Origin: Lachnospiraceae bacterium 10-1
GTDB lineage: Bacteria > Bacillota > Clostridia > Lachnospirales > Lachnospiraceae
Direction of reading: 5' to 3'
Length of the DNA: 64,000 nucleotides
Assembly: GCA_000403495.2 (NCBI GenBank)
Contig: KE159818.1
Location: forward strand, 124,001-188,000
Positions within the stretch are counted from its first letter, which is position 1; every line of letters starts with the position of its first letter. The notes beneath the pieces were generated by a model that made no database searches, was not told where the DNA came from, and saw only the letters and a program-made list of their open reading frames with translations. The translations under genes were made by a program, and so were the position numbers. Shown here piece after piece: positions 1 to 64,000 of the stretch.

Positions 1-152
1 TGATGCAGTTGATGCAGGCGCAAAAAGCTGCAGCCAATTATGGACAGCTTTATGCAGGACTGGTAATTGTAATGCTTCCTACTCTAATTTTATATATTAT
101 GGTTCAGAAAAAACTAACACAGGGCATGAGCCTTGGTGGATTAAAGGGTTAA
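1..152 (+). CDS. Carbohydrate ABC transporter permease, MalG type (3' end only)
   Basis: This is the last 49 codons of a gene that begins before the window. The frame runs from base 3 and ends at a TAA at 150-152. The peptide has one hydrophobic segment (LVIVMLPTLILYIMV) followed by a short basic, glycine-ending tail (LGGLKG), which is the usual C-terminus of MalG/LacG-type inner permeases of sugar importers. It lies 13 bp upstream of a small membrane-protein gene and in the same direction as the GH112 phosphorylase and NahK kinase, so it probably imports the disaccharide those enzymes use. No ATPase is visible; such importers often share a common MsmK-like ATPase. The substrate assignment is inference from context. 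Confidence 0.8.
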   Translation, partial: MQLMQAQKAAANYGQLYAGLVIVMLPTLILYIMVQKKLTQGMSLGGLKG

Positions 153-165
153 TAGGAGGACCGTT

Positions 166-330
166 ATGAAGTGGTTTATCAGATTTTTATATTTACTTAT
201 TTTTCTTATCAGTATGGTATTGATCACAACCGGCCAGCGCGACATAGGTCCTATCGGCCTGATCGTAATGTTAATTGGTCTTGCAGGAATTCTGCTTCTC
301 CTTTACTTATACAATAAGAAATATCAGTAA
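166..330 (+). CDS. Small membrane protein, DUF6903-like (54 aa)
   Basis: ATG at 166 is preceded by a strong AGGAGG. The 54-residue product has two hydrophobic helices: about residues 4-22 (a tract rich in I, L, F) and about 28-49, separated by a polar turn with GQRDIGP. It ends in LYLYNKKYQ. The pattern GQRxIGxxGLxxMLxGLAG followed by LLYLYNKKY matches, from memory, the small DUF6903 family found next to sugar ABC transporter genes in Lachnospiraceae. Function is unknown; position suggests an accessory of the importer or a small regulator of it. The gene sits between the permease end and the GH112 gene, all in one direction. Recognition of the family is moderate; reality of the gene is well supported by start site and context. 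Confidence 0.75.
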   Translation: MKWFIRFLYLLIFLISMVLITTGQRDIGPIGLIVMLIGLAGILLLLYLYNKKYQ

Positions 331-363
331 TAAGCAAATCAAAGGAAAGGTATTTAAAAAGAT

Positions 364-2535
364 ATGGATATAAAAAATACAGGCAGATTGACACTGCCAA
401 CAGACGTTGACATGGTGGAGGAAACAATCTACTTAAAAAACCTTCTTGGCGCAGATGCTTTAAGAGACTGCGACGGAACCACTATGCCAGAGGCTCTTTT
501 AAGCCAAAACGCCAAAATATATGCTACTTATTACACCACCAGAAAAGATAATGCATGGGCAGAAAAAAATCCCGAAGAAATACAACAGGAATATCTTATC
601 ACTGATTACATAACTGCCAAGGGAACCAGTTTAAGTATAGAACTAATGAAAGGCTTTCATACACAGCAGTTTAAAGTCAATACCATTGATTCACCCAAGC
701 GCTGGTGGGAAGTAATAGACCGAACCACCGGTGAGGTAGTTCCTGTTGATAAATGGGAATATCATGAAGCTTCCGACGAAGTTGTTATTGAGTCAATCCC
801 TTATCATCAGTACACTGTCAGCTTTTTGGTATTTTTAATCTGGGATCCGGTACATATGTACAATTATATTACAAATGACTGGAAGGATGCACCTCATCAG
901 TTAACTTATGATGTAAGACAGCCCAAAACACAAGTATATGTGAAGGAAAAACTTAAAAAATGGTGCGAGGAAAATCCTGATATAGATGTAGTTCGCTTTA
1001 CTACCTTTTTCCACCAGTTTACTCTCACCTTTGACAACCAGAAAAGGGAGAAATTTGTTGAATGGTTTGGCTACAGCGCCAGTGTCAGCCCCTATATTTT
1101 AGAGCAGTTTGAAAAGTGGGCAGGTTATAAATTCCGTCCGGAATTCATTGTAGATCAGGGCTATCATAATTCCACTTTCAGAGTGCCCTCTAAAGAATTT
1201 AAAGATTTTATAGAATTTCAGCAGATAGAAGTCAGCAAGCTGGCAAAAGAACTGGTTGACATTGTTCACAGTTACGGCAAAGAAGCCATGATGTTTCTTG
1301 GAGATCACTGGATTGGAACAGAGCCCTTTGGAAAATATTTTGATAGCATCGGCTTAGATGCCGTAGTGGGTTCCGTGGGAGATGGAGTTACTCTCCGCAT
1401 GATCTCAGACATAAAAGGGGTAAAATACACAGAAGGACGCCTGCTTCCTTATTTCTTCCCTGATGTATTTACTGAGGGAGGAGATCCCATTGGGGAAGCT
1501 CAGGACAACTGGATGAAGGCAAGAAGAGCTATTTTGCGTTCCCCTTTAGATCGAATTGGATATGGCGGTTATTTAAAGCTTGCCAATGAATGGCCAGGAT
1601 TTATTGACCAAATCAGCAAGGTAGTAAGTGAGTTCAGGCAGATACACGAACATATGCAGGGAACCAAGGCATATACTGCTCCTTTTAAAGTAGGTATTTT
1701 AAATTGTTGGGGAAATCTTAGAAGATGGATGTCCAATCAGGTACACCATGCACTTTGGTACCGGGAAATCTATTCTTACGTAGGCGTAATTGAATGCTTA
1801 AGCGGTATGCCGATAGATGTGGAATTTATCACTTTTGATCAGATAAAAGAAGGTATTGATCCTGAAATCAAAGTTATCATCAATGCAGGAGATGCATATA
1901 CTTCCTGGAGCGGGGCTGAAAACTGGAAAGACGAAAAAATCGTATGTTCTATCCGCAAATTTGTGGATGAAGGCGGCGGATTTATCGGAGTAGGCGAACC
2001 CAGTGCATGTCAATATCAGGGACACTACTTCCAGTTAAGCGATGTACTTGGTGTTGACAGAGAAGTTGGGTTTACCATGAGTACAGATAAATATAATGAG
2101 CTGGACAGCAGACATTTTATTTTAGAGGATATTGAGGGCGAAATAGATTTCGGTGAAGGAAAAAGCCGCATTTATGCTCATGGCGAAAACTATCAAATAT
2201 TAAATATGGATGGTAAATACAGTCGTCTGGTAGTAAATGAATATGGAAAAGGGCGGAGTGTTTACTTTACAGGACTTCCTTATTCTCCTCAAAACTGTCG
2301 TATTTTATTACGTGCAATATATTATGCAGCACATCAGGAAACGGAAATGATGAAGTTCTATGTTACAAATGTGGACACTGAGCTTGCTGTTTTTGAGAAA
2401 ACCGGAAAAATTGTTGTTATAAATAACTCTAAAGAGCCTAAAGAAACAGATCTATACGTGCAGGGCACCTTAATGCAGCATCTTAATATGGCACCTATGG
2501 AAATGAAGTGGGTTGATTATAAGGAGAATGTATGA
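364..2535 (+). CDS. 1,3-beta-galactosyl-N-acetylhexosamine phosphorylase (GH112)
   Basis: A 723-residue cytoplasmic enzyme of family GH112, full family length. It would phosphorolyse a beta-galactoside, typically galacto-N-biose or lacto-N-biose I, to galactose-1-phosphate and N-acetylhexosamine. The N-terminal TIM-barrel region contains the GDHWIGTEPFG motif at residues 313-323; Asp314 corresponds to the catalytic acid of the family. A beta-alpha domain and a C-terminal beta domain follow. The gene overlaps the next one by 4 bp (ATGA), indicating translational coupling to a NahK-type kinase that would phosphorylate the released hexosamine. Some clostridial GH112 members act instead on galactosyl-beta-1,4-rhamnose; the NahK partner favours HexNAc substrates from mucin or milk oligosaccharides. 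The ribosome site (AAAGG about 13 nt upstream) is weak. Confidence 0.93.
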   Translation: MDIKNTGRLTLPTDVDMVEETIYLKNLLGADALRDCDGTTMPEALLSQNAKIYATYYTTRKDNAWAEKNPEEIQQEYLITDYITAKGTSLSIELMKGFHTQQFKVNTIDSPKRWWEVIDRTTGEVVPVDKWEYHEASDEVVIESIPYHQYTVSFLVFLIWDPVHMYNYITNDWKDAPHQLTYDVRQPKTQVYVKEKLKKWCEENPDIDVVRFTTFFHQFTLTFDNQKREKFVEWFGYSASVSPYILEQFEKWAGYKFRPEFIVDQGYHNSTFRVPSKEFKDFIEFQQIEVSKLAKELVDIVHSYGKEAMMFLGDHWIGTEPFGKYFDSIGLDAVVGSVGDGVTLRMISDIKGVKYTEGRLLPYFFPDVFTEGGDPIGEAQDNWMKARRAILRSPLDRIGYGGYLKLANEWPGFIDQISKVVSEFRQIHEHMQGTKAYTAPFKVGILNCWGNLRRWMSNQVHHALWYREIYSYVGVIECLSGMPIDVEFITFDQIKEGIDPEIKVIINAGDAYTSWSGAENWKDEKIVCSIRKFVDEGGGFIGVGEPSACQYQGHYFQLSDVLGVDREVGFTMSTDKYNELDSRHFILEDIEGEIDFGEGKSRIYAHGENYQILNMDGKYSRLVVNEYGKGRSVYFTGLPYSPQNCRILLRAIYYAAHQETEMMKFYVTNVDTELAVFEKTGKIVVINNSKEPKETDLYVQGTLMQHLNMAPMEMKWVDYKENV

Positions 2536-3650
2536 ACACAGAAAATCAGGCCTATGCCAAAATTGATGAAGTAGCAGCACAATTTGCTATAGAAGGTAGA
2601 TTAAAAGAAAAAAGCCCCTATGGAAACGGTCATATAAATGATACTTTTCTGCTTATTTTTGAATTATCCGATTGCAGCCAAAAGCGGTATATCCTACAGA
2701 GAATGAATCATTCTATCTTCAAAAATCCACAACAGCTTATGGAAAATGTGGTAAATGTAACGGAATATCTGCGAAAGATCATTTCATCACAGGGCGGTGA
2801 TCCTGAAAGGGAAACTTTAAATGTAGTAAAAACCCGCAAAGGAGACAATTATTATGTAGATGATACCCAAAATTACTGGAGGGTATTCCTCTTCATAGAG
2901 AACACCATATGTATGGAACAAGTGGAAAGTTCAAAGGATTTTTATGACAGTGCCGTTGCTTTTGGACATTTTCAAAAAATGCTTGCTGAGTATCCTGCTG
3001 AAAAGCTTTATGAAACTATTCCTAATTTTCATAATACCCCTTCCCGTTTTCAGCATTTTCAAAAGACTGTCCAGGAAGACAAATTAGGAAGAGCAGCTTC
3101 TGCAAAAGAAGAGATAGAATTCGCTCTCGCAAGGGAACAAGATACTTCTGTTCTGACGGATTTACTGCAGGAAGGCAAACTGCCTCTTCGGGTAACTCAT
3201 AATGATACCAAGCTCAATAACATTTTGTTCGATGCAGATACTAAAAAGGCTTTATGCATCATAGATTTGGATACTGTAATGCCTGGGCTTTCCCATTATG
3301 ACTTTGGTGATTCCATCCGGTTTGGAGCAAGTACCGGAGCTGAAGATGAAACAGATTTAAGTAAAATAGAATTGGACTTAACTTTATTTGAAGCATTCGT
3401 AAAAGGATACCTTGAAGGATGTGACGGAAGCCTTACGTCACTTGAAATAGAAACCCTTCCTATGGGTGCCAAATTAATGACCTATGAATGCGGCATCCGA
3501 TTCCTTGCAGATTATTTAGAAGGCGATATCTATTTTAAGATTCATAGGGACGGGCACAATCTTGACCGTGCAAGAACACAGTTTAAGCTTGTGGCAGATA
3601 TGGAAAAGAAATGGGATGAAATGGCTTCCATTATTAACAAATACAAATAA
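2532..3650 (+). CDS. nahK: N-acetylhexosamine 1-kinase (NahK-like)
   Basis: A 372-residue kinase of the aminoglycoside-phosphotransferase fold. It would phosphorylate GlcNAc or GalNAc at C1 using ATP. The catalytic loop THNDTKLNNILFD (residues 222-234) gives the Asp base and Asn metal ligand, and CIIDLDTVMPG (242-252) gives the Mg-binding Asp. Its length is close to the 359 residues of the bifidobacterial enzyme. The start codon overlaps the stop of the GH112 gene (ATGA), so the two proteins should be made together and form the phosphorylase and kinase steps of the galacto-N-biose/lacto-N-biose route. The UDP-sugar recycling enzymes of that route are not in the window. A strong bidirectional terminator follows. 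Confidence 0.88.
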   Translation: MNTENQAYAKIDEVAAQFAIEGRLKEKSPYGNGHINDTFLLIFELSDCSQKRYILQRMNHSIFKNPQQLMENVVNVTEYLRKIISSQGGDPERETLNVVKTRKGDNYYVDDTQNYWRVFLFIENTICMEQVESSKDFYDSAVAFGHFQKMLAEYPAEKLYETIPNFHNTPSRFQHFQKTVQEDKLGRAASAKEEIEFALAREQDTSVLTDLLQEGKLPLRVTHNDTKLNNILFDADTKKALCIIDLDTVMPGLSHYDFGDSIRFGASTGAEDETDLSKIELDLTLFEAFVKGYLEGCDGSLTSLEIETLPMGAKLMTYECGIRFLADYLEGDIYFKIHRDGHNLDRARTQFKLVADMEKKWDEMASIINKYK

Positions 3651-3687
3651 ATAGCGGACAGTACCCTATGGGCTGTCCATATGTTGA

Positions 3688-3739
3688 AAAATTGCCCCAC
3701 AGTTCTCCTCCTTTAAACCAACTTCTGTGGGGCAATTTT
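3688..3739. terminator. Bidirectional rho-independent terminator
   Basis: Perfect 15-bp inverted repeat: AAAATTGCCCCACAG at 3688-3702 and its complement at 3725-3739, with a 22-nt loop. T-rich tracts flank it in both directions. It lies between the convergent nahK (+) and mfd (-) genes and would serve both. Confidence 0.9.
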
Positions 3740-3770
3740 AATGTATGATAGATAATTGCTGTTCGAATTA

Positions 3771-6700
3771 CTATTCTGTCAGCTCTTTCTGCATAGAAGA
3801 AAGCAGCTCTTCCGTAAAGTCCAGCAGCATCTGTGCATCTTTTTCCACCATACCGCATTTCTTATACTTAAACAGGAAAAAAGGCGTTCCCTTATGATTA
3901 AAAGATAATTTTTCATATTTCTTTAATAATGCAGGAATTTTCTCCGGCAGAATCTGCGCATCCGGTTTTAAAGAAAATTTTATTTCGCCATTTCTTCCTT
4001 TTATTTCTGTCATATATAGTTTATGTGCATGAACACGTATCATGGAAATACGAAGCAGATTTTCCACCGCTGTGGGAATTTCTCCAAACCGGTCCAACAA
4101 TTCTTCTTTCATATCATCACACTCACTTTGATTTTCCGTGCCTGCAATCCGTTTATAAATATCCAGCTTTTGGACCTCATTCATAATATAGGATGGCGGA
4201 ATAAACGCATCTACGTCAAGATCCACTGAGGTGTTAAACTCTTCTGTCGTACTAATGCCCTTTAGATTTTTCACGGCTTCATTCAACATTTTGCAATACA
4301 AATCATATCCCACCGCCTGCATATGCCCATGCTGCTTTGCTCCAAGCAAATTACCTGCCCCCCGAATCTCCAGATCGCGCATTGCAATTTTAAAGCCGCT
4401 GCCTAAATCTGTAAACTCTTTAATTGCCATAAGTCTCTTTTCTGCAACTTCTTTCAGCATTTTATCGCGCTTATACATGAGGAAAGCATATGCCACACGA
4501 TTACTTCGTCCTACACGTCCCCTCAGCTGATAAAGCTGGGAAAGCCCCATGTTGTCGGAATCATGAATAATCATGGTGTTGACGTTAGAAATATCAAGCC
4601 CTGTCTCAATAATTGTTGTAGACACCAGTACGTCAATTTCCCCATTAATAAAATCATACATTATGCGTTCCAATTCCCTCTCCTGCATCTGCCCATGTGC
4701 AAAAGCCACTATTGCCTCAGGCACCAGATTTTGTATGACTGCTGTTATATCCGCAATATTATTTACCTTGTTGTAAACGTAATAGACCTGGCCGCCTCTG
4801 GAAAGTTCCCGCACAATTGCTTCTCTGACCATCTCTTCGTTATACTCAAGCACATAGGTTTGAATCGGCATTCTGTCGTTTGGCGCCTCCTCAAGAACAC
4901 TCATGTCACGAATCCCGATAAGGCTCATATGGAGAGTCCTTGGTATAGGTGTTGCAGTCAAAGTAAGAACGTCTACATTTTCCTTCATCTTCTTGATCTT
5001 TTCTTTATGAACAACACCAAAGCGCTGTTCCTCATCAATAATCAAAAGTCCAAGATCCTTATACGCAACATCTGCAGAAAGAACCCTGTGTGTGCCAATC
5101 ACAATATCCACCAGCCCTTTTTTTAAATCCGCTACCGTCTTTTTCTGCTCACTGCTGGTTCTAAATCTGGAGAGTAAATCAACTCTGACAGGAAAGTCCT
5201 TCATCCGTTGGACAAACGTATTGTAATGCTGCTGGGCAAGTATTGTAGTAGGTACCAGATAAACCACCTGTTTTCCCTCCTGTACTGCCTTAAAAGCCGC
5301 ACGTATGGCAATTTCCGTCTTTCCGTATCCCACATCCCCGCAGACCAGACGGTCCATGATCTTACTGCTTTCCATATCCTTCTTGGTGTCCGCTATTGCT
5401 GCAATCTGATCCTCTGTTTCTTCAAACGGAAACATCTCTTCAAATTCCTTTTGCCAAACCGTATCCTTACCATACTGAAAGCCATTTTTCTGTTGGCGGA
5501 GGGCATAAAGTTCCACCAAATCCTTTGCCACTTCTCCGGTGGCTTCTTTTACCTTGCTTTTTGTACGGTTCCATTCCTGAGAACCCAGCTTATTAAGCTT
5601 AGGTCTTCTGGCATCGGCAGAAGCATATTTTTGAATCACATCCAGTCCGGTTGCCAATACATATAAATTTCCGCCATTTTGGTATTCAATTTTTATATAA
5701 TCTTTTACAACCTTTTCAATCTCTACCTTCTCAATCCCGCGGTAAATTCCCAGACCATGATTTTCATGAACTACATAATCTCCTATGCTTAATTCATTGA
5801 AATCATTGATTTTACGACCTTCATAGGTTTTCTTTTTCTTCTTTTTCTTTTTATCAGAGCCAAAAATATCACTTTCGGATATAACAGCAAATTTAAGCAT
5901 GGGATATTCAAATCCTTTTAACGCCCTGCCATAAAAAGTCATTATTTCGCCGCCCAAAAGCTCTCTGTCCGGATCTTCCCCATAAAAAGCAGAAAGTCCT
6001 TCATCCTGCAAATCCCTGGCAAGCCTTGAAGCTCTTGTTCTGGAGCCAGACAAAAGCAATACCCTGTATCCATTTTTCTTATAACGCCTTAAATCCTGCA
6101 TCAATGCTTCAAAGCTGTTATTATAGGAAGAGATTCCTTTTACAGGGATATCTGCCTTTCTATCCGGCTTAAACAGCACATTTTTTGTATCAAGGGCCGC
6201 CAGGGTAATTACTCTCCCCTGCAGAATTTTTGCCGCCGCCTCATCAGCCCTGTATAAAAGGTTCATTTGCCCCGGCAGCAGATAACCTTTCTCCACGCGG
6301 TGCATCATGCTTTCACGAAATTCTGTTTCAACTGCACCTGCATGTTCCGTAACCCTTGCAGGTTCATCCACAAAGACGCAGGTTCCGTCCTTATCAAACA
6401 ACTCTAAGAAAGAAACCGTATCCTCATAAAAATAATGTACATAGGAATCCAAATTCACCAAATTCTTAAATTCATATACCTGCTCCTTTAATTCTCTTAT
6501 CTGGCTCTCAATTCGATTTGCTTCCTCTGTTCGAAATTCTTTTCTCAAATTATCTGAAAACTTTTTTTCTTCTTTTTCTATTTTTTCCATACCAGCTTTT
6601 AGCTGCTGGTCAGATAAAAGCATTTCACCTGCGGGATAAATAGTAATTCCTGACAACTTCTCAATAGAACGCTGACTCAAAACATCAAAGCTCCGAATGG

Positions 6701-7298
6701 AATCCACTTCATCTCCCCACAGCTCAATACGATAAGGATTTTCTTCCGTAAGATCAAAAATATCTATAATACCGCCCCGAATGCTAAACTGCCCCGGCGC
6801 ATCAACCTGATAATTTTTTTCATACCCCATTTCTACAAGGCTTCTGGCCAGCTCTCTTTCATTCAGGCGGCTCTTCCCATTGATTGTAAGTAAATGTTTC
6901 TTCCATATGGAAAGTGGAATATGAGGCGTCATAAAGCTGGAAAACGTAGTAACCACAGTAACCGGCTTCCCTTCCAAAATGCGTCTTAAGCATTTGATTC
7001 TCTCAGTTACCAGCTGATTCCCATGAATATCGGCCTGATAGAAAATTAAATCTTTTGCCGGATAGGCCACCACATTCCTGTCATAAAAACGGTAATCTTC
7101 TAAAATCTCCTTCACCCGAAGATCGCTAAAGGTAACTATAAGCTTATTTTTAAATCCCTCACTAAGGCCGTACGCCATATGCAGTTTTTGGGATTCCACA
7201 CACCCGGTAAATGCTGCGCAAAAATGCTTTTCCTTAAGTTTCTTTTTTATTTCCTCAAATTCTCCCAACTCATTTAAGGGTGCTGTCAACGCTCTCAT
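3771..7298 (-). CDS. mfd: Transcription-repair coupling factor Mfd
   Basis: A 1175-residue DNA translocase that removes stalled RNA polymerase and recruits UvrA, full family length. The UvrB-like N-terminal domains are followed by the RNA-polymerase-interacting domain (around SIGDYVVHENHGLGIYRGIE). The RecG-like motor shows Walker A in GDVGYGKTEIA, the DEEQRFGV box and TATPIPRTLHMSLIG. The TRCF domain forms the C-terminus. A run of eight lysines precedes the polymerase-interacting domain; a basic linker is normal there. The start codon lies 29 bp inside the 3' end of pth, so the genes are translationally linked. Pairing with pth and spoVG is the origin-proximal gene order also seen in Bacillus. 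Long antisense frames inside the gene are not credible genes. Confidence 0.97.
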   Translation of the reverse strand: MRALTAPLNELGEFEEIKKKLKEKHFCAAFTGCVESQKLHMAYGLSEGFKNKLIVTFSDLRVKEILEDYRFYDRNVVAYPAKDLIFYQADIHGNQLVTERIKCLRRILEGKPVTVVTTFSSFMTPHIPLSIWKKHLLTINGKSRLNERELARSLVEMGYEKNYQVDAPGQFSIRGGIIDIFDLTEENPYRIELWGDEVDSIRSFDVLSQRSIEKLSGITIYPAGEMLLSDQQLKAGMEKIEKEEKKFSDNLRKEFRTEEANRIESQIRELKEQVYEFKNLVNLDSYVHYFYEDTVSFLELFDKDGTCVFVDEPARVTEHAGAVETEFRESMMHRVEKGYLLPGQMNLLYRADEAAAKILQGRVITLAALDTKNVLFKPDRKADIPVKGISSYNNSFEALMQDLRRYKKNGYRVLLLSGSRTRASRLARDLQDEGLSAFYGEDPDRELLGGEIMTFYGRALKGFEYPMLKFAVISESDIFGSDKKKKKKKKTYEGRKINDFNELSIGDYVVHENHGLGIYRGIEKVEIEKVVKDYIKIEYQNGGNLYVLATGLDVIQKYASADARRPKLNKLGSQEWNRTKSKVKEATGEVAKDLVELYALRQQKNGFQYGKDTVWQKEFEEMFPFEETEDQIAAIADTKKDMESSKIMDRLVCGDVGYGKTEIAIRAAFKAVQEGKQVVYLVPTTILAQQHYNTFVQRMKDFPVRVDLLSRFRTSSEQKKTVADLKKGLVDIVIGTHRVLSADVAYKDLGLLIIDEEQRFGVVHKEKIKKMKENVDVLTLTATPIPRTLHMSLIGIRDMSVLEEAPNDRMPIQTYVLEYNEEMVREAIVRELSRGGQVYYVYNKVNNIADITAVIQNLVPEAIVAFAHGQMQERELERIMYDFINGEIDVLVSTTIIETGLDISNVNTMIIHDSDNMGLSQLYQLRGRVGRSNRVAYAFLMYKRDKMLKEVAEKRLMAIKEFTDLGSGFKIAMRDLEIRGAGNLLGAKQHGHMQAVGYDLYCKMLNEAVKNLKGISTTEEFNTSVDLDVDAFIPPSYIMNEVQKLDIYKRIAGTENQSECDDMKEELLDRFGEIPTAVENLLRISMIRVHAHKLYMTEIKGRNGEIKFSLKPDAQILPEKIPALLKKYEKLSFNHKGTPFFLFKYKKCGMVEKDAQMLLDFTEELLSSMQKELTE

Positions 7299-7875
7299 TC
7301 AAACTATTTCCTTTTCGATTAAATTCATTCATTGCCTGATCTGTATTTCCTGCCAGCATCAACTCTACACTGGAAACTGCTTTTTTTATCCCCTCATCAA
7401 TAAAAGGTTTTTCTTCTTTGGAAAAATGCCCCAGCACATAGTCTGCCAGATCATATCCCTTAGGCTTTTCACCCACACCAATTCTGATTCTTTGAAATCC
7501 TTCTCCGCCAAGATGCCTGATAATGTCTTTCAGTCCGTTATGCCCTCCGGCACTTCCTTTTTTTCTAATCCTGATTTGCCCAGGTGCCAGACTGATATCG
7601 TCCGAAATTATAATCAGCTCTGTTTCTATATCAATTTTATAATAATCAACAAGTGAGTAAATGCTCTCACCGCTTAAATTCATAAAGGTAAGCGGTTTTG
7701 CCAAAATAACTTTTTGTCCATTTATAATACCTTTTCCGGTTAACGCTTTATTTTTAACATTCAGCACAGAAATATTATATTTATCCGCCAGTGCATCTAT
7801 CATTGCAAATCCAATATTATGTCTGGTATTATCATATTCTTTTTTGGGGTTTCCAAGTCCTGCTATTATAAACAT
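7270..7875 (-). CDS. pth: Peptidyl-tRNA hydrolase
   Basis: Cleaves peptidyl-tRNAs released from ribosomes. MFIIAGLGNP at the N-terminus is the family signature, followed by NTRHNIGF with the catalytic His, KPLTFMNLSG, and ISDDISLAPGQIRIRKKGSAGGHNGL. I start the gene at the ATG at 7875, which has AGAGGA five bases upstream. An in-frame TTG at 7890 would add five residues that are not conserved. The product is 201 residues, slightly longer than the usual 185-195; the C-terminal tail overlaps the mfd start by 29 bp. It is separated from spoVG by a terminator, so pth-mfd is probably its own transcription unit. Confidence 0.96.
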   Translation of the reverse strand: MFIIAGLGNPKKEYDNTRHNIGFAMIDALADKYNISVLNVKNKALTGKGIINGQKVILAKPLTFMNLSGESIYSLVDYYKIDIETELIIISDDISLAPGQIRIRKKGSAGGHNGLKDIIRHLGGEGFQRIRIGVGEKPKGYDLADYVLGHFSKEEKPFIDEGIKKAVSSVELMLAGNTDQAMNEFNRKGNSLNESVDSTLK

Positions 7876-7957
7876 ATTTCCTCTTTTCAAATTTTACTTT
7901 TCTTTATTTGGTGTTACTTAGCCATCATAGCATATTTTGCATTTGCAGGGCAATATG

Positions 7958-7985
7958 AAAGAGGCCATCTTTCGATGACCTCTTT
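7958..7985 (-). terminator. Terminator after spoVG
   Basis: On the minus strand a 12-bp stem (AAAGAGGTCATC with GATGGCCTCTTT, one G-T pair) closes a GAAA tetraloop just past the spoVG stop codon and ends in a short T-rich stretch. It separates the glgC-glgD-spoVG unit from pth-mfd. Confidence 0.8.
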
Positions 7986-7996
7986 TAAAACTTTCT

Positions 7997-8272
7997 TTAT
8001 TCTTCTACATCTGTTTCCAGCAGCGCTTTTTGATAAGCTTCCAGAATAATCGTCTGGATTTTTTCTCTGGTAGATGAATTAATCGGATGGGCAATGTCTC
8101 TATATTCACCATCTGTTGCTTTCTTGCTGGGCATTGCAATGAATAACCCTTTGTCTCCTTCAATTACCTTAATATCATGGATTACAAACTCTTCGTCAAT
8201 CGTAATTGATACAATAGCACGCATCTTGCCTTCTTTGGTGATCTTTCTTACCCGTACATCTGTAATTTGCAT
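7997..8272 (-). CDS. spoVG: Septation / sporulation regulator SpoVG
   Basis: A small nucleic-acid-binding regulator affecting septation, capsule and sporulation in Firmicutes. The sequence beginning [11 protein letters not shown] and continuing through [24 protein letters not shown] and FIAMPSKK is a near-canonical SpoVG. I use the ATG at 8272, preceded by AGGGGG; an upstream in-frame codon at 8302 would add ten non-conserved residues. The product is 91 aa, within the family range. The [12 protein letters not shown] segment is the conserved C-terminal half. The gene is 26 bp downstream of glgD and is followed by a terminator, so it is probably co-transcribed with glgC and glgD. Confidence 0.96.
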
Positions 8273-8298
8273 ACTTTGTCCCCCTAAGTTCGTTTGTC

Positions 8299-9417
8299 TC
8301 AAATGACATATCTGTCGCTTCTTTCAATTACCACCTTAATTCCATCAGTGCCTACATAATAAGAATTGGCTCTAATTGTACCGCGGCTTTCCACTATGCA
8401 ATTTTCAATATGAGTATTATCTCCAATATATACATCATTTAAAATAATTGAATTTTTAATGTAACAGTTATTTCCTATATATGTCTTTTTAAATATTACG
8501 GAATCTTCAACAGCACCATTTACAATACATCCGCTGGATATAAGACTGTTTTTAATCCTTGCACCCACATTATATTTCGCTGGCGGCAGATCGTCCACCT
8601 TCGAATAAATATCAGGATACTGTTTAAAGAAATAATCCCTTGTTCCTGCCTTAAGGAAGTCCATGTTTGTGTTAAAGTAATCCTCAACAGTAGCTATATT
8701 TTTCCAATAGTCCTGAATCTTGTATCCATAGATTCTTTTCATATTTTTATAACGGATCAATATATCCTTGACAAAGTCATATCTGTCTTCTTCCGCACAT
8801 TTCTCGATCATTTCAATAAGCTGACGCCTTCTTACCACATAGATACCGCAGGAAATTGTATTGGATTTAGCCACAATAGGCTTTTCTTCAAATTCTTCGA
8901 TCCGGCTTTCTTCGTTCATTTTGAGAATTCCGAAACGCTCTACATCTCCGCCTGCCGGTATGTCCTTACATACTACTGTAATGTCAGCTTTTTTAGCAAT
9001 ATGATATTCCAGTACTTTATTATAGTCCATCTTATATACACAGTCACCGGAAGCGATCACTACATATGGCTCATGACTGCTTTTCAGGAAAGAAAGATTC
9101 TGCGCAATTGCATCCGCAGTTCCCCTGTACCAAAAACTTCCTTCTGCCGTAACTGCCGGCGTAAACACATACAGTCCGCCCTGCTTACGTCCAAAATCCC
9201 ACCATTTGGAAGAACTTAAATGTTCATTCAGACTTCTTGCATTGTACTGGGTAAATACCGCAACCTTCTGAATATGTGAATTTGACATATTACTCAGCGC
9301 AAAATCTATGCTTCGGTAACTGCCTGCTATAGGCATTGCACATACGGCTCTCTTTTGTGAAAGCTCTTTCATTCTGTAACTATTTCCGCCTGCTAATACT
9401 ATACCAATTGCTCTCAC
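8299..9417 (-). CDS. glgD: Glucose-1-phosphate adenylyltransferase regulatory subunit GlgD
   Basis: A 372-residue partner of GlgC in Firmicute glycogen synthesis. It has the nucleotidyl-transferase fold ([12 protein letters not shown]) and a C-terminal left-handed beta-helix (hexapeptide-like [29 protein letters not shown]). The GGxGSRL...KPAVPFGG signature of catalytic GlgC is degraded here, consistent with the known non-catalytic, modulatory role of GlgD. It starts with GTG, which overlaps the TAG stop of glgC by one base and has AGGTGA upstream. Expression should be coupled to glgC. The glgP fragment at the right end of the window belongs to the same glycogen metabolism. Confidence 0.93.
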
Positions 9418-10688
9418 TATTCATCACCTGCCTTAATCAATGTTTTTCCACTTGCAAGATAATTATCCGGATAGTCTTCTTTTGAAGTAACTCCGAATAT
9501 GCAGGAGTTCTTGCCTACTGTAATTCCCTCTGGTATTACACTCTTTTCTCCTACTGTAACAATACCATTGCTGTAAATATGAGGATCTGTTTCGTTAGGT
9601 ACTTCCTCCCCGAATCCTAACTTCACATAATTTCCTACTTCAACATTTTCTGCTATGATAGCCTTGTAAACCTCACATCCATCGCCAATCACCGTATTAT
9701 TCATGATAATCGAATCACGGACAATGGTATCTTTTCCTATGGTAACGCCACAGCCGATCACGGAATTATAAACCTTGCCGTAAATATCCGTTCCCTCGCC
9801 TATAATACTTCTTTCCACCACTGTATTATCAGCAAAATACTGAGGCGGAAGAATCTCACTGCGTGTATAGATCTTCCAATATTCTTCATACAGGTTAAAC
9901 TCAGGAACAATATCGATCAGCTCCATATTTGCTTCCCAATAAGAATTCAGTGTTCCTACATCCTTCCAGTAGCCATTAAACTCAAAGGCGTAAAGAGGAT
10001 CACCTTTTCCATGACAATAAGGAATAATATGCTTTCCAAAGTCAAGCCCAGGCTGCTCTGCATTGGCAAGCAGTGCCTCCTTTAAAGTCTTCCAGTTAAA
10101 AATATAGATGCCCATAGATGCTAAATTGCTTCTGGGATTTGCAGGCTTTTCTTCAAAATCTGTAATCTTCCTGCTTTCATCTGTGATCATAATGCCAAAG
10201 CGCTTTGCCTCTTCAATGGGGACGGGCATAACCGCTATGGTAACCTCTGCTCCTTTTTCCTTGTGAAAATCCAGCATAACCTCATAGTCCATCTTGTAAA
10301 TATGATCCCCGGAAAGTATCAGAATGTATTCCGGATTAAAGCTGTCCATATAATCCAGATTCTGATAGATCGCGTTAGCAGTACCGGTATACCACTCACT
10401 GTTGGCACTCTTTTCATAGGGCGGAAGAACCGTGACACCCCCTATATTCCTGTCCAGATCCCAGGGAATACCAATTCCAATGTGAGTATTAAGTCGTAAG
10501 GGCTGATATTGCGTCAGGACTCCAACTGTATCTACCCCCGAATTAATACAATTGCTCAAAGGAAAGTCAATAATACGGTATTTTCCCCCAAATGATACCG
10601 CCGGCTTGGCCACTTTGGATGTAAGTACTCCCAGTCTGCTTCCCTGACCACCTGCTAACAACATGGCAATCATCTCTTTTTTAATCAT
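9417..10688 (-). CDS. glgC: Glucose-1-phosphate adenylyltransferase catalytic subunit
   Basis: Makes ADP-glucose from ATP and glucose-1-phosphate, the committed step of glycogen synthesis. 423 residues, normal length. The N-terminal motif [16 protein letters not shown] plus [19 protein letters not shown] is intact; GDHIYKMDY (substrate Asp) and FEEKP are also present, followed by the beta-helix domain. The ATG is preceded by AGAGGTGATG. It leads a glgC-glgD-spoVG unit driven by a promoter at 10760-10788. In the Bacillus order this slot next to spoVG is held by glmU, another nucleotidyl-transferase; here glgC and glgD occupy it. Confidence 0.96.
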
Positions 10689-10759
10689 GTCATCACCTCT
10701 TACAAGTAATTTTTATTGCTTCATTTCTAATACAGGTACCAATAGTAGCAATTTTGAAT

Positions 10760-10788
10760 AGTATACCATATATTTAGTAAAAAGTGAA
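10760..10788 (-). promoter_or_regulatory. Promoter for glgC-glgD-spoVG
   Basis: Minus-strand -35 TTCACT (10783-10788), 17-bp spacer, -10 TATACT (10760-10765), about 70 bp upstream of the glgC start. The -10 is one mismatch from consensus; the -35 matches four of six. Confidence 0.6.
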
Positions 10789-10935
10789 TATTTTTTACAA
10801 AAATATTCGCATAAAAACAGATTTTTATGTAGATTTTTTACAATATTCTACATGTCCAAAAAGTATTTATTCATTAATTTCACAATATTTTGTGTATAGC
10901 ACCCTTTTACATCCTCTATTTTGTTAAAAATACCA

Positions 10936-10964
10936 TTGGTTTTTATTGTCTAATTATATATAAT
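10936..10964 (+). promoter_or_regulatory. Promoter for murC
   Basis: -35 TTGGTT (10936-10941), 17-bp spacer, perfect -10 TATAAT (10959-10964). It lies about 70 bp upstream of the murC ATG at 11033. Confidence 0.65.
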
Positions 10965-11032
10965 TATGTTAAAACTATTAAATGCGGCCTGGCAGTTCAG
11001 CCCCATACATTTATAAAAACGGAGGTTTTTCC

Positions 11033-12412
11033 ATGTATCAGTTAGATTTTAAGCATCCCATTCACATATACTTTATGGGAATCGGCGGCATCAGCATGAG
11101 CGGTCTTGCCGAAGTTCTCCTTGAAAAGGGATTTACTATTTCCGGTTCCGACGTGAAGGCTTCGCCATTAACCAAGCTTCTTGAGGACAAAGGCTGTACC
11201 ATTTATTATGGTCAAAAAAAAGAAAATGTAAAAAAAGACATTGATCTGATGGTATATACCAGTGCAATTCATCCTGATAATCCTGAATTTATTGCCACAC
11301 AGGAAATGCAGATTCCTTCCTTAAGCCGGGCACAGCTTTTAGGACAGATGATGAAAAACTACAAACTCCCTGTTGCAGTCAGCGGTACACATGGTAAGAC
11401 CACCACTACTTCCATGATATCGGAAATTCTTTTAGCCGCCAAAACCGATCCAACACTTTCTATCGGAGGCATATTAAAGTCCATAGGCGGAAATATCCGG
11501 GTAGGACATGGGGATTTATTTGTAACGGAAGCTTGTGAATACACCAACAGTTTTTTAAGCTTTTTTCCTAAAATAGGAATTATACTTAATATAGAAGAAG
11601 ACCATCTGGACTTTTTCAAGGATATTCATGCTATCCGTGATTCTTTTCACAAGTTTGCCGCTCTTCTTCCTCCTGATGGCACCTTAATTATCAATGGAGA
11701 AATTCCTGAAATACAAACTATTCTCTCAGGGCTTTCCTGTAAGGTCATTACTTATGGAAGCAGTGACTCTTTTGATTACTGGCCAGAGCAGATTACTTAT
11801 AACGAAACAGGCTGTGCCAGCTTTACCATAGCAGAAAGAAGCGGAGAAAAAAGACGTATTTCCCTTGGGATTGCGGGAGAACATAATATATATAATGCCC
11901 TCTCTGCAATTGCTTTATCTGATCTGTTATCCATTGATTTTTCTGCTTTATCATCCGCTTTGCTTCATTTTCACGGTACACAGCGGCGTTTTGAATACAA
12001 AGGCACTTTAAACGGTGCTGTTATAATAGATGATTATGCACATCACCCCACAGAAATTACTGCAACTTTAAATACTGCGGTCAATTATCCCCATAAAGAT
12101 CTCTGGTGTGTATTTCAGCCCCATACTTACACCCGGACCAAAGCTTTTATGAAGGACTTTGCCAGGGCCCTGTCTTTAGCAGACCATATTGTACTGGCAG
12201 ACATTTACCCTGCCAGGGAAACGGACGATCTTGGAATCAGCTCCGCAACCCTTCAAAAAGAAATAGAAGCACTTGGAAAAAAATGCAGCTATTTCCCTTC
12301 TTTTTCGGAAATAGAAAATTTTCTTATAAAAAATTTATCATCCGGTGATTTGTTGATAACTATGGGGGCCGGCGATGTTGTAAACATTGGGGAAAACCTG
12401 TTAAAAAATTAA
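11033..12412 (+). CDS. murC: UDP-N-acetylmuramate--L-alanine ligase
   Basis: Adds L-alanine to UDP-MurNAc in peptidoglycan precursor synthesis. Signature features are MGIGGISMSGLAEVL (UDP-binding loop), the ATP loop SGTHGKTTTTSM, DYAHHPTEI and FQPHTYTRTKAF. I start at the ATG at 11033 with GGAGG eight bases upstream; the in-frame ATG at 10982 has no ribosome site and gives a non-conserved extension. The 459-residue product is normal length. It is followed by a terminator, so it is a single-gene unit separate from dnaD. MurF and Ddl of the same pathway are encoded at 20994-23427. Confidence 0.96.
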   Translation: MYQLDFKHPIHIYFMGIGGISMSGLAEVLLEKGFTISGSDVKASPLTKLLEDKGCTIYYGQKKENVKKDIDLMVYTSAIHPDNPEFIATQEMQIPSLSRAQLLGQMMKNYKLPVAVSGTHGKTTTTSMISEILLAAKTDPTLSIGGILKSIGGNIRVGHGDLFVTEACEYTNSFLSFFPKIGIILNIEEDHLDFFKDIHAIRDSFHKFAALLPPDGTLIINGEIPEIQTILSGLSCKVITYGSSDSFDYWPEQITYNETGCASFTIAERSGEKRRISLGIAGEHNIYNALSAIALSDLLSIDFSALSSALLHFHGTQRRFEYKGTLNGAVIIDDYAHHPTEITATLNTAVNYPHKDLWCVFQPHTYTRTKAFMKDFARALSLADHIVLADIYPARETDDLGISSATLQKEIEALGKKCSYFPSFSEIENFLIKNLSSGDLLITMGAGDVVNIGENLLKN

Positions 12413-12538
12413 TTTTCCACATTATCCACATATTTTAGTTAAAAAATATGCTTAAAATATGTGGATATTTTTTTGCCTGAAATAATTGGATTTTTCAAAG
12501 ATTTCTATAAAATATCCACATTGTCCACACTATCCACA
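12413..12538 (+). promoter_or_regulatory. Cluster of DnaA-box-like 9-mers
   Basis: Six 9-mers related to the DnaA box TTATCCACA lie between murC and dnaD. On the plus strand: TTTTCCACA (12413), TTATCCACA (12422, exact consensus), ATATCCACA (12512), TTGTCCACA (12521) and CTATCCACA (12530). On the minus strand: ATATCCACA (12460-12468). The first two and the last three are directly abutting with a 9-bp period. The box at 12422 and the inverted box fall in the arms of the murC terminator, so their presence may be partly structural, but the triple at 12512-12538 is not. Location upstream of dnaD and a helicase-loader gene suggests DnaA control of that operon or a DnaA-titration site. Confidence 0.6.
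12424..12474 (+). terminator. Terminator after murC
   Basis: Perfect 14-bp stem, ATCCACATATTTTA (12424-12437) with its complement at 12453-12466, followed by a T-rich tail. It begins about 11 bp after the murC stop. Confidence 0.85.
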
Positions 12539-12585
12539 TTATTGATAAAGCCTTGAAAATACTGGGATTTTTAGAATTTTTCCTA

Positions 12586-12614
12586 TTTCAATTTTCCAAT
12601 CCTTGTGCTATAAT
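12586..12614 (+). promoter_or_regulatory. Extended -10 promoter for dnaD-dnaC-prs
   Basis: Perfect -10 TATAAT at 12609-12614 preceded by TGC, which forms an extended -10 (TGNTATAAT). The -35 region is weak. It lies 45 bp upstream of the dnaD start and about 50 bp downstream of the last DnaA-like box. Confidence 0.6.
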
Positions 12615-12658
12615 TCAAGATGCTTTAATTCGTGTAAAAAAGGTTAGGTGTTTGCTTC

Positions 12659-13720
12659 ATGGCTCACTTTAAAATTTATCAGGAAAACTGTGCTGATGTT
12701 ACTGTTGTGTCAAACATATTTATTGATGAATATATGAAAGACGCCAACGACGCACAGCTAAAAATATATCTATATCTGCTCCGTATGATGAGCGCTGGTT
12801 TATCTACCAGCGTTTCGAATATTGCCGACCAATTCAATCATACGGAAAAAGATGTGGTAAGGGCTCTTAAATATTGGGAAAAGAACCGGCTGCTTACGTT
12901 AGAGTATGATGACTCTAAAAACTTATCCGGTATTCAGCTCCTTGATTTTTCCAAAAAAACGGACAAGGGATTTAAAGAAACTACCTGCCTTGCTCCGGTA
13001 GTTAAGCTGCCCGCAAAAGCAGAACCGGCAGGTGAAAATCCGGATTATTCCAAGCCCTGTTATAGTCTTGACCAGTTGAAGGAATTTAAAAACAATGAAG
13101 AAACCGCACAAATTCTTTTTGTGGCAGAACAATATCTTGGAAAACCATTAAGTCCTTCCGAAATCAAAACAATTCTTTTCTTTACGGACCGGCTTGGATT
13201 TTCTGAAGATTTAATTGATTATTTGATTCAGTACTGTGTAGACAAAGGCAAAAAAGATTTCCGCTATATCGAAAAGGTTGCAATCAGCTGGGCGCAGGAA
13301 GGAATAAGCACCCCTAAGCAGGCCGCCAAATATGTGGTAAAATATGACAAAACCGTCTATTCTGTGATGAAGGCCCTTGGCAAATCCGGAACGCCTACCA
13401 AAGCGGAAGCCGGTTTCGTCAGCAGATGGATCAAAGAATATGGTTTTACTTCTGATATTATTATGGAAGCCTGCAATCGTACCGTAATGGCCACAGACAA
13501 GCACCGTTTTGAATATGCAGACAGCATTTTGACAAGCTGGCATAAAAACCAGGTACATAATCAATCTGATATTAAAGTGCTGGACGAAGCCTATGCCAAA
13601 AGCAAAGCGGCCGGAGCAAGGCCTCAGGCAAGAGTATCCTCCCAATACAGTCAGTTTAATCAATTTATGCATACGGATTATGATTTTGATGCATTAGAAA
13701 AAGAAATTTTAAGTAATTAA
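12659..13720 (+). CDS. dnaD: DnaD-domain replication initiation protein
   Basis: A 353-residue primosome-type protein. The N-terminal part (about residues 20-100, IYLYLLRMMSAGLSTSVSNIADQFNHTEKDVVRALKYWE interrupted by loops) is a winged-helix DDBH1-like domain. Two DnaD (DDBH2) domains follow, roughly residues 145-215 and 230-305; the second ends near FEYADSILTSWHK, a typical DDBH2 terminus. In Bacillus DnaD and DnaB help load the replicative helicase; here dnaD is followed 24 bp later by a helicase-loader ATPase gene, an arrangement consistent with that role. The ribosome site is weak (AGGTG). DnaA-like boxes lie upstream. Confidence 0.88.
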   Translation: MAHFKIYQENCADVTVVSNIFIDEYMKDANDAQLKIYLYLLRMMSAGLSTSVSNIADQFNHTEKDVVRALKYWEKNRLLTLEYDDSKNLSGIQLLDFSKKTDKGFKETTCLAPVVKLPAKAEPAGENPDYSKPCYSLDQLKEFKNNEETAQILFVAEQYLGKPLSPSEIKTILFFTDRLGFSEDLIDYLIQYCVDKGKKDFRYIEKVAISWAQEGISTPKQAAKYVVKYDKTVYSVMKALGKSGTPTKAEAGFVSRWIKEYGFTSDIIMEACNRTVMATDKHRFEYADSILTSWHKNQVHNQSDIKVLDEAYAKSKAAGARPQARVSSQYSQFNQFMHTDYDFDALEKEILSN

Positions 13721-13744
13721 GAAACCTTTTAAGGAGAAGTTACT

Positions 13745-14716
13745 GTGGCATTAAATAATACGCAATATGATGCGATCATACGGGAATATGAAGATAAGCA
13801 GACACGAAACAGGCATCTTTTAGAAGAGCGTACTGCTGAAGTTTATGCAAAGGTAGACGGTTACCGCACTCTTTGCGAATCTATTTCCACTATTTCCGTT
13901 ATGCAGGGGAAAAAGCTTTTGGATGGAGATGCGCATGCTTTGACAGATCTCCACTCGGAAATACAAAATCTTATTTCCATGAAAAATCAGCTTCTTGTAA
14001 GCGCAGGTTATCCTGCTGATTACTTAGAGCCTGTCTATGACTGTCCTAACTGTAAGGACACCGGTTACATAAAGGGAGCAAAATGTCATTGCTTTAAGCA
14101 GAAAGTGATTGATATTTTATATGAACAGTCCGGTATACAGGAATTGTTAAAAAGAGAAAACTTTAGTGTACTTTCTTATCAGTATTATGAAGGTGAAGAT
14201 CTTGAACGCTTTCAAAATACGGTAAATGCATGCAGAAACTTTATAAAAACTTTCGATTCAGACTACCACAATTTATTTTTTTATGGTACAGTGGGTACGG
14301 GAAAATCTTTTCTTTCCGAATGCATTGCAAAAGAACTGATAGAAAAGGGATGTTCTGTAATATATTCCAGTTCCGTTAAACTTTTTGAAACCTTATCCGT
14401 TAACATATATGACTATAAAAGTAAATCCGTTTATTCCGATTCAAATGCAGATTTGTATGGCTGTGATCTTCTGATCATTGATGACCTTGGAACAGAATAT
14501 TCCAGAAATGTAAACCCTGCCATACTTTTTTCTCTCTTAAATGAGAGGCATATTAACCGGAAATCTACTATTATTTCTACTAATCTGTCTTTGGAAGATT
14601 TTCGCAACTTATATTCGGACCGGATATTTTCCAGAATATCTAATCAATACAGCATCTATAAATTTACCGGACCTGATATCCGGATGATAAAAAAAAGACT
14701 GCAAAACAGAAAGTGA
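13745..14716 (+). CDS. DnaC/DnaI-type helicase loader ATPase
   Basis: A 323-residue AAA+ ATPase. A zinc site is formed by Cys100, Cys103, Cys114 and Cys116 in CPNCKDTGYIKGAKCHC, as in DnaI-type loaders. Walker A is GTVGTGKS (181-188) and Walker B is LLIIDD (242-247); the conserved RISNQYSIYKFTGPDIR region at the C-terminus holds the arginine finger. It would load the replicative helicase at origins or restart sites. The start is GTG at 13745 with AAGGAG nine bases upstream. The stop overlaps the reading region of the next gene, so dnaD, this gene and prs form one operon. Confidence 0.88.
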   Translation: MALNNTQYDAIIREYEDKQTRNRHLLEERTAEVYAKVDGYRTLCESISTISVMQGKKLLDGDAHALTDLHSEIQNLISMKNQLLVSAGYPADYLEPVYDCPNCKDTGYIKGAKCHCFKQKVIDILYEQSGIQELLKRENFSVLSYQYYEGEDLERFQNTVNACRNFIKTFDSDYHNLFFYGTVGTGKSFLSECIAKELIEKGCSVIYSSSVKLFETLSVNIYDYKSKSVYSDSNADLYGCDLLIIDDLGTEYSRNVNPAILFSLLNERHINRKSTIISTNLSLEDFRNLYSDRIFSRISNQYSIYKFTGPDIRMIKKRLQNRK

Positions 14717-14724
14717 GGAACTTC

Positions 14725-15915
14725 ATGTCAAAACGAGAAGAAAAAAGAAATTTGGAAACAATTCCTGTCGGCACTCTCGGAATTATTCCCTTAGAGGGAT
14801 GTAAAGCTCTTGGCAAAATGGTAGATGATTATCTGGTAAAATGGCGTACTGTTCGTGAAAGCGAGCATAAAGAAAGTCTTGCCTTTGCAGGCTATCAAAG
14901 AGATTCTTATATTTTGCAGGCAAAGGTCCCCCGTTTCGGCTCCGGCGAAGCAAAAGGAATCATTCTTGAGTCTGTACGTGGAACTGATTTATATCTTTTG
15001 GTAGACGTTGCCAATTATAGTCTGACCTATTCTCTTTGTGGTCATCAAAATCATATGTCCCCCGATGATCATTATCAGGACTTAAAGAGAATTATTGCCG
15101 CTGTAGGCGGTAAAGCAAGACGGATTACCGTCATCATGCCTTTTCTTTATGAGAGCAGACAGCACAAAAGAACTACAAGGGAATCTCTTGACTGTGCACT
15201 TGCATTACAGGAAATGGTTCATATGGGTGTTGACAATATTATCACTTTTGACGCTCATGATCCCAGAGTGCAGAATGCAATTCCCTTAAATGGATTTGAG
15301 ACAGTCCAGCCTACCTATCAGTTTATTAAAGGGTTGCTAAAAAGCGTTCCCGATCTTCAAATTGATTCAGGACATATGATGGTGATCAGCCCGGATGAAG
15401 GAGGCATGTCACGTGCCATTTATATGGCCAATGTACTTGGACTTGATATGGGTATGTTCTACAAAAGAAGAGATTATACACGTATCGTAAATGGCCGCAA
15501 CCCTATTGTTGCACATGAATTTTTAGGATCCTCCGTAGAAGGAAAAGATATGGTTATTATCGACGATATGATTTCTTCCGGTGAAAGCGTCCTTGAAGTT
15601 GCTACTGCATTAAAGGAAAGAAAAGCCCGCAAAATTTTCATCTGTGCAACTTTTGGTTTGTTTACCAATGGACTTGAACGTTTTGATAAAGCATATGAAA
15701 ATAAAATGATAGATAAAGTTCTTACCACTAACTTAATCTATCAGACCCCTGATCTTTTAGATCGCGAATGGTACGTTAACTGCGATTTAAGCAAATATAT
15801 TGCATACCTGATAGACACTCTTAACCATGATGCTTCTATCAGTGATTTGTTAGATCCTAATGAACGAATTCAAAGTGTAGTTGCCAGATATAAAGCAGGG
15901 GAAGAAATCGATTAA
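14725..15915 (+). CDS. prs: Ribose-phosphate pyrophosphokinase, long divergent form
   Basis: Makes PRPP from ribose-5-phosphate and ATP. The PRPP-binding loop VIIDDMISSGES and the KRRDYTRI region identify the family. Product length is 396 residues against about 315 for standard Prs, owing to an N-terminal extension (MSKREEKRNLE and onward) and insertions; ESVRGTDLYLL and FLYESRQHKRTTRES replace the usual ESVRGCDVF and PYARQDRK segments. I start at the ATG at 14725 with GAGG upstream; an in-frame GTG at 14713 overlaps the previous stop. A terminator follows. Such long forms occur in clostridia; whether a standard Prs is also present cannot be seen here. Confidence 0.85.
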   Translation: MSKREEKRNLETIPVGTLGIIPLEGCKALGKMVDDYLVKWRTVRESEHKESLAFAGYQRDSYILQAKVPRFGSGEAKGIILESVRGTDLYLLVDVANYSLTYSLCGHQNHMSPDDHYQDLKRIIAAVGGKARRITVIMPFLYESRQHKRTTRESLDCALALQEMVHMGVDNIITFDAHDPRVQNAIPLNGFETVQPTYQFIKGLLKSVPDLQIDSGHMMVISPDEGGMSRAIYMANVLGLDMGMFYKRRDYTRIVNGRNPIVAHEFLGSSVEGKDMVIIDDMISSGESVLEVATALKERKARKIFICATFGLFTNGLERFDKAYENKMIDKVLTTNLIYQTPDLLDREWYVNCDLSKYIAYLIDTLNHDASISDLLDPNERIQSVVARYKAGEEID

Positions 15916-15992
15916 TTCATTCATCATACCTTGCCAGAGGCATAAGCAGCAAACTCTGTGAGGCTTCGCGTGTCAGCTTATTGTAACAGCAA

Positions 15993-16027
15993 AAAGCAGG
16001 AAAGCACTATATATGTTTTCCTGCTTT
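15993..16027. terminator. Terminator between prs and the DUF6044 gene
   Basis: AAAGCAGGAAA at 15993-16003 pairs with TTTCCTGCTTT at 16017-16027 around a 13-nt loop. It lies between convergent genes and can work for both. Flanking bases 15916-15992 and 16028-16080 show no gene. Confidence 0.75.
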
Positions 16028-16080
16028 ATATAATTTACCAAGGATACTCATAATTACTGTTGCTTTTTATTTTATGGCTC

Positions 16081-17820
16081 TCACTGCACCTGATACACAT
16101 ACAGGGTATAGGGTGATGATTCATGGGTATAGGTTCCTGCATGCAAAAGCCCGGCCTCCCGGGCATTGGTTAATTTTACCCTGGAAAAGATAAATTCACC
16201 TCCAAGGGCCTGAAAGGCATCCACATTAATGTAAATGTCCTGTTCCTGTACCTGATAAGTACGAAAGCCATTTACAATAGAAAGATCCGTTCCGGAATAC
16301 AAATAGGCTCTTGCTCCCCAATCATCAAAATATATTCTGCTCTCCTCAACCCGCTCAAGAGCCGGTGCAATTATCCTGCGGAAAGCTTCTTTATATTCCT
16401 GAGAATAAAATCCAAGATAACCGTCTAAAGTGGAAATACCATTATATTCCAGAGTAGCAGGGTAAAATCCATATGCCGCAGACCATTCCCCCTTATAGCC
16501 CAAATCCTGTTTCGCCTCTTCAAACAATTCTGCTGAGTAAAACTCCCCATAACTTAACTGATCCGTGGTTTTTCCTTTAAGTAAATGGTACGCCTGACTA
16601 TAACAGGTATGATACAAATCATTATAACGTGTTCCGGAAAGTACAATAATGCAGACAGCAAATAAGGCAAGCACATCTGCAAAGATTTTCATGCTCTTTC
16701 TCTGGCTGTCGTATAACCGTTTCAGTACAAGAAAAAAAGCGGCATACCAGATAAAAGGGCTGAAAAATATGGTTCTGTTAAACTGCCAGCCGGTCAGAGG
16801 CGGACAAATGGTTTCTATTACTCTTCTAAACCCCTCCCAATAATAAATCCCGTAAACTACACTGTTAAAAACAAGCACCAGCATGAGGAGATTATACAAA
16901 TCATGGAAAATTCCTTTAAATTCTTTCTTTTTTATATAAGTTAAGTTCAAATAAATAAAGTAAATCATGCATGCCGGCATAATCAGATATTTATGCATAC
17001 TCTCCGCATGAAACATTCCATTTACAAATACATCTCCTATGGTCTTTATAATTTCTTTTGCAGTAAAACTCCCTTCCTGCATAGTGGTGCGGATTGTTAT
17101 TTCATCACTTAACAGCATTGTTCCAAACAACCTGTATTCGAAGGCAATGCATCCGGCCGACAGCACACAAACAGCAAGAAAAATCCTGCCTGGAAAGCGC
17201 CTGTCCTTAATCCACAGCCAGATTAAGGAAACTGCCATATAGGCCAGGATAAACAATCCAAAATAGGAAAAATAGGATAAAAACGGATAAAAAAATAATG
17301 CCGCATACCATTTAAAAGAAGGGGATTTGTAAAGTTTACGCATCAGATAAATCACAAGAGGTATGGAGGCAAAAGGAATTCCAAAAGCTGGAAATACATT
17401 TAAGATTCCATAAGCAAATCCCATAAGATAAATCAGCGGCTTATAAACCTCATATTTTTCTCCATACATATCTTTTGCCAAAAGAATGCATGAAAACAAT
17501 GCAATGATTATTTTAAGCAGATACCCTGTAACATAGGCCGGATAATCCGGCAGAATCATGTAAAGCATTGTATATAAAGAGAATTCCGACGGAAGTACAT
17601 CTCTGCTGATTCCGCCTAAAAATGGAACATCCACTCCATGAGTCCAGAAAGTATTTGTACTTTTCATCATTTGAAACTGCGGTGTAAATAAATCAAGATT
17701 GTCATGAACAGCTATAATACTGTCCTTTCCGCAGATAAAAAACACGCCTCCGGCAAATATAAGAAAACCGGCAATGATCACAAGATACCAGTGCGAAATC
17801 AGTTTTTTCAATTCTTTCAA
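16081..17820 (-). CDS. Polytopic membrane protein, DUF6044 (YkoS)-like
   Basis: A 579-residue membrane protein. About ten hydrophobic segments span residues 12-400, followed by a soluble C-terminal domain of about 150 residues (TRYNDLYHTCYSQAYH onward). The N-terminal loop after helix 1 contains VHDNLDLF, the conserved acidic loop of DUF6044/YkoS proteins; this resembles the extracytoplasmic acidic loop of GT-C glycosyltransferases. It starts with TTG, overlapping the stop of the glycosyltransferase gene by 4 bp (TTGA), as in the ykoT-ykoS pair of Bacillus. The pair probably moves a lipid-linked sugar to a surface polymer. That role is inference; the family is uncharacterised. Confidence 0.75.
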   Translation of the reverse strand: MKELKKLISHWYLVIIAGFLIFAGGVFFICGKDSIIAVHDNLDLFTPQFQMMKSTNTFWTHGVDVPFLGGISRDVLPSEFSLYTMLYMILPDYPAYVTGYLLKIIIALFSCILLAKDMYGEKYEVYKPLIYLMGFAYGILNVFPAFGIPFASIPLVIYLMRKLYKSPSFKWYAALFFYPFLSYFSYFGLFILAYMAVSLIWLWIKDRRFPGRIFLAVCVLSAGCIAFEYRLFGTMLLSDEITIRTTMQEGSFTAKEIIKTIGDVFVNGMFHAESMHKYLIMPACMIYFIYLNLTYIKKKEFKGIFHDLYNLLMLVLVFNSVVYGIYYWEGFRRVIETICPPLTGWQFNRTIFFSPFIWYAAFFLVLKRLYDSQRKSMKIFADVLALFAVCIIVLSGTRYNDLYHTCYSQAYHLLKGKTTDQLSYGEFYSAELFEEAKQDLGYKGEWSAAYGFYPATLEYNGISTLDGYLGFYSQEYKEAFRRIIAPALERVEESRIYFDDWGARAYLYSGTDLSIVNGFRTYQVQEQDIYINVDAFQALGGEFIFSRVKLTNAREAGLLHAGTYTHESSPYTLYVYQVQ

Positions 17821-18776
17821 CCTTTCTCTCCCCTGCTTTCCCTTCTTAAACGGTTTTCTTTTTCACAGACCAATGTAAACCGATACTCAAAATCCCTTCG
17901 GTTTTTCATTGCCATATTAGATAAAATCAGCCCTGCAAAAAAAGACTGAATAGCCGCCATCATAACAAAACCACAGACAATCAGTGTTGGGAATTTTAAT
18001 ACCAGTCCCGTCCGTAAAAATTCTATCAGAACCGGTATAAAAAACAGGATTGCCATTACTGATAACAAAAGAGCTAAAATACTGAAAAATCCAAAGGGTT
18101 TATAATCACGGTAAAGCCTGAAGATAGTTCCCAGCACCTTAAATCCGTCAGAATAAGTATTAAGCTTTGACACGCTTCCCTCCGGCCTGTCCCTGTATTC
18201 CACAATCACATTATCAATCTGCATATGATTATAGACCGCATGAATGGTCATCTCCGTTTCAATCTCAAATCCCTTGGAAAGCACAGGGAATGTTTTCACA
18301 AATCCATAGCTGAAAGCCCGGAATCCGGTCATAATATCCTTCACCTTGCATCCAAATAAGTGATTGATGCTGGCTCTTACCAAAGAATTTCCCATATTAT
18401 GAAATGGTCTTTTATTTTCCTCAAAATAAGTGGAAGAAAGGCGGTCACCTACCACCATGTCCGCATTATGATTTAATACCTTGTCCACCATCTCTGGTGC
18501 AAATTCCATAGGGTATGTGTCATCCCCATCCACCATAATATAACACCGGGCCTCTATTTCCCGAAACATCCTTCTGATCACATTGCCCTTTCCCTGCATA
18601 TATTCCTTGCGGACAACTGCCCCCTCTGCTTGCGCTATCTGGGCTGTCTGGTCTGTGGAATTATTGTCATATACATAAATAACTGCCTCCGGCAGGGCTG
18701 CTTTTGTGTCTTTGATTACCTTGGCAATTGTTTTTTCCTCGTTATAACAAGGAATTAAAACTGCAATTTTATCCAT
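17817..18776 (-). CDS. Family 2 glycosyltransferase with C-terminal membrane anchor
   Basis: A dolichyl/undecaprenyl-phosphate-mannose-synthase-like enzyme of 319 residues. The GT2 domain shows VLIPCYNEEKTI, the nucleotide-sugar DGDDTYP motif and TGFRAFSYGF. Two hydrophobic segments follow (about residues 225-250 and 262-290). It would transfer a sugar to undecaprenyl phosphate at the inner membrane. I start at the ATG at 18776 with AGAAGGA upstream rather than an in-frame GTG at 18800. It is coupled by a 4-bp overlap to the DUF6044 gene. A possible own promoter sits at 18824-18852, so it may be only partly dependent on the upstream switch. Confidence 0.88.
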   Translation of the reverse strand: MDKIAVLIPCYNEEKTIAKVIKDTKAALPEAVIYVYDNNSTDQTAQIAQAEGAVVRKEYMQGKGNVIRRMFREIEARCYIMVDGDDTYPMEFAPEMVDKVLNHNADMVVGDRLSSTYFEENKRPFHNMGNSLVRASINHLFGCKVKDIMTGFRAFSYGFVKTFPVLSKGFEIETEMTIHAVYNHMQIDNVIVEYRDRPEGSVSKLNTYSDGFKVLGTIFRLYRDYKPFGFFSILALLLSVMAILFFIPVLIEFLRTGLVLKFPTLIVCGFVMMAAIQSFFAGLILSNMAMKNRRDFEYRFTLVCEKENRLRRESRGEKG

Positions 18777-18823
18777 TTGGATGTTCCTTCTTTCTTTCAC
18801 AAATATGGCACACTTCCTTTGTT

Positions 18824-18852
18824 ATTTTATCAGAGTTTCCAAGGGAAGTCTA
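18824..18852 (-). promoter_or_regulatory. Possible promoter for the glycosyltransferase pair
   Basis: Minus strand: -35 TAGACT (18847-18852, overlapping the lipoprotein stop), 17-bp spacer, -10 TAAAAT (18824-18829) preceded by TGA, an extended -10. If active it would partly uncouple the glycosyltransferase genes from the invertible promoter upstream. Confidence 0.45.
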
Positions 18853-19305
18853 GTTATGAATTTCCCTTACATTCCAGTCATTTCCACAGCGCCAGGGACT
18901 ATCCATCCTAACATACATAATATCATTTTCCCCCGTTTTTAAAATCAGGTGATAACCTTCCTTGTTATCCGCACAAAAAAACGCACTGCCTTTTTGATAA
19001 TTTATATTAAATCCTTTTTGGTAACATGCCGCTGCATATTTATTAAATTCCCCTTCATGTATTTCCGCAACTGACACTGCAAACCCATATTCTGACTCCC
19101 ATTCTACCCTGCCTAAGTCAAATTCGGGCTCCGGAATCAAGGATGCCATTTCATTTTCAGGCCAATAAGATTTTTCATAATCCTTTCCCCATAGAATACC
19201 CATCGCATTTGACGGAACGCTTTTACCGCCTCCGCTGCTTGCACACCCTGTAAAAATCATTCCCCATAGAACAATAATGCAAACACCTTTCCTTATTTTT
19301 CTCAT
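18850..19305 (-). CDS. Predicted lipoprotein, DUF6591-like
   Basis: A 151-residue secreted lipoprotein. The N-terminus has two basic residues, a hydrophobic stretch (VCIIVLWGMIFTG) and a lipobox FTGC at about residues 19-22. The mature part contains LIPEPEFDLGRVEWESEYGFAVSVAEI, KYAAACYQKGF and GYHLILKTGENDIMYVRM, broken here by short loops; this pattern resembles DUF6591 proteins, whose function is unknown. I use the ATG at 19305 with AGGGG upstream instead of an in-frame start at 19341. The 74 bp between the start and the invertible element hold no convincing promoter of their own, so expression may depend on the element being in the other orientation. Confidence 0.75.
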   Translation of the reverse strand: MRKIRKGVCIIVLWGMIFTGCASSGGGKSVPSNAMGILWGKDYEKSYWPENEMASLIPEPEFDLGRVEWESEYGFAVSVAEIHEGEFNKYAAACYQKGFNINYQKGSAFFCADNKEGYHLILKTGENDIMYVRMDSPWRCGNDWNVREIHN

Positions 19306-19378
19306 TCGTATTCCCCTGCCTTTCACACAAAAAGCCGCCACGCAGAATTTGCGCCCACAAGCTTCTTCCCTTACAAAT

Positions 19379-19518
19379 TACGTAAAATTGTACTTTTACA
19401 AAGGAAAGTATTTTTGCCCATAAGGAGCAGGAATCAGTTGGCAAAAGGCATTTTTTGTAGTAAAATGCAAACCAGTTAGGGAAAATATGTACAGTTTGTA
19501 AAAGTACACCTTTACAAA
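19379..19518. repeat. Putative invertible DNA element (inverted recombination sites)
   Basis: Two 24-bp dyad sites face each other. The right site (19495-19518) is TTTGTAAA, eight bases, TTTACAAA: a perfect 8-bp dyad. The left site (19379-19402) is TACGTAAA, eight bases, TTTACAAA. Comparing one site with the reverse complement of the other gives a perfect 14-bp match (TGTACTTTTACAAA at 19389-19402 against 19495-19508) plus a matching GTAAA two bases further on. The central dinucleotide is GT on the left and AC on the right, identical but inverted, which for a serine recombinase predicts inversion of the roughly 116 bp between the centres. The right site ends 6 bp from the stop of the adjacent recombinase gene. 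Confidence 0.75.
19438..19466 (+). promoter_or_regulatory. Promoter inside the invertible element
   Basis: -35 TTGGCA (19438-19443), 17-bp spacer, -10 TAAAAT (19461-19466); each hexamer is one mismatch from consensus. As sequenced it points rightward into the 3' end of the recombinase gene (antisense). After inversion the -10 would map near 19431-19436 on the minus strand, firing into the lipoprotein gene with a leader of about 120 nt. A 7-bp stem (GCATTTT with AAAATGC) overlaps the spacer and -10. Confidence 0.65.
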
Positions 19519-19524
19519 TTTTTA

Positions 19525-20173
<649 letters not shown>

Positions 20174-20213
20174 TATAAAAGTTATTATTTACTAAAATCC
20201 GGAGAGAAAACAA

Positions 20214-20954
20214 ATGATTCGAATAATTTTGGTAGCTGTCTTTGTAGTTTTATTTTTAGTTCTCAGTATTCCCCTTTTGATTACTGAATGGATTATTGGC
20301 AAATTCAATATGGACCTGAAAAACAAAAGTTCCCTTGCCATTGTAAACTGGGCGTTCAGGGTATGTCTCTTTTTTGCAGGAACCACTGTTATTGTAAAAG
20401 GAGAAGAAAATGTACCAAAGGATGAGCCTGTGCTTTATATTGGAAACCACAGAAGCTACTTTGACATTTTAATTACTTATGTGCGGGTTCCCAGACCTAC
20501 CGGCTACATTGCAAAACGTGAGATGCTTAAGTGGCCACTTTTAGTTAGCTGGATGAAAAATCTGCACTGCCTGTTTTTAGACCGGAATGATGTAAAGCAG
20601 GGGCTTAAGATCATTCTCACTGCAATTGAAAAAATAAAATCAGGCATATCCATCTGTATTTTTCCGGAAGGCACCAGGAACAAAGAGAATCATACCTTTA
20701 TGGAATTTCACGAGGGAAGCTTTAAAATTGCCTCTAAGTCAGGATGTCCTATTATTCCCATGACAATTTACAACTCTGCTGATATTTTTGAAGATCACCT
20801 TCCAAAAATCAAAAAAACACAGGTGATCTTAGAGTACGGAAAACCTATTTATGTTAAAGATCTGGCCAAAGAAGATCAGAAGAAAATTGGTGCATATACC
20901 AAAAATATTATTATGGAAACTTATTTTAAAATCAAAGAAGAAGCAGGTCAATAA
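20214..20954 (+). CDS. plsC: 1-acyl-sn-glycerol-3-phosphate acyltransferase (PlsC family)
   Basis: Adds the second acyl chain to lysophosphatidate in phospholipid synthesis. 246 residues. An N-terminal membrane helix (residues 2-20) is followed by the HX4D motif NHRSYFD and the FPEGTRN substrate motif; IIPMTIYN matches the fourth conserved block. The ATG has GGAGAG eight bases upstream. It is a single-gene unit: divergent from the recombinase gene, with a clear promoter and a terminator that overlaps its stop codon. Confidence 0.92.
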   Translation: MIRIILVAVFVVLFLVLSIPLLITEWIIGKFNMDLKNKSSLAIVNWAFRVCLFFAGTTVIVKGEENVPKDEPVLYIGNHRSYFDILITYVRVPRPTGYIAKREMLKWPLLVSWMKNLHCLFLDRNDVKQGLKIILTAIEKIKSGISICIFPEGTRNKENHTFMEFHEGSFKIASKSGCPIIPMTIYNSADIFEDHLPKIKKTQVILEYGKPIYVKDLAKEDQKKIGAYTKNIIMETYFKIKEEAGQ

Positions 20955-20969
20955 CCTGCTTCCTTTTTT
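20940..20969 (+). terminator. Terminator overlapping the plsC stop
   Basis: GAAGCAGGT (20940-20948) pairs with ACCTGCTTC (20954-20962) around a 5-nt loop, followed by seven T residues. The plsC stop codon lies at the loop and the first base of the right arm. Confidence 0.92.
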
Positions 20970-20993
20970 AAACAACTGTCCTTATCAAATAAT

Positions 20994-22376
20994 TCATTTA
21001 TTACCATCATCTGCTTTCAAAAACTCCACTACCTGCTCAAACTTCATTCCGTGTGAAGCTTTCACAAGAATATTATCTCCCCGCCGCAAAATTTTTTCTA
21101 AATTTTCCAGCAGTTCTTCCTTTGTTTGAAAATAATATGCTTTTTTCTTTTTTTCTTTTAAAGCGCATTCATACATACATCTGGAAAGCCTGCCCACACA
21201 CACCAATATATCAATGCCTTTTCCGGCAGCATAGCGGCCGACTTCCCCATGCATTTCCTTCTCTCTTTCCCCCAGCTCAAACATATCTCCCAAAATTGCC
21301 ACTTTTCTGCCAAGTGCCATAGAAAGCAGATCAATGGCTGCCTTCATGGAAACAGGATTGGCATTATAACAATCATCAATAACTGTATAAGAAGACAGCC
21401 CAATTACATTGCTTCTTCCTCCTACCGCCTGTACTTTTGATATTCCTGCTTTTATCTGCTCCTTAGAAAGCCCCATGCATTTTCCAACTGCCGCCGCTGC
21501 CAGTGCATTATATACCATGTGCCCGCCAGGAAGAGGGATTTCCACGGGAAAAACCTCAAGCCCCACATGGATTACTGCTTCAGATCCAAATAATCCCTTA
21601 TTCATCACATTAGAAGCAAACACTTGATTTCCTATTTCAAGACCAAAGCGCACTACTTCATGATCCCCTGCTGCCTTTACCCTGACCAGCATGTCATCAT
21701 CGCCATTTACAAACACGTATCCGTCAGGATTCATAAAATCAAAAATTTCCGCCTTTGCTTTTAAGATCCCTTCCCTTGTCCCAAGATTTTCTAAATGGCA
21801 CTGCCCAATATTTGTTATGACACACATGTCAGGTTTTCCGATTCTGCTTAACCTGTGCATCTCTCCAAAATCACTGATTCCCATTTCCAAAACTGCTGCC
21901 TGGTGCTCCGGCCTGATTTGTAAAACCGTAAGGGGCAGTCCCACTTCATTATTAAAATTACCTTCTGTTTTTAATACACAAAATCCTTCTGACAGAACTG
22001 ATGCAATCATTTCCTTGGTACTGGTTTTCCCTACGCTCCCTGTAATGCCCACCACAGGAATATTTAACTGGCTTCTGTAAAATTCAGCAATATCTTTAAG
22101 GGCCTGAAAGGAATCCTGAACAAGAATATAAGGCACCTGGCAGTCTACAGGTTCTCTTTCGCACACAACAGCCAGCGCACCCATTTCCCCCATTTGTGGA
22201 ATGAAATCATGTCCATCCGCCCGTTCACCCTTCGTGGCAATAAACACACCCCCCATTGTCATCTTCCTTGAATCAATCACCACACAGGATGCTTCAAAAT
22301 TATTTTTTTCATCCCCAAAAAGCTTTCCGCCACAAGCCTTTGCAATATTGCCCACTGTCATATTTTTCATATGCAT
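20994..22376 (-). CDS. murF: UDP-N-acetylmuramoyl-tripeptide--D-alanyl-D-alanine ligase
   Basis: Adds the D-Ala-D-Ala dipeptide to the peptidoglycan precursor. 460 residues, normal length. The Mur-ligase ATP loop is GITGSVGKTSTKEM; NFNNEVGLPLT and DDCYNANPVSMKAAID are diagnostic of MurF. The ATG at 22376 has GTGAGG seven bases upstream. It lies 28 bp downstream of ddl, which makes its dipeptide substrate, so the two form a functional operon. It converges on plsC. Confidence 0.95.
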   Translation of the reverse strand: MHMKNMTVGNIAKACGGKLFGDEKNNFEASCVVIDSRKMTMGGVFIATKGERADGHDFIPQMGEMGALAVVCEREPVDCQVPYILVQDSFQALKDIAEFYRSQLNIPVVGITGSVGKTSTKEMIASVLSEGFCVLKTEGNFNNEVGLPLTVLQIRPEHQAAVLEMGISDFGEMHRLSRIGKPDMCVITNIGQCHLENLGTREGILKAKAEIFDFMNPDGYVFVNGDDDMLVRVKAAGDHEVVRFGLEIGNQVFASNVMNKGLFGSEAVIHVGLEVFPVEIPLPGGHMVYNALAAAAVGKCMGLSKEQIKAGISKVQAVGGRSNVIGLSSYTVIDDCYNANPVSMKAAIDLLSMALGRKVAILGDMFELGEREKEMHGEVGRYAAGKGIDILVCVGRLSRCMYECALKEKKKKAYYFQTKEELLENLEKILRRGDNILVKASHGMKFEQVVEFLKADDGNK

Positions 22377-22404
22377 ACTTCAACCTCACATTCCTGAAAT
22401 TCAT

Positions 22405-23427
22405 TTATTTCACTGCTGCCTCAATAATCTTCTCACACAATTCTTCAAATGAAATTCCTATGGCTTCCGCTTCCTGAGGAAGCAGGGATGTAGGCGTCAT
22501 GCCGGGCAGTGTATTTGCTTCCAGGCAATAAATTTCTCCTGTGTTGCTCATCATAAAATCCATTCTGGCATAATTTTTCAGCCGCAGTACACGAAAAGCT
22601 TCTTCTGCATAGGCCTGCATTTCTTTTGTTTTTTCCTCTGAAATCTCCGCAGGGCAAGTCTCAATGGCTGAGCCTGCCTGATACTTGTTTTTATAATCAT
22701 AAAAACCCTGTAACGGGGCAATTTCAATGACAGGAAGCGCTTTTCCTTCTATAACTCCCACAGAAAACTCCCGTCCTTTTATGTATTGTTCCACAATCAC
22801 TTCATTATCATAACGAAAAGCCTCTTCTAACGCTTTTTCATACTCCTGTTCCTTTTGGGCAATGCTGACGCCTACACTGGAACCACCGCAGCAGGCTTTA
22901 ACAATACAGGGAACAGGAAATTCCTTTGCCTTTTCTCCTTTTTTCAGACGGATTCCTGCCGGAGACGGGATTCCATAGCAGGTGAAAATATCCTTGGTAA
23001 TTCCTTTATCCATACAGATGGCTGAACTCACATAATCTGTTCCTGTATAGGCAATCCCCATAAGATCAAAGCAGGCCTGTATTTTTCCATTTTCTCCGTT
23101 TTCTCCATGAAGCGCCATAAAAACCACATCTGATGCCTGGCAGATGGAAATAACATTTGCCCCGAAAAAGTTTTTATCTCCGTCAGGCCGCATTGCTTTT
23201 ATCTGTTCAATATCAGGATTTTTATCACTAATACCCCCTATTTCCTTATCCCATTCTTCATCTTTTTCAAAAATATTCTCAATATCTTCACCTGTGTACC
23301 CTAAATACACATCCAACAGGACTGCCTTATGTCCATTCTTTTTTAAGGCTTTATATATCATAACTCCTGAACTTAAAGAAACATCCCTCTCTGTGCTGGT
23401 TCCACCTGCTAAAACTACAATTTTCAT
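22405..23427 (-). CDS. ddl: D-alanine--D-alanine ligase
   Basis: Makes the D-Ala-D-Ala dipeptide used by MurF. MKIVVLAGGTSTERDVSLSSG is a canonical Ddl start; ALHGENGENGKIQ, CCGGSSVGVS, FYDYKNKY (omega loop with the Tyr typical of D-Ala-D-Ala rather than D-Ala-D-Lac ligases) and EANTLPGMTPTSL follow. Two starts are possible: 23439, where AGGAG is only one base away, and 23427, where it is 13 bases away. I prefer 23427 because it matches the family N-terminus. The product is 340 aa. Nothing in the sequence suggests glycopeptide resistance. Confidence 0.94.
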   Translation of the reverse strand: MKIVVLAGGTSTERDVSLSSGVMIYKALKKNGHKAVLLDVYLGYTGEDIENIFEKDEEWDKEIGGISDKNPDIEQIKAMRPDGDKNFFGANVISICQASDVVFMALHGENGENGKIQACFDLMGIAYTGTDYVSSAICMDKGITKDIFTCYGIPSPAGIRLKKGEKAKEFPVPCIVKACCGGSSVGVSIAQKEQEYEKALEEAFRYDNEVIVEQYIKGREFSVGVIEGKALPVIEIAPLQGFYDYKNKYQAGSAIETCPAEISEEKTKEMQAYAEEAFRVLRLKNYARMDFMMSNTGEIYCLEANTLPGMTPTSLLPQEAEAIGISFEELCEKIIEAAVK

Positions 23428-23577
23428 TGTTATAACCATGCTCCTTTCAACGTCTTACATTTCCCTTAATCATTTACACCGTTTATCTACATACAAGCTG
23501 ACATTTCATCTATTTTATTCCTGAATCTTTCATCAATAAAGAGAATATTCTGCCTACATTATTGCAAAACATGCTGC

Positions 23578-25152
23578 TTATCCGGCTGATCTGTCGATAA
23601 CTTCACTGAGCATGAAAATAAGTTTGCTGTCCGTATCAAACTGCTTCATAATCCCAATATTTTCTTCTCCGTTTCCATAACTGTTTTCTCCAAAACCGTC
23701 GACATAACTGACAGCTATGTCATTTCTTCCAAACAGATAATGAAGATGATTTTCTATGGCTGTTCCGTATTCATAATTGGCAATAATGTGATTCACTACC
23801 ATCAGATACATTATATTAAGTAACAATTGGCGGTTATTATCCTGCTCTTTATTTGCTGCGGCAAGATAAAGATTATCATTGGCATCTTCAGAAATTCTCT
23901 CAGCCTGCTGCATCAACATTTTCATAATCTGATCACATAAGGCAAGTTCAACCTTCTGCTTGGTAGAAATATAGGTAACACAGCCCATTAAAACAATTTC
24001 ATCCTGCTCATACAAGTTCTCTTCGCTGTTTATAAATTCTTCAATATATTTATGGCAGCTTCGCTGACCTGCCGCACGATACAATTCTGCCGCCGCCGCA
24101 AATTTCCATTTATTTGTTTCATCACTTTCACCAGATAAATCCAGCTCTGCATGCTTCCAGGCTCTGTCTGCTGCCTGAAGGCAGTAGGTGGCATATTCCG
24201 TATCAAAATTCTGATACAAATAGCTGAACTTAGCTAACGCCATGGCAAATGCTCTTTCTGCCTCCGCTGATGAGGGCTCCAGATAAATATCTGACGATTT
24301 ACCGGAAGCATCATTATTTGATCCGTAAACAGACACGCCTGAATAGACCTCTCCTGTCTGTTTATCCTGCATTTTCAGCATCCATTCAACTTCATACTTC
24401 ACTTCATCCAAAATATCAGGAATGCCATTTCCACTTTCCGGAATTTCGTAATCGTCTGTAAATGCCTTTTCATATAGTTCATAAGAAAGAAGCATCACTG
24501 ACATGGCCTGTGCTGCCGTTATCACATCCTTCTGCCCCTTTTCATCCTGGTGCCATCCCCCTGAAACATCAACACTGACAGAGGTATCTTCCTTAAGCAT
24601 TACCTTGCCGATATGACATGCATTATGTGCATTCTCACCTGCATATTCTGTCGTCAGTGTAATGCCGCAGCGGTTATAATAATATTGCCGGCATGCCTCT
24701 TTAAAAACATCTCTATAAATATCCTCCCCAATGGAAAAGGAATATGACCTTCCCAGTACAGGCGCTTCTATGTAATAATTGCCCGGTGTCTGCAGCCCGG
24801 AGAAATCTCCATAGCTATTATATTCTTCCAGTTCCTGATTATATCCCTGCTCCTCCAAAAATCCTGTATATACGGTCTCTTTGCTCTCCATATCAATCAC
24901 ATAAAAAACATCAGGCAGCTCATCTCCCTGAAAAACAGCCACCTTTTTGCTTTCAGGCATATATCCTAATTGATTGATCAAAATTCCCGGAGTACTTGCC
25001 GGAACCTCATAGGAAAGGTCCGGTGTTTCCTCCATACTGACAAAATTATCATCTCCGGATGGGATCGGTATATATTTATCCAAGGGTATCTGCTGACAGC
25101 CAGCAAGTAAAACAGCACATGCAAGCGCAATTACCATCATTTGTTTTCTCAA
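23578..25152 (-). CDS. Lipoprotein with degenerate glycoside hydrolase family 9 fold
   Basis: A 524-residue lipoprotein: signal and lipobox VLLAGC (about residues 14-19), an N-terminal immunoglobulin-like domain typical of GH9 enzymes (ILINQLGYMPESKKVAVF, then GLQTPGNYYIEAP), and an alpha/alpha-barrel region from about residue 145. The GH9 signature normally reads GGWYDAGDYGKY, with two catalytic-site Asp; here the equivalent stretch is GGWHQDEKGQKDV, so both Asp are lost or shifted. The usual C-terminal catalytic Glu region is also hard to recognise. It may bind rather than cleave glycans, or use another mechanism. It starts at TTG (25152) with GGAGG seven bases upstream. It lies 39 bp after the amidohydrolase gene. 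Confidence 0.75.
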   Translation of the reverse strand: MRKQMMVIALACAVLLAGCQQIPLDKYIPIPSGDDNFVSMEETPDLSYEVPASTPGILINQLGYMPESKKVAVFQGDELPDVFYVIDMESKETVYTGFLEEQGYNQELEEYNSYGDFSGLQTPGNYYIEAPVLGRSYSFSIGEDIYRDVFKEACRQYYYNRCGITLTTEYAGENAHNACHIGKVMLKEDTSVSVDVSGGWHQDEKGQKDVITAAQAMSVMLLSYELYEKAFTDDYEIPESGNGIPDILDEVKYEVEWMLKMQDKQTGEVYSGVSVYGSNNDASGKSSDIYLEPSSAEAERAFAMALAKFSYLYQNFDTEYATYCLQAADRAWKHAELDLSGESDETNKWKFAAAAELYRAAGQRSCHKYIEEFINSEENLYEQDEIVLMGCVTYISTKQKVELALCDQIMKMLMQQAERISEDANDNLYLAAANKEQDNNRQLLLNIMYLMVVNHIIANYEYGTAIENHLHYLFGRNDIAVSYVDGFGENSYGNGEENIGIMKQFDTDSKLIFMLSEVIDRSAG

Positions 25153-25191
25153 CCTTATTCCTCCTTCATAAGCCCAATACCCTGCCTTCGA

Positions 25192-26391
25192 TTATAACTG
25201 TTTTTGGGAAGTAGGTAAAGAAAATGATTGGTCTGCATACGCAATTTCTCCATTAATCAGGGTACACATTGCTTTTGTTGCCACCTCTAAGGGATTTCCA
25301 TTAAAAATAACAATATCTGCATCCTTTCCTTTTTCAAGACTTCCTATCCGGTGATCCACACCGCAGATCTGGGCTGGATATGTGGTAATGGATTTTAATG
25401 CCTCCATTTCCTCCATTCCGGCTTTTGCCGCCATTCCGGCGCAAATAGGCAGTGACTGTATCAAACTTACCGGATGATCCGTAGTAATAGCTGTTTTTAC
25501 TCCTGCTTTATTTAAAATGCCTACGGTTTTAAAGGCCATATTCTGAACCTCTATTTTATTTCTGCTGGCAAGATCCGGCCCAACAATTGCCGGAAATCCT
25601 GATTCTGCCACTTCCCGGGCAATTAAATGCCCTTCGCTGCAATGATCAAGCGTCATTTTCAGGCGATATTCTCTGGCAATCCTGATTGCCGTTAAAATGT
25701 CATCGGCCCTGTGCACATGAGCCTTTAAAGGAATTTCTCCTTCTAACACCGGCAGCCAGCATTCATATTTAAAATCAGGTTCTTTCAAGTCTCCTTTTTT
25801 CTTCTTTTCTCTATATTGGAATGCTTTAAACAACTCTTCCCTTAACATGGCTGCAATCGCCATACGGGTTGCAGGTGATTTTCCCTGACCGCCATAATTA
25901 ACTTTTGGATTTTCCCCAAAAGCCACTTTCATGGCAGCCGGATTTTTTATCACCAGCTTGTCAATATTTCTTCCATGTGTTTTTACAAATGCAAAGCTTC
26001 CTCCTACTACATTTGCACTTCCCGGTCCAATCATTGCTCCGGTTATTCCTGCACGGACTGCATCATCAAAAGCCGCATCCATTGGGTTAATGGCATCAAT
26101 GGCACGAAGATAAGGGGTAATGGGATCTACTGTTTCATTACAGTCATCTCCCTCCATTCCCTTTTTTTCCTCAGTAATCCCCATATGACAGTGTGCTTCT
26201 ATTAATCCGGGCATTACAATGCAGCCGGATGCATTAATTACCTCCATGCCGCTGCCGGACTGCAAAGGAAATGGGGCGCCATTTTTCATAGCCCCCAGAT
26301 CCTTTATCTTTCCTTCTTCAATGCATATATAGCCTTTTTCCCATATTTCTCCGGACATAGTTAAAACTCTGCCGCCAATTATATATAACAT
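25192..26391 (-). CDS. Amidohydrolase (imidazolonepropionase-like)
   Basis: A 399-residue metal-dependent hydrolase. The metal site is visible as EAHCHMG (HxH, about residues 66-68), two later His residues (KAHVHRADD and TLDHCSEGH) and Asp in ITTDHPVSL. The C-terminus returns to the small beta domain (GKDADIVIFNGNPLEV). Substrate is not evident; relatives act on cyclic amides or N-acyl compounds. It lies between spoIIQ and the GH9-like gene in the same direction with short gaps, so it may be part of a wall- or spore-related transcription unit, though that link is only positional. Confidence 0.85.
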   Translation of the reverse strand: MLYIIGGRVLTMSGEIWEKGYICIEEGKIKDLGAMKNGAPFPLQSGSGMEVINASGCIVMPGLIEAHCHMGITEEKKGMEGDDCNETVDPITPYLRAIDAINPMDAAFDDAVRAGITGAMIGPGSANVVGGSFAFVKTHGRNIDKLVIKNPAAMKVAFGENPKVNYGGQGKSPATRMAIAAMLREELFKAFQYREKKKKGDLKEPDFKYECWLPVLEGEIPLKAHVHRADDILTAIRIAREYRLKMTLDHCSEGHLIAREVAESGFPAIVGPDLASRNKIEVQNMAFKTVGILNKAGVKTAITTDHPVSLIQSLPICAGMAAKAGMEEMEALKSITTYPAQICGVDHRIGSLEKGKDADIVIFNGNPLEVATKAMCTLINGEIAYADQSFSLPTSQKQL

Positions 26392-26462
26392 TTCCGTATC
26401 CTTACCTTTCCTGTAAAAAGTGAAGTGTTAAAAACAATGCCTCCTCTTTATTCATAAAAAGG

Positions 26463-27344
26463 TTAACTCAGTTTCGATAACGGATTTACAGGTTCTCCGT
26501 CCTTAGTCAGTTTAAAGTAAACGTTAGTCCCTTCCACACTATAGTATTTGGTGGGGGCTGCAACCTCCGCAATAATATCCCCTGCTGCCACATAACTGCC
26601 TTCGGATACCAGAATATTTTGAAGCTGGCCATAGGTTACTTCATATCCGCCTCCCAATTCCACTACAATTCCGTTTCCGATCTGTGGGTCTTTAAATACG
26701 GAAATAACTTTACCTGCAGATGACGCTGTGATCAGGTCTCCTTCATTTGCCTGAATAATCACTGCCGGATTATACTTATACTGCTCGAGTGTGGAGAAAA
26801 AAACTGTTTTATCCATACTGTAATTAATCAATATATTCCCCACAATCGGCCAAATAAGCGTATCTGAATCACTGAATGTAAGCGCTGGCTGCATGGCAGT
26901 GGATAGTGCAGGCGTATTTTCCTCTTCCTCCTGCTCCGTCTGCTTTGCATCCTGCGATTTCTCATTCTCATTATCTTTCTGGTTTTCCTTACTTGTCTTT
27001 ACATCCTCCTTCAGGGAGGTATCTGACATACTGTTGCTTTCTGATTCATCCGGATTTTCTACTTTCTGTGAGTTTGTTTCCTGAAAATAGGGATCATAAT
27101 CAAGGTCATCTGTAGATGCTCCCTGCGTCACACTTTCCGCAAGGGTTAAATTGTCTTCTTCGGCCAGACCGGCAACTTGGCTATTTTCAATGGAGCTTAA
27201 ATCTACCACATATCCTTCATCCTGACTGCCATTATCTCTCCCCAGCCATATTCCCGTAGCGGTTAAAGATGCTAAAACCAGCAATGATGATGCAATCATA
27301 ATCAGCCGTTCTTTGGCAAGGCCTCTTCTTCTACTTCTTCTCAT
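26463..27344 (-). CDS. spoIIQ: Stage II sporulation protein SpoIIQ-like (LytM domain)
   Basis: A 293-residue bitopic membrane protein: basic cytoplasmic N-terminus, one membrane helix (about residues 15-33), a long acidic low-complexity linker rich in E, D, S, N and Q, and a C-terminal M23/LytM domain (about 165-293). The zinc ligands of M23 peptidases are missing: the HxH region reads NVYFKL where active enzymes have HLHFE, and TYGQLQ replaces the usual YAHL. This recalls the inactive SpoIIQ of Bacillus, which pairs with SpoIIIAH across the forespore membranes. Linkage to spoIID 136 bp upstream is the typical clostridial order and is the main reason for this name. Confidence 0.8.
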   Translation of the reverse strand: MRRSRRRGLAKERLIMIASSLLVLASLTATGIWLGRDNGSQDEGYVVDLSSIENSQVAGLAEEDNLTLAESVTQGASTDDLDYDPYFQETNSQKVENPDESESNSMSDTSLKEDVKTSKENQKDNENEKSQDAKQTEQEEEENTPALSTAMQPALTFSDSDTLIWPIVGNILINYSMDKTVFFSTLEQYKYNPAVIIQANEGDLITASSAGKVISVFKDPQIGNGIVVELGGGYEVTYGQLQNILVSEGSYVAAGDIIAEVAAPTKYYSVEGTNVYFKLTKDGEPVNPLSKLS

Positions 27345-27480
27345 CTTTATTCCTCATTTCTGCGCCGCCTTCTGCACATGGCGAAAGACTTGTATCATTC
27401 GGCGCTAAGACACAGTTTTCTAAGTAAAATGCCATGCACATGATTATTCTTTATGGATAGTTTTGCCCCTTTTTTCTACT

Positions 27481-28482
27481 TTATTCAAATTTTGTAATTG
27501 TTACCTGATCAAAAAAATAATTCAGAATATCTACATAATCCTTCTCCTCTTTTGCCATTTCATTTGCAGCAAACTGGCTCATTCCAATCCCGTGTCCCGA
27601 TCCCTTTACGGAAAAAATAATAAGTGTCCCTTCCTTTTCCATATGGAAACTGGAAGAAGAAAGCAAAAATGCTTCCCGGAAGGCCTCTCCTGATACCCAC
27701 TTTTCGTTCCATTTAAGATAAAGAACATATCCTGTACTGTCTCTGTAAATCTTTATTCCTTCCAGTTCTTCCTTAGGCGTAAGTTTTTCTGTCTCCTCCT
27801 TTGGCGGATATGTTTCCGGAATCTGCTTCCATATTTTTTCAAACTCACTTTCTTCATAACTTGCAGAACTCATAAAATCTTTGGATAAAAAATCTCTGCT
27901 GCAGGCAACGCTTTTTAAATAGGGGTATTTCCCAGGCAGTAATTCTTCCCCATTTCTTGTGGTACCGTTACTCACCACAAAATACGGGGCGCTTACAGGT
28001 TTATCCTGCCACATGATACACACTCCGGCACTCTCTGATACCGCCTGCCATATGCGTTCAGGTATTGGCACATTTCCGTATTCTTCATCTTCCACACAAA
28101 TTTCCTTTTCATTTCCCACACTTTCCTCCGCTGCCAAAAGCCCTGACCTGATCAAAACAGCCTGTGCCTTTATTGCCTCCATTTCACAGCTGCTTTCAAT
28201 GCTTCTGGCAAGTTTATCCGCAACATAGATCTCAAGAGGTATCTTTTCATTTCCTAATACAGTTACATTTCTTACATATATGCTTCCTTCAGCATTTTCA
28301 TTTTTTACAGCCACAGTGTCCACTACAGCCCCTGCACTACTTTCTTCTAAATTTCCAAAAAGAAAGGTAATCAGATATGGAATAACCAGCAAAAGTAAAA
28401 GAATCGTACCCAGATTTCGTAAAGGAAATCTGGATGCGATTCTTCTATTTTCGACAGTTTGAAAGACTCTAAGTTTTTTCAT
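27481..28482 (-). CDS. spoIID: Stage II sporulation protein D
   Basis: A 333-residue membrane-anchored peptidoglycan lytic transglycosylase of the engulfment complex. One N-terminal helix (about residues 24-42) is followed by the SpoIID domain: KIPLEIYVADKLARS, MEAIKAQAVLIRSGL and the C-terminal GHGIGMSQFAANEMA with LNYFFDQVTI. The catalytic Glu normally in a V-A-A-E-M context is not at the expected place (RSIESSCEMEA here; the nearest Glu is two residues away), so activity is uncertain. The ATG has GGAGG upstream. The neighbour downstream is spoIIQ. Confidence 0.88.
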   Translation of the reverse strand: MKKLRVFQTVENRRIASRFPLRNLGTILLLLLVIPYLITFLFGNLEESSAGAVVDTVAVKNENAEGSIYVRNVTVLGNEKIPLEIYVADKLARSIESSCEMEAIKAQAVLIRSGLLAAEESVGNEKEICVEDEEYGNVPIPERIWQAVSESAGVCIMWQDKPVSAPYFVVSNGTTRNGEELLPGKYPYLKSVACSRDFLSKDFMSSASYEESEFEKIWKQIPETYPPKEETEKLTPKEELEGIKIYRDSTGYVLYLKWNEKWVSGEAFREAFLLSSSSFHMEKEGTLIIFSVKGSGHGIGMSQFAANEMAKEEKDYVDILNYFFDQVTITKFE

Positions 28483-28524
28483 AGGACACCTCCAGACTAT
28501 TTTATGAAGGATGCCCCCAATTTA

Positions 28525-29709
28525 TTACATTGCCATAGCATATAGCCACTGCTCATATTTACTTTGATTTTTTCTGACCTCTTCCTGCTTCTTTTGTTCA
28601 TGAAGCGCTAAATCCACATGCTGCACGGTTCCCACATTTCCATTTTCATACAGAAATACTCCGGTGCTTCGAATCATTCCTTTGGTCTGATTATTTTCAT
28701 CGGTAATTGCAAAATTAGTTGCATTATTCTGAAGGCATATGGCTCCAACACCTTTTTCTGCCAGAGAATAAAGCTGCTGGTTTCCATTTTCATCCATTAC
28801 CCAGATTTTTAACTTATCCCAGATCTCGTCTCCTTCATCAATAAAGCCATTATGATCTGTATCATAAGCTGCTAAATCTGCAAATCCGTTTCCTGATTTG
28901 GTTCCGAAAAGCTCCGAACCATCATTAATGACCCCATCTCCGTTTTTATCCAATGCAAGAAAACCGCTTCCCGCTGCAAGACGATTGATTTCATCCATCT
29001 GACCATCTCCATCAATATCAAATAAAAATGTCTGATCGGAAAGATCTGCTATGTTCCCGTTTAAATTAATTACAAGGGGATCACACATGGAAGTCTGTGT
29101 AAAACTGATGTTTTCCTCATAATACTCCTGAAAACTCCGGCTCATTTCCACATTTAAATTAAAATTTATTTCTCTTCCATCTGCACATTTTACCGTTCCC
29201 TGTGTGGTAAAACTGGTATTTTCTGTCTCTTCATAATAATACTGAGAACTGTAAGAAAAAGTTTTTGTTCCCATGCCAACCATAGAAACTATACTGTCCT
29301 GGGTTGAAGTGACCTGATTCGATTCCTGTGAGGAAGTCATTTCACTCCAGTTCATTTCTCTTTTTTCAGGAAAGAAAATTCTCATCAGATAATTCAGACA
29401 TTGTTGTCTGATTTCCATAAGCTGTTCCTGTACCGAACGCAGATCGGTACTGTTAACTCTGCTTAATCCGGTATTACCTGATTTTGCACGCATTTCCTCT
29501 AAAGTACTCTGCAGCGAATTACCCTTATTTTCTTTGGTCTGCTTTTCCTGACCGTTTACATCACCTTCCCACATATTATTTAGCAGGCTTCCGGTTCCAT
29601 CCTTTAAGCTCTGCCTTCCGGTGGTGATCATAAGCTTACTGGCTCTTCCTGTAAGAGTCGTATGCTTTCTGGCGGACTCCATTCCTATTGTGCTGGAATT
29701 AATTCGCAT
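28525..29709 (-). CDS. Hypothetical protein with EF-hand-like calcium repeats
   Basis: I do not recognise the family. The 394-residue product starts at the ATG at 29709, which has AAGGAGG five bases upstream. The N-terminal half is polar, with Ser/Thr/Gln-rich stretches and no signal peptide. From about residue 240 there are calcium-loop patterns DIDGDGQMDEIN, DKNGDGVINDGSE, DTDHNGFIDEGDE and a final DENGNQQ, i.e. three to four dockerin/EF-hand-like loops. It is probably a surface or structural calcium-binding protein, although the export route is not visible. The frame stays open upstream to 29904 (65 more codons) but that stretch lacks a good ribosome site. It lies 42 bp upstream of spoIID. 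Confidence 0.75.
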   Translation of the reverse strand: MRINSSTIGMESARKHTTLTGRASKLMITTGRQSLKDGTGSLLNNMWEGDVNGQEKQTKENKGNSLQSTLEEMRAKSGNTGLSRVNSTDLRSVQEQLMEIRQQCLNYLMRIFFPEKREMNWSEMTSSQESNQVTSTQDSIVSMVGMGTKTFSYSSQYYYEETENTSFTTQGTVKCADGREINFNLNVEMSRSFQEYYEENISFTQTSMCDPLVINLNGNIADLSDQTFLFDIDGDGQMDEINRLAAGSGFLALDKNGDGVINDGSELFGTKSGNGFADLAAYDTDHNGFIDEGDEIWDKLKIWVMDENGNQQLYSLAEKGVGAICLQNNATNFAITDENNQTKGMIRSTGVFLYENGNVGTVQHVDLALHEQKKQEEVRKNQSKYEQWLYAMAM

Positions 29710-30050
29710 TCTACCTCCTTCTTTAAGTCCCTTGCCCAAATCTCCCCTCCCTGGTTGAAAAAAGCAAAAATGATACACAAAAGGGCTGTCCGTTTCCCTA
29801 AAGCATACCATCCGTGGCGACTTATACAATATAATTCTGCAAATGCTCTGGCCATGAGCATCTGTAATATATTTATCGGCCAATCGTACAATTAATTTAG
29901 CCATACAAAAATTTTCTTAAATTCCCATGTAATGAAACAACCCTGATCTGCCATAAATTATAGTAACAGTTCAGTTCCGCTGGTACTTTTACAAATGATG
30001 TGGCCGAACTGTTATCCTCTTCCATCTCTAATCCAAAAGGAGTCAACTCT
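29710..30050. other. Intergenic region between EF-hand gene and DUF368 gene
   Basis: A 341-bp gap between divergent genes. The left 195 bp are open in frame with the EF-hand gene but are not convincing coding sequence. At 29957-29962 there is a perfect minus-strand -10 (TATAAT) about 250 bp from the EF-hand gene. A 9-bp inverted repeat TAACAGTTC (29964-29972) and GAACTGTTA (30006-30014) brackets GTACTTTTACAAA (29983-29995), a 13-bp copy of the core arm of the invertible element at 19389. Only a half-site is recognisable here. Confidence 0.5.
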
Positions 30051-30887
30051 ATGAACAAAAAAAAAGAAAAAGCATCCTGCATTGCACTCCTGAAAATCCC
30101 ATTCCATATCATGCAGGGAGCACTGGTCGGCCTTGGTGCAGTGCTTCCCGGTATCAGTGGCGGTGTTTTAAGCGTTATATTCGGTATTTACAAGCCTCTT
30201 ATGGAACTATTGGCAAACCCGGTTCATAATTTTAAAACCCACGTTCCAAAGCTGTTTCCTTACATTTTAGGGTATATTATCGGATTTGTGGAAATCGCCC
30301 ACCTGCTCTCCTTTGTTCTGGAAAAATATCCTGACACTTCCATCTGTCTTTTTATTGGACTGATTACAGGAATGCTTCCTTCTTTATGGAAAGAAGCCGG
30401 CCTTCATGGCAGAAATAAAAGATCCTTTGTCTCAATGTCAGCTGCCATGATAATTGTTTTTTCCCTTTTAATCAGCCTTAATGCTTTCAGCATAGCGATT
30501 ACTCCCAGTTTTATCTGGTACATATTTTGCGGTTTCTGCCTTGCCTTAAGTATTATTGCACCGGGAATGAGCTTTTCCACACTTCTCATGCCTTTAGGTC
30601 TGTATGGGCCTTTTGTGGAAGGTATCGGCTGCTTGTCGCCGGAAGTTTTAATTCCCGGCGGAATCGGCGGTGCTGCCACAGTTATCTTCTTGTCAAAAGC
30701 AGTAAATTCTTTATTTGATACCTGTTATTCTGAAGCTTTTCATGGAATTGTAGGCATTATTATTGCCGCTACAGTTATGATTATTCCCTTTGATGCTCTT
30801 TCTGTTTTTACAAGAAGCGGACTTATTAATATTTTCTTTTTATCAGCAGGTATTTTTACTGCCGGGTTGATGGATAAACTTATGTAA
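30051..30887 (+). CDS. DUF368 membrane protein, PopT-type polyprenyl-phosphate transporter
   Basis: A 278-residue polytopic membrane protein (about eight helices). It carries the two DUF368 signatures: GALVGLGAVLPGISGGVLSVIFGIY near residue 25 and its inverted-repeat partner LSIIAPGMSFSTLLMPLGLY near residue 170, written here in short pieces of the full motifs. DUF368 (PopT) proteins have been shown to return undecaprenyl phosphate across the membrane for reuse in cell-wall synthesis. I start at the ATG at 30051 with AAAGGAG eight bases upstream rather than an in-frame ATG at 30000. A bidirectional terminator follows. Confidence 0.85.
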   Translation: MNKKKEKASCIALLKIPFHIMQGALVGLGAVLPGISGGVLSVIFGIYKPLMELLANPVHNFKTHVPKLFPYILGYIIGFVEIAHLLSFVLEKYPDTSICLFIGLITGMLPSLWKEAGLHGRNKRSFVSMSAAMIIVFSLLISLNAFSIAITPSFIWYIFCGFCLALSIIAPGMSFSTLLMPLGLYGPFVEGIGCLSPEVLIPGGIGGAATVIFLSKAVNSLFDTCYSEAFHGIVGIIIAATVMIIPFDALSVFTRSGLINIFFLSAGIFTAGLMDKLM

Positions 30888-30934
30888 ATCATTCAAATAA
30901 TTGATCTTAAAATTGAACATTATTATAAGATTAT

Positions 30935-30968
30935 AAAAGGACTGTGGATTCCACAGCCCTTTCATTTT
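30935..30968. terminator. Terminator between DUF368 and aconitase-family genes
   Basis: AAGG and CTGTGG (around 30937-30947) pair with CCACAG and CCTT (30951-30961) around a 3-nt loop, with T-rich flanks. It lies between convergent genes. Confidence 0.75.
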
Positions 30969-33255
30969 ACACTCTGTTATAATTGATCAGACATCCCTTA
31001 AGGATAATCTGTCTTTCTTCATCCGTAAGTTCGCCAAGTTTTAAGGTAAATTCCGTAAGCTCCTTTTCTCCCACCCGGTATGCCTTGATCTCGTCGCTCT
31101 TTTCTTCCACTGCTTTTCTGATATCCGGGAAGAACAGATAATCCTTATTCTTAAAAGGAAGTTCTCCTTCCTCAATCAGAAATGGAAGCATACCCCAGTT
31201 GATCAAATTGGAACGATATCTTTTAGTTGCATATTCATTGGCAATGTTTGCCCAGCCGCCAAGAACCTTTTGGCAGGATGCCGCCTGCTCTCTGGCTGAA
31301 CCGTCACCTGGTTTCACTGCAAAAATAGTAGAGCCAAATCCAATATTTCCTCTGCCTGCTTCCGGGAAGCTTTTTTGTATCACTTCCATTACCGGCTTAA
31401 GCTCCGCCACTTCTTCTACAGGACATTTATCTGCCATCACAGCTTTTTGTGCTTCCTGAATTTCCTTGGCAAGTCCCACATAAGCAGGATCTTTTCTTGA
31501 CAAAGTAAACTCTGCAAGTCCTAAAGGATTGGAGCGGTAAGAAGAAGTTTCTCCTGAGGGAATCAGTTCATCCGTAGTGGTAACCGGATCATGAATTTCA
31601 GATACCACCTTAAGAACCAGATTTTCAGGAAGCTCTGTCATAGCCGGCCAGTCTTTAATATTAGGGCCAAATTGAATTTCAACGGAAGGCTCGGTCTCTC
31701 CCTTGGAATCAAAGACTCTGTTGGCATAAATATTTGCATCAAAATGATATTGATACTTGTTAATTGGGCCTTCAAACTCCGTAGCTGCCGTAAGCATTCC
31801 TTTATTTGCCGCTGTTGCTGCAATTGATCTTGCATCCATAAGAGCTACGGAAGAAATTTGCCCGTTTTGCAGCTTGGAACCTTCCCTGTTGGGGAAGTTT
31901 CTGGTGGAATGGCGAATGCTGAATGCGTTGTTTGCAGGGGTATCGCCTGCTCCAAAACATGGTCCGCAGAATGCAGTTTTCATAACTGCACCAGTTTCAA
32001 GCAGCGCCGCTGCACATCCGTTTTTGATCAGCTCCATATACACAGGCATAGATGCCGGATACACACTTAAAGTAAAGCCATCGGAACCAATATAGGTATC
32101 TTTCATAATATCTGCCGCAGCGCAGATATTTTCAAATCCGCCGCCTGCGCATCCTGCAATAATTCCCTGATCTACCAAAAGCTTTCCATTTTTCACTTTA
32201 TTTTTAAGCGTAAACTCTACTGCTCCATCTAAGGAAACTGCCGCTTTCTTCTCCACATCATCTAAAATATCCATCAGATTTGCGTTCAGTTCCTCAATGG
32301 TATAGGTGTTGCTGGGATGAAAAGGCATTGCAATCATAGGCTTAATGGTACTTAAGTCAATGGAGATCATACCGTCATAATAAGCAGCCTCACCCGGATT
32401 TAATTCTTTATAATCCTCACTTCTTCCATGAATTTCATAAAACTCTTTAATTACATCATCTGTCTGCCAAATGGAGGATAAGCAGGTGGTTTCCGTGGTC
32501 ATTACATCAATGCCGATTCTGAAATCGGCGCTTAAGGATGCCACGCCGGGCCCTACAAATTCCATTACTTTATTCTTCACATAACCACTGGCAAACACTT
32601 CACCAATAATCGCCAGTGCTACGTCCTGAGGCCCAACGCCCTTTACCGGTTCTCCTGTAAGATACACGCCTACCACTCCCGGCATATTAATATCATAAGT
32701 CTGGTTTAAAAGCTGTTTTACCAGTTCAGGACCGCCCTCTCCCATTGCCATCGTTCCAAGAGCGCCATAACGAGTGTGGGAATCAGATCCCAAAATCATC
32801 TTTCCTCCCCCTGCAAGCATTTCTCTTGCAAACTGATGAATAACAGCCTGATGAGGAGGCACATAAACACCGCCATATTTCTTTGCGCAGGTAAGGCCAA
32901 ACATATGGTCATCCTCATTGATGGTTCCTCCTACCGCACATAAGGAATTATGGCAGTTGGTAAGTACATAGGGAACCGGAAACTTTTCAAGCCCTGACGC
33001 CCTGGCAGTCTGAATAATCCCCACAAAGGTTATATCATGGGATGTCAGCTTATCAAACTTAATTTTCAGTTTGTCCATATTCCCCGATGTATTATGTTCT
33101 TCCAGAATATGGTACGCAATGGTCTGCTGTCTTGACGCTTCCTTTGTGGTTTCCTTTCCTGTTTTTGCTTTTACCTGGGACAGAGCCTCCGCCCCGTCAG
33201 GAATAATTTCTGCCCCGTTTATTAAATAGGCACCGCCTTCAAATACTGATATCAT
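30967..33255 (-). CDS. Aconitase-family hydratase
   Basis: A 762-residue [4Fe-4S] hydratase of the aconitase superfamily. Cluster cysteines appear in [10 protein letters not shown] and [22 protein letters not shown] and the C-terminal swivel motif [11 protein letters not shown] are also present. It probably interconverts citrate and isocitrate or a related pair of hydroxy-acids. It is annotated in relatives simply as hydratase, and differs from AcnA/AcnB in overall length, so the substrate is not certain. I start at the ATG at 33255 with GGAGG eight bases upstream, not at 33282. It is preceded by an AraC-type regulator gene 109 bp upstream in the same direction. Confidence 0.87.
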
Positions 33256-33363
33256 ACTATTTTCCTCCTGGTATCCTTTCATGTATTAAAACACCTTGTA
33301 CTTTCGAGGTTTATTATATGATAAAATGAAGGAGTTTGCAAATATTCTCTTTTACATAAATAT

Positions 33364-34221
33364 CTATTTCTTTTTGACAGGAATCCATATCTCTGTGTAA
33401 TAATTTTCATCATTTGTTCCATTAGGATACTTACCTGGCTCATCATACATTTCCACGCAGTATCCTGCTGCAAATTCATAATCCTGTAGTGCAGGAAGCC
33501 ATTCTGAAAATATTTTTGTATTTACATCTTGTAAAGAATAAGGAAGTGCACCCCTGCAGGGAAAAACTGCCCAGGTAAACGCCGGAATTGTCTTTACGTC
33601 AAGTCCTTCCGGAATATCTATAGCCGGATTATATACATCTGCAATCAGATACTCAAACTTTTCATTGCCCATCTGCGGATCAATGTTTATTCCATACATT
33701 CCACAGATATACCTGCATTTTTCTGACGAAAAAAACTCCTGCCAAAACAAAGGTACTTCCTTTTGTGCATTTTCATAGCTGAATTCTTTTGAAGCGCCTA
33801 AAACGGTAAATGCTTCCTTTTTAATAATTCTGTAGTCCATACTATAACCACCTTTCAATGAAATTGTAAGTTTCAGCGGCGCAAAAGCTTTAATCATTGT
33901 TTTATTTCTGCGCACCGCTAAAGGTGTAGATCCGTGAAAACGGGAAAAGGCTTTGGTAAAGCTGTCCGGAGAATCATATCCGTATTTCATTGCCAGTTCC
34001 ATGACTGTAATATCACTGGTAATCAGCTCTTCCCCTGCAAGGGCCATTCTGCGGTTTCTTATATATTCTGCTATAGAATATCCGCACAGCAGGCTGAAAC
34101 CTTTCTGAAAATAAAAGGGGGAAATACTTACATGATCAGCCACTTCATACATTGTAATATTTTCTGTGATATGACTCTCCATATATTTAACCGCTTCACC
34201 GATTGCCTCTGCCCATTCCAT
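33364..34221 (-). CDS. AraC-family regulator with GyrI-like effector domain
   Basis: A 285-residue transcription regulator. The N-terminal 100 residues hold two helix-turn-helix motifs of the AraC type (MYEVADHVSISPFYFQKGF and MELAMKYGYDSPDSFTKAF). The C-terminal half (about 125-285) is a GyrI/Rob-type effector-binding domain ending in YTEIWIPVKK. Such proteins sense small amphipathic compounds. Three starts are possible around an AGGAGG; the ATG at 34221 has the best spacing (nine bases). Target genes are not evident. It lies just downstream of the oleate hydratase gene in the same direction, so a link to lipid stress is possible but unproven. Confidence 0.88.
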   Translation of the reverse strand: MEWAEAIGEAVKYMESHITENITMYEVADHVSISPFYFQKGFSLLCGYSIAEYIRNRRMALAGEELITSDITVMELAMKYGYDSPDSFTKAFSRFHGSTPLAVRRNKTMIKAFAPLKLTISLKGGYSMDYRIIKKEAFTVLGASKEFSYENAQKEVPLFWQEFFSSEKCRYICGMYGINIDPQMGNEKFEYLIADVYNPAIDIPEGLDVKTIPAFTWAVFPCRGALPYSLQDVNTKIFSEWLPALQDYEFAAGYCVEMYDEPGKYPNGTNDENYYTEIWIPVKKK

Positions 34222-34309
34222 GACCATCAACCTCCTGTTGTGGTTATAGTATATCCTTAATTATCTGTGCTGTCCCGACATTCCTTGGTTAATTTTGTCC
34301 GGACCAGCC

Positions 34310-36283
34310 TTACAGCATTCCTTTTTTCAGTATATCATGATCACGCAGTATTTTTTCAATTACTGTTCCTTTTACAAAATGAAGCAGCGGTTTTTTCAAT
34401 GCATTCAGCGGGGCAGGCAGCTCGATCTCCATAGGAGACTTCCCATCCATAAGTTTTACGCTGCTGTCTAACAATTCGCGGATGTCGTAAACGCTGCCCC
34501 AGACCTCCGGTACGCCACGATCCACACCCAAAAGGCCGTACACTGCTTCCATAGCAGTTCTTACCGAATATTCCGTGGTAAAGACGGTGTCCCTTGGGGT
34601 ATCTGCAAATTGTCCTAAAAAGGCAAAGTTCACGCAACCGTCAGGAATTACGTCAGGACGGTCCCCTTTGGTTCTGGGCATAAAGAATGCAGTGATATAA
34701 GGCATCATGGTAGGTACACAGACTGCACTTTTTTCTGCCAGTTCATCAATTTCTTCTGCGGGAACACCTAAGTGATACAGCCATTCCTGGGTAATTTCCT
34801 TTCCGGTACATTCCTTCATGGGCTTCTTGATATAGTCCCCGGGAACATCCGAAAACAACCCATATACCCATACGCAGACCTTATCTTTATCCTGTTCCTT
34901 AAACTGCCCCTGCCTGTTGATGGTCCAGCTTAACAGCCAGCTGGAATCCTTGCAGCTTACAATGCCTCCTGTTACCACCTTTCCACTCTTAGGATCACGT
35001 TTACAAATATTTGTAATATAAGGAATAATTTTATCATCCAAAGTAGTAATTGTTGCAGATTCCCAATTGGTCTTTGCCACATCCGAGCAGAATTTTTCGG
35101 GGCGGCCAAAGGATGCATCCTGCTTTGCAATGTTTTTCCAAAGGTTCCAGCAGCCGCTGGTTCTTACCTCTGCATCTCCGTTAGGCGCATGATTTTGATC
35201 GCCATATATGGTTCCTTCCGTACAGCTTCCGTTGGTAACAAACACAAGGTCATTTTCCGTAAGCATGATTCCCTTTTCCACGCCTTTTACCTTGCATTCA
35301 ATTGTTTTGGCAACCTTTTTTCCTTCTTCAAATTCAAAAATCACATTCGTCACTTCCGTGTTGAACTGAAAATCAACCCCTGCGTCCTCCAAATATTTCT
35401 GCATAGGCAGTATTAAAGACTCATACTGATTATATTTGGTAAATTTAAGTGCGCTAAAGTCCGGAAGTCCGGCAATATGATGAATGAAACGTTGAAAATA
35501 CAGCTTCATTTCCAGCGCACTGTGCCAGTTTTCAAATGCAAACATGGTTCTCCAATATAGCCAGAAGGTTGAATCAAACACTTCATCATCAAACACATCC
35601 TCAATGGTCTTATCATACAAATCTTCATCCCTTGTCATAAACAACTTCATAATTTCCATGCAGCCCTTCTGGCTTAAGTTAAACTTTCCATCCGTATGTG
35701 CATCTTCTCCGCAGTTTATGGTTGCCCTGCAAAGAGAGTAGTTGGGATCTTCCTTGTTTAACCAGTAATATTCATCCAGTACGGATACTCCGGGCGTCTC
35801 AATGGAAGGAATGCTTCTGAACAGATCCCACAGGCATTCAAAATGATTTTCCATTTCACGTCCGCCACGCATAATGTAGCCTCTTGTGGAATCATAAATT
35901 CCGTCGCAGGCGCCTCCTGCAATATCCATTGCCTCTAAAATATGGATATGATCCCCCGGCATTTGTCCGTCACGTACCAAAAAGCAGGCTGCTGCCAAAG
36001 AGGCTAAACCGCTTCCTACAATATAAGCATTTTTATCCTCCACCCCTTCAGGCTTTTTTGGTCTGGCAAATGCCTCATAATTTCCATTTGTGTAGTAAAT
36101 TCCTTTACTGTTCTTCTCCCCTTTCCCTCTTTCTGTATTGCGGTACTCCTCTTTTTCAGAAGAAGCAGACGCTTTTTTTGATAATTTCTTTTCCGCATCC
36201 TTATGATTTTTTACTGCTAAAACTGCTCCTGCACCTGCCGCAATAGCTGCAACGCCAAGTCCCACTTTCTTTTTACTTGCCAT
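34310..36283 (-). CDS. ohyA: Oleate hydratase
   Basis: A 657-residue FAD enzyme that hydrates the cis-9 double bond of oleate to 10-hydroxystearate. The nucleotide-binding motif is YIVGSGLASLAAACFLVRDG, followed by HILEAMDIAGGACDG and the RGGREMENHFECLWDLF region that carries the catalytic Glu; the C-terminal domain (FLGQFADTPRDTVFTTEYSVR) is typical. About 65 extra residues at the N-terminus include a hydrophobic stretch (VGLGVAAIAAGAGAVLAV) and a charged linker, suggesting membrane association. I start at the ATG at 36283 with AGGTGG upstream. A TetR-type regulator gene lies upstream, separated by a perfect 18-bp palindrome. The family serves in fatty-acid detoxification in gut bacteria. 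Confidence 0.93.
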   Translation of the reverse strand: MASKKKVGLGVAAIAAGAGAVLAVKNHKDAEKKLSKKASASSEKEEYRNTERGKGEKNSKGIYYTNGNYEAFARPKKPEGVEDKNAYIVGSGLASLAAACFLVRDGQMPGDHIHILEAMDIAGGACDGIYDSTRGYIMRGGREMENHFECLWDLFRSIPSIETPGVSVLDEYYWLNKEDPNYSLCRATINCGEDAHTDGKFNLSQKGCMEIMKLFMTRDEDLYDKTIEDVFDDEVFDSTFWLYWRTMFAFENWHSALEMKLYFQRFIHHIAGLPDFSALKFTKYNQYESLILPMQKYLEDAGVDFQFNTEVTNVIFEFEEGKKVAKTIECKVKGVEKGIMLTENDLVFVTNGSCTEGTIYGDQNHAPNGDAEVRTSGCWNLWKNIAKQDASFGRPEKFCSDVAKTNWESATITTLDDKIIPYITNICKRDPKSGKVVTGGIVSCKDSSWLLSWTINRQGQFKEQDKDKVCVWVYGLFSDVPGDYIKKPMKECTGKEITQEWLYHLGVPAEEIDELAEKSAVCVPTMMPYITAFFMPRTKGDRPDVIPDGCVNFAFLGQFADTPRDTVFTTEYSVRTAMEAVYGLLGVDRGVPEVWGSVYDIRELLDSSVKLMDGKSPMEIELPAPLNALKKPLLHFVKGTVIEKILRDHDILKKGML

Positions 36284-36380
36284 AATTATTTCCACCTTTC
36301 TTTTATTAAATTTGTTTTGATTTTTTATTTCCTTGTATGTTTCACATCTTACCTTGTAAAACCAGTTATTTCCATTTACA

Positions 36381-36421
36381 AAACAGGCGGAATGATAAAA
36401 AACTTATCATTCCGCCTGTTT
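36381..36421. terminator. Perfect 18-bp hairpin between the TetR and ohyA genes
   Basis: AAACAGGCGGAATGATAA (36381-36398) and its exact complement (36404-36421) are separated by 5 nt. It follows the TetR stop by 23 bp, so terminator is the likeliest role, but T-runs are short on both sides. An operator role is an alternative. Confidence 0.65.
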
Positions 36422-36444
36422 TGATAAAAAATTTTTGATAAAAA

Positions 36445-37011
36445 TTAATTCTTTTTCATACTTTTAAAATTGGAAATGGAATTAGCTACCGTCCCATGCA
36501 GCGTAATACTTATTTTTTCCACAATTTTTTTATAATCATCCTTCATGCCCCGGTCAATCCAGTCCAGCATAACCCCCACAAAACCATACTTGTAGAATCC
36601 AGCTATAAATTCTTTATCTTCCTCTGCCAGATCAGTGTCTTTACTTTTTTCCTCTACTACACCTTCTATCAGCTCATAGGTAAGCTTATGCAGGTAGTTT
36701 TCAATTTTTTCCCTGCTTACATTCCGGTATACATTGAGGATAAAAGGCCTGTTTTCCATCACTGCCTCAAAAATTTGAAGCAGCCCTTCCTGCCAGGTAT
36801 CATAGGTTTTTTTATCCTGTAATGCTCTTTTTCCGTCCTCAACGCACACCCACTCTACCAGATCATAAAGGTCTTTAAAGTGGTAATAAAAAGCCATTCG
36901 GCTGATACCGCAGTCAGAGGTTAAATCATTAATTGTAATTTTATCAATGGGTTTATGAAGCAGAAGCTTCTTAAGCGATGCCTCAAGCGCCAGCTTCGTA
37001 GTGTTAGCCAT
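36445..37011 (-). CDS. TetR-family transcriptional regulator
   Basis: A 188-residue repressor-type protein. The N-terminal helix-turn-helix reads KITINDLTSDCGISRMAFYYHF, and the all-helical C-terminal domain (TetR-like, ending GVMLDWIDRGMKDDYKKI) is of the type seen in DhaS-like and related Firmicute regulators. The gene precedes ohyA in the same direction, so control of fatty-acid response is plausible. A minus-strand extended -10 (TGGTAAAAT) lies upstream at about 37040-37060. The effector cannot be told from sequence. Confidence 0.85.
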   Translation of the reverse strand: MANTTKLALEASLKKLLLHKPIDKITINDLTSDCGISRMAFYYHFKDLYDLVEWVCVEDGKRALQDKKTYDTWQEGLLQIFEAVMENRPFILNVYRNVSREKIENYLHKLTYELIEGVVEEKSKDTDLAEEDKEFIAGFYKYGFVGVMLDWIDRGMKDDYKKIVEKISITLHGTVANSISNFKSMKKN

Positions 37012-37136
37012 AGCACAGCCTCCTTATTTTTATCTACCCGGTATTTTACCACATTTTATCTGCCGGTTCAAAGGAGGCATAAAATTCCGTTCTCCACCTT
37101 AGAAATAATCCTTATAAGTGGATTCCGCATGCTTAT

Positions 37137-38429
37137 TCATTCCTCCCAGCGCACACTCTCTCCTGTTTTCACTTCTTTCGTAGCAGATAAAATAATTTTG
37201 CTTTCCTTATCCACAGTCCCTTCTTCTATTGCCGCCCAGTTGTCATTTTTATCTATTACACTTACATTTATTTCATCCACATAGTATTCCTGTCCCAGAA
37301 TCCCTTCCCGTTCTTTTAATACATAGACATAATTCCTGTTATTTTCCGAATGCACCGCGACAGTCGGAATGCAAAACCTGTATTTTTCCCCACTCTCAGA
37401 CCGGGAAACCGTTCCGGACAATCCAGGTATTCCAGTTCCTTCAGGAAGTGTGATAAATGCTTCATACTTTTCAGGACTTAATTCACTTGCAGCCAGATAA
37501 TCTACCTTTTCCTCCAGCTCTTTGCTTTTTCCTTCCAAACTTACCAGAACCTGGTCTCCCAGACTAATGTATTTTTTCTGTTCCTTATCAAGCAGAATTT
37601 TTAACTGGCAGGGAAGGCTTTCATCCGATAGAAGCAAAACTGACGTATCCGGAATCCTCTCCCCTGCTCCAACTGCTATTTTAGTGACGACACCGCCAAA
37701 AGGCGCTGTAACCACTCCCTGATTATCCAAAACCTTTTGATATTCCTGCAATTTTTCAGAAAGTACTGTTTGTTCCAGTCTGGCAGTTTCAAGTTCGATG
37801 GTAATTTCCTCCGGCCAAAGAAGGTCTTCCACTTTCCTTTGCGCCTGTTTTACAGCCTCGTCCCTGGCTGCTTTGGCATCCGCCTCTCCATATGCGGCAT
37901 TTTGGAGCGCATCCTTTAAAGCTTCCTCTCCTCCGTTTTCTTCCAAATCATTTTCTGCCTGAACATAGCTTTCCATAGCCCGTCCCACCTGGGTATCCTG
38001 CAAGCGCGATGTGGTATCATAATCTTCCCTTGCCCGGGCAAGCTCCACTTCTCTCTTTTGCTGTTCTATGGCCTGATTTTCTAATATTGCATTAATTTGA
38101 AGAGACACCTTAGACATTTCATTTTTCTTTTCTTCCATCAGCTCCTTAAGATCTTCCAAATCTACCTGAAAAAGCGCATCACCTTCCTCAACTCTGTCTC
38201 CAACATGAACCAGCACCGAATCAATCCGCAGCCCCGCCAGATAAGTAACTGTCTTTTCTCCTCCGGCTTCCACGATCCCTTGCGCTTCCACCTTATGCTC
38301 TATATATTTAGATTCCGGCACACAGGTACTTACCATAGGAAGCCGGTAAGCATACACACTTTTGGAAATCAAAGTGCAGATAACCATAAATCCCAAAAAA
38401 GCCGCAAATCCAATGATAACCTTTTTCAT
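37137..38429 (-). CDS. HlyD / RND-type periplasmic adaptor (membrane fusion) protein
   Basis: A 430-residue protein with one N-terminal membrane helix (about residues 5-25), a biotinyl-lipoyl-like half-motif (VGDRVEEGDALFQVDLEDLKEL), a long alpha-helical hairpin (about 85-200, rich in E, K, Q and A), the second lipoyl half (VVTAPFGGVVTKIAVGAGERI, given in pieces) and a beta-barrel C-terminus. Such adaptors normally work with an export ATPase/permease. Here it is the last gene of an operon that otherwise encodes a sugar-importer-like binding protein and two permeases, 41 bp after the second permease. No exporter or ATPase gene adjoins it. Adaptor function in this setting is unknown. Confidence 0.85.
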   Translation of the reverse strand: MKKVIIGFAAFLGFMVICTLISKSVYAYRLPMVSTCVPESKYIEHKVEAQGIVEAGGEKTVTYLAGLRIDSVLVHVGDRVEEGDALFQVDLEDLKELMEEKKNEMSKVSLQINAILENQAIEQQKREVELARAREDYDTTSRLQDTQVGRAMESYVQAENDLEENGGEEALKDALQNAAYGEADAKAARDEAVKQAQRKVEDLLWPEEITIELETARLEQTVLSEKLQEYQKVLDNQGVVTAPFGGVVTKIAVGAGERIPDTSVLLLSDESLPCQLKILLDKEQKKYISLGDQVLVSLEGKSKELEEKVDYLAASELSPEKYEAFITLPEGTGIPGLSGTVSRSESGEKYRFCIPTVAVHSENNRNYVYVLKEREGILGQEYYVDEINVSVIDKNDNWAAIEEGTVDKESKIILSATKEVKTGESVRWEE

Positions 38430-38470
38430 TCCATCATCCCTTTTCTTTCATACTGTTTATAAATCGGTCC

Positions 38471-39364
38471 TTATGCCTTCAGTCCAGAATAAATAATCCC
38501 CTGCTCTAAATAATCCTGCCCCAGCACAAACACAAACACTGCCGGAATCAGTGTAATTACGCTGGCACAAAATGCATATCCGGCAGATCCCCAAGTGATC
38601 TCCGGCAGATATAAGGATAAAGGCCAGAGAACTTTTTCCTCCAAAAATGCCATAGGCTGCTCCATCATATTCCAATATTCCAAAAATCCCAGTACCATAG
38701 CCGAAAGCAGCCCGCTTTTTCCAAGAGGAAGCCCCAGCCTTACAAATATGGTAAACTCCCCTGCACCATCTATTCTTGCCGCCTCCAGCATCTGAGGCGG
38801 TATTCCTTTAAAACCTCCATAAGATACAAATACCGGAAAAGTGGAAAATACCGCCGGAAGAATAATTGCCTGGTGAGAGTTTAAAAGCGACAACTGACTC
38901 AAAACAAGATAACTGGACAACATTGTTACCTGAAAGGGCATAAGCATTAACACCACATATAATGCAAATAGCAGGCTGCTTCCTTTTACTGGGTATACTG
39001 CAAATCCCCAGGCTGAGGGCACCGCCAGAAGAAGCTGGCCTAATAAAATACAGGCTGCCAGTTTCATCGAATTCCAAAAAAGAATAAAAAACTGAGGCGT
39101 TTCAAATAGCAGCTTTTTATAGTTGGCAAAGGAAGGATAGTCAGGCATCAGCTTCCAGCGGATAAATTCCCTTCCTTCCGTAAATACGGTACCTATGTAT
39201 TTTCCCATTTCCCACCTGTCCATAAGGGAACCGGATAACAAAAGAAGTATCGGGCCTATTACCAGCATCGCCGGCAGCAGGAGCAGTAAAGCTGCCCCGC
39301 CTTTTTGAAGCTGCTTACCAATCAGCCCCACAAATCCCATTACTTTATTACTATCTGCCCTCAT
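38471..39364 (-). CDS. ABC transporter permease, MalG type
   Basis: A 297-residue inner-membrane permease with about six helices. The EAA loop that contacts the ATPase is present as LEAARIDGAGEFTIFVRLGLPLGKSG. Relative to typical MalG proteins it has a larger periplasmic loop after helix 1 (GREFIRWKLMPDYPSFANYKKL). The ATG lies just after the stop of the upstream permease gene (TAG, one base, ATG), with AGGAGG upstream, so the two are translationally coupled. Together with the other permease and the binding protein it forms an importer-type complex; the ATPase must come from elsewhere. Confidence 0.88.
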   Translation of the reverse strand: MRADSNKVMGFVGLIGKQLQKGGAALLLLLPAMLVIGPILLLLSGSLMDRWEMGKYIGTVFTEGREFIRWKLMPDYPSFANYKKLLFETPQFFILFWNSMKLAACILLGQLLLAVPSAWGFAVYPVKGSSLLFALYVVLMLMPFQVTMLSSYLVLSQLSLLNSHQAIILPAVFSTFPVFVSYGGFKGIPPQMLEAARIDGAGEFTIFVRLGLPLGKSGLLSAMVLGFLEYWNMMEQPMAFLEEKVLWPLSLYLPEITWGSAGYAFCASVITLIPAVFVFVLGQDYLEQGIIYSGLKA

Positions 39365-39365
39365 G

Positions 39366-40229
39366 CTACACCTCCTGCTTATCCCACAATTTCTGCAAAA
39401 GAAGAATTACTGCCATTAAAATACTTCCCGTACACACCGCCGCTGCCGCCATCTTATCCAGTTCCAGATTTACAAACCAATTATTAAAAAGATGCTGCAA
39501 AAGATAAATACTTTTATCCGGATAAGCACCTGATGTCAGATATGCCTCCCGATAAATTTTAAAAGAATTGAGGAAGGATAAAACGACTATAGTGTAAAGA
39601 CTTCCCTTTAAGTTTGGCAGAATAATATACCACAGTCTCTGCCATTTTCCTGCACCATCCACTCTTGCCGCCTCCAAAAGTTCTAAAGGAATTCCACCAA
39701 GCCCTGCCAGCCACAAAATTACCGTATATCCTGTGTTTTTCCAGATATAGCTTCCGATCAAAACCCAAAAGGCGGCATTTGATCCAAGATAGTCTTTATG
39801 TATCTCTCCCCACAAACCTGTCATTTCCCCCAAACCGGAAAGAAATAAATTTAAAAATCCCTGTCTGTAAAATACCATTTTCCATACCAGAACAATGGTT
39901 GCAGTAGGCATGGCAAGAGGAAAAAGGAATATAGATTTCATCCACTTTTTGCTTTTTAATCCATTTAGCAAAAGGGCAATGGAAAATCCTGTAAAAACCA
40001 GGAGAGGAATACAAATAATCGTAAATTTCAGCGTGTTATTCACCGCCAGCATAAATGCCTGATTATGAAAAATTGTCTCGTAATTTTTCAGGCCATTCCA
40101 CTGCCCTGTCACAGCTGTGGTAAAAGATCTCTTCACCACATCGCCAAAGGGCAGCAGCACAAAAAGCAGAATTCCAATCAGCCCCGGAAATACAAACAGG
40201 CTGAAAAATTTTCTTTTCTTTTTTGCCAC
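39366..40229 (-). CDS. ABC transporter permease, MalF/UgpA type
   Basis: A 287-residue permease with six predicted helices. The EAA loop reads LLEAARVDGAGKWQRLWYIILPNLKGS. KFTIICIPLLVFTGFSIALLLNG corresponds to the second helix pair of UgpA/MalF proteins. It starts at GTG (40229) with GGGAG upstream and follows the solute-binding protein gene by 33 bp. It is the membrane partner of the MalG-type protein encoded just downstream. Confidence 0.88.
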   Translation of the reverse strand: MAKKKRKFFSLFVFPGLIGILLFVLLPFGDVVKRSFTTAVTGQWNGLKNYETIFHNQAFMLAVNNTLKFTIICIPLLVFTGFSIALLLNGLKSKKWMKSIFLFPLAMPTATIVLVWKMVFYRQGFLNLFLSGLGEMTGLWGEIHKDYLGSNAAFWVLIGSYIWKNTGYTVILWLAGLGGIPLELLEAARVDGAGKWQRLWYIILPNLKGSLYTIVVLSFLNSFKIYREAYLTSGAYPDKSIYLLQHLFNNWFVNLELDKMAAAAVCTGSILMAVILLLQKLWDKQEV

Positions 40230-40262
40230 AAGTCCATCTCCCTTCTGCTATAGTGACATCTA

Positions 40263-42695
40263 TTATTCCGACATATAAATGGCAAGCTGATTTCTAATTG
40301 CATCAAGTGTCTCCTCAAGACTTTGATTTTCCTGAATATATTCGACTCCTTCTTCAAATATGGCCTGCTCAAAAACAATATCTGCTATATAAGGCGTATC
40401 CGCCGACTCCATCCAGCCTTTTAATGTATTCAGTTCTTCTTCCTCTGGATAATATACATCCAAATATACTTCCACCCCATCTTCATCCATCATTGCCATA
40501 GAGCCATATTGATTATTTTCTCCAAGATCCTTTCCATCCACTGTAAGCATTTCATTAAAAGCCTCCTTGTTTATTCCAAAGCCTCCTAATGACACCTGAA
40601 CCTCTTTGCCAAGAAATTCTTTTAAAAAATCCTCCGCCAGCTCTTTTTTAGCAGATGCCGCGTTGATTCCCAAAATGGTATCCGGTGCAAAAACATTGCT
40701 GCACTGTCCTGCCATAGGCGTCAGAACTGTATCTTCAAATCCTTTTGTCTTTGCCGCGGAAGTAATGTCATAATAACCATAAGGATAAGTAGTCATTCCT
40801 GCCATAAACCGGGTGTACTCTCCTACATAATCCAGGGTATTTACTCCATACATTCCAAGATTATATTCCCAGTTTTCTCCAAGTTCCTCTGCATACCAGT
40901 CGCTGGTTGACTCAAATTTGGCCACCCACTTTTGGTCGATTCCATCCATTTGGGCATCATAAATTCTTTTCATCTGAATTAAAAATTCAGCTAAGGCATC
41001 CTCGTTAATTTCTCCATTTTCTTTTTTCCATGCAGGCGCGCTGGAAACTGAAAAAATCTTCATAAGCATTTTCTCCGAACATATGCCTAAAATATCGTTT
41101 TCCGGGTAATCCTTACGTAATTTTTCCATTTCATCCGCCACAGATGCAAGATCCTTCATTTCGGAAACATAGCCCTCTCTTCCCAGCATCACAGGAAACC
41201 CTGCCTGCATCGGAATCGTATAAATGCTTCCCTCATATGCAAACGCCCTGATCAAATTTTCATATAGCTCTTCTTCTTTAAAAACATCTTCCAGAAACTC
41301 ATTTAAATCAAGGAGCAGTCCCTTTTCTATGTAAGAATCCATAGGCAGTCCGTCCATCATCAGGACATCCGGCCCCTCTCCTGCCATAATCTGGGTGTTT
41401 AATTTCTTTAATGCATCCTCTCTGGTCACCCCATTGTCTTCCCCTCTGCCTATCTCATATTCCACATGTACGTTTGGTTTTGCTATCTGATACATAGCAA
41501 TCGCAGTTCGTATTCCATAACTGTCCTCAAGGCTGTACACCTTAAGACTTTCCTCCGGCATGGATGGCATATTGGGATCGTAAGTAAACCTTACAACCTT
41601 TCCACTGTTAAAAACAGCCAGAAACGTTTCATCTTCCAGCATAACCATACCCTTTATCCCATATAGGGGGCTTCCTAAACGGGACAAACTTCCATCAATT
41701 AGCTGATCCATCTCTTCCTGCCCTGCCCCATGACGATACAGCCCCTTTTCACCTGCCAGATACAACTTTTCATCTTCTCCAAAAAAGTAATAAAGATCAT
41801 ACCAGCTTCCACCGTTAAACTGTCGGTCAGCTGCCTGTTCCTTCACAAAATCCGTAAGTACATCATCCTCCACATATTCCTTTTTTTCCATATCATAAAG
41901 AAGCGGCGCCTCAAAGTCGTATCCGTCTATCAGCATGATATTTTCCCAAAACTGTATCAGCATAGGTCTGCCTTCCATTGTGAGAAATTCCTCACTGCTG
42001 CCATCTTCTTTTACCTCATAAATGATATTGCCCAAAGTCGTTACAAAAGTTCTTCCCTCTTTCGTCATCCACATCCTATTGGCATACATTTCATCCTCTG
42101 TTAAAGAGAGGGAAACAGGGATGACTGTGCCATCTGCCTTGACCAGTGCGCATTCCGGCGACAGGTTAAATGCGGAATCGGCTTCCTCTGAAAATTCTTC
42201 TGAATTTTCATCTTCTCTGCCTTCTTGCAACTCTTCTGCGTCCTTAGATAAATTTTCTCTCTCATCTTCCCCTTCTGTAGATAGTTCATCCTCATAATCA
42301 TCATAAATAATGCCCAAAGTACCATCTTCTCCCGCCCTGACATCCATGATATAAGCATTTGTCAGTTTTTCCTCCAGATACTCTGTATTTTCATCTTGCC
42401 ACGAAACCCCATTGTCATTTGACACCCATATTCCTGAAGATGCATCGATAATCATAAGCTTTCCATCGGAAAACTTTTTCAGTTCTCTGACATTTATAAG
42501 GTTTTCTGACAAGTCAATTTCTTCCTCCACGAAACGCCCCATAGCAATATCCGAATTGCCGCTTTCATTTTCTTCCCTTTCTTCGTTTTCCGCAGAAGGA
42601 AGATTTCCTCTGTTTGAATTTCCACAACCTGCAGTAAACAAAATTACTGCCGCTAAAGCCAGGCTTGTTACCCTTTTTATTATTTTTTGTGCCAT
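40263..42695 (-). CDS. Solute-binding lipoprotein with N-terminal propeller-like domain
   Basis: An 810-residue lipoprotein, nearly twice the usual 400-550 of extracellular sugar-binding proteins. After the lipobox FTAGC comes an acidic region and about 330 residues of beta-rich sequence containing an Asp-box (SNDNGVSW) and repeated beta-hairpin patterns such as VRAGEDGTLGIIYDD and YFFGEDEKLYLAGEKGLYRHG, suggesting a BNR-like beta-propeller. From about residue 380 (LKVYSLEDSYGIRTAIAMY) a group-1 solute-binding fold follows (GPDVLMMDGLPMDSYIEKGLLLDLNEFL). I start at the ATG at 42695 with GGAGG upstream. Its promoter carries twin BlaI-type operators. Ligand unknown; a wall- or glycopeptide-derived ligand is possible but unproven. 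Confidence 0.82.
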   Translation of the reverse strand: MAQKIIKRVTSLALAAVILFTAGCGNSNRGNLPSAENEEREENESGNSDIAMGRFVEEEIDLSENLINVRELKKFSDGKLMIIDASSGIWVSNDNGVSWQDENTEYLEEKLTNAYIMDVRAGEDGTLGIIYDDYEDELSTEGEDERENLSKDAEELQEGREDENSEEFSEEADSAFNLSPECALVKADGTVIPVSLSLTEDEMYANRMWMTKEGRTFVTTLGNIIYEVKEDGSSEEFLTMEGRPMLIQFWENIMLIDGYDFEAPLLYDMEKKEYVEDDVLTDFVKEQAADRQFNGGSWYDLYYFFGEDEKLYLAGEKGLYRHGAGQEEMDQLIDGSLSRLGSPLYGIKGMVMLEDETFLAVFNSGKVVRFTYDPNMPSMPEESLKVYSLEDSYGIRTAIAMYQIAKPNVHVEYEIGRGEDNGVTREDALKKLNTQIMAGEGPDVLMMDGLPMDSYIEKGLLLDLNEFLEDVFKEEELYENLIRAFAYEGSIYTIPMQAGFPVMLGREGYVSEMKDLASVADEMEKLRKDYPENDILGICSEKMLMKIFSVSSAPAWKKENGEINEDALAEFLIQMKRIYDAQMDGIDQKWVAKFESTSDWYAEELGENWEYNLGMYGVNTLDYVGEYTRFMAGMTTYPYGYYDITSAAKTKGFEDTVLTPMAGQCSNVFAPDTILGINAASAKKELAEDFLKEFLGKEVQVSLGGFGINKEAFNEMLTVDGKDLGENNQYGSMAMMDEDGVEVYLDVYYPEEEELNTLKGWMESADTPYIADIVFEQAIFEEGVEYIQENQSLEETLDAIRNQLAIYMSE

Positions 42696-42728
42696 TTTTT
42701 CCTCCATTCTTATACTAACAAAAAATCT

Positions 42729-42781
42729 GACTATTGTAATAGTCTTTTAAGTAGACTATCACAATAGTCAGATTGTGTCAA
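42729..42781 (-). promoter_or_regulatory. BlaI-type promoter/operator for the binding-protein operon
   Basis: Minus-strand -35 TTGACA (42776-42781), 17-bp spacer, -10 TAGTCT (42753-42758). Two palindromes overlap and follow it: GACTATCACAATAGTC (42754-42769) and GACTATTGTAATAGTC (42729-42744). The same layout, including the identical -35 and -10 hexamers, occurs in front of the blaI-like gene at 44784-44839. Repressor binding here would cover the -10 and the start point. Confidence 0.82.
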
Positions 42782-42801
42782 TCCATATTTTGAAAAACAA
42801 A

Positions 42802-44382
42802 TTACCAATAAGAATGGGCGTAAACTTTAGAATCCTTTTCGGAAAGCTGCACCAGCCCAATAATCACCCCGTCATCATTATATTTTGTGATCACTCCTGT
42901 ATTACCATTTGCCACGCTTGCCTCTTTTGCAAATACTCTTCCTGAAAATCCGCCTCCATTCCGGTTTTGATTATCAGCGAAAAAGTAAACAGGCTCTCCA
43001 TTATAATAAAGCTGATAGTCGTCGCCTTCTACTTCTCCGCTTAACCCATACACCTCAAATTCACCGATCAATTTATATATCGTTTCTTCCATGCCTTCAT
43101 CCAGCCCCGTTCCCTCATAGACTGTGTCTTCCACAACTTCTGCTGATACTGATTCCTGCTCCTGTACCATTGAATCAGAGAATTCTACTGTAGAGACAGT
43201 TGTTGCATAAACCACTCCTTCTGACTGTAGCGCATTACTTGAATATTCCTGTGTTTCCAAAGAAGAGGATTGCTCTGTCGCCTCTCCAGATGTTCCTTTC
43301 CAGGTAACGCTCACCCATTCAGGCGTATCTGAGACAACATATGTCCCGGCTGCGGATGTCTCTATCTCACCCCGGGAGTCCGAAACGGTATCGGTAACAA
43401 ACACTGTTAATGCGCTTGTTAGAGCTATGACAGCCGCCAATGTACCGATAAATGTGGTCTTTTTCATTGTCATCACTGCCACAATTCTTTCTTTTACCGC
43501 ATTTTTCCCAAACCCCAGGCCAGTCTGAAATCCCAGATTCCTGCATTCAGCCAGTGATAATAGCGTAAGCGCATATTCCTGCCTGCATCCGCCGCTTCTT
43601 TGCACTACCGTCTCATCACATAAAAGTTCCATATCCCGGTTAAACAGAACGTACAGTACCCACACAAGAGGATTAAACCAGTGAATGCAAAGGGCCAAAT
43701 GGGCTGCCAGCTTTTTTAAATTGTCACGATTCTTAATATGTATCAGCTCATGCTGCAGGCAGAATCTTACTTCTTTTCCCTCTTTTAAATACTGCCCTTT
43801 GGGAAAAACCACAGCCGGGCGAAGCAGTCCATAAGTTACAGGTGTTGCAGTCCGGTCTGAAATCTGAAATCTTACTCTTTCCAAACCTTTTAAATCTTTT
43901 TCCCTTATTCCGGCCATTGCAACCAACCTTGTCCGCTCCTGTTCCGGCATAGGCAGCCCTTCCCTAAACAGGCGGCTGTCTCTGGTATAAAGAAAAAATG
44001 AACCTGCTAATAAAACAGTCGTTACAACCAGATAAATCACTCCCGCTGCTTTCCCTAAATCGACTTCCGGTTTTTCACTAATATATAAAGCAGCTGAATT
44101 ATCCTGAGTAATCGTTTCATCTCCTGTCGTGACTGAAATATCATACATTTCTGTTGTAGCCCCCTGAGACATTTCACTCACAATAAAACTCCTGATATCC
44201 TTCAAAGGCTCTGGGAGTGGCAAAGATACAGGCAAAGAAACAGGAATCAGCAGACGTAAAATCGCAATTTCCCAAAGCAGTATCATCACTTTCTTTGGCA
44301 GTCGGTGCAAAAATAAAGAGCGAAACAAAACAATGCCTAAAATCAAGATACCTGCCACGGCACTCATCTGTATCAAATTCAT
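42802..44382 (-). CDS. BlaR1/MecR1-like membrane metalloprotease sensor (M56), no penicillin-binding domain
   Basis: A 526-residue membrane protease. Three to four N-terminal helices surround the zinc site HELIH (residues 211-215), with a third ligand likely in the NRDMELLCDE segment. After a last membrane helix (about 305-328) there is an extracellular part of about 200 residues: a low-complexity Ser/Thr/Val/Glu-rich linker, then a compact domain (TIYKLIGEFEVYGLSGEVEG to the C-terminus). True BlaR1/MecR1 end in a class-D beta-lactamase-like sensor of about 260 residues with SxxK; none is visible. So it probably senses another signal and triggers cleavage of the BlaI-like repressor. The ATG has AAGGAG upstream, 12 bp after blaI. 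Confidence 0.87.
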   Translation of the reverse strand: MNLIQMSAVAGILILGIVLFRSLFLHRLPKKVMILLWEIAILRLLIPVSLPVSLPLPEPLKDIRSFIVSEMSQGATTEMYDISVTTGDETITQDNSAALYISEKPEVDLGKAAGVIYLVVTTVLLAGSFFLYTRDSRLFREGLPMPEQERTRLVAMAGIREKDLKGLERVRFQISDRTATPVTYGLLRPAVVFPKGQYLKEGKEVRFCLQHELIHIKNRDNLKKLAAHLALCIHWFNPLVWVLYVLFNRDMELLCDETVVQRSGGCRQEYALTLLSLAECRNLGFQTGLGFGKNAVKERIVAVMTMKKTTFIGTLAAVIALTSALTVFVTDTVSDSRGEIETSAAGTYVVSDTPEWVSVTWKGTSGEATEQSSSLETQEYSSNALQSEGVVYATTVSTVEFSDSMVQEQESVSAEVVEDTVYEGTGLDEGMEETIYKLIGEFEVYGLSGEVEGDDYQLYYNGEPVYFFADNQNRNGGGFSGRVFAKEASVANGNTGVITKYNDDGVIIGLVQLSEKDSKVYAHSYW

Positions 44383-44396
44383 TCCGGTCTCCTTTC

Positions 44397-44750
44397 TTAA
44401 CTTAAATCATCAATCAGTTTCTTTAATGAATCAACCTCCTGCTTTGACAGTTTCTTCCCATCTAAAAAAGCTGCAAAAAATTTTTCCTTAGAACCGTCAA
44501 ACATTTTATCAATCAGTTCCTCTGTTTCAAAGTCCTGTACTTCCTGCCTGGAAATTAAAGGCCTGCAGATAAAGCCCGGCTCCTCTCTTTTGACCGCGCC
44601 CTTGTCCACACATTTTTTAATCACCGTATAGGTGGTATTTCTGTTCCACCCTGTCTCTTCCTTTAAAATCTTTACCACCTGGCCGGCAGAAATTTCACCT
44701 TCCCGCCAGAGTACCTCCATTACTTTTCGTTCTGAATCAAATAGTTTCAT
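44397..44750 (-). CDS. BlaI/MecI-family repressor
   Basis: A 117-residue winged-helix repressor. ERKVMEVLWREGEISAGQVVKIL and TTYTVIKKCVDKGAVKREE form the DNA-binding domain; the C-terminal helices (EELIDKMFDGSKEKFFAAFLDGKKLS) form the dimerisation part cleaved in response to BlaR1-type proteases. I start at the ATG at 44750 with GGAGG five bases upstream rather than an in-frame GTG at 44762. It is co-transcribed with the M56 sensor gene. Palindromes matching BlaI-type sites lie in its own promoter and in that of the transporter operon at 42729-42781, so it should control both. Confidence 0.92.
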   Translation of the reverse strand: MKLFDSERKVMEVLWREGEISAGQVVKILKEETGWNRNTTYTVIKKCVDKGAVKREEPGFICRPLISRQEVQDFETEELIDKMFDGSKEKFFAAFLDGKKLSKQEVDSLKKLIDDLS

Positions 44751-44783
44751 CTCTTCCTCCACTTGCCGCCTTTATACTAAAAT

Positions 44784-44839
44784 GACTACTATAATAGTCC
44801 TATTGTTTAAAGACTATCACAGCAGTCATATTGTGTCAA
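44784..44839 (-). promoter_or_regulatory. BlaI-type promoter/operator for the blaI-blaR1-like operon
   Basis: Minus-strand -35 TTGACA (44834-44839), 17-bp spacer, -10 TAGTCT (44811-44816). Operator-like dyads: GACTATCACAGCAGTC (44812-44827) overlapping the -10, and GACTACTATAATAGTC (44784-44799) downstream of the start point. Layout matches that at 42729-42781, indicating autoregulation. Confidence 0.82.
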
Positions 44840-44865
44840 TTATTTTTGTGTACAAGTTCATAAAA

Positions 44866-45046
44866 TTATAATTCAAGACTATTGGGATTCAAAAGAAAAT
44901 CCATAATATAATTTTCTTCCTGCTGTCCGCCATACTCATATTAAGGGTTTTCCCAAAGAGCCTTGGCCTGGTAATCAATGTCACGCTGTCTTCTGCATCC
45001 CACCATTCACGTATAAATGAAGTTTTATCAACATAAAAGTAATCAT
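44866..45046 (-). pseudogene. Relic of an AAA-ATPase-like (PF09820 type) gene
   Basis: Reading the minus strand from 45046 gives DYFYVDKTSFIREWWD, then AEDSVTLITRPRLFGKTLNMSM, almost identical to the start of the large AAA-ATPase-like family with a C-terminal PD-(D/E)XK-type domain that is common in Lachnospiraceae (written here in two pieces). The rest of that protein, about 450 residues, is missing. After MSM the sequence switches frame to EYGGQQEENYIMDFLLNPNS and a stop at 44866-44868. No start codon precedes the relic. It is an internally deleted remnant, about 60 codons. Confidence 0.75.
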
Positions 45047-45197
45047 TTTTTTATTGTCTCAAAACCCTGATGCCACAGCTATTTTTATTATAAGTGCTCT
45101 TTCATAAAAGCACAATTATTTTGTATTATCCACAGCTTTTTGCTAAAATAAAAATAGATTTCTAATGTTTTTGACTATAAAAAGAAGGGCATTCACT
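45047..45197. other. Intergenic region upstream of vanW
   Basis: AT-rich. It holds a hairpin GTGCTCTTT / AAAAGCAC near 45093-45115 (one mismatch, T-rich tail on the plus strand), an isolated exact DnaA box TTATCCACA at 45126-45134, and the ribosome site AGAAGGG for vanW. No convincing promoter hexamer pair was found. Confidence 0.5.
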
Positions 45198-46043
45198 ATG
45201 AAAAATAACAAAAGCACGAAACCTGGTTCTATTCCAAAACCTGTAAAGCGTTCCGCCTTAAGAAACAGGCTGGGGCTTATTTATTATAGCTTTTTAAGGC
45301 ATATGCTTTGGCTTACCATGCGCAGCCAGTTTGCTGCTGCCAGACAATCCGATCCCCTTTCTTATCTTTACTTTACACATAAGACGCCCCTTCTTCGAAA
45401 ATTGAAAGACGTTGATATGTGGATGCAGCACAATAAAATTATCAATTTAAAACTTGCTGTTGTCAAATTAAACGGATTACTCCTTCCTCCGGGCAAGGTA
45501 TTCAGCTATTGGAAGCTGATCGGCAAACCCTCCAAAAGAAAAGGATATGTGGACGGCATGGTTCTTAAATCCGGCACCTTTCACACCGGAACAGGCGGCG
45601 GGTTGTGCCAGCTTTCCAATTTAATCTTCTGGATGACCATACATACCCCTCTTACCGTAACAGAACGCCACAGACACAGTTATGATGTGTTTCCTGACTC
45701 CAACAGAACGCAGCCTTTTGGCAGCGGCGCTACCTGCTTTTATCCTCATGGGGATTTGATGATTAGAAATAATACCCAGGACACCTACCAGCTTTTGGTC
45801 TGGGTGGATAATGAATATCTTCATGGACAATGGCGTGTGTCCTCCAGACCGGAGTACCGCTATGAAATTCTTGAGAAAAATCATGAAATGAAAAGTGAGT
45901 TTTGGGGCGGTTACAGCAGACATAATGAATTGTACCAGCAGCAGTTTGATCTGGAAAATAACCTGCTGAATGAACAGCTTATAGTGCAGAATTCCGCCAT
46001 TATGATGTATGAACCTTTTATAGATGTGCACCCAGAGCAGTAA
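45198..46043 (+). CDS. VanW-family protein
   Basis: A 281-residue protein of the VanW family, named after a gene found in some glycopeptide-resistance clusters. Its biochemical role is unknown. Diagnostic parts are LPPGKVFSYWKLIGKPSKRKGY, GGGLCQLSNLIFWM and ERHRHSYDVFPDSNRTQPFG. No other van gene is nearby, so it is not evidence for resistance. I start at the ATG at 45198 with AGAAGGG eight bases upstream rather than at 45165. It converges on the LysR regulator gene. Confidence 0.88.
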   Translation: MKNNKSTKPGSIPKPVKRSALRNRLGLIYYSFLRHMLWLTMRSQFAAARQSDPLSYLYFTHKTPLLRKLKDVDMWMQHNKIINLKLAVVKLNGLLLPPGKVFSYWKLIGKPSKRKGYVDGMVLKSGTFHTGTGGGLCQLSNLIFWMTIHTPLTVTERHRHSYDVFPDSNRTQPFGSGATCFYPHGDLMIRNNTQDTYQLLVWVDNEYLHGQWRVSSRPEYRYEILEKNHEMKSEFWGGYSRHNELYQQQFDLENNLLNEQLIVQNSAIMMYEPFIDVHPEQ

Positions 46044-46120
46044 TTTGAGGGCAACCCTGTCCGTTATTGGCGAAGCATTTGGAACAGAAACCACTATGCT
46101 GTAGAAAATAATGTAATTTG

Positions 46121-47008
46121 CTATAAAAAATTTTCCATTTCTTTTTGCAGTTGTTGGAGAAAAGTATCGGAAGCTCTCGAAAGAACCTGATATTTTTTCC
46201 AGACAATGCAAAGTTCCGCCTCTAATGCAGGAAAAAGCGGCTTGAAGCATAAATTGCTGTCCCCTGTCGTGTTAATCAGCTTGTCCAATGCAATCACATA
46301 TCCAAAACCCTTTTTGACAAATTGTGCGGCATTATAAATCAAATCATAGGTTGCAACAACATTGAGTTTGGAAATATCAGACCTTAACCAGCGGAACATT
46401 TCCGTATTGATTGAGGTCTGGTGGGATACAATCAGGGGTTTATCCCACAAATCTTCCGCACAGATTGTTTCCTTTTTCGCTAACGGACTGTCTTTTCTCA
46501 TCAATACGCCCCATAAGTCTTTTTGTGAAAGTTTAAGGTAATCATATTTGCTGATGTCTGCCTCACCAACCAGCAATCCGAAGTCGATTAATCCCTTGTC
46601 CAGTTTTTCCATAACACGCTCTGCATCGCCGCTGTAAATGTGGTAATGAATGAGAGGATGTTTTTTCTGTAAATCCTGTGCTGCCTGTGCTAAAAAAGAA
46701 ATACTTTCGGTTTCTCCGCAGCCGATATAAATATCGCCGCCAATGTTCTCACTTGAAGATGCCAGTTCCGCCTTTGTCTTTTCCATTAAATCAACTAATT
46801 CTTCTGCGCGTTTGCGCAGCAGCATTCCGTCCTCAGTCAGTGTGACTTTTTTATTTCCGCGAATAAATAGCTGTTTCCCTAATTCTTCTTCCAAATCTTT
46901 TAACTGTCTGGAAAGCGGCGGCTGTGTCATGCGCAGAGCTTCCGCTGCCTTTGTTATGCTTTCTTCCCTTGCAACTGCAAGGAAATACTGTAATACTCGA
47001 ATATCCAA
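46121..47008 (-). CDS. LysR-family transcriptional regulator
   Basis: A 295-residue LysR-type regulator. The winged helix occupies residues 1-60 (LQYFLAVAREESITKAAEAL, then PPLSRQLKDLEEELGKQLF), and the remainder is a periplasmic-binding-like effector domain. It starts at TTG (47008) with GGGAGG nine bases upstream. It is divergent from the redox operon beginning at 47217, and an LTTR-type dyad sits between them at 47072-47090, so it most likely activates that operon and represses itself. The effector is unknown. Confidence 0.92.
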   Translation of the reverse strand: MDIRVLQYFLAVAREESITKAAEALRMTQPPLSRQLKDLEEELGKQLFIRGNKKVTLTEDGMLLRKRAEELVDLMEKTKAELASSSENIGGDIYIGCGETESISFLAQAAQDLQKKHPLIHYHIYSGDAERVMEKLDKGLIDFGLLVGEADISKYDYLKLSQKDLWGVLMRKDSPLAKKETICAEDLWDKPLIVSHQTSINTEMFRWLRSDISKLNVVATYDLIYNAAQFVKKGFGYVIALDKLINTTGDSNLCFKPLFPALEAELCIVWKKYQVLSRASDTFLQQLQKEMENFL

Positions 47009-47071
47009 GTGTAAAACCTCCCTGTTTCTGTTGTTGCCTTTACAATAGCAGAAAAATCCATACTTTTCAAG

Positions 47072-47126
47072 TATAGAACACTATTCTATATATGTATTTG
47101 ATATTACATATAAAAGCCACTATGAT
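47072..47126 (+). promoter_or_regulatory. LysR operator and promoter of the redox operon
   Basis: A perfect dyad TATAGAACACTATTCTATA (47072-47090; 7-bp arms, 5-bp centre, containing T-N11-A) is followed by -35 TTGATA (47098-47103), 17-bp spacer and -10 TATGAT (47121-47126). The operator directly abuts the -35, the classic layout for LysR activation. A 9-codon frame (47148-47177) with its own GGAGG lies between this promoter and the first structural gene. Confidence 0.75.
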
Positions 47127-47216
47127 AATAACTGGAGGTGGATTGTTATGACTGATATGGAAAATAAAGTAATCTAAGTGTATATAAAAAATGAAAGAGA
47201 ATAGGAGGATTTGCAG

Positions 47217-48161
47217 ATGAGTACAGTAATACCGAAAATTGCATTAGGAGCCTGGTCTTGGGGTGCGGGAGCAGCCGGAGGGGATCAGGTATTTGGGAAC
47301 CATTTATTCGAGGAAGAATTGAAGCCTGTGTTTGAAAAAGCAATGGAGTGTGGGCTGAACCTGTGGGACACGGCAGCGGTTTACGGAGAAGGGACTTCTG
47401 AACGTATTCTCGGTAATTTTGTAAAAGATGTGCGCCGGGACAGCGTTATCCTTTCCACAAAATTCACGCCGCAGATAGCCGGTAATTCGCCGGATGCCAT
47501 GCAGAAAATGATTGACGGCAGCAAAGAACGTCTGCATATCGATGTGATTGATGTCTACTGGATACACAATCCGATGGATGCCCCAAAATGGACACCGGAT
47601 TTAATCCCTCTGGCAAAAAGCGGACAGATTAAAACAATCGGCGTCTCCAACCACAACCTTGCAGAGATAAAAAGGGCAAATGAAATCCTTGCTGCGGAAG
47701 GCTTGAAAGTTTCTGCGGTGCAGAACCATTACAGTCTGTTACACCGTTCTTCGGAGCGTGCAGGTATCCTTGATTACTGTAAAGAGAATGAAATTACATT
47801 CTATTCCTACATGGTATTGGAACAGGGGGTGCTTACCGGACGGTACAGTGAGGAAAATCCATTCCCGGAGGGAACCGGGAGGGGAGAGGCTTATAACCCG
47901 CATCTGAAAGAACTGACGACATTGATTGATGAACTGAAAATTATAGGTACACGTTTTGATGCCAGTCCTGCACAGGTTGCAACGGCATGGGCGATTGCAA
48001 AAGGCACGCTCCCGATTATCGGAGTAACGAAGGTAAACCAAGTTGAGGAGGCGGCAAAGGCGGCACAAATTGAGCTGACTGCTGACGAGATCAGCCGCCT
48101 GGAGAGGCTTGGCGATGAAACAGGTGTCCATACACTTCGGGAGTGGGAAAAGGAGATGTAG
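47217..48161 (+). CDS. Aldo/keto reductase (cytoplasmic)
   Basis: A 314-residue NAD(P)H-dependent oxidoreductase. The catalytic tetrad is visible: Asp and Tyr in LWDTAAVYGEGTSE, Lys in ILSTKFTP and His in YWIHNPMD. GVTKVNQVEEAAKA near the end is the cofactor-binding segment. I start at the ATG at 47217 with AGGAGG eight bases upstream; an in-frame TTG at 47211 is less well placed. There is no signal peptide, unlike the second aldo/keto reductase in this operon. The natural substrate is unknown. It is the first gene under the putative LysR-controlled promoter. Confidence 0.92.
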   Translation: MSTVIPKIALGAWSWGAGAAGGDQVFGNHLFEEELKPVFEKAMECGLNLWDTAAVYGEGTSERILGNFVKDVRRDSVILSTKFTPQIAGNSPDAMQKMIDGSKERLHIDVIDVYWIHNPMDAPKWTPDLIPLAKSGQIKTIGVSNHNLAEIKRANEILAAEGLKVSAVQNHYSLLHRSSERAGILDYCKENEITFYSYMVLEQGVLTGRYSEENPFPEGTGRGEAYNPHLKELTTLIDELKIIGTRFDASPAQVATAWAIAKGTLPIIGVTKVNQVEEAAKAAQIELTADEISRLERLGDETGVHTLREWEKEM

Positions 48162-48164
48162 ACC

Positions 48165-48782
48165 GTGACAGTGAAAGAAGTGATAGATGGATTTCGGGAA
48201 GGGGCAGAAGAAAATGCCGAACGTAATGCTTATGCAAATGTACTTTTTCAGGAGGCTGTCCAGATTGGTATGGAATTGAATAACCAGTATCATACCCCGG
48301 AAGAGCTTCGGGAGATCATGGGGCGGCTGACGGGGAAAAAGATTGATGATACCTTTCGTCTGTTTCCACCGTTTTATACAGACTTTGGGAAAAATATTAC
48401 AATCGGAAAAGATGTATTCATCAATTCCGGCTGCCATTTTCAGGATCAGGGGGGTATTGAGATCGGGGACGGCACATTGATTGGGCATAATGTGGTGCTG
48501 GCAACCATCAACCATGACCTGAACCCAAAAGAAAACCGGAAAAATCATTATGCGCCGATTAAGATTGGCGCTCATGTATGGATTGGCTCTAACGCAACCA
48601 TACTGCCGGGAGTGACAATCGGCGATTGGGCAGTGGTTGCGGCTGGAACAGTCGTTACACAGAATGTTCCTGCCATGACGGTAGTGGGAGGTGTTCCGGC
48701 GAAAGTGCTGAAAGTGGTGAAGGAATTTCCTGGGGCAATTCCTTCAGAAGAAAAGGAGGAACGATATGAAACGGCTGTTTAA
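48165..48782 (+). CDS. Sugar O-acetyltransferase-like protein (hexapeptide repeat)
   Basis: A 205-residue acetyltransferase of the maltose/galactoside O-acetyltransferase group. The left-handed beta-helix begins near IGKDVFINSGCHFQDQ and includes the catalytic His in ATINHDLNPKEN, then KIGAHVWIGSNATILPGVTIGD in pieces and VVGGVPAKVLK. It starts with GTG (48165), with AAAGGAG about nine bases upstream, 3 bp after the reductase stop. The 3' end overlaps the next gene by 17 bp. The acceptor is unknown; in this redox operon it may modify a thiol or sugar carrier, but that is speculation. Confidence 0.87.
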   Translation: MTVKEVIDGFREGAEENAERNAYANVLFQEAVQIGMELNNQYHTPEELREIMGRLTGKKIDDTFRLFPPFYTDFGKNITIGKDVFINSGCHFQDQGGIEIGDGTLIGHNVVLATINHDLNPKENRKNHYAPIKIGAHVWIGSNATILPGVTIGDWAVVAAGTVVTQNVPAMTVVGGVPAKVLKVVKEFPGAIPSEEKEERYETAV

Positions 48783-49725
48783 TCTTATACTTGCTTGCCT
48801 GCTTATCGTTTCGCTATCAGCCTGTGGCAAACAGGCAGAAACGGAAAATGATATGACTGGCGGGCAGGAACAGCAGACACAGGGAGGTGGCAATACAGTG
48901 ACGGGAGATATTTCTTTTAACTTTGAAACAAAGACGGTTTTATTGAACAGTGGGTATGAAATGCCCATATATGGGATTGGCACATACAGCCTGACCGGGG
49001 ATACTTGTGTGGAGTCTGTCACAGTGGCATTAAACAACGGCGTCCGCCTGATTGATACTGCCTATATGTACCATAACGAGGAAAGTGTGGGAGAGGCTGT
49101 CAGGAACTCTGATATACCGAGGGAGGAAATCTTTGTCATTACAAAGCTGTACCCGAACCAGTTTGACCATCCGGAAGCAGCAATTGAGGAGGCACTTGCC
49201 AAATTAGATATAGATTACATTGACATGATGCTGCTCCACCACCCCGGAACAGGCGATGTGGAGGCTTACCTTGCAATGGAAAAAGCGGTTGCAGACGGCA
49301 AAATCCGCTCCCTTGGTTTATCAAACTGGTATGTGGAAGAACTGGAGGAATTTTTACCGCAGATAAACATTACCCCGGCTCTGGTGCAGAATGAAATACA
49401 CCCGTATTATCAGGAGAACGATGTAATCCCATACATTCACAGTCTTGGAATTGTGGTGCAGGGCTGGTATCCGCTTGGCGGCAGGGGATATACGGCAGAG
49501 CTGCTTGGAAATGAGATAATTTCCGAAATTGCAACGGCACATGGAAAATCATCGGCGCAGGTTATTCTTCGGTGGAATCTGCAAAAGGGTGTCGTAGTCA
49601 TTCCCGGCTCCAGCAATCCCGATCATATTCAGGAAAACACGGAATTCTTTGATTTTGAATTGACGGAGGAGGAAATGGAGCGTATGGGTGCCCTTGACCG
49701 TGGCGAGAAACATGATTGGTACTAA
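48766..49725 (+). CDS. Aldo/keto reductase predicted to be a lipoprotein
   Basis: A 319-residue aldo/keto reductase with an N-terminal lipoprotein signal (MKRLFNLILACLLIVSLSAC, lipobox LSAC) and a 30-residue Gln/Gly-rich linker before the catalytic domain. The tetrad is intact: Asp and Tyr in LIDTAYMYHNEES, Lys in FVITKLYP, His in LLHHPGTGD. These enzymes need NAD(P)H, which is not expected outside the membrane, so the export signal is puzzling. The start codon has AAAGGAGG upstream and lies inside the previous gene. It is followed 26 bp later by an Fe-S flavoprotein gene and then a second exported redox protein. Confidence 0.87.
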   Translation: MKRLFNLILACLLIVSLSACGKQAETENDMTGGQEQQTQGGGNTVTGDISFNFETKTVLLNSGYEMPIYGIGTYSLTGDTCVESVTVALNNGVRLIDTAYMYHNEESVGEAVRNSDIPREEIFVITKLYPNQFDHPEAAIEEALAKLDIDYIDMMLLHHPGTGDVEAYLAMEKAVADGKIRSLGLSNWYVEELEEFLPQINITPALVQNEIHPYYQENDVIPYIHSLGIVVQGWYPLGGRGYTAELLGNEIISEIATAHGKSSAQVILRWNLQKGVVVIPGSSNPDHIQENTEFFDFELTEEEMERMGALDRGEKHDWY

Positions 49726-49751
49726 AAAATTTTGTAAAGTGGAGGTAGTAT

Positions 49752-50339
49752 ATGAAAGTTTTAGCGATTAACGGCAGCACAAGAAAGGACGGAAACACAG
49801 CAATCCTAATCAATACAGTATTTGAGGAACTGCACAAGGCAGGAATTGAAACGGAGATGGTGCAGCTTTCTGGAAAAATCATTGAACCCTGCAAGGCTTG
49901 CCTAGCTTGCGGCGGGAGAAAAAACTGCGTGCATAATAAGGATATGTTTCAGGAAATTTTCGAGAAGATGACACAGGCTGATGGGATCATTCTCGGATCA
50001 CCGGTTTATACGGGAAATATTTCTGCGAATATGCAGGCATTTTTAGAACGGGCATCAGTAGTAACCGATATGAATCGGAATGAAAATCTGTTTCAGCACA
50101 AAGTTGGTGCGGCTGTTACGGCTGCACGCAGAGGAGGCGCACTTACTACCCTTGATGCAATGTATCATTTCTTTATGCTGCAAAATATGTTTGTGGTTGG
50201 TTCCTCTTATTGGGCGATTGGCTACGGGCAAATACCGGGAGATGTCCAGAAAGACGAGGAAGGTCTTGATACAATGAGAAATCTTGGTCAGAATATGGCA
50301 TATTTGTTGAAGGCACTGGAAGAAAGGCGGAATGGGTAA
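49752..50339 (+). CDS. Flavodoxin-fold NAD(P)H-dependent / iron-sulfur flavoprotein
   Basis: A 195-residue cytoplasmic flavoprotein. INGSTRKDGNT binds FMN phosphate; the cysteine motif CKACLACGGRKNC (C-x2-C-x2-C-x5-C) is that of the iron-sulfur flavoprotein family, which passes electrons between ferredoxin-like carriers and acceptors. GSPVYTGNISANMQAFLERA is the conserved flavodoxin loop, here 20 residues. There is no signal peptide. It could supply electrons for the exported partners. The stop overlaps the next start by one base (TAATG), so synthesis is coupled. Confidence 0.9.
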   Translation: MKVLAINGSTRKDGNTAILINTVFEELHKAGIETEMVQLSGKIIEPCKACLACGGRKNCVHNKDMFQEIFEKMTQADGIILGSPVYTGNISANMQAFLERASVVTDMNRNENLFQHKVGAAVTAARRGGALTTLDAMYHFFMLQNMFVVGSSYWAIGYGQIPGDVQKDEEGLDTMRNLGQNMAYLLKALEERRNG

Positions 50340-50962
50340 TGAGGAAAATCGTTAGTCTGTTGCTTTCTTTTGGGATGATTTTTGCTTTGGCAGCCTGCAG
50401 TCAGTCTGCTGCATCTGAAAAGCAGGAGCAAATACAGTCTGCCGTGCAGAAAACAGAGGAACAGGAGGCAGATGTGAGTACAAAAACATTGGTTGTATAT
50501 TTTTCATGTACGGGAACAACAAAGCAATTGGCAGAATATGCTGCGGAAATTCTGGGAGCGGATCTTTATGAGATTGTTCCTGAAGATCTATATACGGAGG
50601 CAGACTTGGCATATTATACAAATGGCCGGGCAGATCAAGAGCAAAATGACTCGAATGTGCGCCCGGCGATTTCCGGCGGTGTGGAGAATATGAACGAATA
50701 TAATACCATAATTCTCGGTTATCCGATTTGGCACGGTCAGGCTCCCCGTATTATCAGTACATTTTTAGAGAGCTATGATTTTTCCGGGAAAACAATAGTA
50801 CCGTTCTGTACTTCCCATAGCAGTGGGATTGGTTCCAGTGCAGATAATCTACATGTTTTATGTGCTGATTCCACATTGTGGATGGAGGGAAGGCGATTTG
50901 AATCCGGTACTTCAAAAGAGGCAATGGAGGAATGGCTTAACCATACTGACATTTCAAATTAA
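50339..50962 (+). CDS. Flavodoxin predicted to be a lipoprotein
   Basis: A 207-residue protein with a lipoprotein signal (MRKIVSLLLSFGMIFALAAC, lipobox LAAC), a polar linker of about 30 residues and a flavodoxin domain. The FMN-phosphate loop is YFSCTGTTKQLAE, a long-chain type of flavodoxin close to those annotated as flavodoxin_4; GYPIWHGQAPRIISTFLE and PFCTSHSSGIGSS follow. It would hold FMN on the outer face of the membrane, possibly as an extracellular electron carrier. It starts at ATG 50339 in a TAATG overlap with the flavoprotein gene. A terminator follows at 51022-51061. Confidence 0.88.
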   Translation: MRKIVSLLLSFGMIFALAACSQSAASEKQEQIQSAVQKTEEQEADVSTKTLVVYFSCTGTTKQLAEYAAEILGADLYEIVPEDLYTEADLAYYTNGRADQEQNDSNVRPAISGGVENMNEYNTIILGYPIWHGQAPRIISTFLESYDFSGKTIVPFCTSHSSGIGSSADNLHVLCADSTLWMEGRRFESGTSKEAMEEWLNHTDISN

Positions 50963-51021
50963 AATTAGAGAGAGTCTCAATAAGCATAAATGAGAGATCA
51001 ATGTAGATAATGCAATAAACG

Positions 51022-51061
51022 AAAAAGACGGGTAAAGGCATCACCTTTCACTCGTCCTTTT
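51022..51061. terminator. Terminator between flavodoxin and PPK2-family genes
   Basis: A long imperfect stem (51022-51038 with 51044-51061; cores AAAGG/CCTTT and GACG/CGTC, one G-T pair and two single-base bulges) ends in AAAA / TTTT on both sides. It lies between convergent genes. The remaining bases of 50963-51113 show no gene. Confidence 0.75.
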
Positions 51062-51113
51062 CTACTCCCTGTATGGCAGCCAATTTTTTTAGTTACCTTG
51101 ATACTGTTTCAGG

Positions 51114-52583
51114 CTATTTCAAAACCTTTTCCAATTCTTCAATTACAATCTTTAGGGCTTTAATCCTTGCATATTTTTTATCCACTGATTCCAGAATATG
51201 CCAAGGTGCATAGGTAGTGCTGGTCTTTTGAATCATTTCATTGACCGCCCCTTCATAGTCGTCCCATTTTTCCCTGTTGCGCCAGTCCTCATCTGTGATT
51301 TTCCATTGTTTACCCGGCGTATTCTGCCTGTCCGTAAAGCGGGCAAGCTGGGTATCCTTGTCTATATGCACCCAGAACTTAATGATAACAGCGCCCCAGT
51401 CATAAAGCTCTTTTTCAAATTCATTGATTTCATTATAGGCTCTCTTCCAGTCGTTTTCACTGCAAAAACCTTCCAGCCTTTCCACCATGACACGCCCGTA
51501 CCAGCTTCTGTCAAAAATAGTAACATGTCCTGTTTTTGGCAGTCTGGTCCAGAAACGCCACAAATAATGTCTTGCCTTTTCATGGGGTTCAGGACTTGCA
51601 ATGGGCTGCACTTCATACCCTCTTGGATCAAGTGCTCCTGTAATACGTTTGATATTACCGCCTTTTCCCGCTGCATCCCATCCTTCGTAGACAATGATCA
51701 CAGGCACCCGTTTTCTGTATAAACGGTTATGAAGCTCTCCCAAATGCTTTTGAAGTCTCTCAAGATCTTCCTTATATTCATCTTCCTCCATGCACTTATT
51801 CAAATCCACCTCTGAAAGCTTCGGCATCTTTACAAGAGGAAATACATTCTGCAAAAGAGGAACTGCAAGACTTCTGTTCTGCATTGCAATCTCAATTCCC
51901 TGGGTTAAAGTTTCCAGCATCTGCAGCTCTGCCCATTTTTTTGACTTGGAATCAATGATATACCAGGGAGCGGAAGGGGTATTGGTGTCCTCCATATACT
52001 GCCCGAATATCTCCTCGCATTTCTTGTAATGCTTATTCTGCCACCTATCATTTTCACTGACGCGCCATCTGGTATCTATATCCTTTTTCAGCTGGTCTAT
52101 TCGTTTTTTCTGTTCCTTTTCACTAATATGGAAAAAAAACTTCATTACCAGATACCCATTATCCGTCAGTTGTCTTTCAAATCTTCTAATACTGTCAATC
52201 CGCTGCTCATAGGTTTTTTTGTCCATCTTTTCATGAAGACGTTCTCTGGTAATTTCATCCATCCATCCGGAATCTAAAAGCATAAATTTACCAGCCTCCG
52301 GAAGCCTGGTAAAATACCTGCATAAAAATGGCTTCCTGCTCTCTTCCTCTGTAGGCTGATCCATAGTCGCCACCTTAAAAAATCTTGGATCAATATTTTG
52401 AATGATCTGACCTATAGTGCTTCCCTTGCCTGCTGTCCCCCATCCTTCCACAAGCACCAAAACAGGAACCTTGTGCTCTTTGATCTGCATCTGCTGATCC
52501 ATAAGCTTTTCCCTGGCGTTCTTTAAACGTTCCTTCAGCTCTTCTTCCTCTGGCTTTTCCGTAAAAACTATATTTTTCAGCAT
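51114..52583 (-). CDS. pap: Polyphosphate:AMP phosphotransferase (two PPK2 domains)
   Basis: A 489-residue protein of two fused PPK2-type kinase domains. It would make ADP from AMP using polyphosphate. Walker A loops are EGWGTAGKGS (residues 46-55) and EGWDAAGKGG (300-309). The second domain has the full FDRSWYGR motif and RFWTRLPKTG lid; in the first the equivalent stretch is LDSGWMDEI, so the N-terminal domain has probably lost catalysis, as proposed for some two-domain members. The ATG at 52583 is preceded by AAAGGGAAGG-type purines. It is a single-gene unit converging on the redox operon. Confidence 0.92.
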   Translation of the reverse strand: MLKNIVFTEKPEEEELKERLKNAREKLMDQQMQIKEHKVPVLVLVEGWGTAGKGSTIGQIIQNIDPRFFKVATMDQPTEEESRKPFLCRYFTRLPEAGKFMLLDSGWMDEITRERLHEKMDKKTYEQRIDSIRRFERQLTDNGYLVMKFFFHISEKEQKKRIDQLKKDIDTRWRVSENDRWQNKHYKKCEEIFGQYMEDTNTPSAPWYIIDSKSKKWAELQMLETLTQGIEIAMQNRSLAVPLLQNVFPLVKMPKLSEVDLNKCMEEDEYKEDLERLQKHLGELHNRLYRKRVPVIIVYEGWDAAGKGGNIKRITGALDPRGYEVQPIASPEPHEKARHYLWRFWTRLPKTGHVTIFDRSWYGRVMVERLEGFCSENDWKRAYNEINEFEKELYDWGAVIIKFWVHIDKDTQLARFTDRQNTPGKQWKITDEDWRNREKWDDYEGAVNEMIQKTSTTYAPWHILESVDKKYARIKALKIVIEELEKVLK

Positions 52584-52671
52584 AACACACCTTCCCTTTC
52601 TTCGCTCTATAATTCTATTTTATACCAACCATCCTTTTTTTCAAGCAAAGAAATTCTTTTTACTGAAAAGG

Positions 52672-52986
52672 TCAGGTCTGGGCATTACCACCGCTTGCAA
52701 AATTCAAATTCTTTCCTACTGCTGACAACATCTTTTCCATTTCTGTTTTCACATCTGTTTTTTTCCGTTCCCTGCTTTGGCTTTCCGCTTCCTTTTGCCC
52801 TTCCTCAGACTTACTTACACGTTCCTTACTCTTTTTCTCCTCTTTATCAAATGTTTCCATGTTCTGACCGTCAATCATCACCTGCATTTGATAAATGCCC
52901 TTTTTAATCCGTTTCTCCTCCTCTTTTCTCATTCTCACTTTCCCCTGTTGATTCTCCATAAACTGTCTCATGTCCCCTACCTGCAT
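52672..52986 (-). CDS. Hypothetical charged coiled-coil protein (104 aa)
   Basis: I do not recognise this protein. It is a 104-residue, very highly charged product (runs such as RKEEEKRIKK, KEEKKSKERVSKSEE) with predicted coiled-coil character, no membrane segment and a short apolar end (KMLSAVGKNLNF). I start at the ATG at 52986 with AAAGGGG about eight bases upstream; an in-frame GTG at 53031 would give 119 residues. It lies 88 bp upstream of the PPK2-family gene, same strand. The biased composition lowers confidence, but the start site and uninterrupted frame support a real gene. Confidence 0.5.
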   Translation of the reverse strand: MQVGDMRQFMENQQGKVRMRKEEEKRIKKGIYQMQVMIDGQNMETFDKEEKKSKERVSKSEEGQKEAESQSRERKKTDVKTEMEKMLSAVGKNLNFASGGNAQT

Positions 52987-53070
52987 ATCTATATTCCCCT
53001 TTCTTTTTCTTGTTTGAAAACGTGACGTCACTTCTTAAATCTGCCATAGTTACAGCAATTTCCTATAAAG

Positions 53071-53160
53071 TCAAATGGACATGCCGGCACGTCTGCCTGG
53101 CTTATTGCCCGCGGAAATAAAAACAGCACTACGGTCTCCGGTATCCATCCTGGAAATCAT
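53071..53160 (-). CDS. Possible small ORF (29 aa)
   Basis: On the minus strand, ATG at 53160 with AAGGA seven bases upstream opens a 29-codon frame: MISRMDTGDRSAVFISAG then NKPGRRAGMSI. It lies between lacM and the charged protein gene and overlaps the hairpin at 53116-53168. No family recognised. The peptide is hydrophilic with a GRRAG tail. It may be a real small protein or chance. Confidence 0.3.
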   Translation of the reverse strand: MISRMDTGDRSAVFISAGNKPGRRAGMSI

Positions 53161-53168
53161 AATGCTGT
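53116..53168 (-). terminator. Probable terminator after lacM
   Basis: Minus-strand stem ACAGCATTATG (53158-53168) with CGTAGTGCTGT (53123-53133), 11 pairs including two G-U, followed by TTTTTATTT. It begins 74 bp after the lacM stop. Confidence 0.6.
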
Positions 53169-53241
53169 CCTTAGCTGCGTTCTCACATTCATAACAAGAA
53201 TATTTTATTTTAATGTTTATCGGCATGTCACATTCAAATGT

Positions 53242-54213
53242 TTAGGGCATAATTTCAAAAGAAAAACATATATCTTTATCTCCATATACCCTGTATGATT
53301 CTTCCACATCCGCTCCCCAGCTGTCAATTCCTCCCACACCTCTTACTGCCCCAAATATGCACAAAACCGTCCTTCTTATTATAGGAAGTTCCTCCTGATG
53401 AAGCGCATTTTCCAATTCCTGCGCTGTATAGGGCAAACAGCTAAATGCAAATGGCTCATTTAAGGCTGAAAACTTAAGGCAAAATAAATCCTTATCCTTT
53501 GCCAAATTATCCAGCACCTGGCGTCTCCTTATTTCCACCCATTTTGTGTCCATATGCATTCCACAGTCCTGGGGAACCAGATAGGGGGTAACCGGAAGTC
53601 CTTCCACATGAAAAATTCCTTTTTCTCCGCCGGCTTTTCTATCCGGATAGGTTTCTCCGCTAAGCCCTTCATAGCTGTATCCTTCTGCCTTTGCGGGCAT
53701 GATAAAACGTATTCCGAAAACAGGAAGTTCTGGCAGTCCTTTTTTTCCTTCATATTCAGCCTTTACAGATATTTTTCCTCCAACGCCAACTTTATAAGAT
53801 ACTTTTACATTTGTTTTGGGATATGTGATGGTTTCGTAGAGAAATGTTACCAATACCTCCTTTGCCCTTTCCTCATGTCCAAATCGGTTATTTACCGGCG
53901 CAATCGGCAAAGGACCTTCTTTTCCATCCACTGTCACCGTAATTTCCACACAGTCCATAAACAAATCCGCGCTCATCCACATTCCTGATTTTAATCCAAA
54001 CTTATTTCCCCTGTCATTGTCGGTGAGGGCTCGCCAGAAGGCAGGTTTTGGTGTTCGGTAAATCCACTCCTTTCCATCAATACACAGGGATTCCAGGCCG
54101 CCCGTCTGATAGGAAAAAATATAATGAAATACTTTTTTACCGGCATTCCCCCAAATTCCCAGAGTGCAGTCTCCATAAATAATTTTAAGCAGATTTTTAT
54201 TTCCAGCGTCCAT
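53242..54213 (-). CDS. lacM: Beta-galactosidase small subunit LacM
   Basis: A 323-residue protein equal to domain 5 (Bgal_small_N) of LacZ. Diagnostic parts are GLESLCIDGKEWI, PKPAFWRALTDNDRGNKFG and GGIDSWGADVEESYRV. It carries Trp and other residues that complete the active site of the large subunit. The start codon lies inside the 3' end of lacL: the 17-bp overlap is the same as that reported for lacLM of lactic acid bacteria. This is a genuine two-subunit enzyme, not a broken lacZ. Confidence 0.9.
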   Translation of the reverse strand: MDAGNKNLLKIIYGDCTLGIWGNAGKKVFHYIFSYQTGGLESLCIDGKEWIYRTPKPAFWRALTDNDRGNKFGLKSGMWMSADLFMDCVEITVTVDGKEGPLPIAPVNNRFGHEERAKEVLVTFLYETITYPKTNVKVSYKVGVGGKISVKAEYEGKKGLPELPVFGIRFIMPAKAEGYSYEGLSGETYPDRKAGGEKGIFHVEGLPVTPYLVPQDCGMHMDTKWVEIRRRQVLDNLAKDKDLFCLKFSALNEPFAFSCLPYTAQELENALHQEELPIIRRTVLCIFGAVRGVGGIDSWGADVEESYRVYGDKDICFSFEIMP

Positions 54214-56131
54214 AATAGTACCTCACTTCCTGCATGGCAGGCTTTTCAGTTCTGTCAGCAAACACAATTCCGTTTCCTGAAAATTCATAATCAGACGGAC
54301 GGTCATCAAAATCTCCTCCATAGCGCAGTACCTTTGCCCCCGTCGCTTCATCCTTTACCAAAATTGCCTGATCAATAAAGTCCCAGATAAATCCGCCCTG
54401 ATACATATCAAATTCATCCAGAAGTTTTATATATGAGCCCATTCCTCCCAGAGAATTTCCCATATCATGCATATATTCACATAATATAAAAGGCTTCTTT
54501 GGCTGATTTTCCAGGTATTCTTTTACCTGCTCCGGTGATGCGTACATACGGCTTTCCACATCTGAAATGGTATCCTCATAATCCCGGTTATGAAATATAC
54601 CTTCATAATGCACCAGCCTTCCATCCGCTTTTTCTTTAAAATAAGCATTCATTGCTTCCAAATTATCTCCCGCATAAGATTCATTACCTAAAGACCAGAA
54701 TAAAATGGAAGTATGATTTTTAAATACCTCAAAATTAGTCCTTGCCCGATCCAATACTGCTTCTTTCCACTCAGGGATGCTTCCCGGCACATTCCAGGAA
54801 GGCTCTACAGCTCCCATTTTCTGCCAGCTTCCGTGAGACTCCAGATTGGTTTCCGCCATTACATAAATGCCCTTTTCATCACAAAGATAATACCAGGGAA
54901 TCTGATCAGGATAATGGCAGGTGCGCACCGCGTTGATATGGTTTTTAAGGAAAATATTTATATCTTTTTCCATTTCTTCCATGCCAATGCAGCGCCCTTT
55001 TTCTGCACTCCATTCATGACGGTTGACACCATTTATAACAAGACGCCTGCCATTTAACAAAATGATTTTATCCCGAATTTCTATTCTTCTAAATCCTGCC
55101 AAATGGGGAACCACTTCCAGTACCTCGCCGGCTCCATTATGTAATTTTATAATAAGCTGATAAAGGTATGGATTTTGATTATCCCAGGGATGCACTCTTC
55201 CAATTTCCTGTCTTTCCAATTTTCCATATAGCTTCTCATCCTGAATCTGAAATTCGTCTCCTGCAAAGCTCACCCGCCAGTTCATAAGGGAACATCCCTC
55301 ATGATCTTTTAAGCTGATTTCTGCCCATCCGTCCAGAACTTCCTTTTTTATAAATTTCTCTTCTCCGGAAATTACTAAATTTACAGATAAGCTCCCTGTT
55401 CCCTCTTCTGAAAGCTCCGGCTTAATCCATAAATCTTCCAGATGCAACCTTGGTTTTCCATATAATGTTACATTACGGAAAATTCCAAAAAACCGGAAGA
55501 AATCCTGATCTTCCAAAAAAGCTGCTGTGCTTCTCTTGTGCACTTCCACCGCCAGACGATTTCCATTTTTCCTGATATAGGGTGTCAGATCAAACTCCGA
55601 CGGAGTAAAGCTGTCTTCCGCATATCCTATAAAGTGCCCATTAAGCCATACATATGCCGCCTGCTCTACTCCCTCAAAGCAGATCACCACCCTTTTGTCA
55701 ATAAGTCCTTCTTCCAGATCAAATTCCCTGATATAAGATCCTACCGGATTGTAAGAAGCCCTGCTGAACATTCCTTTCCACTCCATGCCTTCATCCAGTG
55801 AATAAGCAGGTCTTCTGTAAAAATGTCCTTCCCAGGGGTACATAGTATTGATATAATGAATCTTATCGTACCCTGCCATTTCAATATGACAGGGTACATT
55901 AATAGTATCATAATTCTTATCGTCAAAACCTTCTTTGTAAAAATCAACAGGCCTTTCCTGTGCATTTTTCGAATAGTGAAATTTCCAGACACCATTTAAA
56001 GACTGCTTCAACATACTGCTTCCTTTTTGCATTTCCAGCTCATTTTGATAAAACCGGTGATCACTATGGGGCGGAAGCTGACCAACACGAAATATTTCCG
56101 GATCATCCAGCCACTTGATTTCTGCTTTCAC
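54197..56131 (-). CDS. lacL: Beta-galactosidase large subunit LacL (GH2)
   Basis: A GH2 beta-galactosidase lacking the C-terminal domain supplied by LacM. The jelly-roll and Ig-like domains lead to the TIM barrel with NGVNRHEWSAEKGR, FWSLGNESYAGDN (acid/base Glu) and FILCEYMHDMGNSLGG (nucleophile Glu). Both catalytic Glu are intact. It ends at the YYGRWK stop that overlaps lacM by 17 bp. I favour the GTG at 56131 (GAGG six bases upstream) over the ATG at 56143, which has no ribosome site. It acts intracellularly on lactose or other beta-galactosides brought in by the upstream importer. Confidence 0.92.
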   Translation of the reverse strand: MKAEIKWLDDPEIFRVGQLPPHSDHRFYQNELEMQKGSSMLKQSLNGVWKFHYSKNAQERPVDFYKEGFDDKNYDTINVPCHIEMAGYDKIHYINTMYPWEGHFYRRPAYSLDEGMEWKGMFSRASYNPVGSYIREFDLEEGLIDKRVVICFEGVEQAAYVWLNGHFIGYAEDSFTPSEFDLTPYIRKNGNRLAVEVHKRSTAAFLEDQDFFRFFGIFRNVTLYGKPRLHLEDLWIKPELSEEGTGSLSVNLVISGEEKFIKKEVLDGWAEISLKDHEGCSLMNWRVSFAGDEFQIQDEKLYGKLERQEIGRVHPWDNQNPYLYQLIIKLHNGAGEVLEVVPHLAGFRRIEIRDKIILLNGRRLVINGVNRHEWSAEKGRCIGMEEMEKDINIFLKNHINAVRTCHYPDQIPWYYLCDEKGIYVMAETNLESHGSWQKMGAVEPSWNVPGSIPEWKEAVLDRARTNFEVFKNHTSILFWSLGNESYAGDNLEAMNAYFKEKADGRLVHYEGIFHNRDYEDTISDVESRMYASPEQVKEYLENQPKKPFILCEYMHDMGNSLGGMGSYIKLLDEFDMYQGGFIWDFIDQAILVKDEATGAKVLRYGGDFDDRPSDYEFSGNGIVFADRTEKPAMQEVRYYYGRWK

Positions 56132-56158
56132 ATTTAACCTCATTTCTTTTTAATGAAA

Positions 56159-56992
56159 TTATTCTTTTACCGCACCTGCCGCCACTCCTGCCAGAATATA
56201 CTTCTGGAAGAAGATATAAATTGCAATTGTGGGAATCATGATAATTATAATGCCTGCTGCCAGTGTCTGCCACGAACCCTGCTGTGCATTGGCGTAATTC
56301 ATTAAAAATGTAGTCAGCGTACGCAATTTGTTTTTGGGCATATATAAATAAGGAATATACATATCATTAATGATATTAATTGCCTTTATAATACATACGG
56401 TTGCAGTTGCCGGTGCCAGCAGCGGAAAAATTATTCTTACAAACAGTCCAAAATAAGAACATCCATCCAAAAGCGCCGCCTCATCAAGCGCCACAGAAAG
56501 CCCTGAAATAAATTGTCTGTAAATATACAACTGCATCAGATCCGAAGCCACATAAATCACGATAGGCGCCCATATGGTATTATACAAATGAAGTCCCTAT
56601 ATAATCTGGAATCTGGCAATTTCAGTTACAAAAGTAGGAATCAGCATGCCCATGAAAAACAGCGCCACAACAATATTCTTTCCTTTAAACTCAAAACGCT
56701 CTATAATAAACGCGGTAATTGTACCAAACATTACATTAAAGAAAAGGGAAATCAGTAAAATAATGCCGGTATTTTTAAATCCCAGTATTAAATATTTATC
56801 GGTAATTACATCCTTAAAATTTTCAAAGGTTATTTTATTTAATGCCGGTAAAAGCAGCGGCGAAGTGGTGGCCATATCTCCTTTTGTTTTAAGCGCGGCA
56901 AAAAGGGTGAGGAGAATCGGCGCTAAAACAATTAAAACCATGCACAGACATACGATCTGCTTCATGATCTGTGTTAATAATCTTTTATGCAT
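56159..56992 (-). pseudogene. ABC sugar permease (MalG type) with in-frame amber stop
   Basis: The two halves of a MalG-type permease lie in the same reading frame (834 bp, 278 codons), interrupted by a single TAG at 56597-56599. The sequence reads EIARFQII, stop, GLHLYNTIWAPIVIYV; in relatives this position is Lys or another residue in a F-Q-x-I-x-x-L-x-L-Y-N-T motif. The EAA loop (ALDEAALLDGCSYFGLFVRIIFPLLAPA) and the C-terminal GAVKE lie after the stop, so the truncated product would not couple to an ATPase. No other damage is visible, suggesting a recent nonsense mutation, read-through, or a base-call error. The ATG at 56992 has GGAGG upstream. Confidence 0.85.
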
Positions 56993-56994
56993 AC

Positions 56995-57888
56995 CTATTT
57001 CCTCCTATCCTTCAAAACAATCCCATGAATCAGGAAATTTTGAACTACATAAATGATAATAATCATAAACATTATCGCTACTGCCATAGTAGATGCAAGA
57101 CCAAAATTGGAGAACGTAAATGCGGTCTTTATCGTATATAAAGTAAATGTGGAAGATGCATAACCCGGTCCTCCGGCAGTCATTACAAAAGGTATATCAA
57201 ATACCTGCAGCGCACCTCTGATATTATCAAACAGTACAAAATCAACCATCAGCATAATAGCCGGTATCTGTACATATCGGAAAAGCTGCCAGGTATTTGC
57301 CCCGTCCACTTCTGCCGCCTCTAGCACATCCTGAGGAATTGACTGAAGTGCGGCCATAAACAAAATCACATGATAACCGCTGAATCTCCACAAGGATACA
57401 AAGGCCAGCACATAGTTTACAATTTGGGGATCAGACAGCCAGCTTCTAATGAAGGATTCCAGATGAAGTGTTGTTAAAATAGCATCAAATGCCCCATTAA
57501 TAGGTGAAAAGAAGTAGGAAAATGCATAGGATATTGCTACCCCGTTAATTATGTACGGCATAAATACTATTGTCTTGTAAAATTTTGCTGCCCGAAGTTT
57601 TCCTGTGAGCAGTACGGCAAAAGCCAGCTCAACAAAAATCATAAAGAAATGAATCACAAAATATACAGCGTTATTTTTCAGCGACATCCAAAGATCTTTA
57701 TTTTGGAACATGGAAATATAATTCTCAAACCAGATAAAATCTTTTTCTGCCGAGTAACCATCCCAATTGGTAAAACTCATTCGAAATAAGTCAATTGCAG
57801 GAAAAACGACAAATGCAACCAATAGCAGCATTGGAATTATCAATGACGCTATGATAAACTGTCTCCTTTTTTTGCTAAGTTTACTCAT
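56995..57888 (-). CDS. ABC sugar permease, MalF/UgpA type
   Basis: A 297-residue permease with six predicted helices. The EAA loop is VLEAAEVDGANTWQLFRYVQIPAIM; NYISMFQNKDLWMSLKNNAVYFV precedes helix 2, and PFVMTAGGPGYASSTFTLYTI is the conserved segment before the last helices. It is encoded between the binding protein and the damaged MalG-type gene, sharing the same direction. Substrate is probably a galactoside, judging from lacLM. A stem-loop separates it from the binding-protein gene. Confidence 0.9.
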   Translation of the reverse strand: MSKLSKKRRQFIIASLIIPMLLLVAFVVFPAIDLFRMSFTNWDGYSAEKDFIWFENYISMFQNKDLWMSLKNNAVYFVIHFFMIFVELAFAVLLTGKLRAAKFYKTIVFMPYIINGVAISYAFSYFFSPINGAFDAILTTLHLESFIRSWLSDPQIVNYVLAFVSLWRFSGYHVILFMAALQSIPQDVLEAAEVDGANTWQLFRYVQIPAIMLMVDFVLFDNIRGALQVFDIPFVMTAGGPGYASSTFTLYTIKTAFTFSNFGLASTMAVAIMFMIIIIYVVQNFLIHGIVLKDRRK

Positions 57889-57910
57889 AACTACCTCCCG
57901 GTAATGATGT

Positions 57911-57931
57911 GGGGCTGCTTTATGCAGCCCC
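57911..57931 (-). other. Intercistronic stem-loop between binding protein and permease genes
   Basis: GGGGCTGC, 5-nt loop, GCAGCCCC. On the transcribed (minus) strand it is not followed by a T-run, so it is more likely an mRNA-stabilising or attenuating hairpin that raises binding-protein levels over the permeases than a full terminator. Confidence 0.65.
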
Positions 57932-57958
57932 GCTTTTTGTTATCAATTTTAATCCAGT

Positions 57959-59341
57959 TTACTGGATACCTAATTTTGCTCTTGCATCCGCCCACTTTGT
58001 ATCCAACTCTGCCAAAGCGGCATCCAGGTCGAAGCCTTCTGTCATCATCTGTGCTCCCAGCTTCTTATAATCAAATGTTGTTTCATTTTGAATTGCAGTA
58101 AAGTCATCGCCGCCACCATCATACATAACCAGAACCATATCCGGGCAAAGCGCATCAGCCTCTGCCAAAACAGGATCTTTCTCCTTGGGGAAATTGGTCA
58201 TTGAGGAAGCAGATGATACATAATTTATGTAAGAAGGATACCATGCGTCTGAATAAAACCATTCTACAAATGCAACTGCAGCTTCCGGATTTTTGGAATG
58301 TGTAGTTACGCCCATAAAGGAATCTCCCTGAACAATAACATTATAAGGATCGGATTCCGAATTTCTTGTAGGAAGATAAAATGTACCAAGCTGTGAAATA
58401 TCTTCTGCTCCTGCCTGAATGTTCTGAAGTCCCCAGTCTCCCAATTCCAAAATTGCAGCATTTTTTGTTGCAAAAAGTGATGTTACCTGATCATTTCCAA
58501 GACCTAAAGGATCTTTTCCAAGTACCCCTGACGTAAACAGTTCATAAACCTTTTTATAGGCCTTATTAATATCTGTTCCTTCTGCAAAAGGTGCATCCAT
58601 AGATGCCATTGTATTCCAGTTCTGTCCATTTGCAGACTCAAGTGCAGGCATAAACTCCATATAAGGATAATCCGGCCATTCATCCTTTAATCCACAGGCA
58701 ATTGCCATAAAGTCCGGATTGTCTTTTCCATAGTAATCCTGCAGTGTTTTTGCTGCCGCTTCAAACTCCGGCCAGGTAGTAGGCACTTCTACTCCTGCCT
58801 CTTCAAACATGTCTTTCCAGTAAAATACATATTCATATCCGGAAGTCATGGGAATACCAAGTACCTTCCCGTCCAAAGCATAACCGGCTGCCAGCTCGTT
58901 GTTAGCACATGCTGTGGTTCCAGATAAATCAATTAAATAGTCCTTAAATCTTGATAAGGTAAAGGGCTTGTTAAACATAACGTCAGGAAGCTGATTTGCA
59001 GATGCCCGCATTTTCATTGCATTCCAGTACTCAGAGTCATCCTTAATCTTTTCCACCTCAATATCTATATTAGGATACTGTTCCTGAAATTTGCTTACCA
59101 TATCATTTTCTTCAATAAAGTCATTTAAGTTGTTATCCCAGATAGCAAAAGTCAATGTACCGCTTAAATCTTCATTTACTGCAGGTGCACTTTCTCCTGC
59201 GCTTTCTGTGCTTTCAGTCTGTGTCTGCTCAGCAGCAGGCGCATCGTTATTGCTGCTTTGAACTTCCTTGTCTCCGCATCCTGCCAATAAAGATACTGAT
59301 AATGCACATGTTAAAATAGATGCAAGTAATCTTTTTTTCAT
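57959..59341 (-). CDS. Extracellular sugar-binding lipoprotein of the galactoside importer
   Basis: A 460-residue group-1 solute-binding protein. Signal and lipobox VSLLAGC are at residues 16-22, followed by a Ser/Glu/Gln-rich linker and LTFAIWDNNLNDFIEEN at the start of the mature fold. TWPEFEAAAKTLQDYYGK and ALESANGQNW with AAILELGDWG are typical of carbohydrate-binding members. The gene leads the importer-lacLM operon; about 190 bp upstream separate it from the regulator. Ligand is inferred to be a beta-galactoside from lacLM linkage. Confidence 0.92.
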   Translation of the reverse strand: MKKRLLASILTCALSVSLLAGCGDKEVQSSNNDAPAAEQTQTESTESAGESAPAVNEDLSGTLTFAIWDNNLNDFIEENDMVSKFQEQYPNIDIEVEKIKDDSEYWNAMKMRASANQLPDVMFNKPFTLSRFKDYLIDLSGTTACANNELAAGYALDGKVLGIPMTSGYEYVFYWKDMFEEAGVEVPTTWPEFEAAAKTLQDYYGKDNPDFMAIACGLKDEWPDYPYMEFMPALESANGQNWNTMASMDAPFAEGTDINKAYKKVYELFTSGVLGKDPLGLGNDQVTSLFATKNAAILELGDWGLQNIQAGAEDISQLGTFYLPTRNSESDPYNVIVQGDSFMGVTTHSKNPEAAVAFVEWFYSDAWYPSYINYVSSASSMTNFPKEKDPVLAEADALCPDMVLVMYDGGGDDFTAIQNETTFDYKKLGAQMMTEGFDLDAALAELDTKWADARAKLGIQ

Positions 59342-59520
59342 ATCAGTTGATACCTCCCATATTTTTTTGTCAATGTTTTTCAGTTGGCCAAACTGTGTTT
59401 ACAGGATAGCAATATGTTATTTTTCCTGCTATTTCTTTTTTTCATTTTTCTTGATATTTTTTCAGATGTTTTAAAAAACGATTTTTGATTTATGGTAAGT
59501 TTTTTTGATTAAAAGTAAGA

Positions 59521-59545
59521 AAAACCATGCATTTTACATGGTTTT
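59521..59545 (-). terminator. Terminator overlapping the end of the AraC regulator gene
   Basis: AAAACCATG and CATGGTTTT enclose a 7-nt loop; on the minus strand the stem continues into TTTTTCTTACTTTT. The left (5') arm overlaps the last codons of the regulator gene. Confidence 0.75.
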
Positions 59546-61788
59546 CCGATACATTGCCGGTGTAACTTTATTTAACTTTTTAAACATTCTGTTAAAATGC
59601 TCTACATTATGATATCCCACTATCTCAGATATCTCGTATACTTTAAAGGTAGTTGTTTTTAAAAGTTCCTTTGCTTTCTGCATCCTTAAGGCTGTCAAAT
59701 AAGAAGAAAATGTTTCCCCTGCTTCTTTAGTGAATCGATTCGTAAAGTATTTTTCATTTAATCCCACATATTCCGCTACTTTTAGTAAAGATAACTCCGG
59801 ATCTTCATAATGATCCGATATATAACGCTTTGCCTTAATAATCACGTCCGTTTCCGACACATTAAGCTTGGAAGCAGAATAGTCCATGATCCATGCAAAA
59901 TAATTGGTAAGCCACAGCTTCATACTCCTGCTGTCCTCAATCCGCCCTATTTTATCCCGATAATTATATTGCTGTCCAAATATATCAGCGAAATTGGAAT
60001 TATCACTGCTAAAACGGTTTCCAATGGCCAAAATCAGGGCAAACACCATTTTTCTGTTTTTATGCATATCCTGATTTGTAAATTCTGCAAACATTTTTTC
60101 TTTCTCTTCCGCCAGATTTTTTTCATCTGCAATATAAAGCGCTCCTGCTATCCTTTCATATTTCTTTGCCATCTCCAGAATATCCTGTTTCTCCTGTCTG
60201 TCCACGCTTAAATCAATCATAGCGCCTTCACCAAAAAGATGCCTTAGACATATCTTTTCTTTTATATCCTGAATGCCTCCCTGGAAAACTTCATACCCAA
60301 AAAGCTTTTCACTTATGCAAACTGAAATTTTAGCCTCAAATTCCTTTCCTGCTTCCCTTTGCAGCTCCCTTACCATTTTTGTAATCCTGTCTATATATTC
60401 CTCCTCCATCACTCTGTAAAAGACAAAGATAAAACGGGATGTTTCAATGTAGGCAAAGCACCTTGAAGCATATCTTGGATTTCTTTCAAAGCTGTTCTTT
60501 AAATTCAGTATCAGATCTTTTTCATTTTCCGCCTGATTTTCATAGGTAACATAAAGCCCCAGCAAGACATAATCTTCTATGAAAAACTCTTTTATTCTCT
60601 GGTTCACTTCCTTTGGTGTCATTTCTTTTTTCATCATAGCGGCAAAATATTCTTCCGGTTTTAAATCAATACTACGGATTCTCTCCTCGTATTCTCCGAT
60701 TAACACCTTAAGCCGCCTCACCATCGCATTAAACTGGTGAATCATTCCCCGCACCTCAGACTGTCCGCTGGGCGAAATATGTATATCAAGATTTCCCTCC
60801 TCTACCTGCTGCAGTCCTTTACTCATCTCCTCAACAGGCTTTACAATACTTCTAAGAAAGTATCTGGAATAATACCCGGCAAACATAAGCACAGCAATTG
60901 CCGCAAAAAGTACTAATATTGCACTGTTCCAGTACTCCACTGTCAAATCTTTGGTTTTTATATAACTTTCAATATACCAAACGTTGTCATTAAGCTCCAG
61001 AGGTGTCTTTACACAGGTATATTTCTTATCATATATATTTATTTCATCATAATCTTCCAAGGTGGAAAATATAAGAGTTCCTTCCTCATCCCTGATTTGT
61101 GTGATGCCAAGTTTATTTTTTCCTGCAAGATAGCTTTGATTATATTCGCGTATCCGATTGGCCGCATCGGTAGATTGATAAAAAACTACCATTTCTATTT
61201 TCTGGGAACGATCTGTGGTCACATCCGGCGCCAATGCAAAAACCAGAATCAAAAGATCCTTTTTTCCTCCCACATACAAATCATTTAAAGATACCGTATC
61301 ATAATGTCCCAGACAAACTGTGTTGCTTTTTTCAAGCGCCTTTTGATACCAGACCATCTGTCTGATTTCATCACCTGTACGATTTATTTCATTTTTGATA
61401 TACGTCCGCTTCCATCCTTCATATAAAACTCAACTGAAATAATATCTTTTACAGGTTCCAATGCCAGATTTCCCGCCTGCTGAAGCTTTTGTTCATATTC
61501 ATAGCGTCTACTGTAATCAAAAGTGTCTGTTTCTGCCGCATAGGCAAGTATTTCACTGTTATTTGTATTAATCAAATGTGAAAGCCGCATTGACATTACA
61601 TCAATATCAGACTGCAGCTTTGTAATTACAGTTTCCTGTGCCTGCTTAATATTCTCAATAGCCTGACGTTTAAACTGCTTGTTAAGGATAAAAAGTGCAA
61701 TCAAAAGTACAATCAGGATCGGAATAACTATAAAGCATAAAAAGGAAAAATAATATACTGTTTTTAAAGGTAGTTTCCTTTTTTTCAT
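59534..61788 (-). pseudogene. AraC-type membrane sensor-regulator with frameshift
   Basis: One gene read in two frames. Part 1 (61788-61384, 134 aa): membrane helix (about residues 12-35) and the start of an extracellular Cache-like sensor, ending in a stop shortly after EFYMKDG. Part 2 resumes about 10 codons upstream of 61357 as RTYIKNEINRTGDEIRQMVW, the natural continuation, then the rest of the sensor, a second helix (about 61357 minus 450 bp), HAMP, a YesN-like middle region and a C-terminal AraC double helix-turn-helix (LLKVAEYVGLNEKYFTNRF, VYEISEIVGYHNVEHFNRMF). The shift lies around 61400-61420. Intact, it would sense an extracellular sugar and activate the neighbouring importer-lacLM operon. 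It begins 8 bp after tcdA. Confidence 0.8.
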
Positions 61789-61796
61789 ATTTAATT

Positions 61797-62576
61797 TTAC
61801 CTTTCTGTTTGTCTAAAATTGATCAGATCTTTCACTACCTCGCCTGCCATAATAAGTCCTGCCACAGAAGGTACAAAAGCGCTGCTTCCCGGCGTCTGCC
61901 GGCGCCTGTTTTCTGCGTTTTCTGCCATCCCGTTCTCCTTACATCCCTTGTCCGGCAGACCTATGGATATTGTGTCACATTTTACAGGCGCCAGAGGCAG
62001 TTCCTTTGAATAAACTACTTTCAGCCTGCTTATTCCTCTCTTTTTTAATTCCCGGCGCATCACCTTTGCAAGAGGACAGATACTGGTCTCATAAATATCT
62101 GCCACTTCAAATGCAGTTGGATCCGCCTTATTGCCTGCTCCCATAGAACTGATAATGGGAACACCTGCTTTATCTGCCCTGACTGCAAGCTCTATCTTTC
62201 CTGCCACCGTGTCAATAGCATCCACCACATAATCATACTTGGAAAAGTCAAACCGGTCAGACGTTTCCGGCAAAAAAAAGACCTGATATTTATGGATAAC
62301 CACATCCGGGTTAATTTCTTTCATTCTCTCTTCTGCCACGTCCACCTTATATTGTCCCAGCGTCTTATGAGTAGCAATAATCTGACGATTTAAATTTGAT
62401 AAGCACACTTTATCATTGTCAATAATATCTACTGATCCTACGCCGCTTCGTACCAGCGCCTCCAGGGCATGGCCTCCCACTCCGCCAATTCCAAACACTG
62501 CCACCTTTGCCTGCATAAGCTGCTCCACTGCCTTTTTCCCAAAAAGACGCTCCGTCCTTGAAAACTGCTCCCACAT
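61797..62576 (-). CDS. tcdA: tRNA threonylcarbamoyladenosine dehydratase
   Basis: A 259-residue E1-like (ThiF/MoeB fold) enzyme that cyclises t6A37 in tRNA. The ATP site is FGIGGVGGHALEALVRSGVG; DNDKVCLSNLNRQIIA and DAIDTVAGKIELAVRA are conserved, and ISSMGAGNKADPT plus ICPLAKVMRRELKK identify the TcdA/CsdL group rather than ThiF or MoeB. The ATG has AGGAGA eight bases upstream. Its stop overlaps the ribosome site of the damaged regulator gene, so the two may be co-transcribed by chance of position; no functional link is apparent. Confidence 0.93.
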   Translation of the reverse strand: MWEQFSRTERLFGKKAVEQLMQAKVAVFGIGGVGGHALEALVRSGVGSVDIIDNDKVCLSNLNRQIIATHKTLGQYKVDVAEERMKEINPDVVIHKYQVFFLPETSDRFDFSKYDYVVDAIDTVAGKIELAVRADKAGVPIISSMGAGNKADPTAFEVADIYETSICPLAKVMRRELKKRGISRLKVVYSKELPLAPVKCDTISIGLPDKGCKENGMAENAENRRRQTPGSSAFVPSVAGLIMAGEVVKDLINFRQTER

Positions 62577-62683
62577 GCTCTGTCTCCTTTTCTAATCGAT
62601 AATCATACCCATAAATGAAATGAATTCTTTGTCAATGTTTCTCTTCAAAGCCTTCCTGTCATATCCTGTTTAAGATATACAAC

Positions 62684-62709
62684 ATGTGCGGCAGTTTCCT
62701 GCCGCACAT
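62684..62709 (-). terminator. Hairpin after glgP
   Basis: Perfect 11-bp stem ATGTGCGGCAG (62684-62694) and its complement (62699-62709) around a 4-nt loop, directly after the glgP stop. The T-run on the minus strand is poor, so termination strength is uncertain. Confidence 0.65.
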
Positions 62710-62721
62710 ACGCAACTTTTA

Positions 62722-64000
62722 TCAAGTTTTATTTTTTCTTTTGGGAAGTGTCACCTTATCCAGATGCCATATCTCATCCACATATTCCTGAATGGTTCTG
62801 TCTGACGTAAATTTACCACTGCATGCCACATTTAAGATAGCGCTTTTTGCCCATCCTTTTTCATCACGATATGCTTTCTCTACTTTCTTTTGTGCCTCAG
62901 CATAAGCCTTAAAGTCTTTCAAAATAAAGTAAGTATCTGCTTTTGATGTGCTTAATGTATTTAACAGTGAATTATAAAGTGTACGGAATCTGTCAGGATC
63001 ATTTGGTGCATATGTCCCATTAATCAACTGCATTAACACTTTTCTCACATCAGGATCATTGTTAAAAATTTCCGAAGGATCGTACCCGCCATGATTTTCG
63101 TAATTAATTACTTCGTCAGAAGATAGCCCAAAGATAAATGCATTTTCTTCTCCCACTTCTTCCACGATCTCCACATTTGCACCATCCATCGTTCCAATTG
63201 TCAATGCACCATTTAACATAAACTTCATATTTCCCGTGCCAGATGCTTCTTTACTTGCTGTTGAAATCTGCTCCGAAACATCTGCCGCCGCAAAAATAAG
63301 CTCTGCATTGGATACTCTGTAGTTCTCTATAAATACAACCTTAATTTTTCCTTTGATGGCAGGATCATTATTTACCACATCCGCCACTGAAGTGATCAGC
63401 TTAATGGTCATCTTGGCATTATAATATCCTGCTGCCGCCTTTGCCCCAAAGATAAATGTTCTTGGATAAAAATCCATATCAGGGTTATCCTTAAGCTGAT
63501 TGTACAGGTACATTACATGAAGAATATTTAAAAGCTGACGTTTGTATTCATGAAGTCTCTTAACCTGTACATCAAAAATAGAGCGGGGATCAACTTCAAT
63601 TCCGTTATGCTCCTGAATATAGCGCGCAAGACGTACCTTATTTTGGTATTTTATGTTCATAAACTCCTGTTGAGCCTTCTCATCATCTGCATAAATCTTC
63701 AGCTTGCTGATTTTAGGAAGGTCTGTGATCCAGTCATTACCCACATGGGCAGTTACCCAATCGGCAAGAAGAGGATTTCCATGAAGCAGGAAACGTCTCT
63801 GTGTAATGCCATTGGTTTTATTATTAAATTTATCAGGCATCATTTCATAGAAGTCTTTAAGCTCCTGGTTCTTTAAGATTTCCGTATGAAGCCTTGCCAC
63901 ACCGTTAACGGAGAAACCTGCCACGATTGCAAGATGAGCCATCTTCACCTGACCGTCATAAATGATTGCCATCTTACGGATTTTTTCCTGATTGCCGGGA
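62722..64000 (-). CDS. glgP: Glycogen/alpha-glucan phosphorylase (5' end beyond the window)
   Basis: The C-terminal 426 codons of a glycogen phosphorylase, open to the end of the window (reading PGNQEKIRKMAIIYDGQVKMAHL at the edge, in pieces). It releases glucose-1-phosphate from glycogen. VKRLHEYKRQLLN, VFIENYRVSNAE and the PLP-lysine motif EASGTGNMKFMLNGA with GTMDGANVEI are all present, so the catalytic half is intact. The full family length is about 750-850 residues, so nearly half lies outside. It complements glgC and glgD at the other side of the window. Confidence 0.94.
   Translation of the reverse strand, partial: PGNQEKIRKMAIIYDGQVKMAHLAIVAGFSVNGVARLHTEILKNQELKDFYEMMPDKFNNKTNGITQRRFLLHGNPLLADWVTAHVGNDWITDLPKISKLKIYADDEKAQQEFMNIKYQNKVRLARYIQEHNGIEVDPRSIFDVQVKRLHEYKRQLLNILHVMYLYNQLKDNPDMDFYPRTFIFGAKAAAGYYNAKMTIKLITSVADVVNNDPAIKGKIKVVFIENYRVSNAELIFAAADVSEQISTASKEASGTGNMKFMLNGALTIGTMDGANVEIVEEVGEENAFIFGLSSDEVINYENHGGYDPSEIFNNDPDVRKVLMQLINGTYAPNDPDRFRTLYNSLLNTLSTSKADTYFILKDFKAYAEAQKKVEKAYRDEKGWAKSAILNVACSGKFTSDRTIQEYVDEIWHLDKVTLPKRKNKT

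Follow-up and report, generated by a model that had tools for sequence, protein, structure and literature searches.

The question raised by this locus is whether a stand-alone serine recombinase gene of Lachnospiraceae bacterium 10-1 serves a promoter switch of its own and which gene such a switch controls. The analysed stretch of DNA (the window: 64,000 nt, contig KE159818.1, positions 124,001–188,000) had been proposed, in a preliminary description, to contain an invertible promoter next to this gene, upstream of a lipoprotein gene and two surface-glycan genes. The results presented here make a genuine invertible-promoter cassette very probable. With good confidence, the locus can be regarded as a self-contained phase-variation switch, in which the recombinase would invert a 116-bp promoter segment, setting the lipoprotein gene ON or OFF.

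A repeat search confirms two inverted 24-bp dyad sites (Table 1), which belong to a longer inverted repeat (19375–19402 and 19495–19522, 82% over 28 nt). When both are written in the same orientation, the two arms, GTAAAATTGTACTTTTACAAA and GTAAAGGTGTACTTTTACAAA, agree at 19 of 21 positions; the perfect 14-bp stretch common to both arms is TGTACTTTTACAAA, and the central dinucleotide, already singled out in the preliminary description, is GT in both sites, in inverted orientation. The outer half of the distal site is degenerate and matches the proximal outer half poorly. None of 300 dinucleotide shuffles attains the repeat score of 15 obtained here. A search of the window with the right (proximal) site, allowing up to 3 mismatches, gives a single place, compared to zero in 100 shuffles. 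Across the genome (4.57 Mb), the site pattern is present only at the two sites of this locus when up to 2 mismatches are allowed (one more place appears at 3 mismatches), and the DNA of the segment occurs once. The dyad centres are 116 bp apart, and the right site ends, exactly as first described, 6 bp before the recombinase stop codon, which starts at 19525.

Between the sites lies the previously noted promoter-like sequence TTGGCA-17-TAAAAT, with 10 of 12 consensus matches and a score of 12.3 in the + direction vs 5.6 in the opposite one. Promoter-like matches are frequent in this AT-rich stretch (9 found vs 5.2 expected), this one being among the two best. No promoter-like site on the - strand was detected by the promoter scan between 19305 and 19518; after inversion, the calculated position of the promoter would be about 19459–19431 on this strand, aimed at the lipoprotein gene. 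The locus thus has the makeup of an inverton, that is, inverted repeats around a promoter (recognised by consensus) aimed at a neighbour gene in one orientation. A terminator formed by the proximal site was considered and set aside, the fold being non-significant (z -0.92).

Table 1. Features of the recombinase locus and its surroundings in the window.
Feature	Position	Strand	Basis or remark
DUF6044 membrane protein gene	16081..17820	-	GT-C-like fold; probably outside the switch
GT2 glycosyltransferase gene	17817..18779	-	usual plsC neighbour in the genus; probably outside the switch
GT2 promoter-like sequence TAGACT-17-TAAAAT, extended -10	18852..18824	-	counterpart in relatives without the insertion
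Lipoprotein gene, 151 aa	18850..19305	-	likely target; DUF6591 match; lipobox-like TGC by motif
Inserted unit (lipoprotein, switch, recombinase) between plsC and GT2	18853..20144 (ends approximate to a few bases)		intergenic alignments
Distal recombination site	19379..19402 (centre 19390/19391)		inverted relative to the proximal site; 2 mismatches to the site pattern
Segment proposed to invert, 116 bp	19391..19506		inverted repeat here; inversion of homologous segments between relatives
Sigma-A-type promoter TTGGCA-17-TAAAAT	19438..19466	+	consensus match only; aims at the recombinase 3' end (OFF)
Proximal recombination site, 24-bp dyad	19495..19518 (centre 19506/19507)		repeat search and genome pattern scan
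Serine recombinase gene, 200 aa, proposed invertase	19525..20127	-	PF00239

The recombinase contains the PF00239 domain (97.5 bits over residues 4–148) and, in an intact reading frame, the sequences YARVSS at residue 7 and DRLGRN at residue 68, which we take to be the intact catalytic motifs of small serine recombinases; domain and motifs together place it in this resolvase/invertase group. The nearest solved structures are those of Sin/Tn552 (E 3.5e-32), compared to 1.2e-14 for the best entry named DNA-invertase, so that, by E values and not by a tree, its closest kin are not Gin and Hin. The match to the Mpi model, NCBIfam NF009949, reaches 40.1 bits against a cut-off of 272, and instead of the many dispersed target sites of the Mpi family there are only the two local ones at up to 2 mismatches. 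A master-invertase model was set aside given the lack of additional sites in the genome. The same genome encodes a paralogue (63%; L002, G000:C1:1204755-1205330) with inverted sites of its own, in which the central dinucleotide AT is palindromic; its half-sites differ from those of the recombinase studied here, as expected if the switches are independent. At another place in this genome (L003/L004, G000:C11:483077-484490), two recombinases of the family are encoded in tandem, with no adjoining inverted repeat of the kind searched for.

The relatives of the recombinase were collected from a scan with one genome per species (the best 80 of 589 taken; by their titles, mostly Clostridia, with Lachnospiraceae and Oscillospiraceae where a family is named, and one Selenomonas), from 37 genomes of the genus and from 397 sampled genomes of the family (72 of these match at E<=1e-75, at 107 places, which yielded 69 new loci). 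The 178 instances collapse to 166 distinct ones, with no identical pair remaining; genes broken at the 3' end were excluded, and 11 loci with less than 250 nt downstream stay outside the repeat counts. An inverted repeat (score >=11) starting within about 60 nt of the recombinase stop is present in 84 of the 155 relatives with at least 250 nt downstream and in none of 155 mononucleotide shuffles (one each); among the first 78 loci, it is found in 45 downstream stretches vs 0 upstream control stretches. The site centres in these relatives are separated by a median of 127 bp (98–231, one at 43), without helical phasing of the spacing, and the first arm contains or adjoins GTGTA or its complement in 66 of 84. 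In 60 of the 155, the gene is not accompanied by a repeat of score >=10; 10 of these 60 have a single dyad of the same type (1 of 155 when shuffled). Of the 166 loci, 11 lie on contigs that stop at most 250 nt downstream of the recombinase and one on a contig that stops within the same distance upstream, an excess expected if assemblies break where both forms coexist.

Several loci depart from this arrangement. In L192 (G358:C1:1977300-1983500), two convergent recombinases surround one shared segment with inverted sites and no other gene between them; L192 and L192b, being this segment seen from both sides, were left out of the inverted groups described below. Behind the recombinase of L067 (downstream of 5609) there appear, by eye, to be three dyad sites rather than two, and downstream of the stop in L201 there is a 54-nt imperfect inverted repeat, longer than elsewhere in the family, the arms of which are separated by about 490 nt. 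An Enterococcus plasmid encodes a 52% relative that lacks the inverted repeat typical of the family. The recombinase matches 226 phage records, at best at 65%; the repeat is present in 1 of 12 viral-contig relatives with at least 65% identity and, at a score >=11, in 7 of 67 viral-contig loci, 4 of these 7 without the GTAC core. A phage origin, considered in view of these matches, was set aside (best phage match 65%, repeat in 7 of 67). Three IMG/VR contigs filed as viral (L284, L285 and L291) encode a recombinase that is followed by inverted sites, the cores of which are GTATAC.

Comparison of the stretches downstream of the recombinase reveals inversion between homologous loci of different genomes. 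In six groups, the outer flanks match in direct orientation and the segments only when one of them is reversed: L151 vs L051/L055/L170 (inner identity for L051/L151: inverted 0.99, direct 0.58), L050/L147 vs L052 (L050/L052: 0.86, 0.59), L066 vs L100 (0.77, 0.52), L080 vs L152 (0.70, 0.54), L044/L062 vs L060 (L044/L060: 0.71, 0.53) and L180 vs L188 (0.71, 0.61). Five control pairs in the same orientation give the opposite pattern, direct identity above inverted, and 25 locus pairs share a segment in the same orientation. In L051/L151, the end of the recombinase gene is 99.8% identical and the distal flank 100% identical over 197 bp, the inner comparison extending over 104 bp; the outer half-sites stay and the inner half-sites swap, at the shared TGTGTACGTT. 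Inversion between two inverted sites, the activity that defines DNA invertases, is seen in these six groups of homologous loci, with the recombinase as the presumed catalyst; the locus of strain 10-1 is not among them. The preliminary description had called for related genomes in which the same recombinase adjoins both segment orientations; such genomes exist among the relatives, and the notion of an invertible promoter with a dedicated serine recombinase gains its support from them and not from this locus. Two members of the first group, L055 and L170, may represent a single genome included in two collections. In L151, the switch is followed by an ORF that looks like a C5-cytosine methyltransferase gene, which points to a possible phase-variable methylome.

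The segments are also enriched in promoter-like sequences: the best score is at least 11 in 49 of 95 segments vs 5.8 expected. At a threshold of 10, the 95 segments divide into 15 ON, 40 OFF, 9 ambiguous and 31 without a promoter. Between inverted relatives, the promoter direction flips clearly by score only in L180/L188 (12.5 each way; L188 counted as ambiguous); in L051/L151 (8.9) and L050/L052 (8.1 and 9.9), a promoter-like sequence turns direction below the counting threshold, L066/L100 scores 7.2, and L080/L152 and L044/L060 display no flipped promoter. The next ORF (the longest within reach, picked mechanically, so that a few are short or doubtful) aims away from the segment in 75 of 84 loci and toward it in 8, with none in one; in 54 of the 75, it starts no more than 50 nt from the distal arm, and 48 of the 75 encoded proteins are unlike any other in the set. 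Among the top 25 of 73 Pfam families and of 116 PADLOC families (one protein may match several), the cargo includes TnpB-like proteins (4), IspD-type cytidylyltransferases (3), type IIG restriction-methylation (3), type IV restriction (3), PLD/helicase proteins (2), the O-acyltransferase families MBOAT (2) and Acyl_transf_3 (2), and LRR_5 repeats (2). The switch is followed by a gene matching IS605-type OrfB/TnpB in L041, L045, L060 and L062; between L044/L062 and L060, the segment orientation is opposite.

The prevalence of one orientation, with 40 of the 55 unambiguous promoters of the family aimed at the recombinase 3' end, invites the explanation that the promoter as sequenced also works, giving rise to an RNA antisense to the recombinase gene through which the OFF form would restrain the recombinase and thereby become self-stabilising. 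Such an effect is possible but unlikely, given that the excess of OFF may instead reflect a cost of ON and that the terminator-like fold at the proximal site lacks significance; it is compatible with the phase-switch explanation, and the two would go together.

Which gene the phase switch controls is best approached through the neighbourhood of plsC, a gene present in 34 of 37 genomes of the genus, with 30 loci compared. Excluding strain 10-1 and G003, the GT2 gene is located upstream of plsC, divergently and about 150–530 bp off, in 19 of 28 loci, followed by DUF6044 in 15 of these and by prs in 3 (in one, the stretch ends first); none of the 28 contains a recombinase within the compared stretch, which is short in some. 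A counterpart of the GT2 promoter-like sequence is plain in six aligned relatives and discernible by eye in most of 18, the exceptions being L246, L255 and L258. Alignments of the intergenic regions delimit the recombinase, the switch and the lipoprotein gene as an insertion of about 1.3 kb between plsC and GT2, and the lipoprotein, having been inserted together with the other two, is likely the target, in agreement with the original proposal. Relatives of the lipoprotein are found in 15 other genomes of the 397 in the family (E<=1e-6) and in 1 of 36 other genomes of the genus (E<=0.001); three of the 15 (G107, G288 and G357) have a relative of the recombinase as well, on other contigs.

The proposal that the glycosyltransferase and DUF6044 genes are also controlled fares poorly: GT2 is the usual neighbour of plsC without any recombinase and has kept a promoter-like sequence of its own, and the pair was set aside as the main target on the same grounds. 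The DUF6044 protein has a high-confidence predicted structure that resembles oligosaccharyltransferase subunits and the arabinosyltransferase AftA (TM about 0.4–0.5), and GT2 and DUF6044 are plausibly an envelope glycosylation pair that does not belong to the insertion. No recombinase is present in the 1.5-kb flanks of 29 other DUF6044 loci, a reach too short given 1.7 kb in the window, from a query with the lipoprotein appended. The switch could still act on the pair by read-through from the lipoprotein gene, which is on the same strand as GT2 at a gap of about 70 nt; a scan of 18700–20500 reveals nothing terminator-like between these genes on their strand. With the GT2 promoter-like sequence being present in most relatives without the insertion, this extension appears quite unlikely.

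If the recombinase acts on the adjoining sites, the two sequences might be expected to vary together. After omission of 17 of the 84 loci without a GTNNAC core, the remaining 67 give 51 non-redundant ones at 85% identity, among which half-site similarity correlates with the identity of the C-terminal domain (rho 0.35, p 0.0005) and not with that of the catalytic domain (rho -0.03, p 0.64); these and the following p values come from permutations without correction for phylogeny. In sliding windows, the correlation rises from 0.16 at residues 141–166 to 0.36 at residues 181–200 and is near zero earlier. Residue-base pairs with z >5 are at residues >=145 in 63 of 67 cases, a region that accounts for 430 of 1170 tests. 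The strongest single position, residue 191, explains 0.78 of the variance at half-site position -8; its classes mostly combine glycine with TTTGyAAAA, aspartate with CGAAAA, tyrosine with CA(g/a)AAA and arginine with TCAAAA, with exceptions. By site, the correlation is 0.42 for the proximal, 0.18 for the distal and 0.04 for the distal outer half. The third codon positions of the same codons correlate too (0.23, all half-sites), which indicates that common local ancestry contributes to the signal; after correction, the values are 0.39 for the proximal site (p 0.001), 0.13 for the distal site (p 0.03) and nothing for the distal outer half. Thus, the recombinase seems to read its site via the C-terminus and not via the catalytic domain.

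One orthologous locus was detected, with 94% protein identity, in L030 and L110, which are identical over the 127 nt compared and were taken as one genome in two collections. Both promoter hexamers are kept, and the promoter and proximal site are conserved (104 bp at 90%); the contig ends inside the segment. This locus is OFF as well. Accordingly, the reading of the 10-1 sequence as the OFF form holds, and the inverted form of 19391–19506 that was expected among other isolates was not seen in either of the two genomes with the locus. This shared state and the poor match of the distal outer half to the proximal one would also be explained by a frozen relic, the family inverting while the 10-1 copy is locked OFF through its degenerate distal outer half. 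We consider this improbable: the recombinase frame and motifs are intact, the promoter and proximal site are conserved in L030/L110, where the contig stops within the segment, the outer halves differ also in L051/L151, whose segment occurs either way round, and across the whole family the distal outer half has no link to the recombinase. It is very improbable that the recombinase, despite its best solved-structure matches being to Sin/Tn552 (see the E values above), is a resolvase acting on a res-type pair of sites with an incidental promoter, considering that the sites are inverted rather than direct, that homologous segments occur inverted and are enriched in promoter-like sequences, and that the neighbour gene aims away in 75 of 84 loci.

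Under the phase-switch explanation, the C-terminal domain of the recombinase would bind the two inverted dyad sites, and the enzyme would cut at the central GT dinucleotide and invert the 116 bp between the sites. As sequenced, the single promoter of the segment would direct transcription at the recombinase gene from its 3' side (OFF); after inversion, transcription would run across the distal site into the lipoprotein gene (ON), the start of which would be about 120 nt past the calculated transcription start. The recombinase, the switch and the lipoprotein gene would have arrived as one 1.3-kb unit, with GT2 keeping its own promoter-like sequence.

The small serine recombinases Hin, Gin and Cin act by inversion on dyad sites of roughly 26 bp with a 2-bp centre. 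The 10-1 system shares a recombinase and sites of this type, whereas its recombinase gene is outside the segment, the segment is gene-free and only 116 bp long, and the sequence is nearer to Sin. Inversion by enzymes of the Hin/Gin type requires a Fis-bound enhancer. Mpi of Bacteroides fragilis is a master invertase, a serine recombinase that acts on short inverted sites and turns invertible promoters for surface components. The likeness to Mpi drawn in the preliminary description extends to a serine invertase, short inverted sites and an invertible promoter for a surface component, and it ends at action on many loci: Mpi acts on at least 13 regions (PMC5903667), as opposed to the single pair of sites in the 10-1 genome, 6 bp from the gene. 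The same source places short phase-variable inversions in Clostridia, to which 14 of 15 signature-positive Firmicutes belong, and includes the similarly short RecV switches of Clostridioides difficile; unlike the present enzyme, RecV is a tyrosine recombinase that acts on several loci (PMC5903667). Among the invertons of gut bacteria catalogued with PhaseFinderDC, those of gut Clostridia likewise include invertible promoters that occupy intergenic DNA close to a recombinase gene; in the portion of the article available, the invertases named are tyrosine-type or 'site-specific integrase', and the main text does not contain the word 'serine' (PMC11892184). In a search of open-licence PubMed Central, none of the papers listed appears, from titles and abstract starts, to describe the recombinase-switch family. 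The invertible-promoter cassette is of a known kind, and what was not found described in these papers is its build: a Sin-like local enzyme, a gene-free 116-bp segment, insertion together with cargo, broad occurrence in Clostridia, diverse cargo and an apparently readable specificity.

The case is evenly balanced for a broader hypothesis, under which the locus is one copy of a widespread, little-described modular class of switches in Clostridia. Each would combine a 200-aa serine invertase with its own 100–200-bp invertible promoter, would be mobile with its cargo and would be placed before unrelated genes (those for surface lipoproteins, O-acyltransferases, restriction-modification and other defence, a C5-methyltransferase and TnpB-like proteins), while the C-terminus would diversify by a readable residue-to-base code that keeps several switches in one genome independent. 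Clostridia are major gut bacteria, for which one inverton survey, in its available portion, names tyrosine-type enzymes (PMC11892184). With their paired recombinase and site sequences, the dozens of relatives amount to a natural collection of small invertases, possibly independent of one another, on which the reading of DNA by serine recombinases could be tested. As far as the host is concerned, differences between individual cells in defence, methylation and surface genes would become predictable from sequence.
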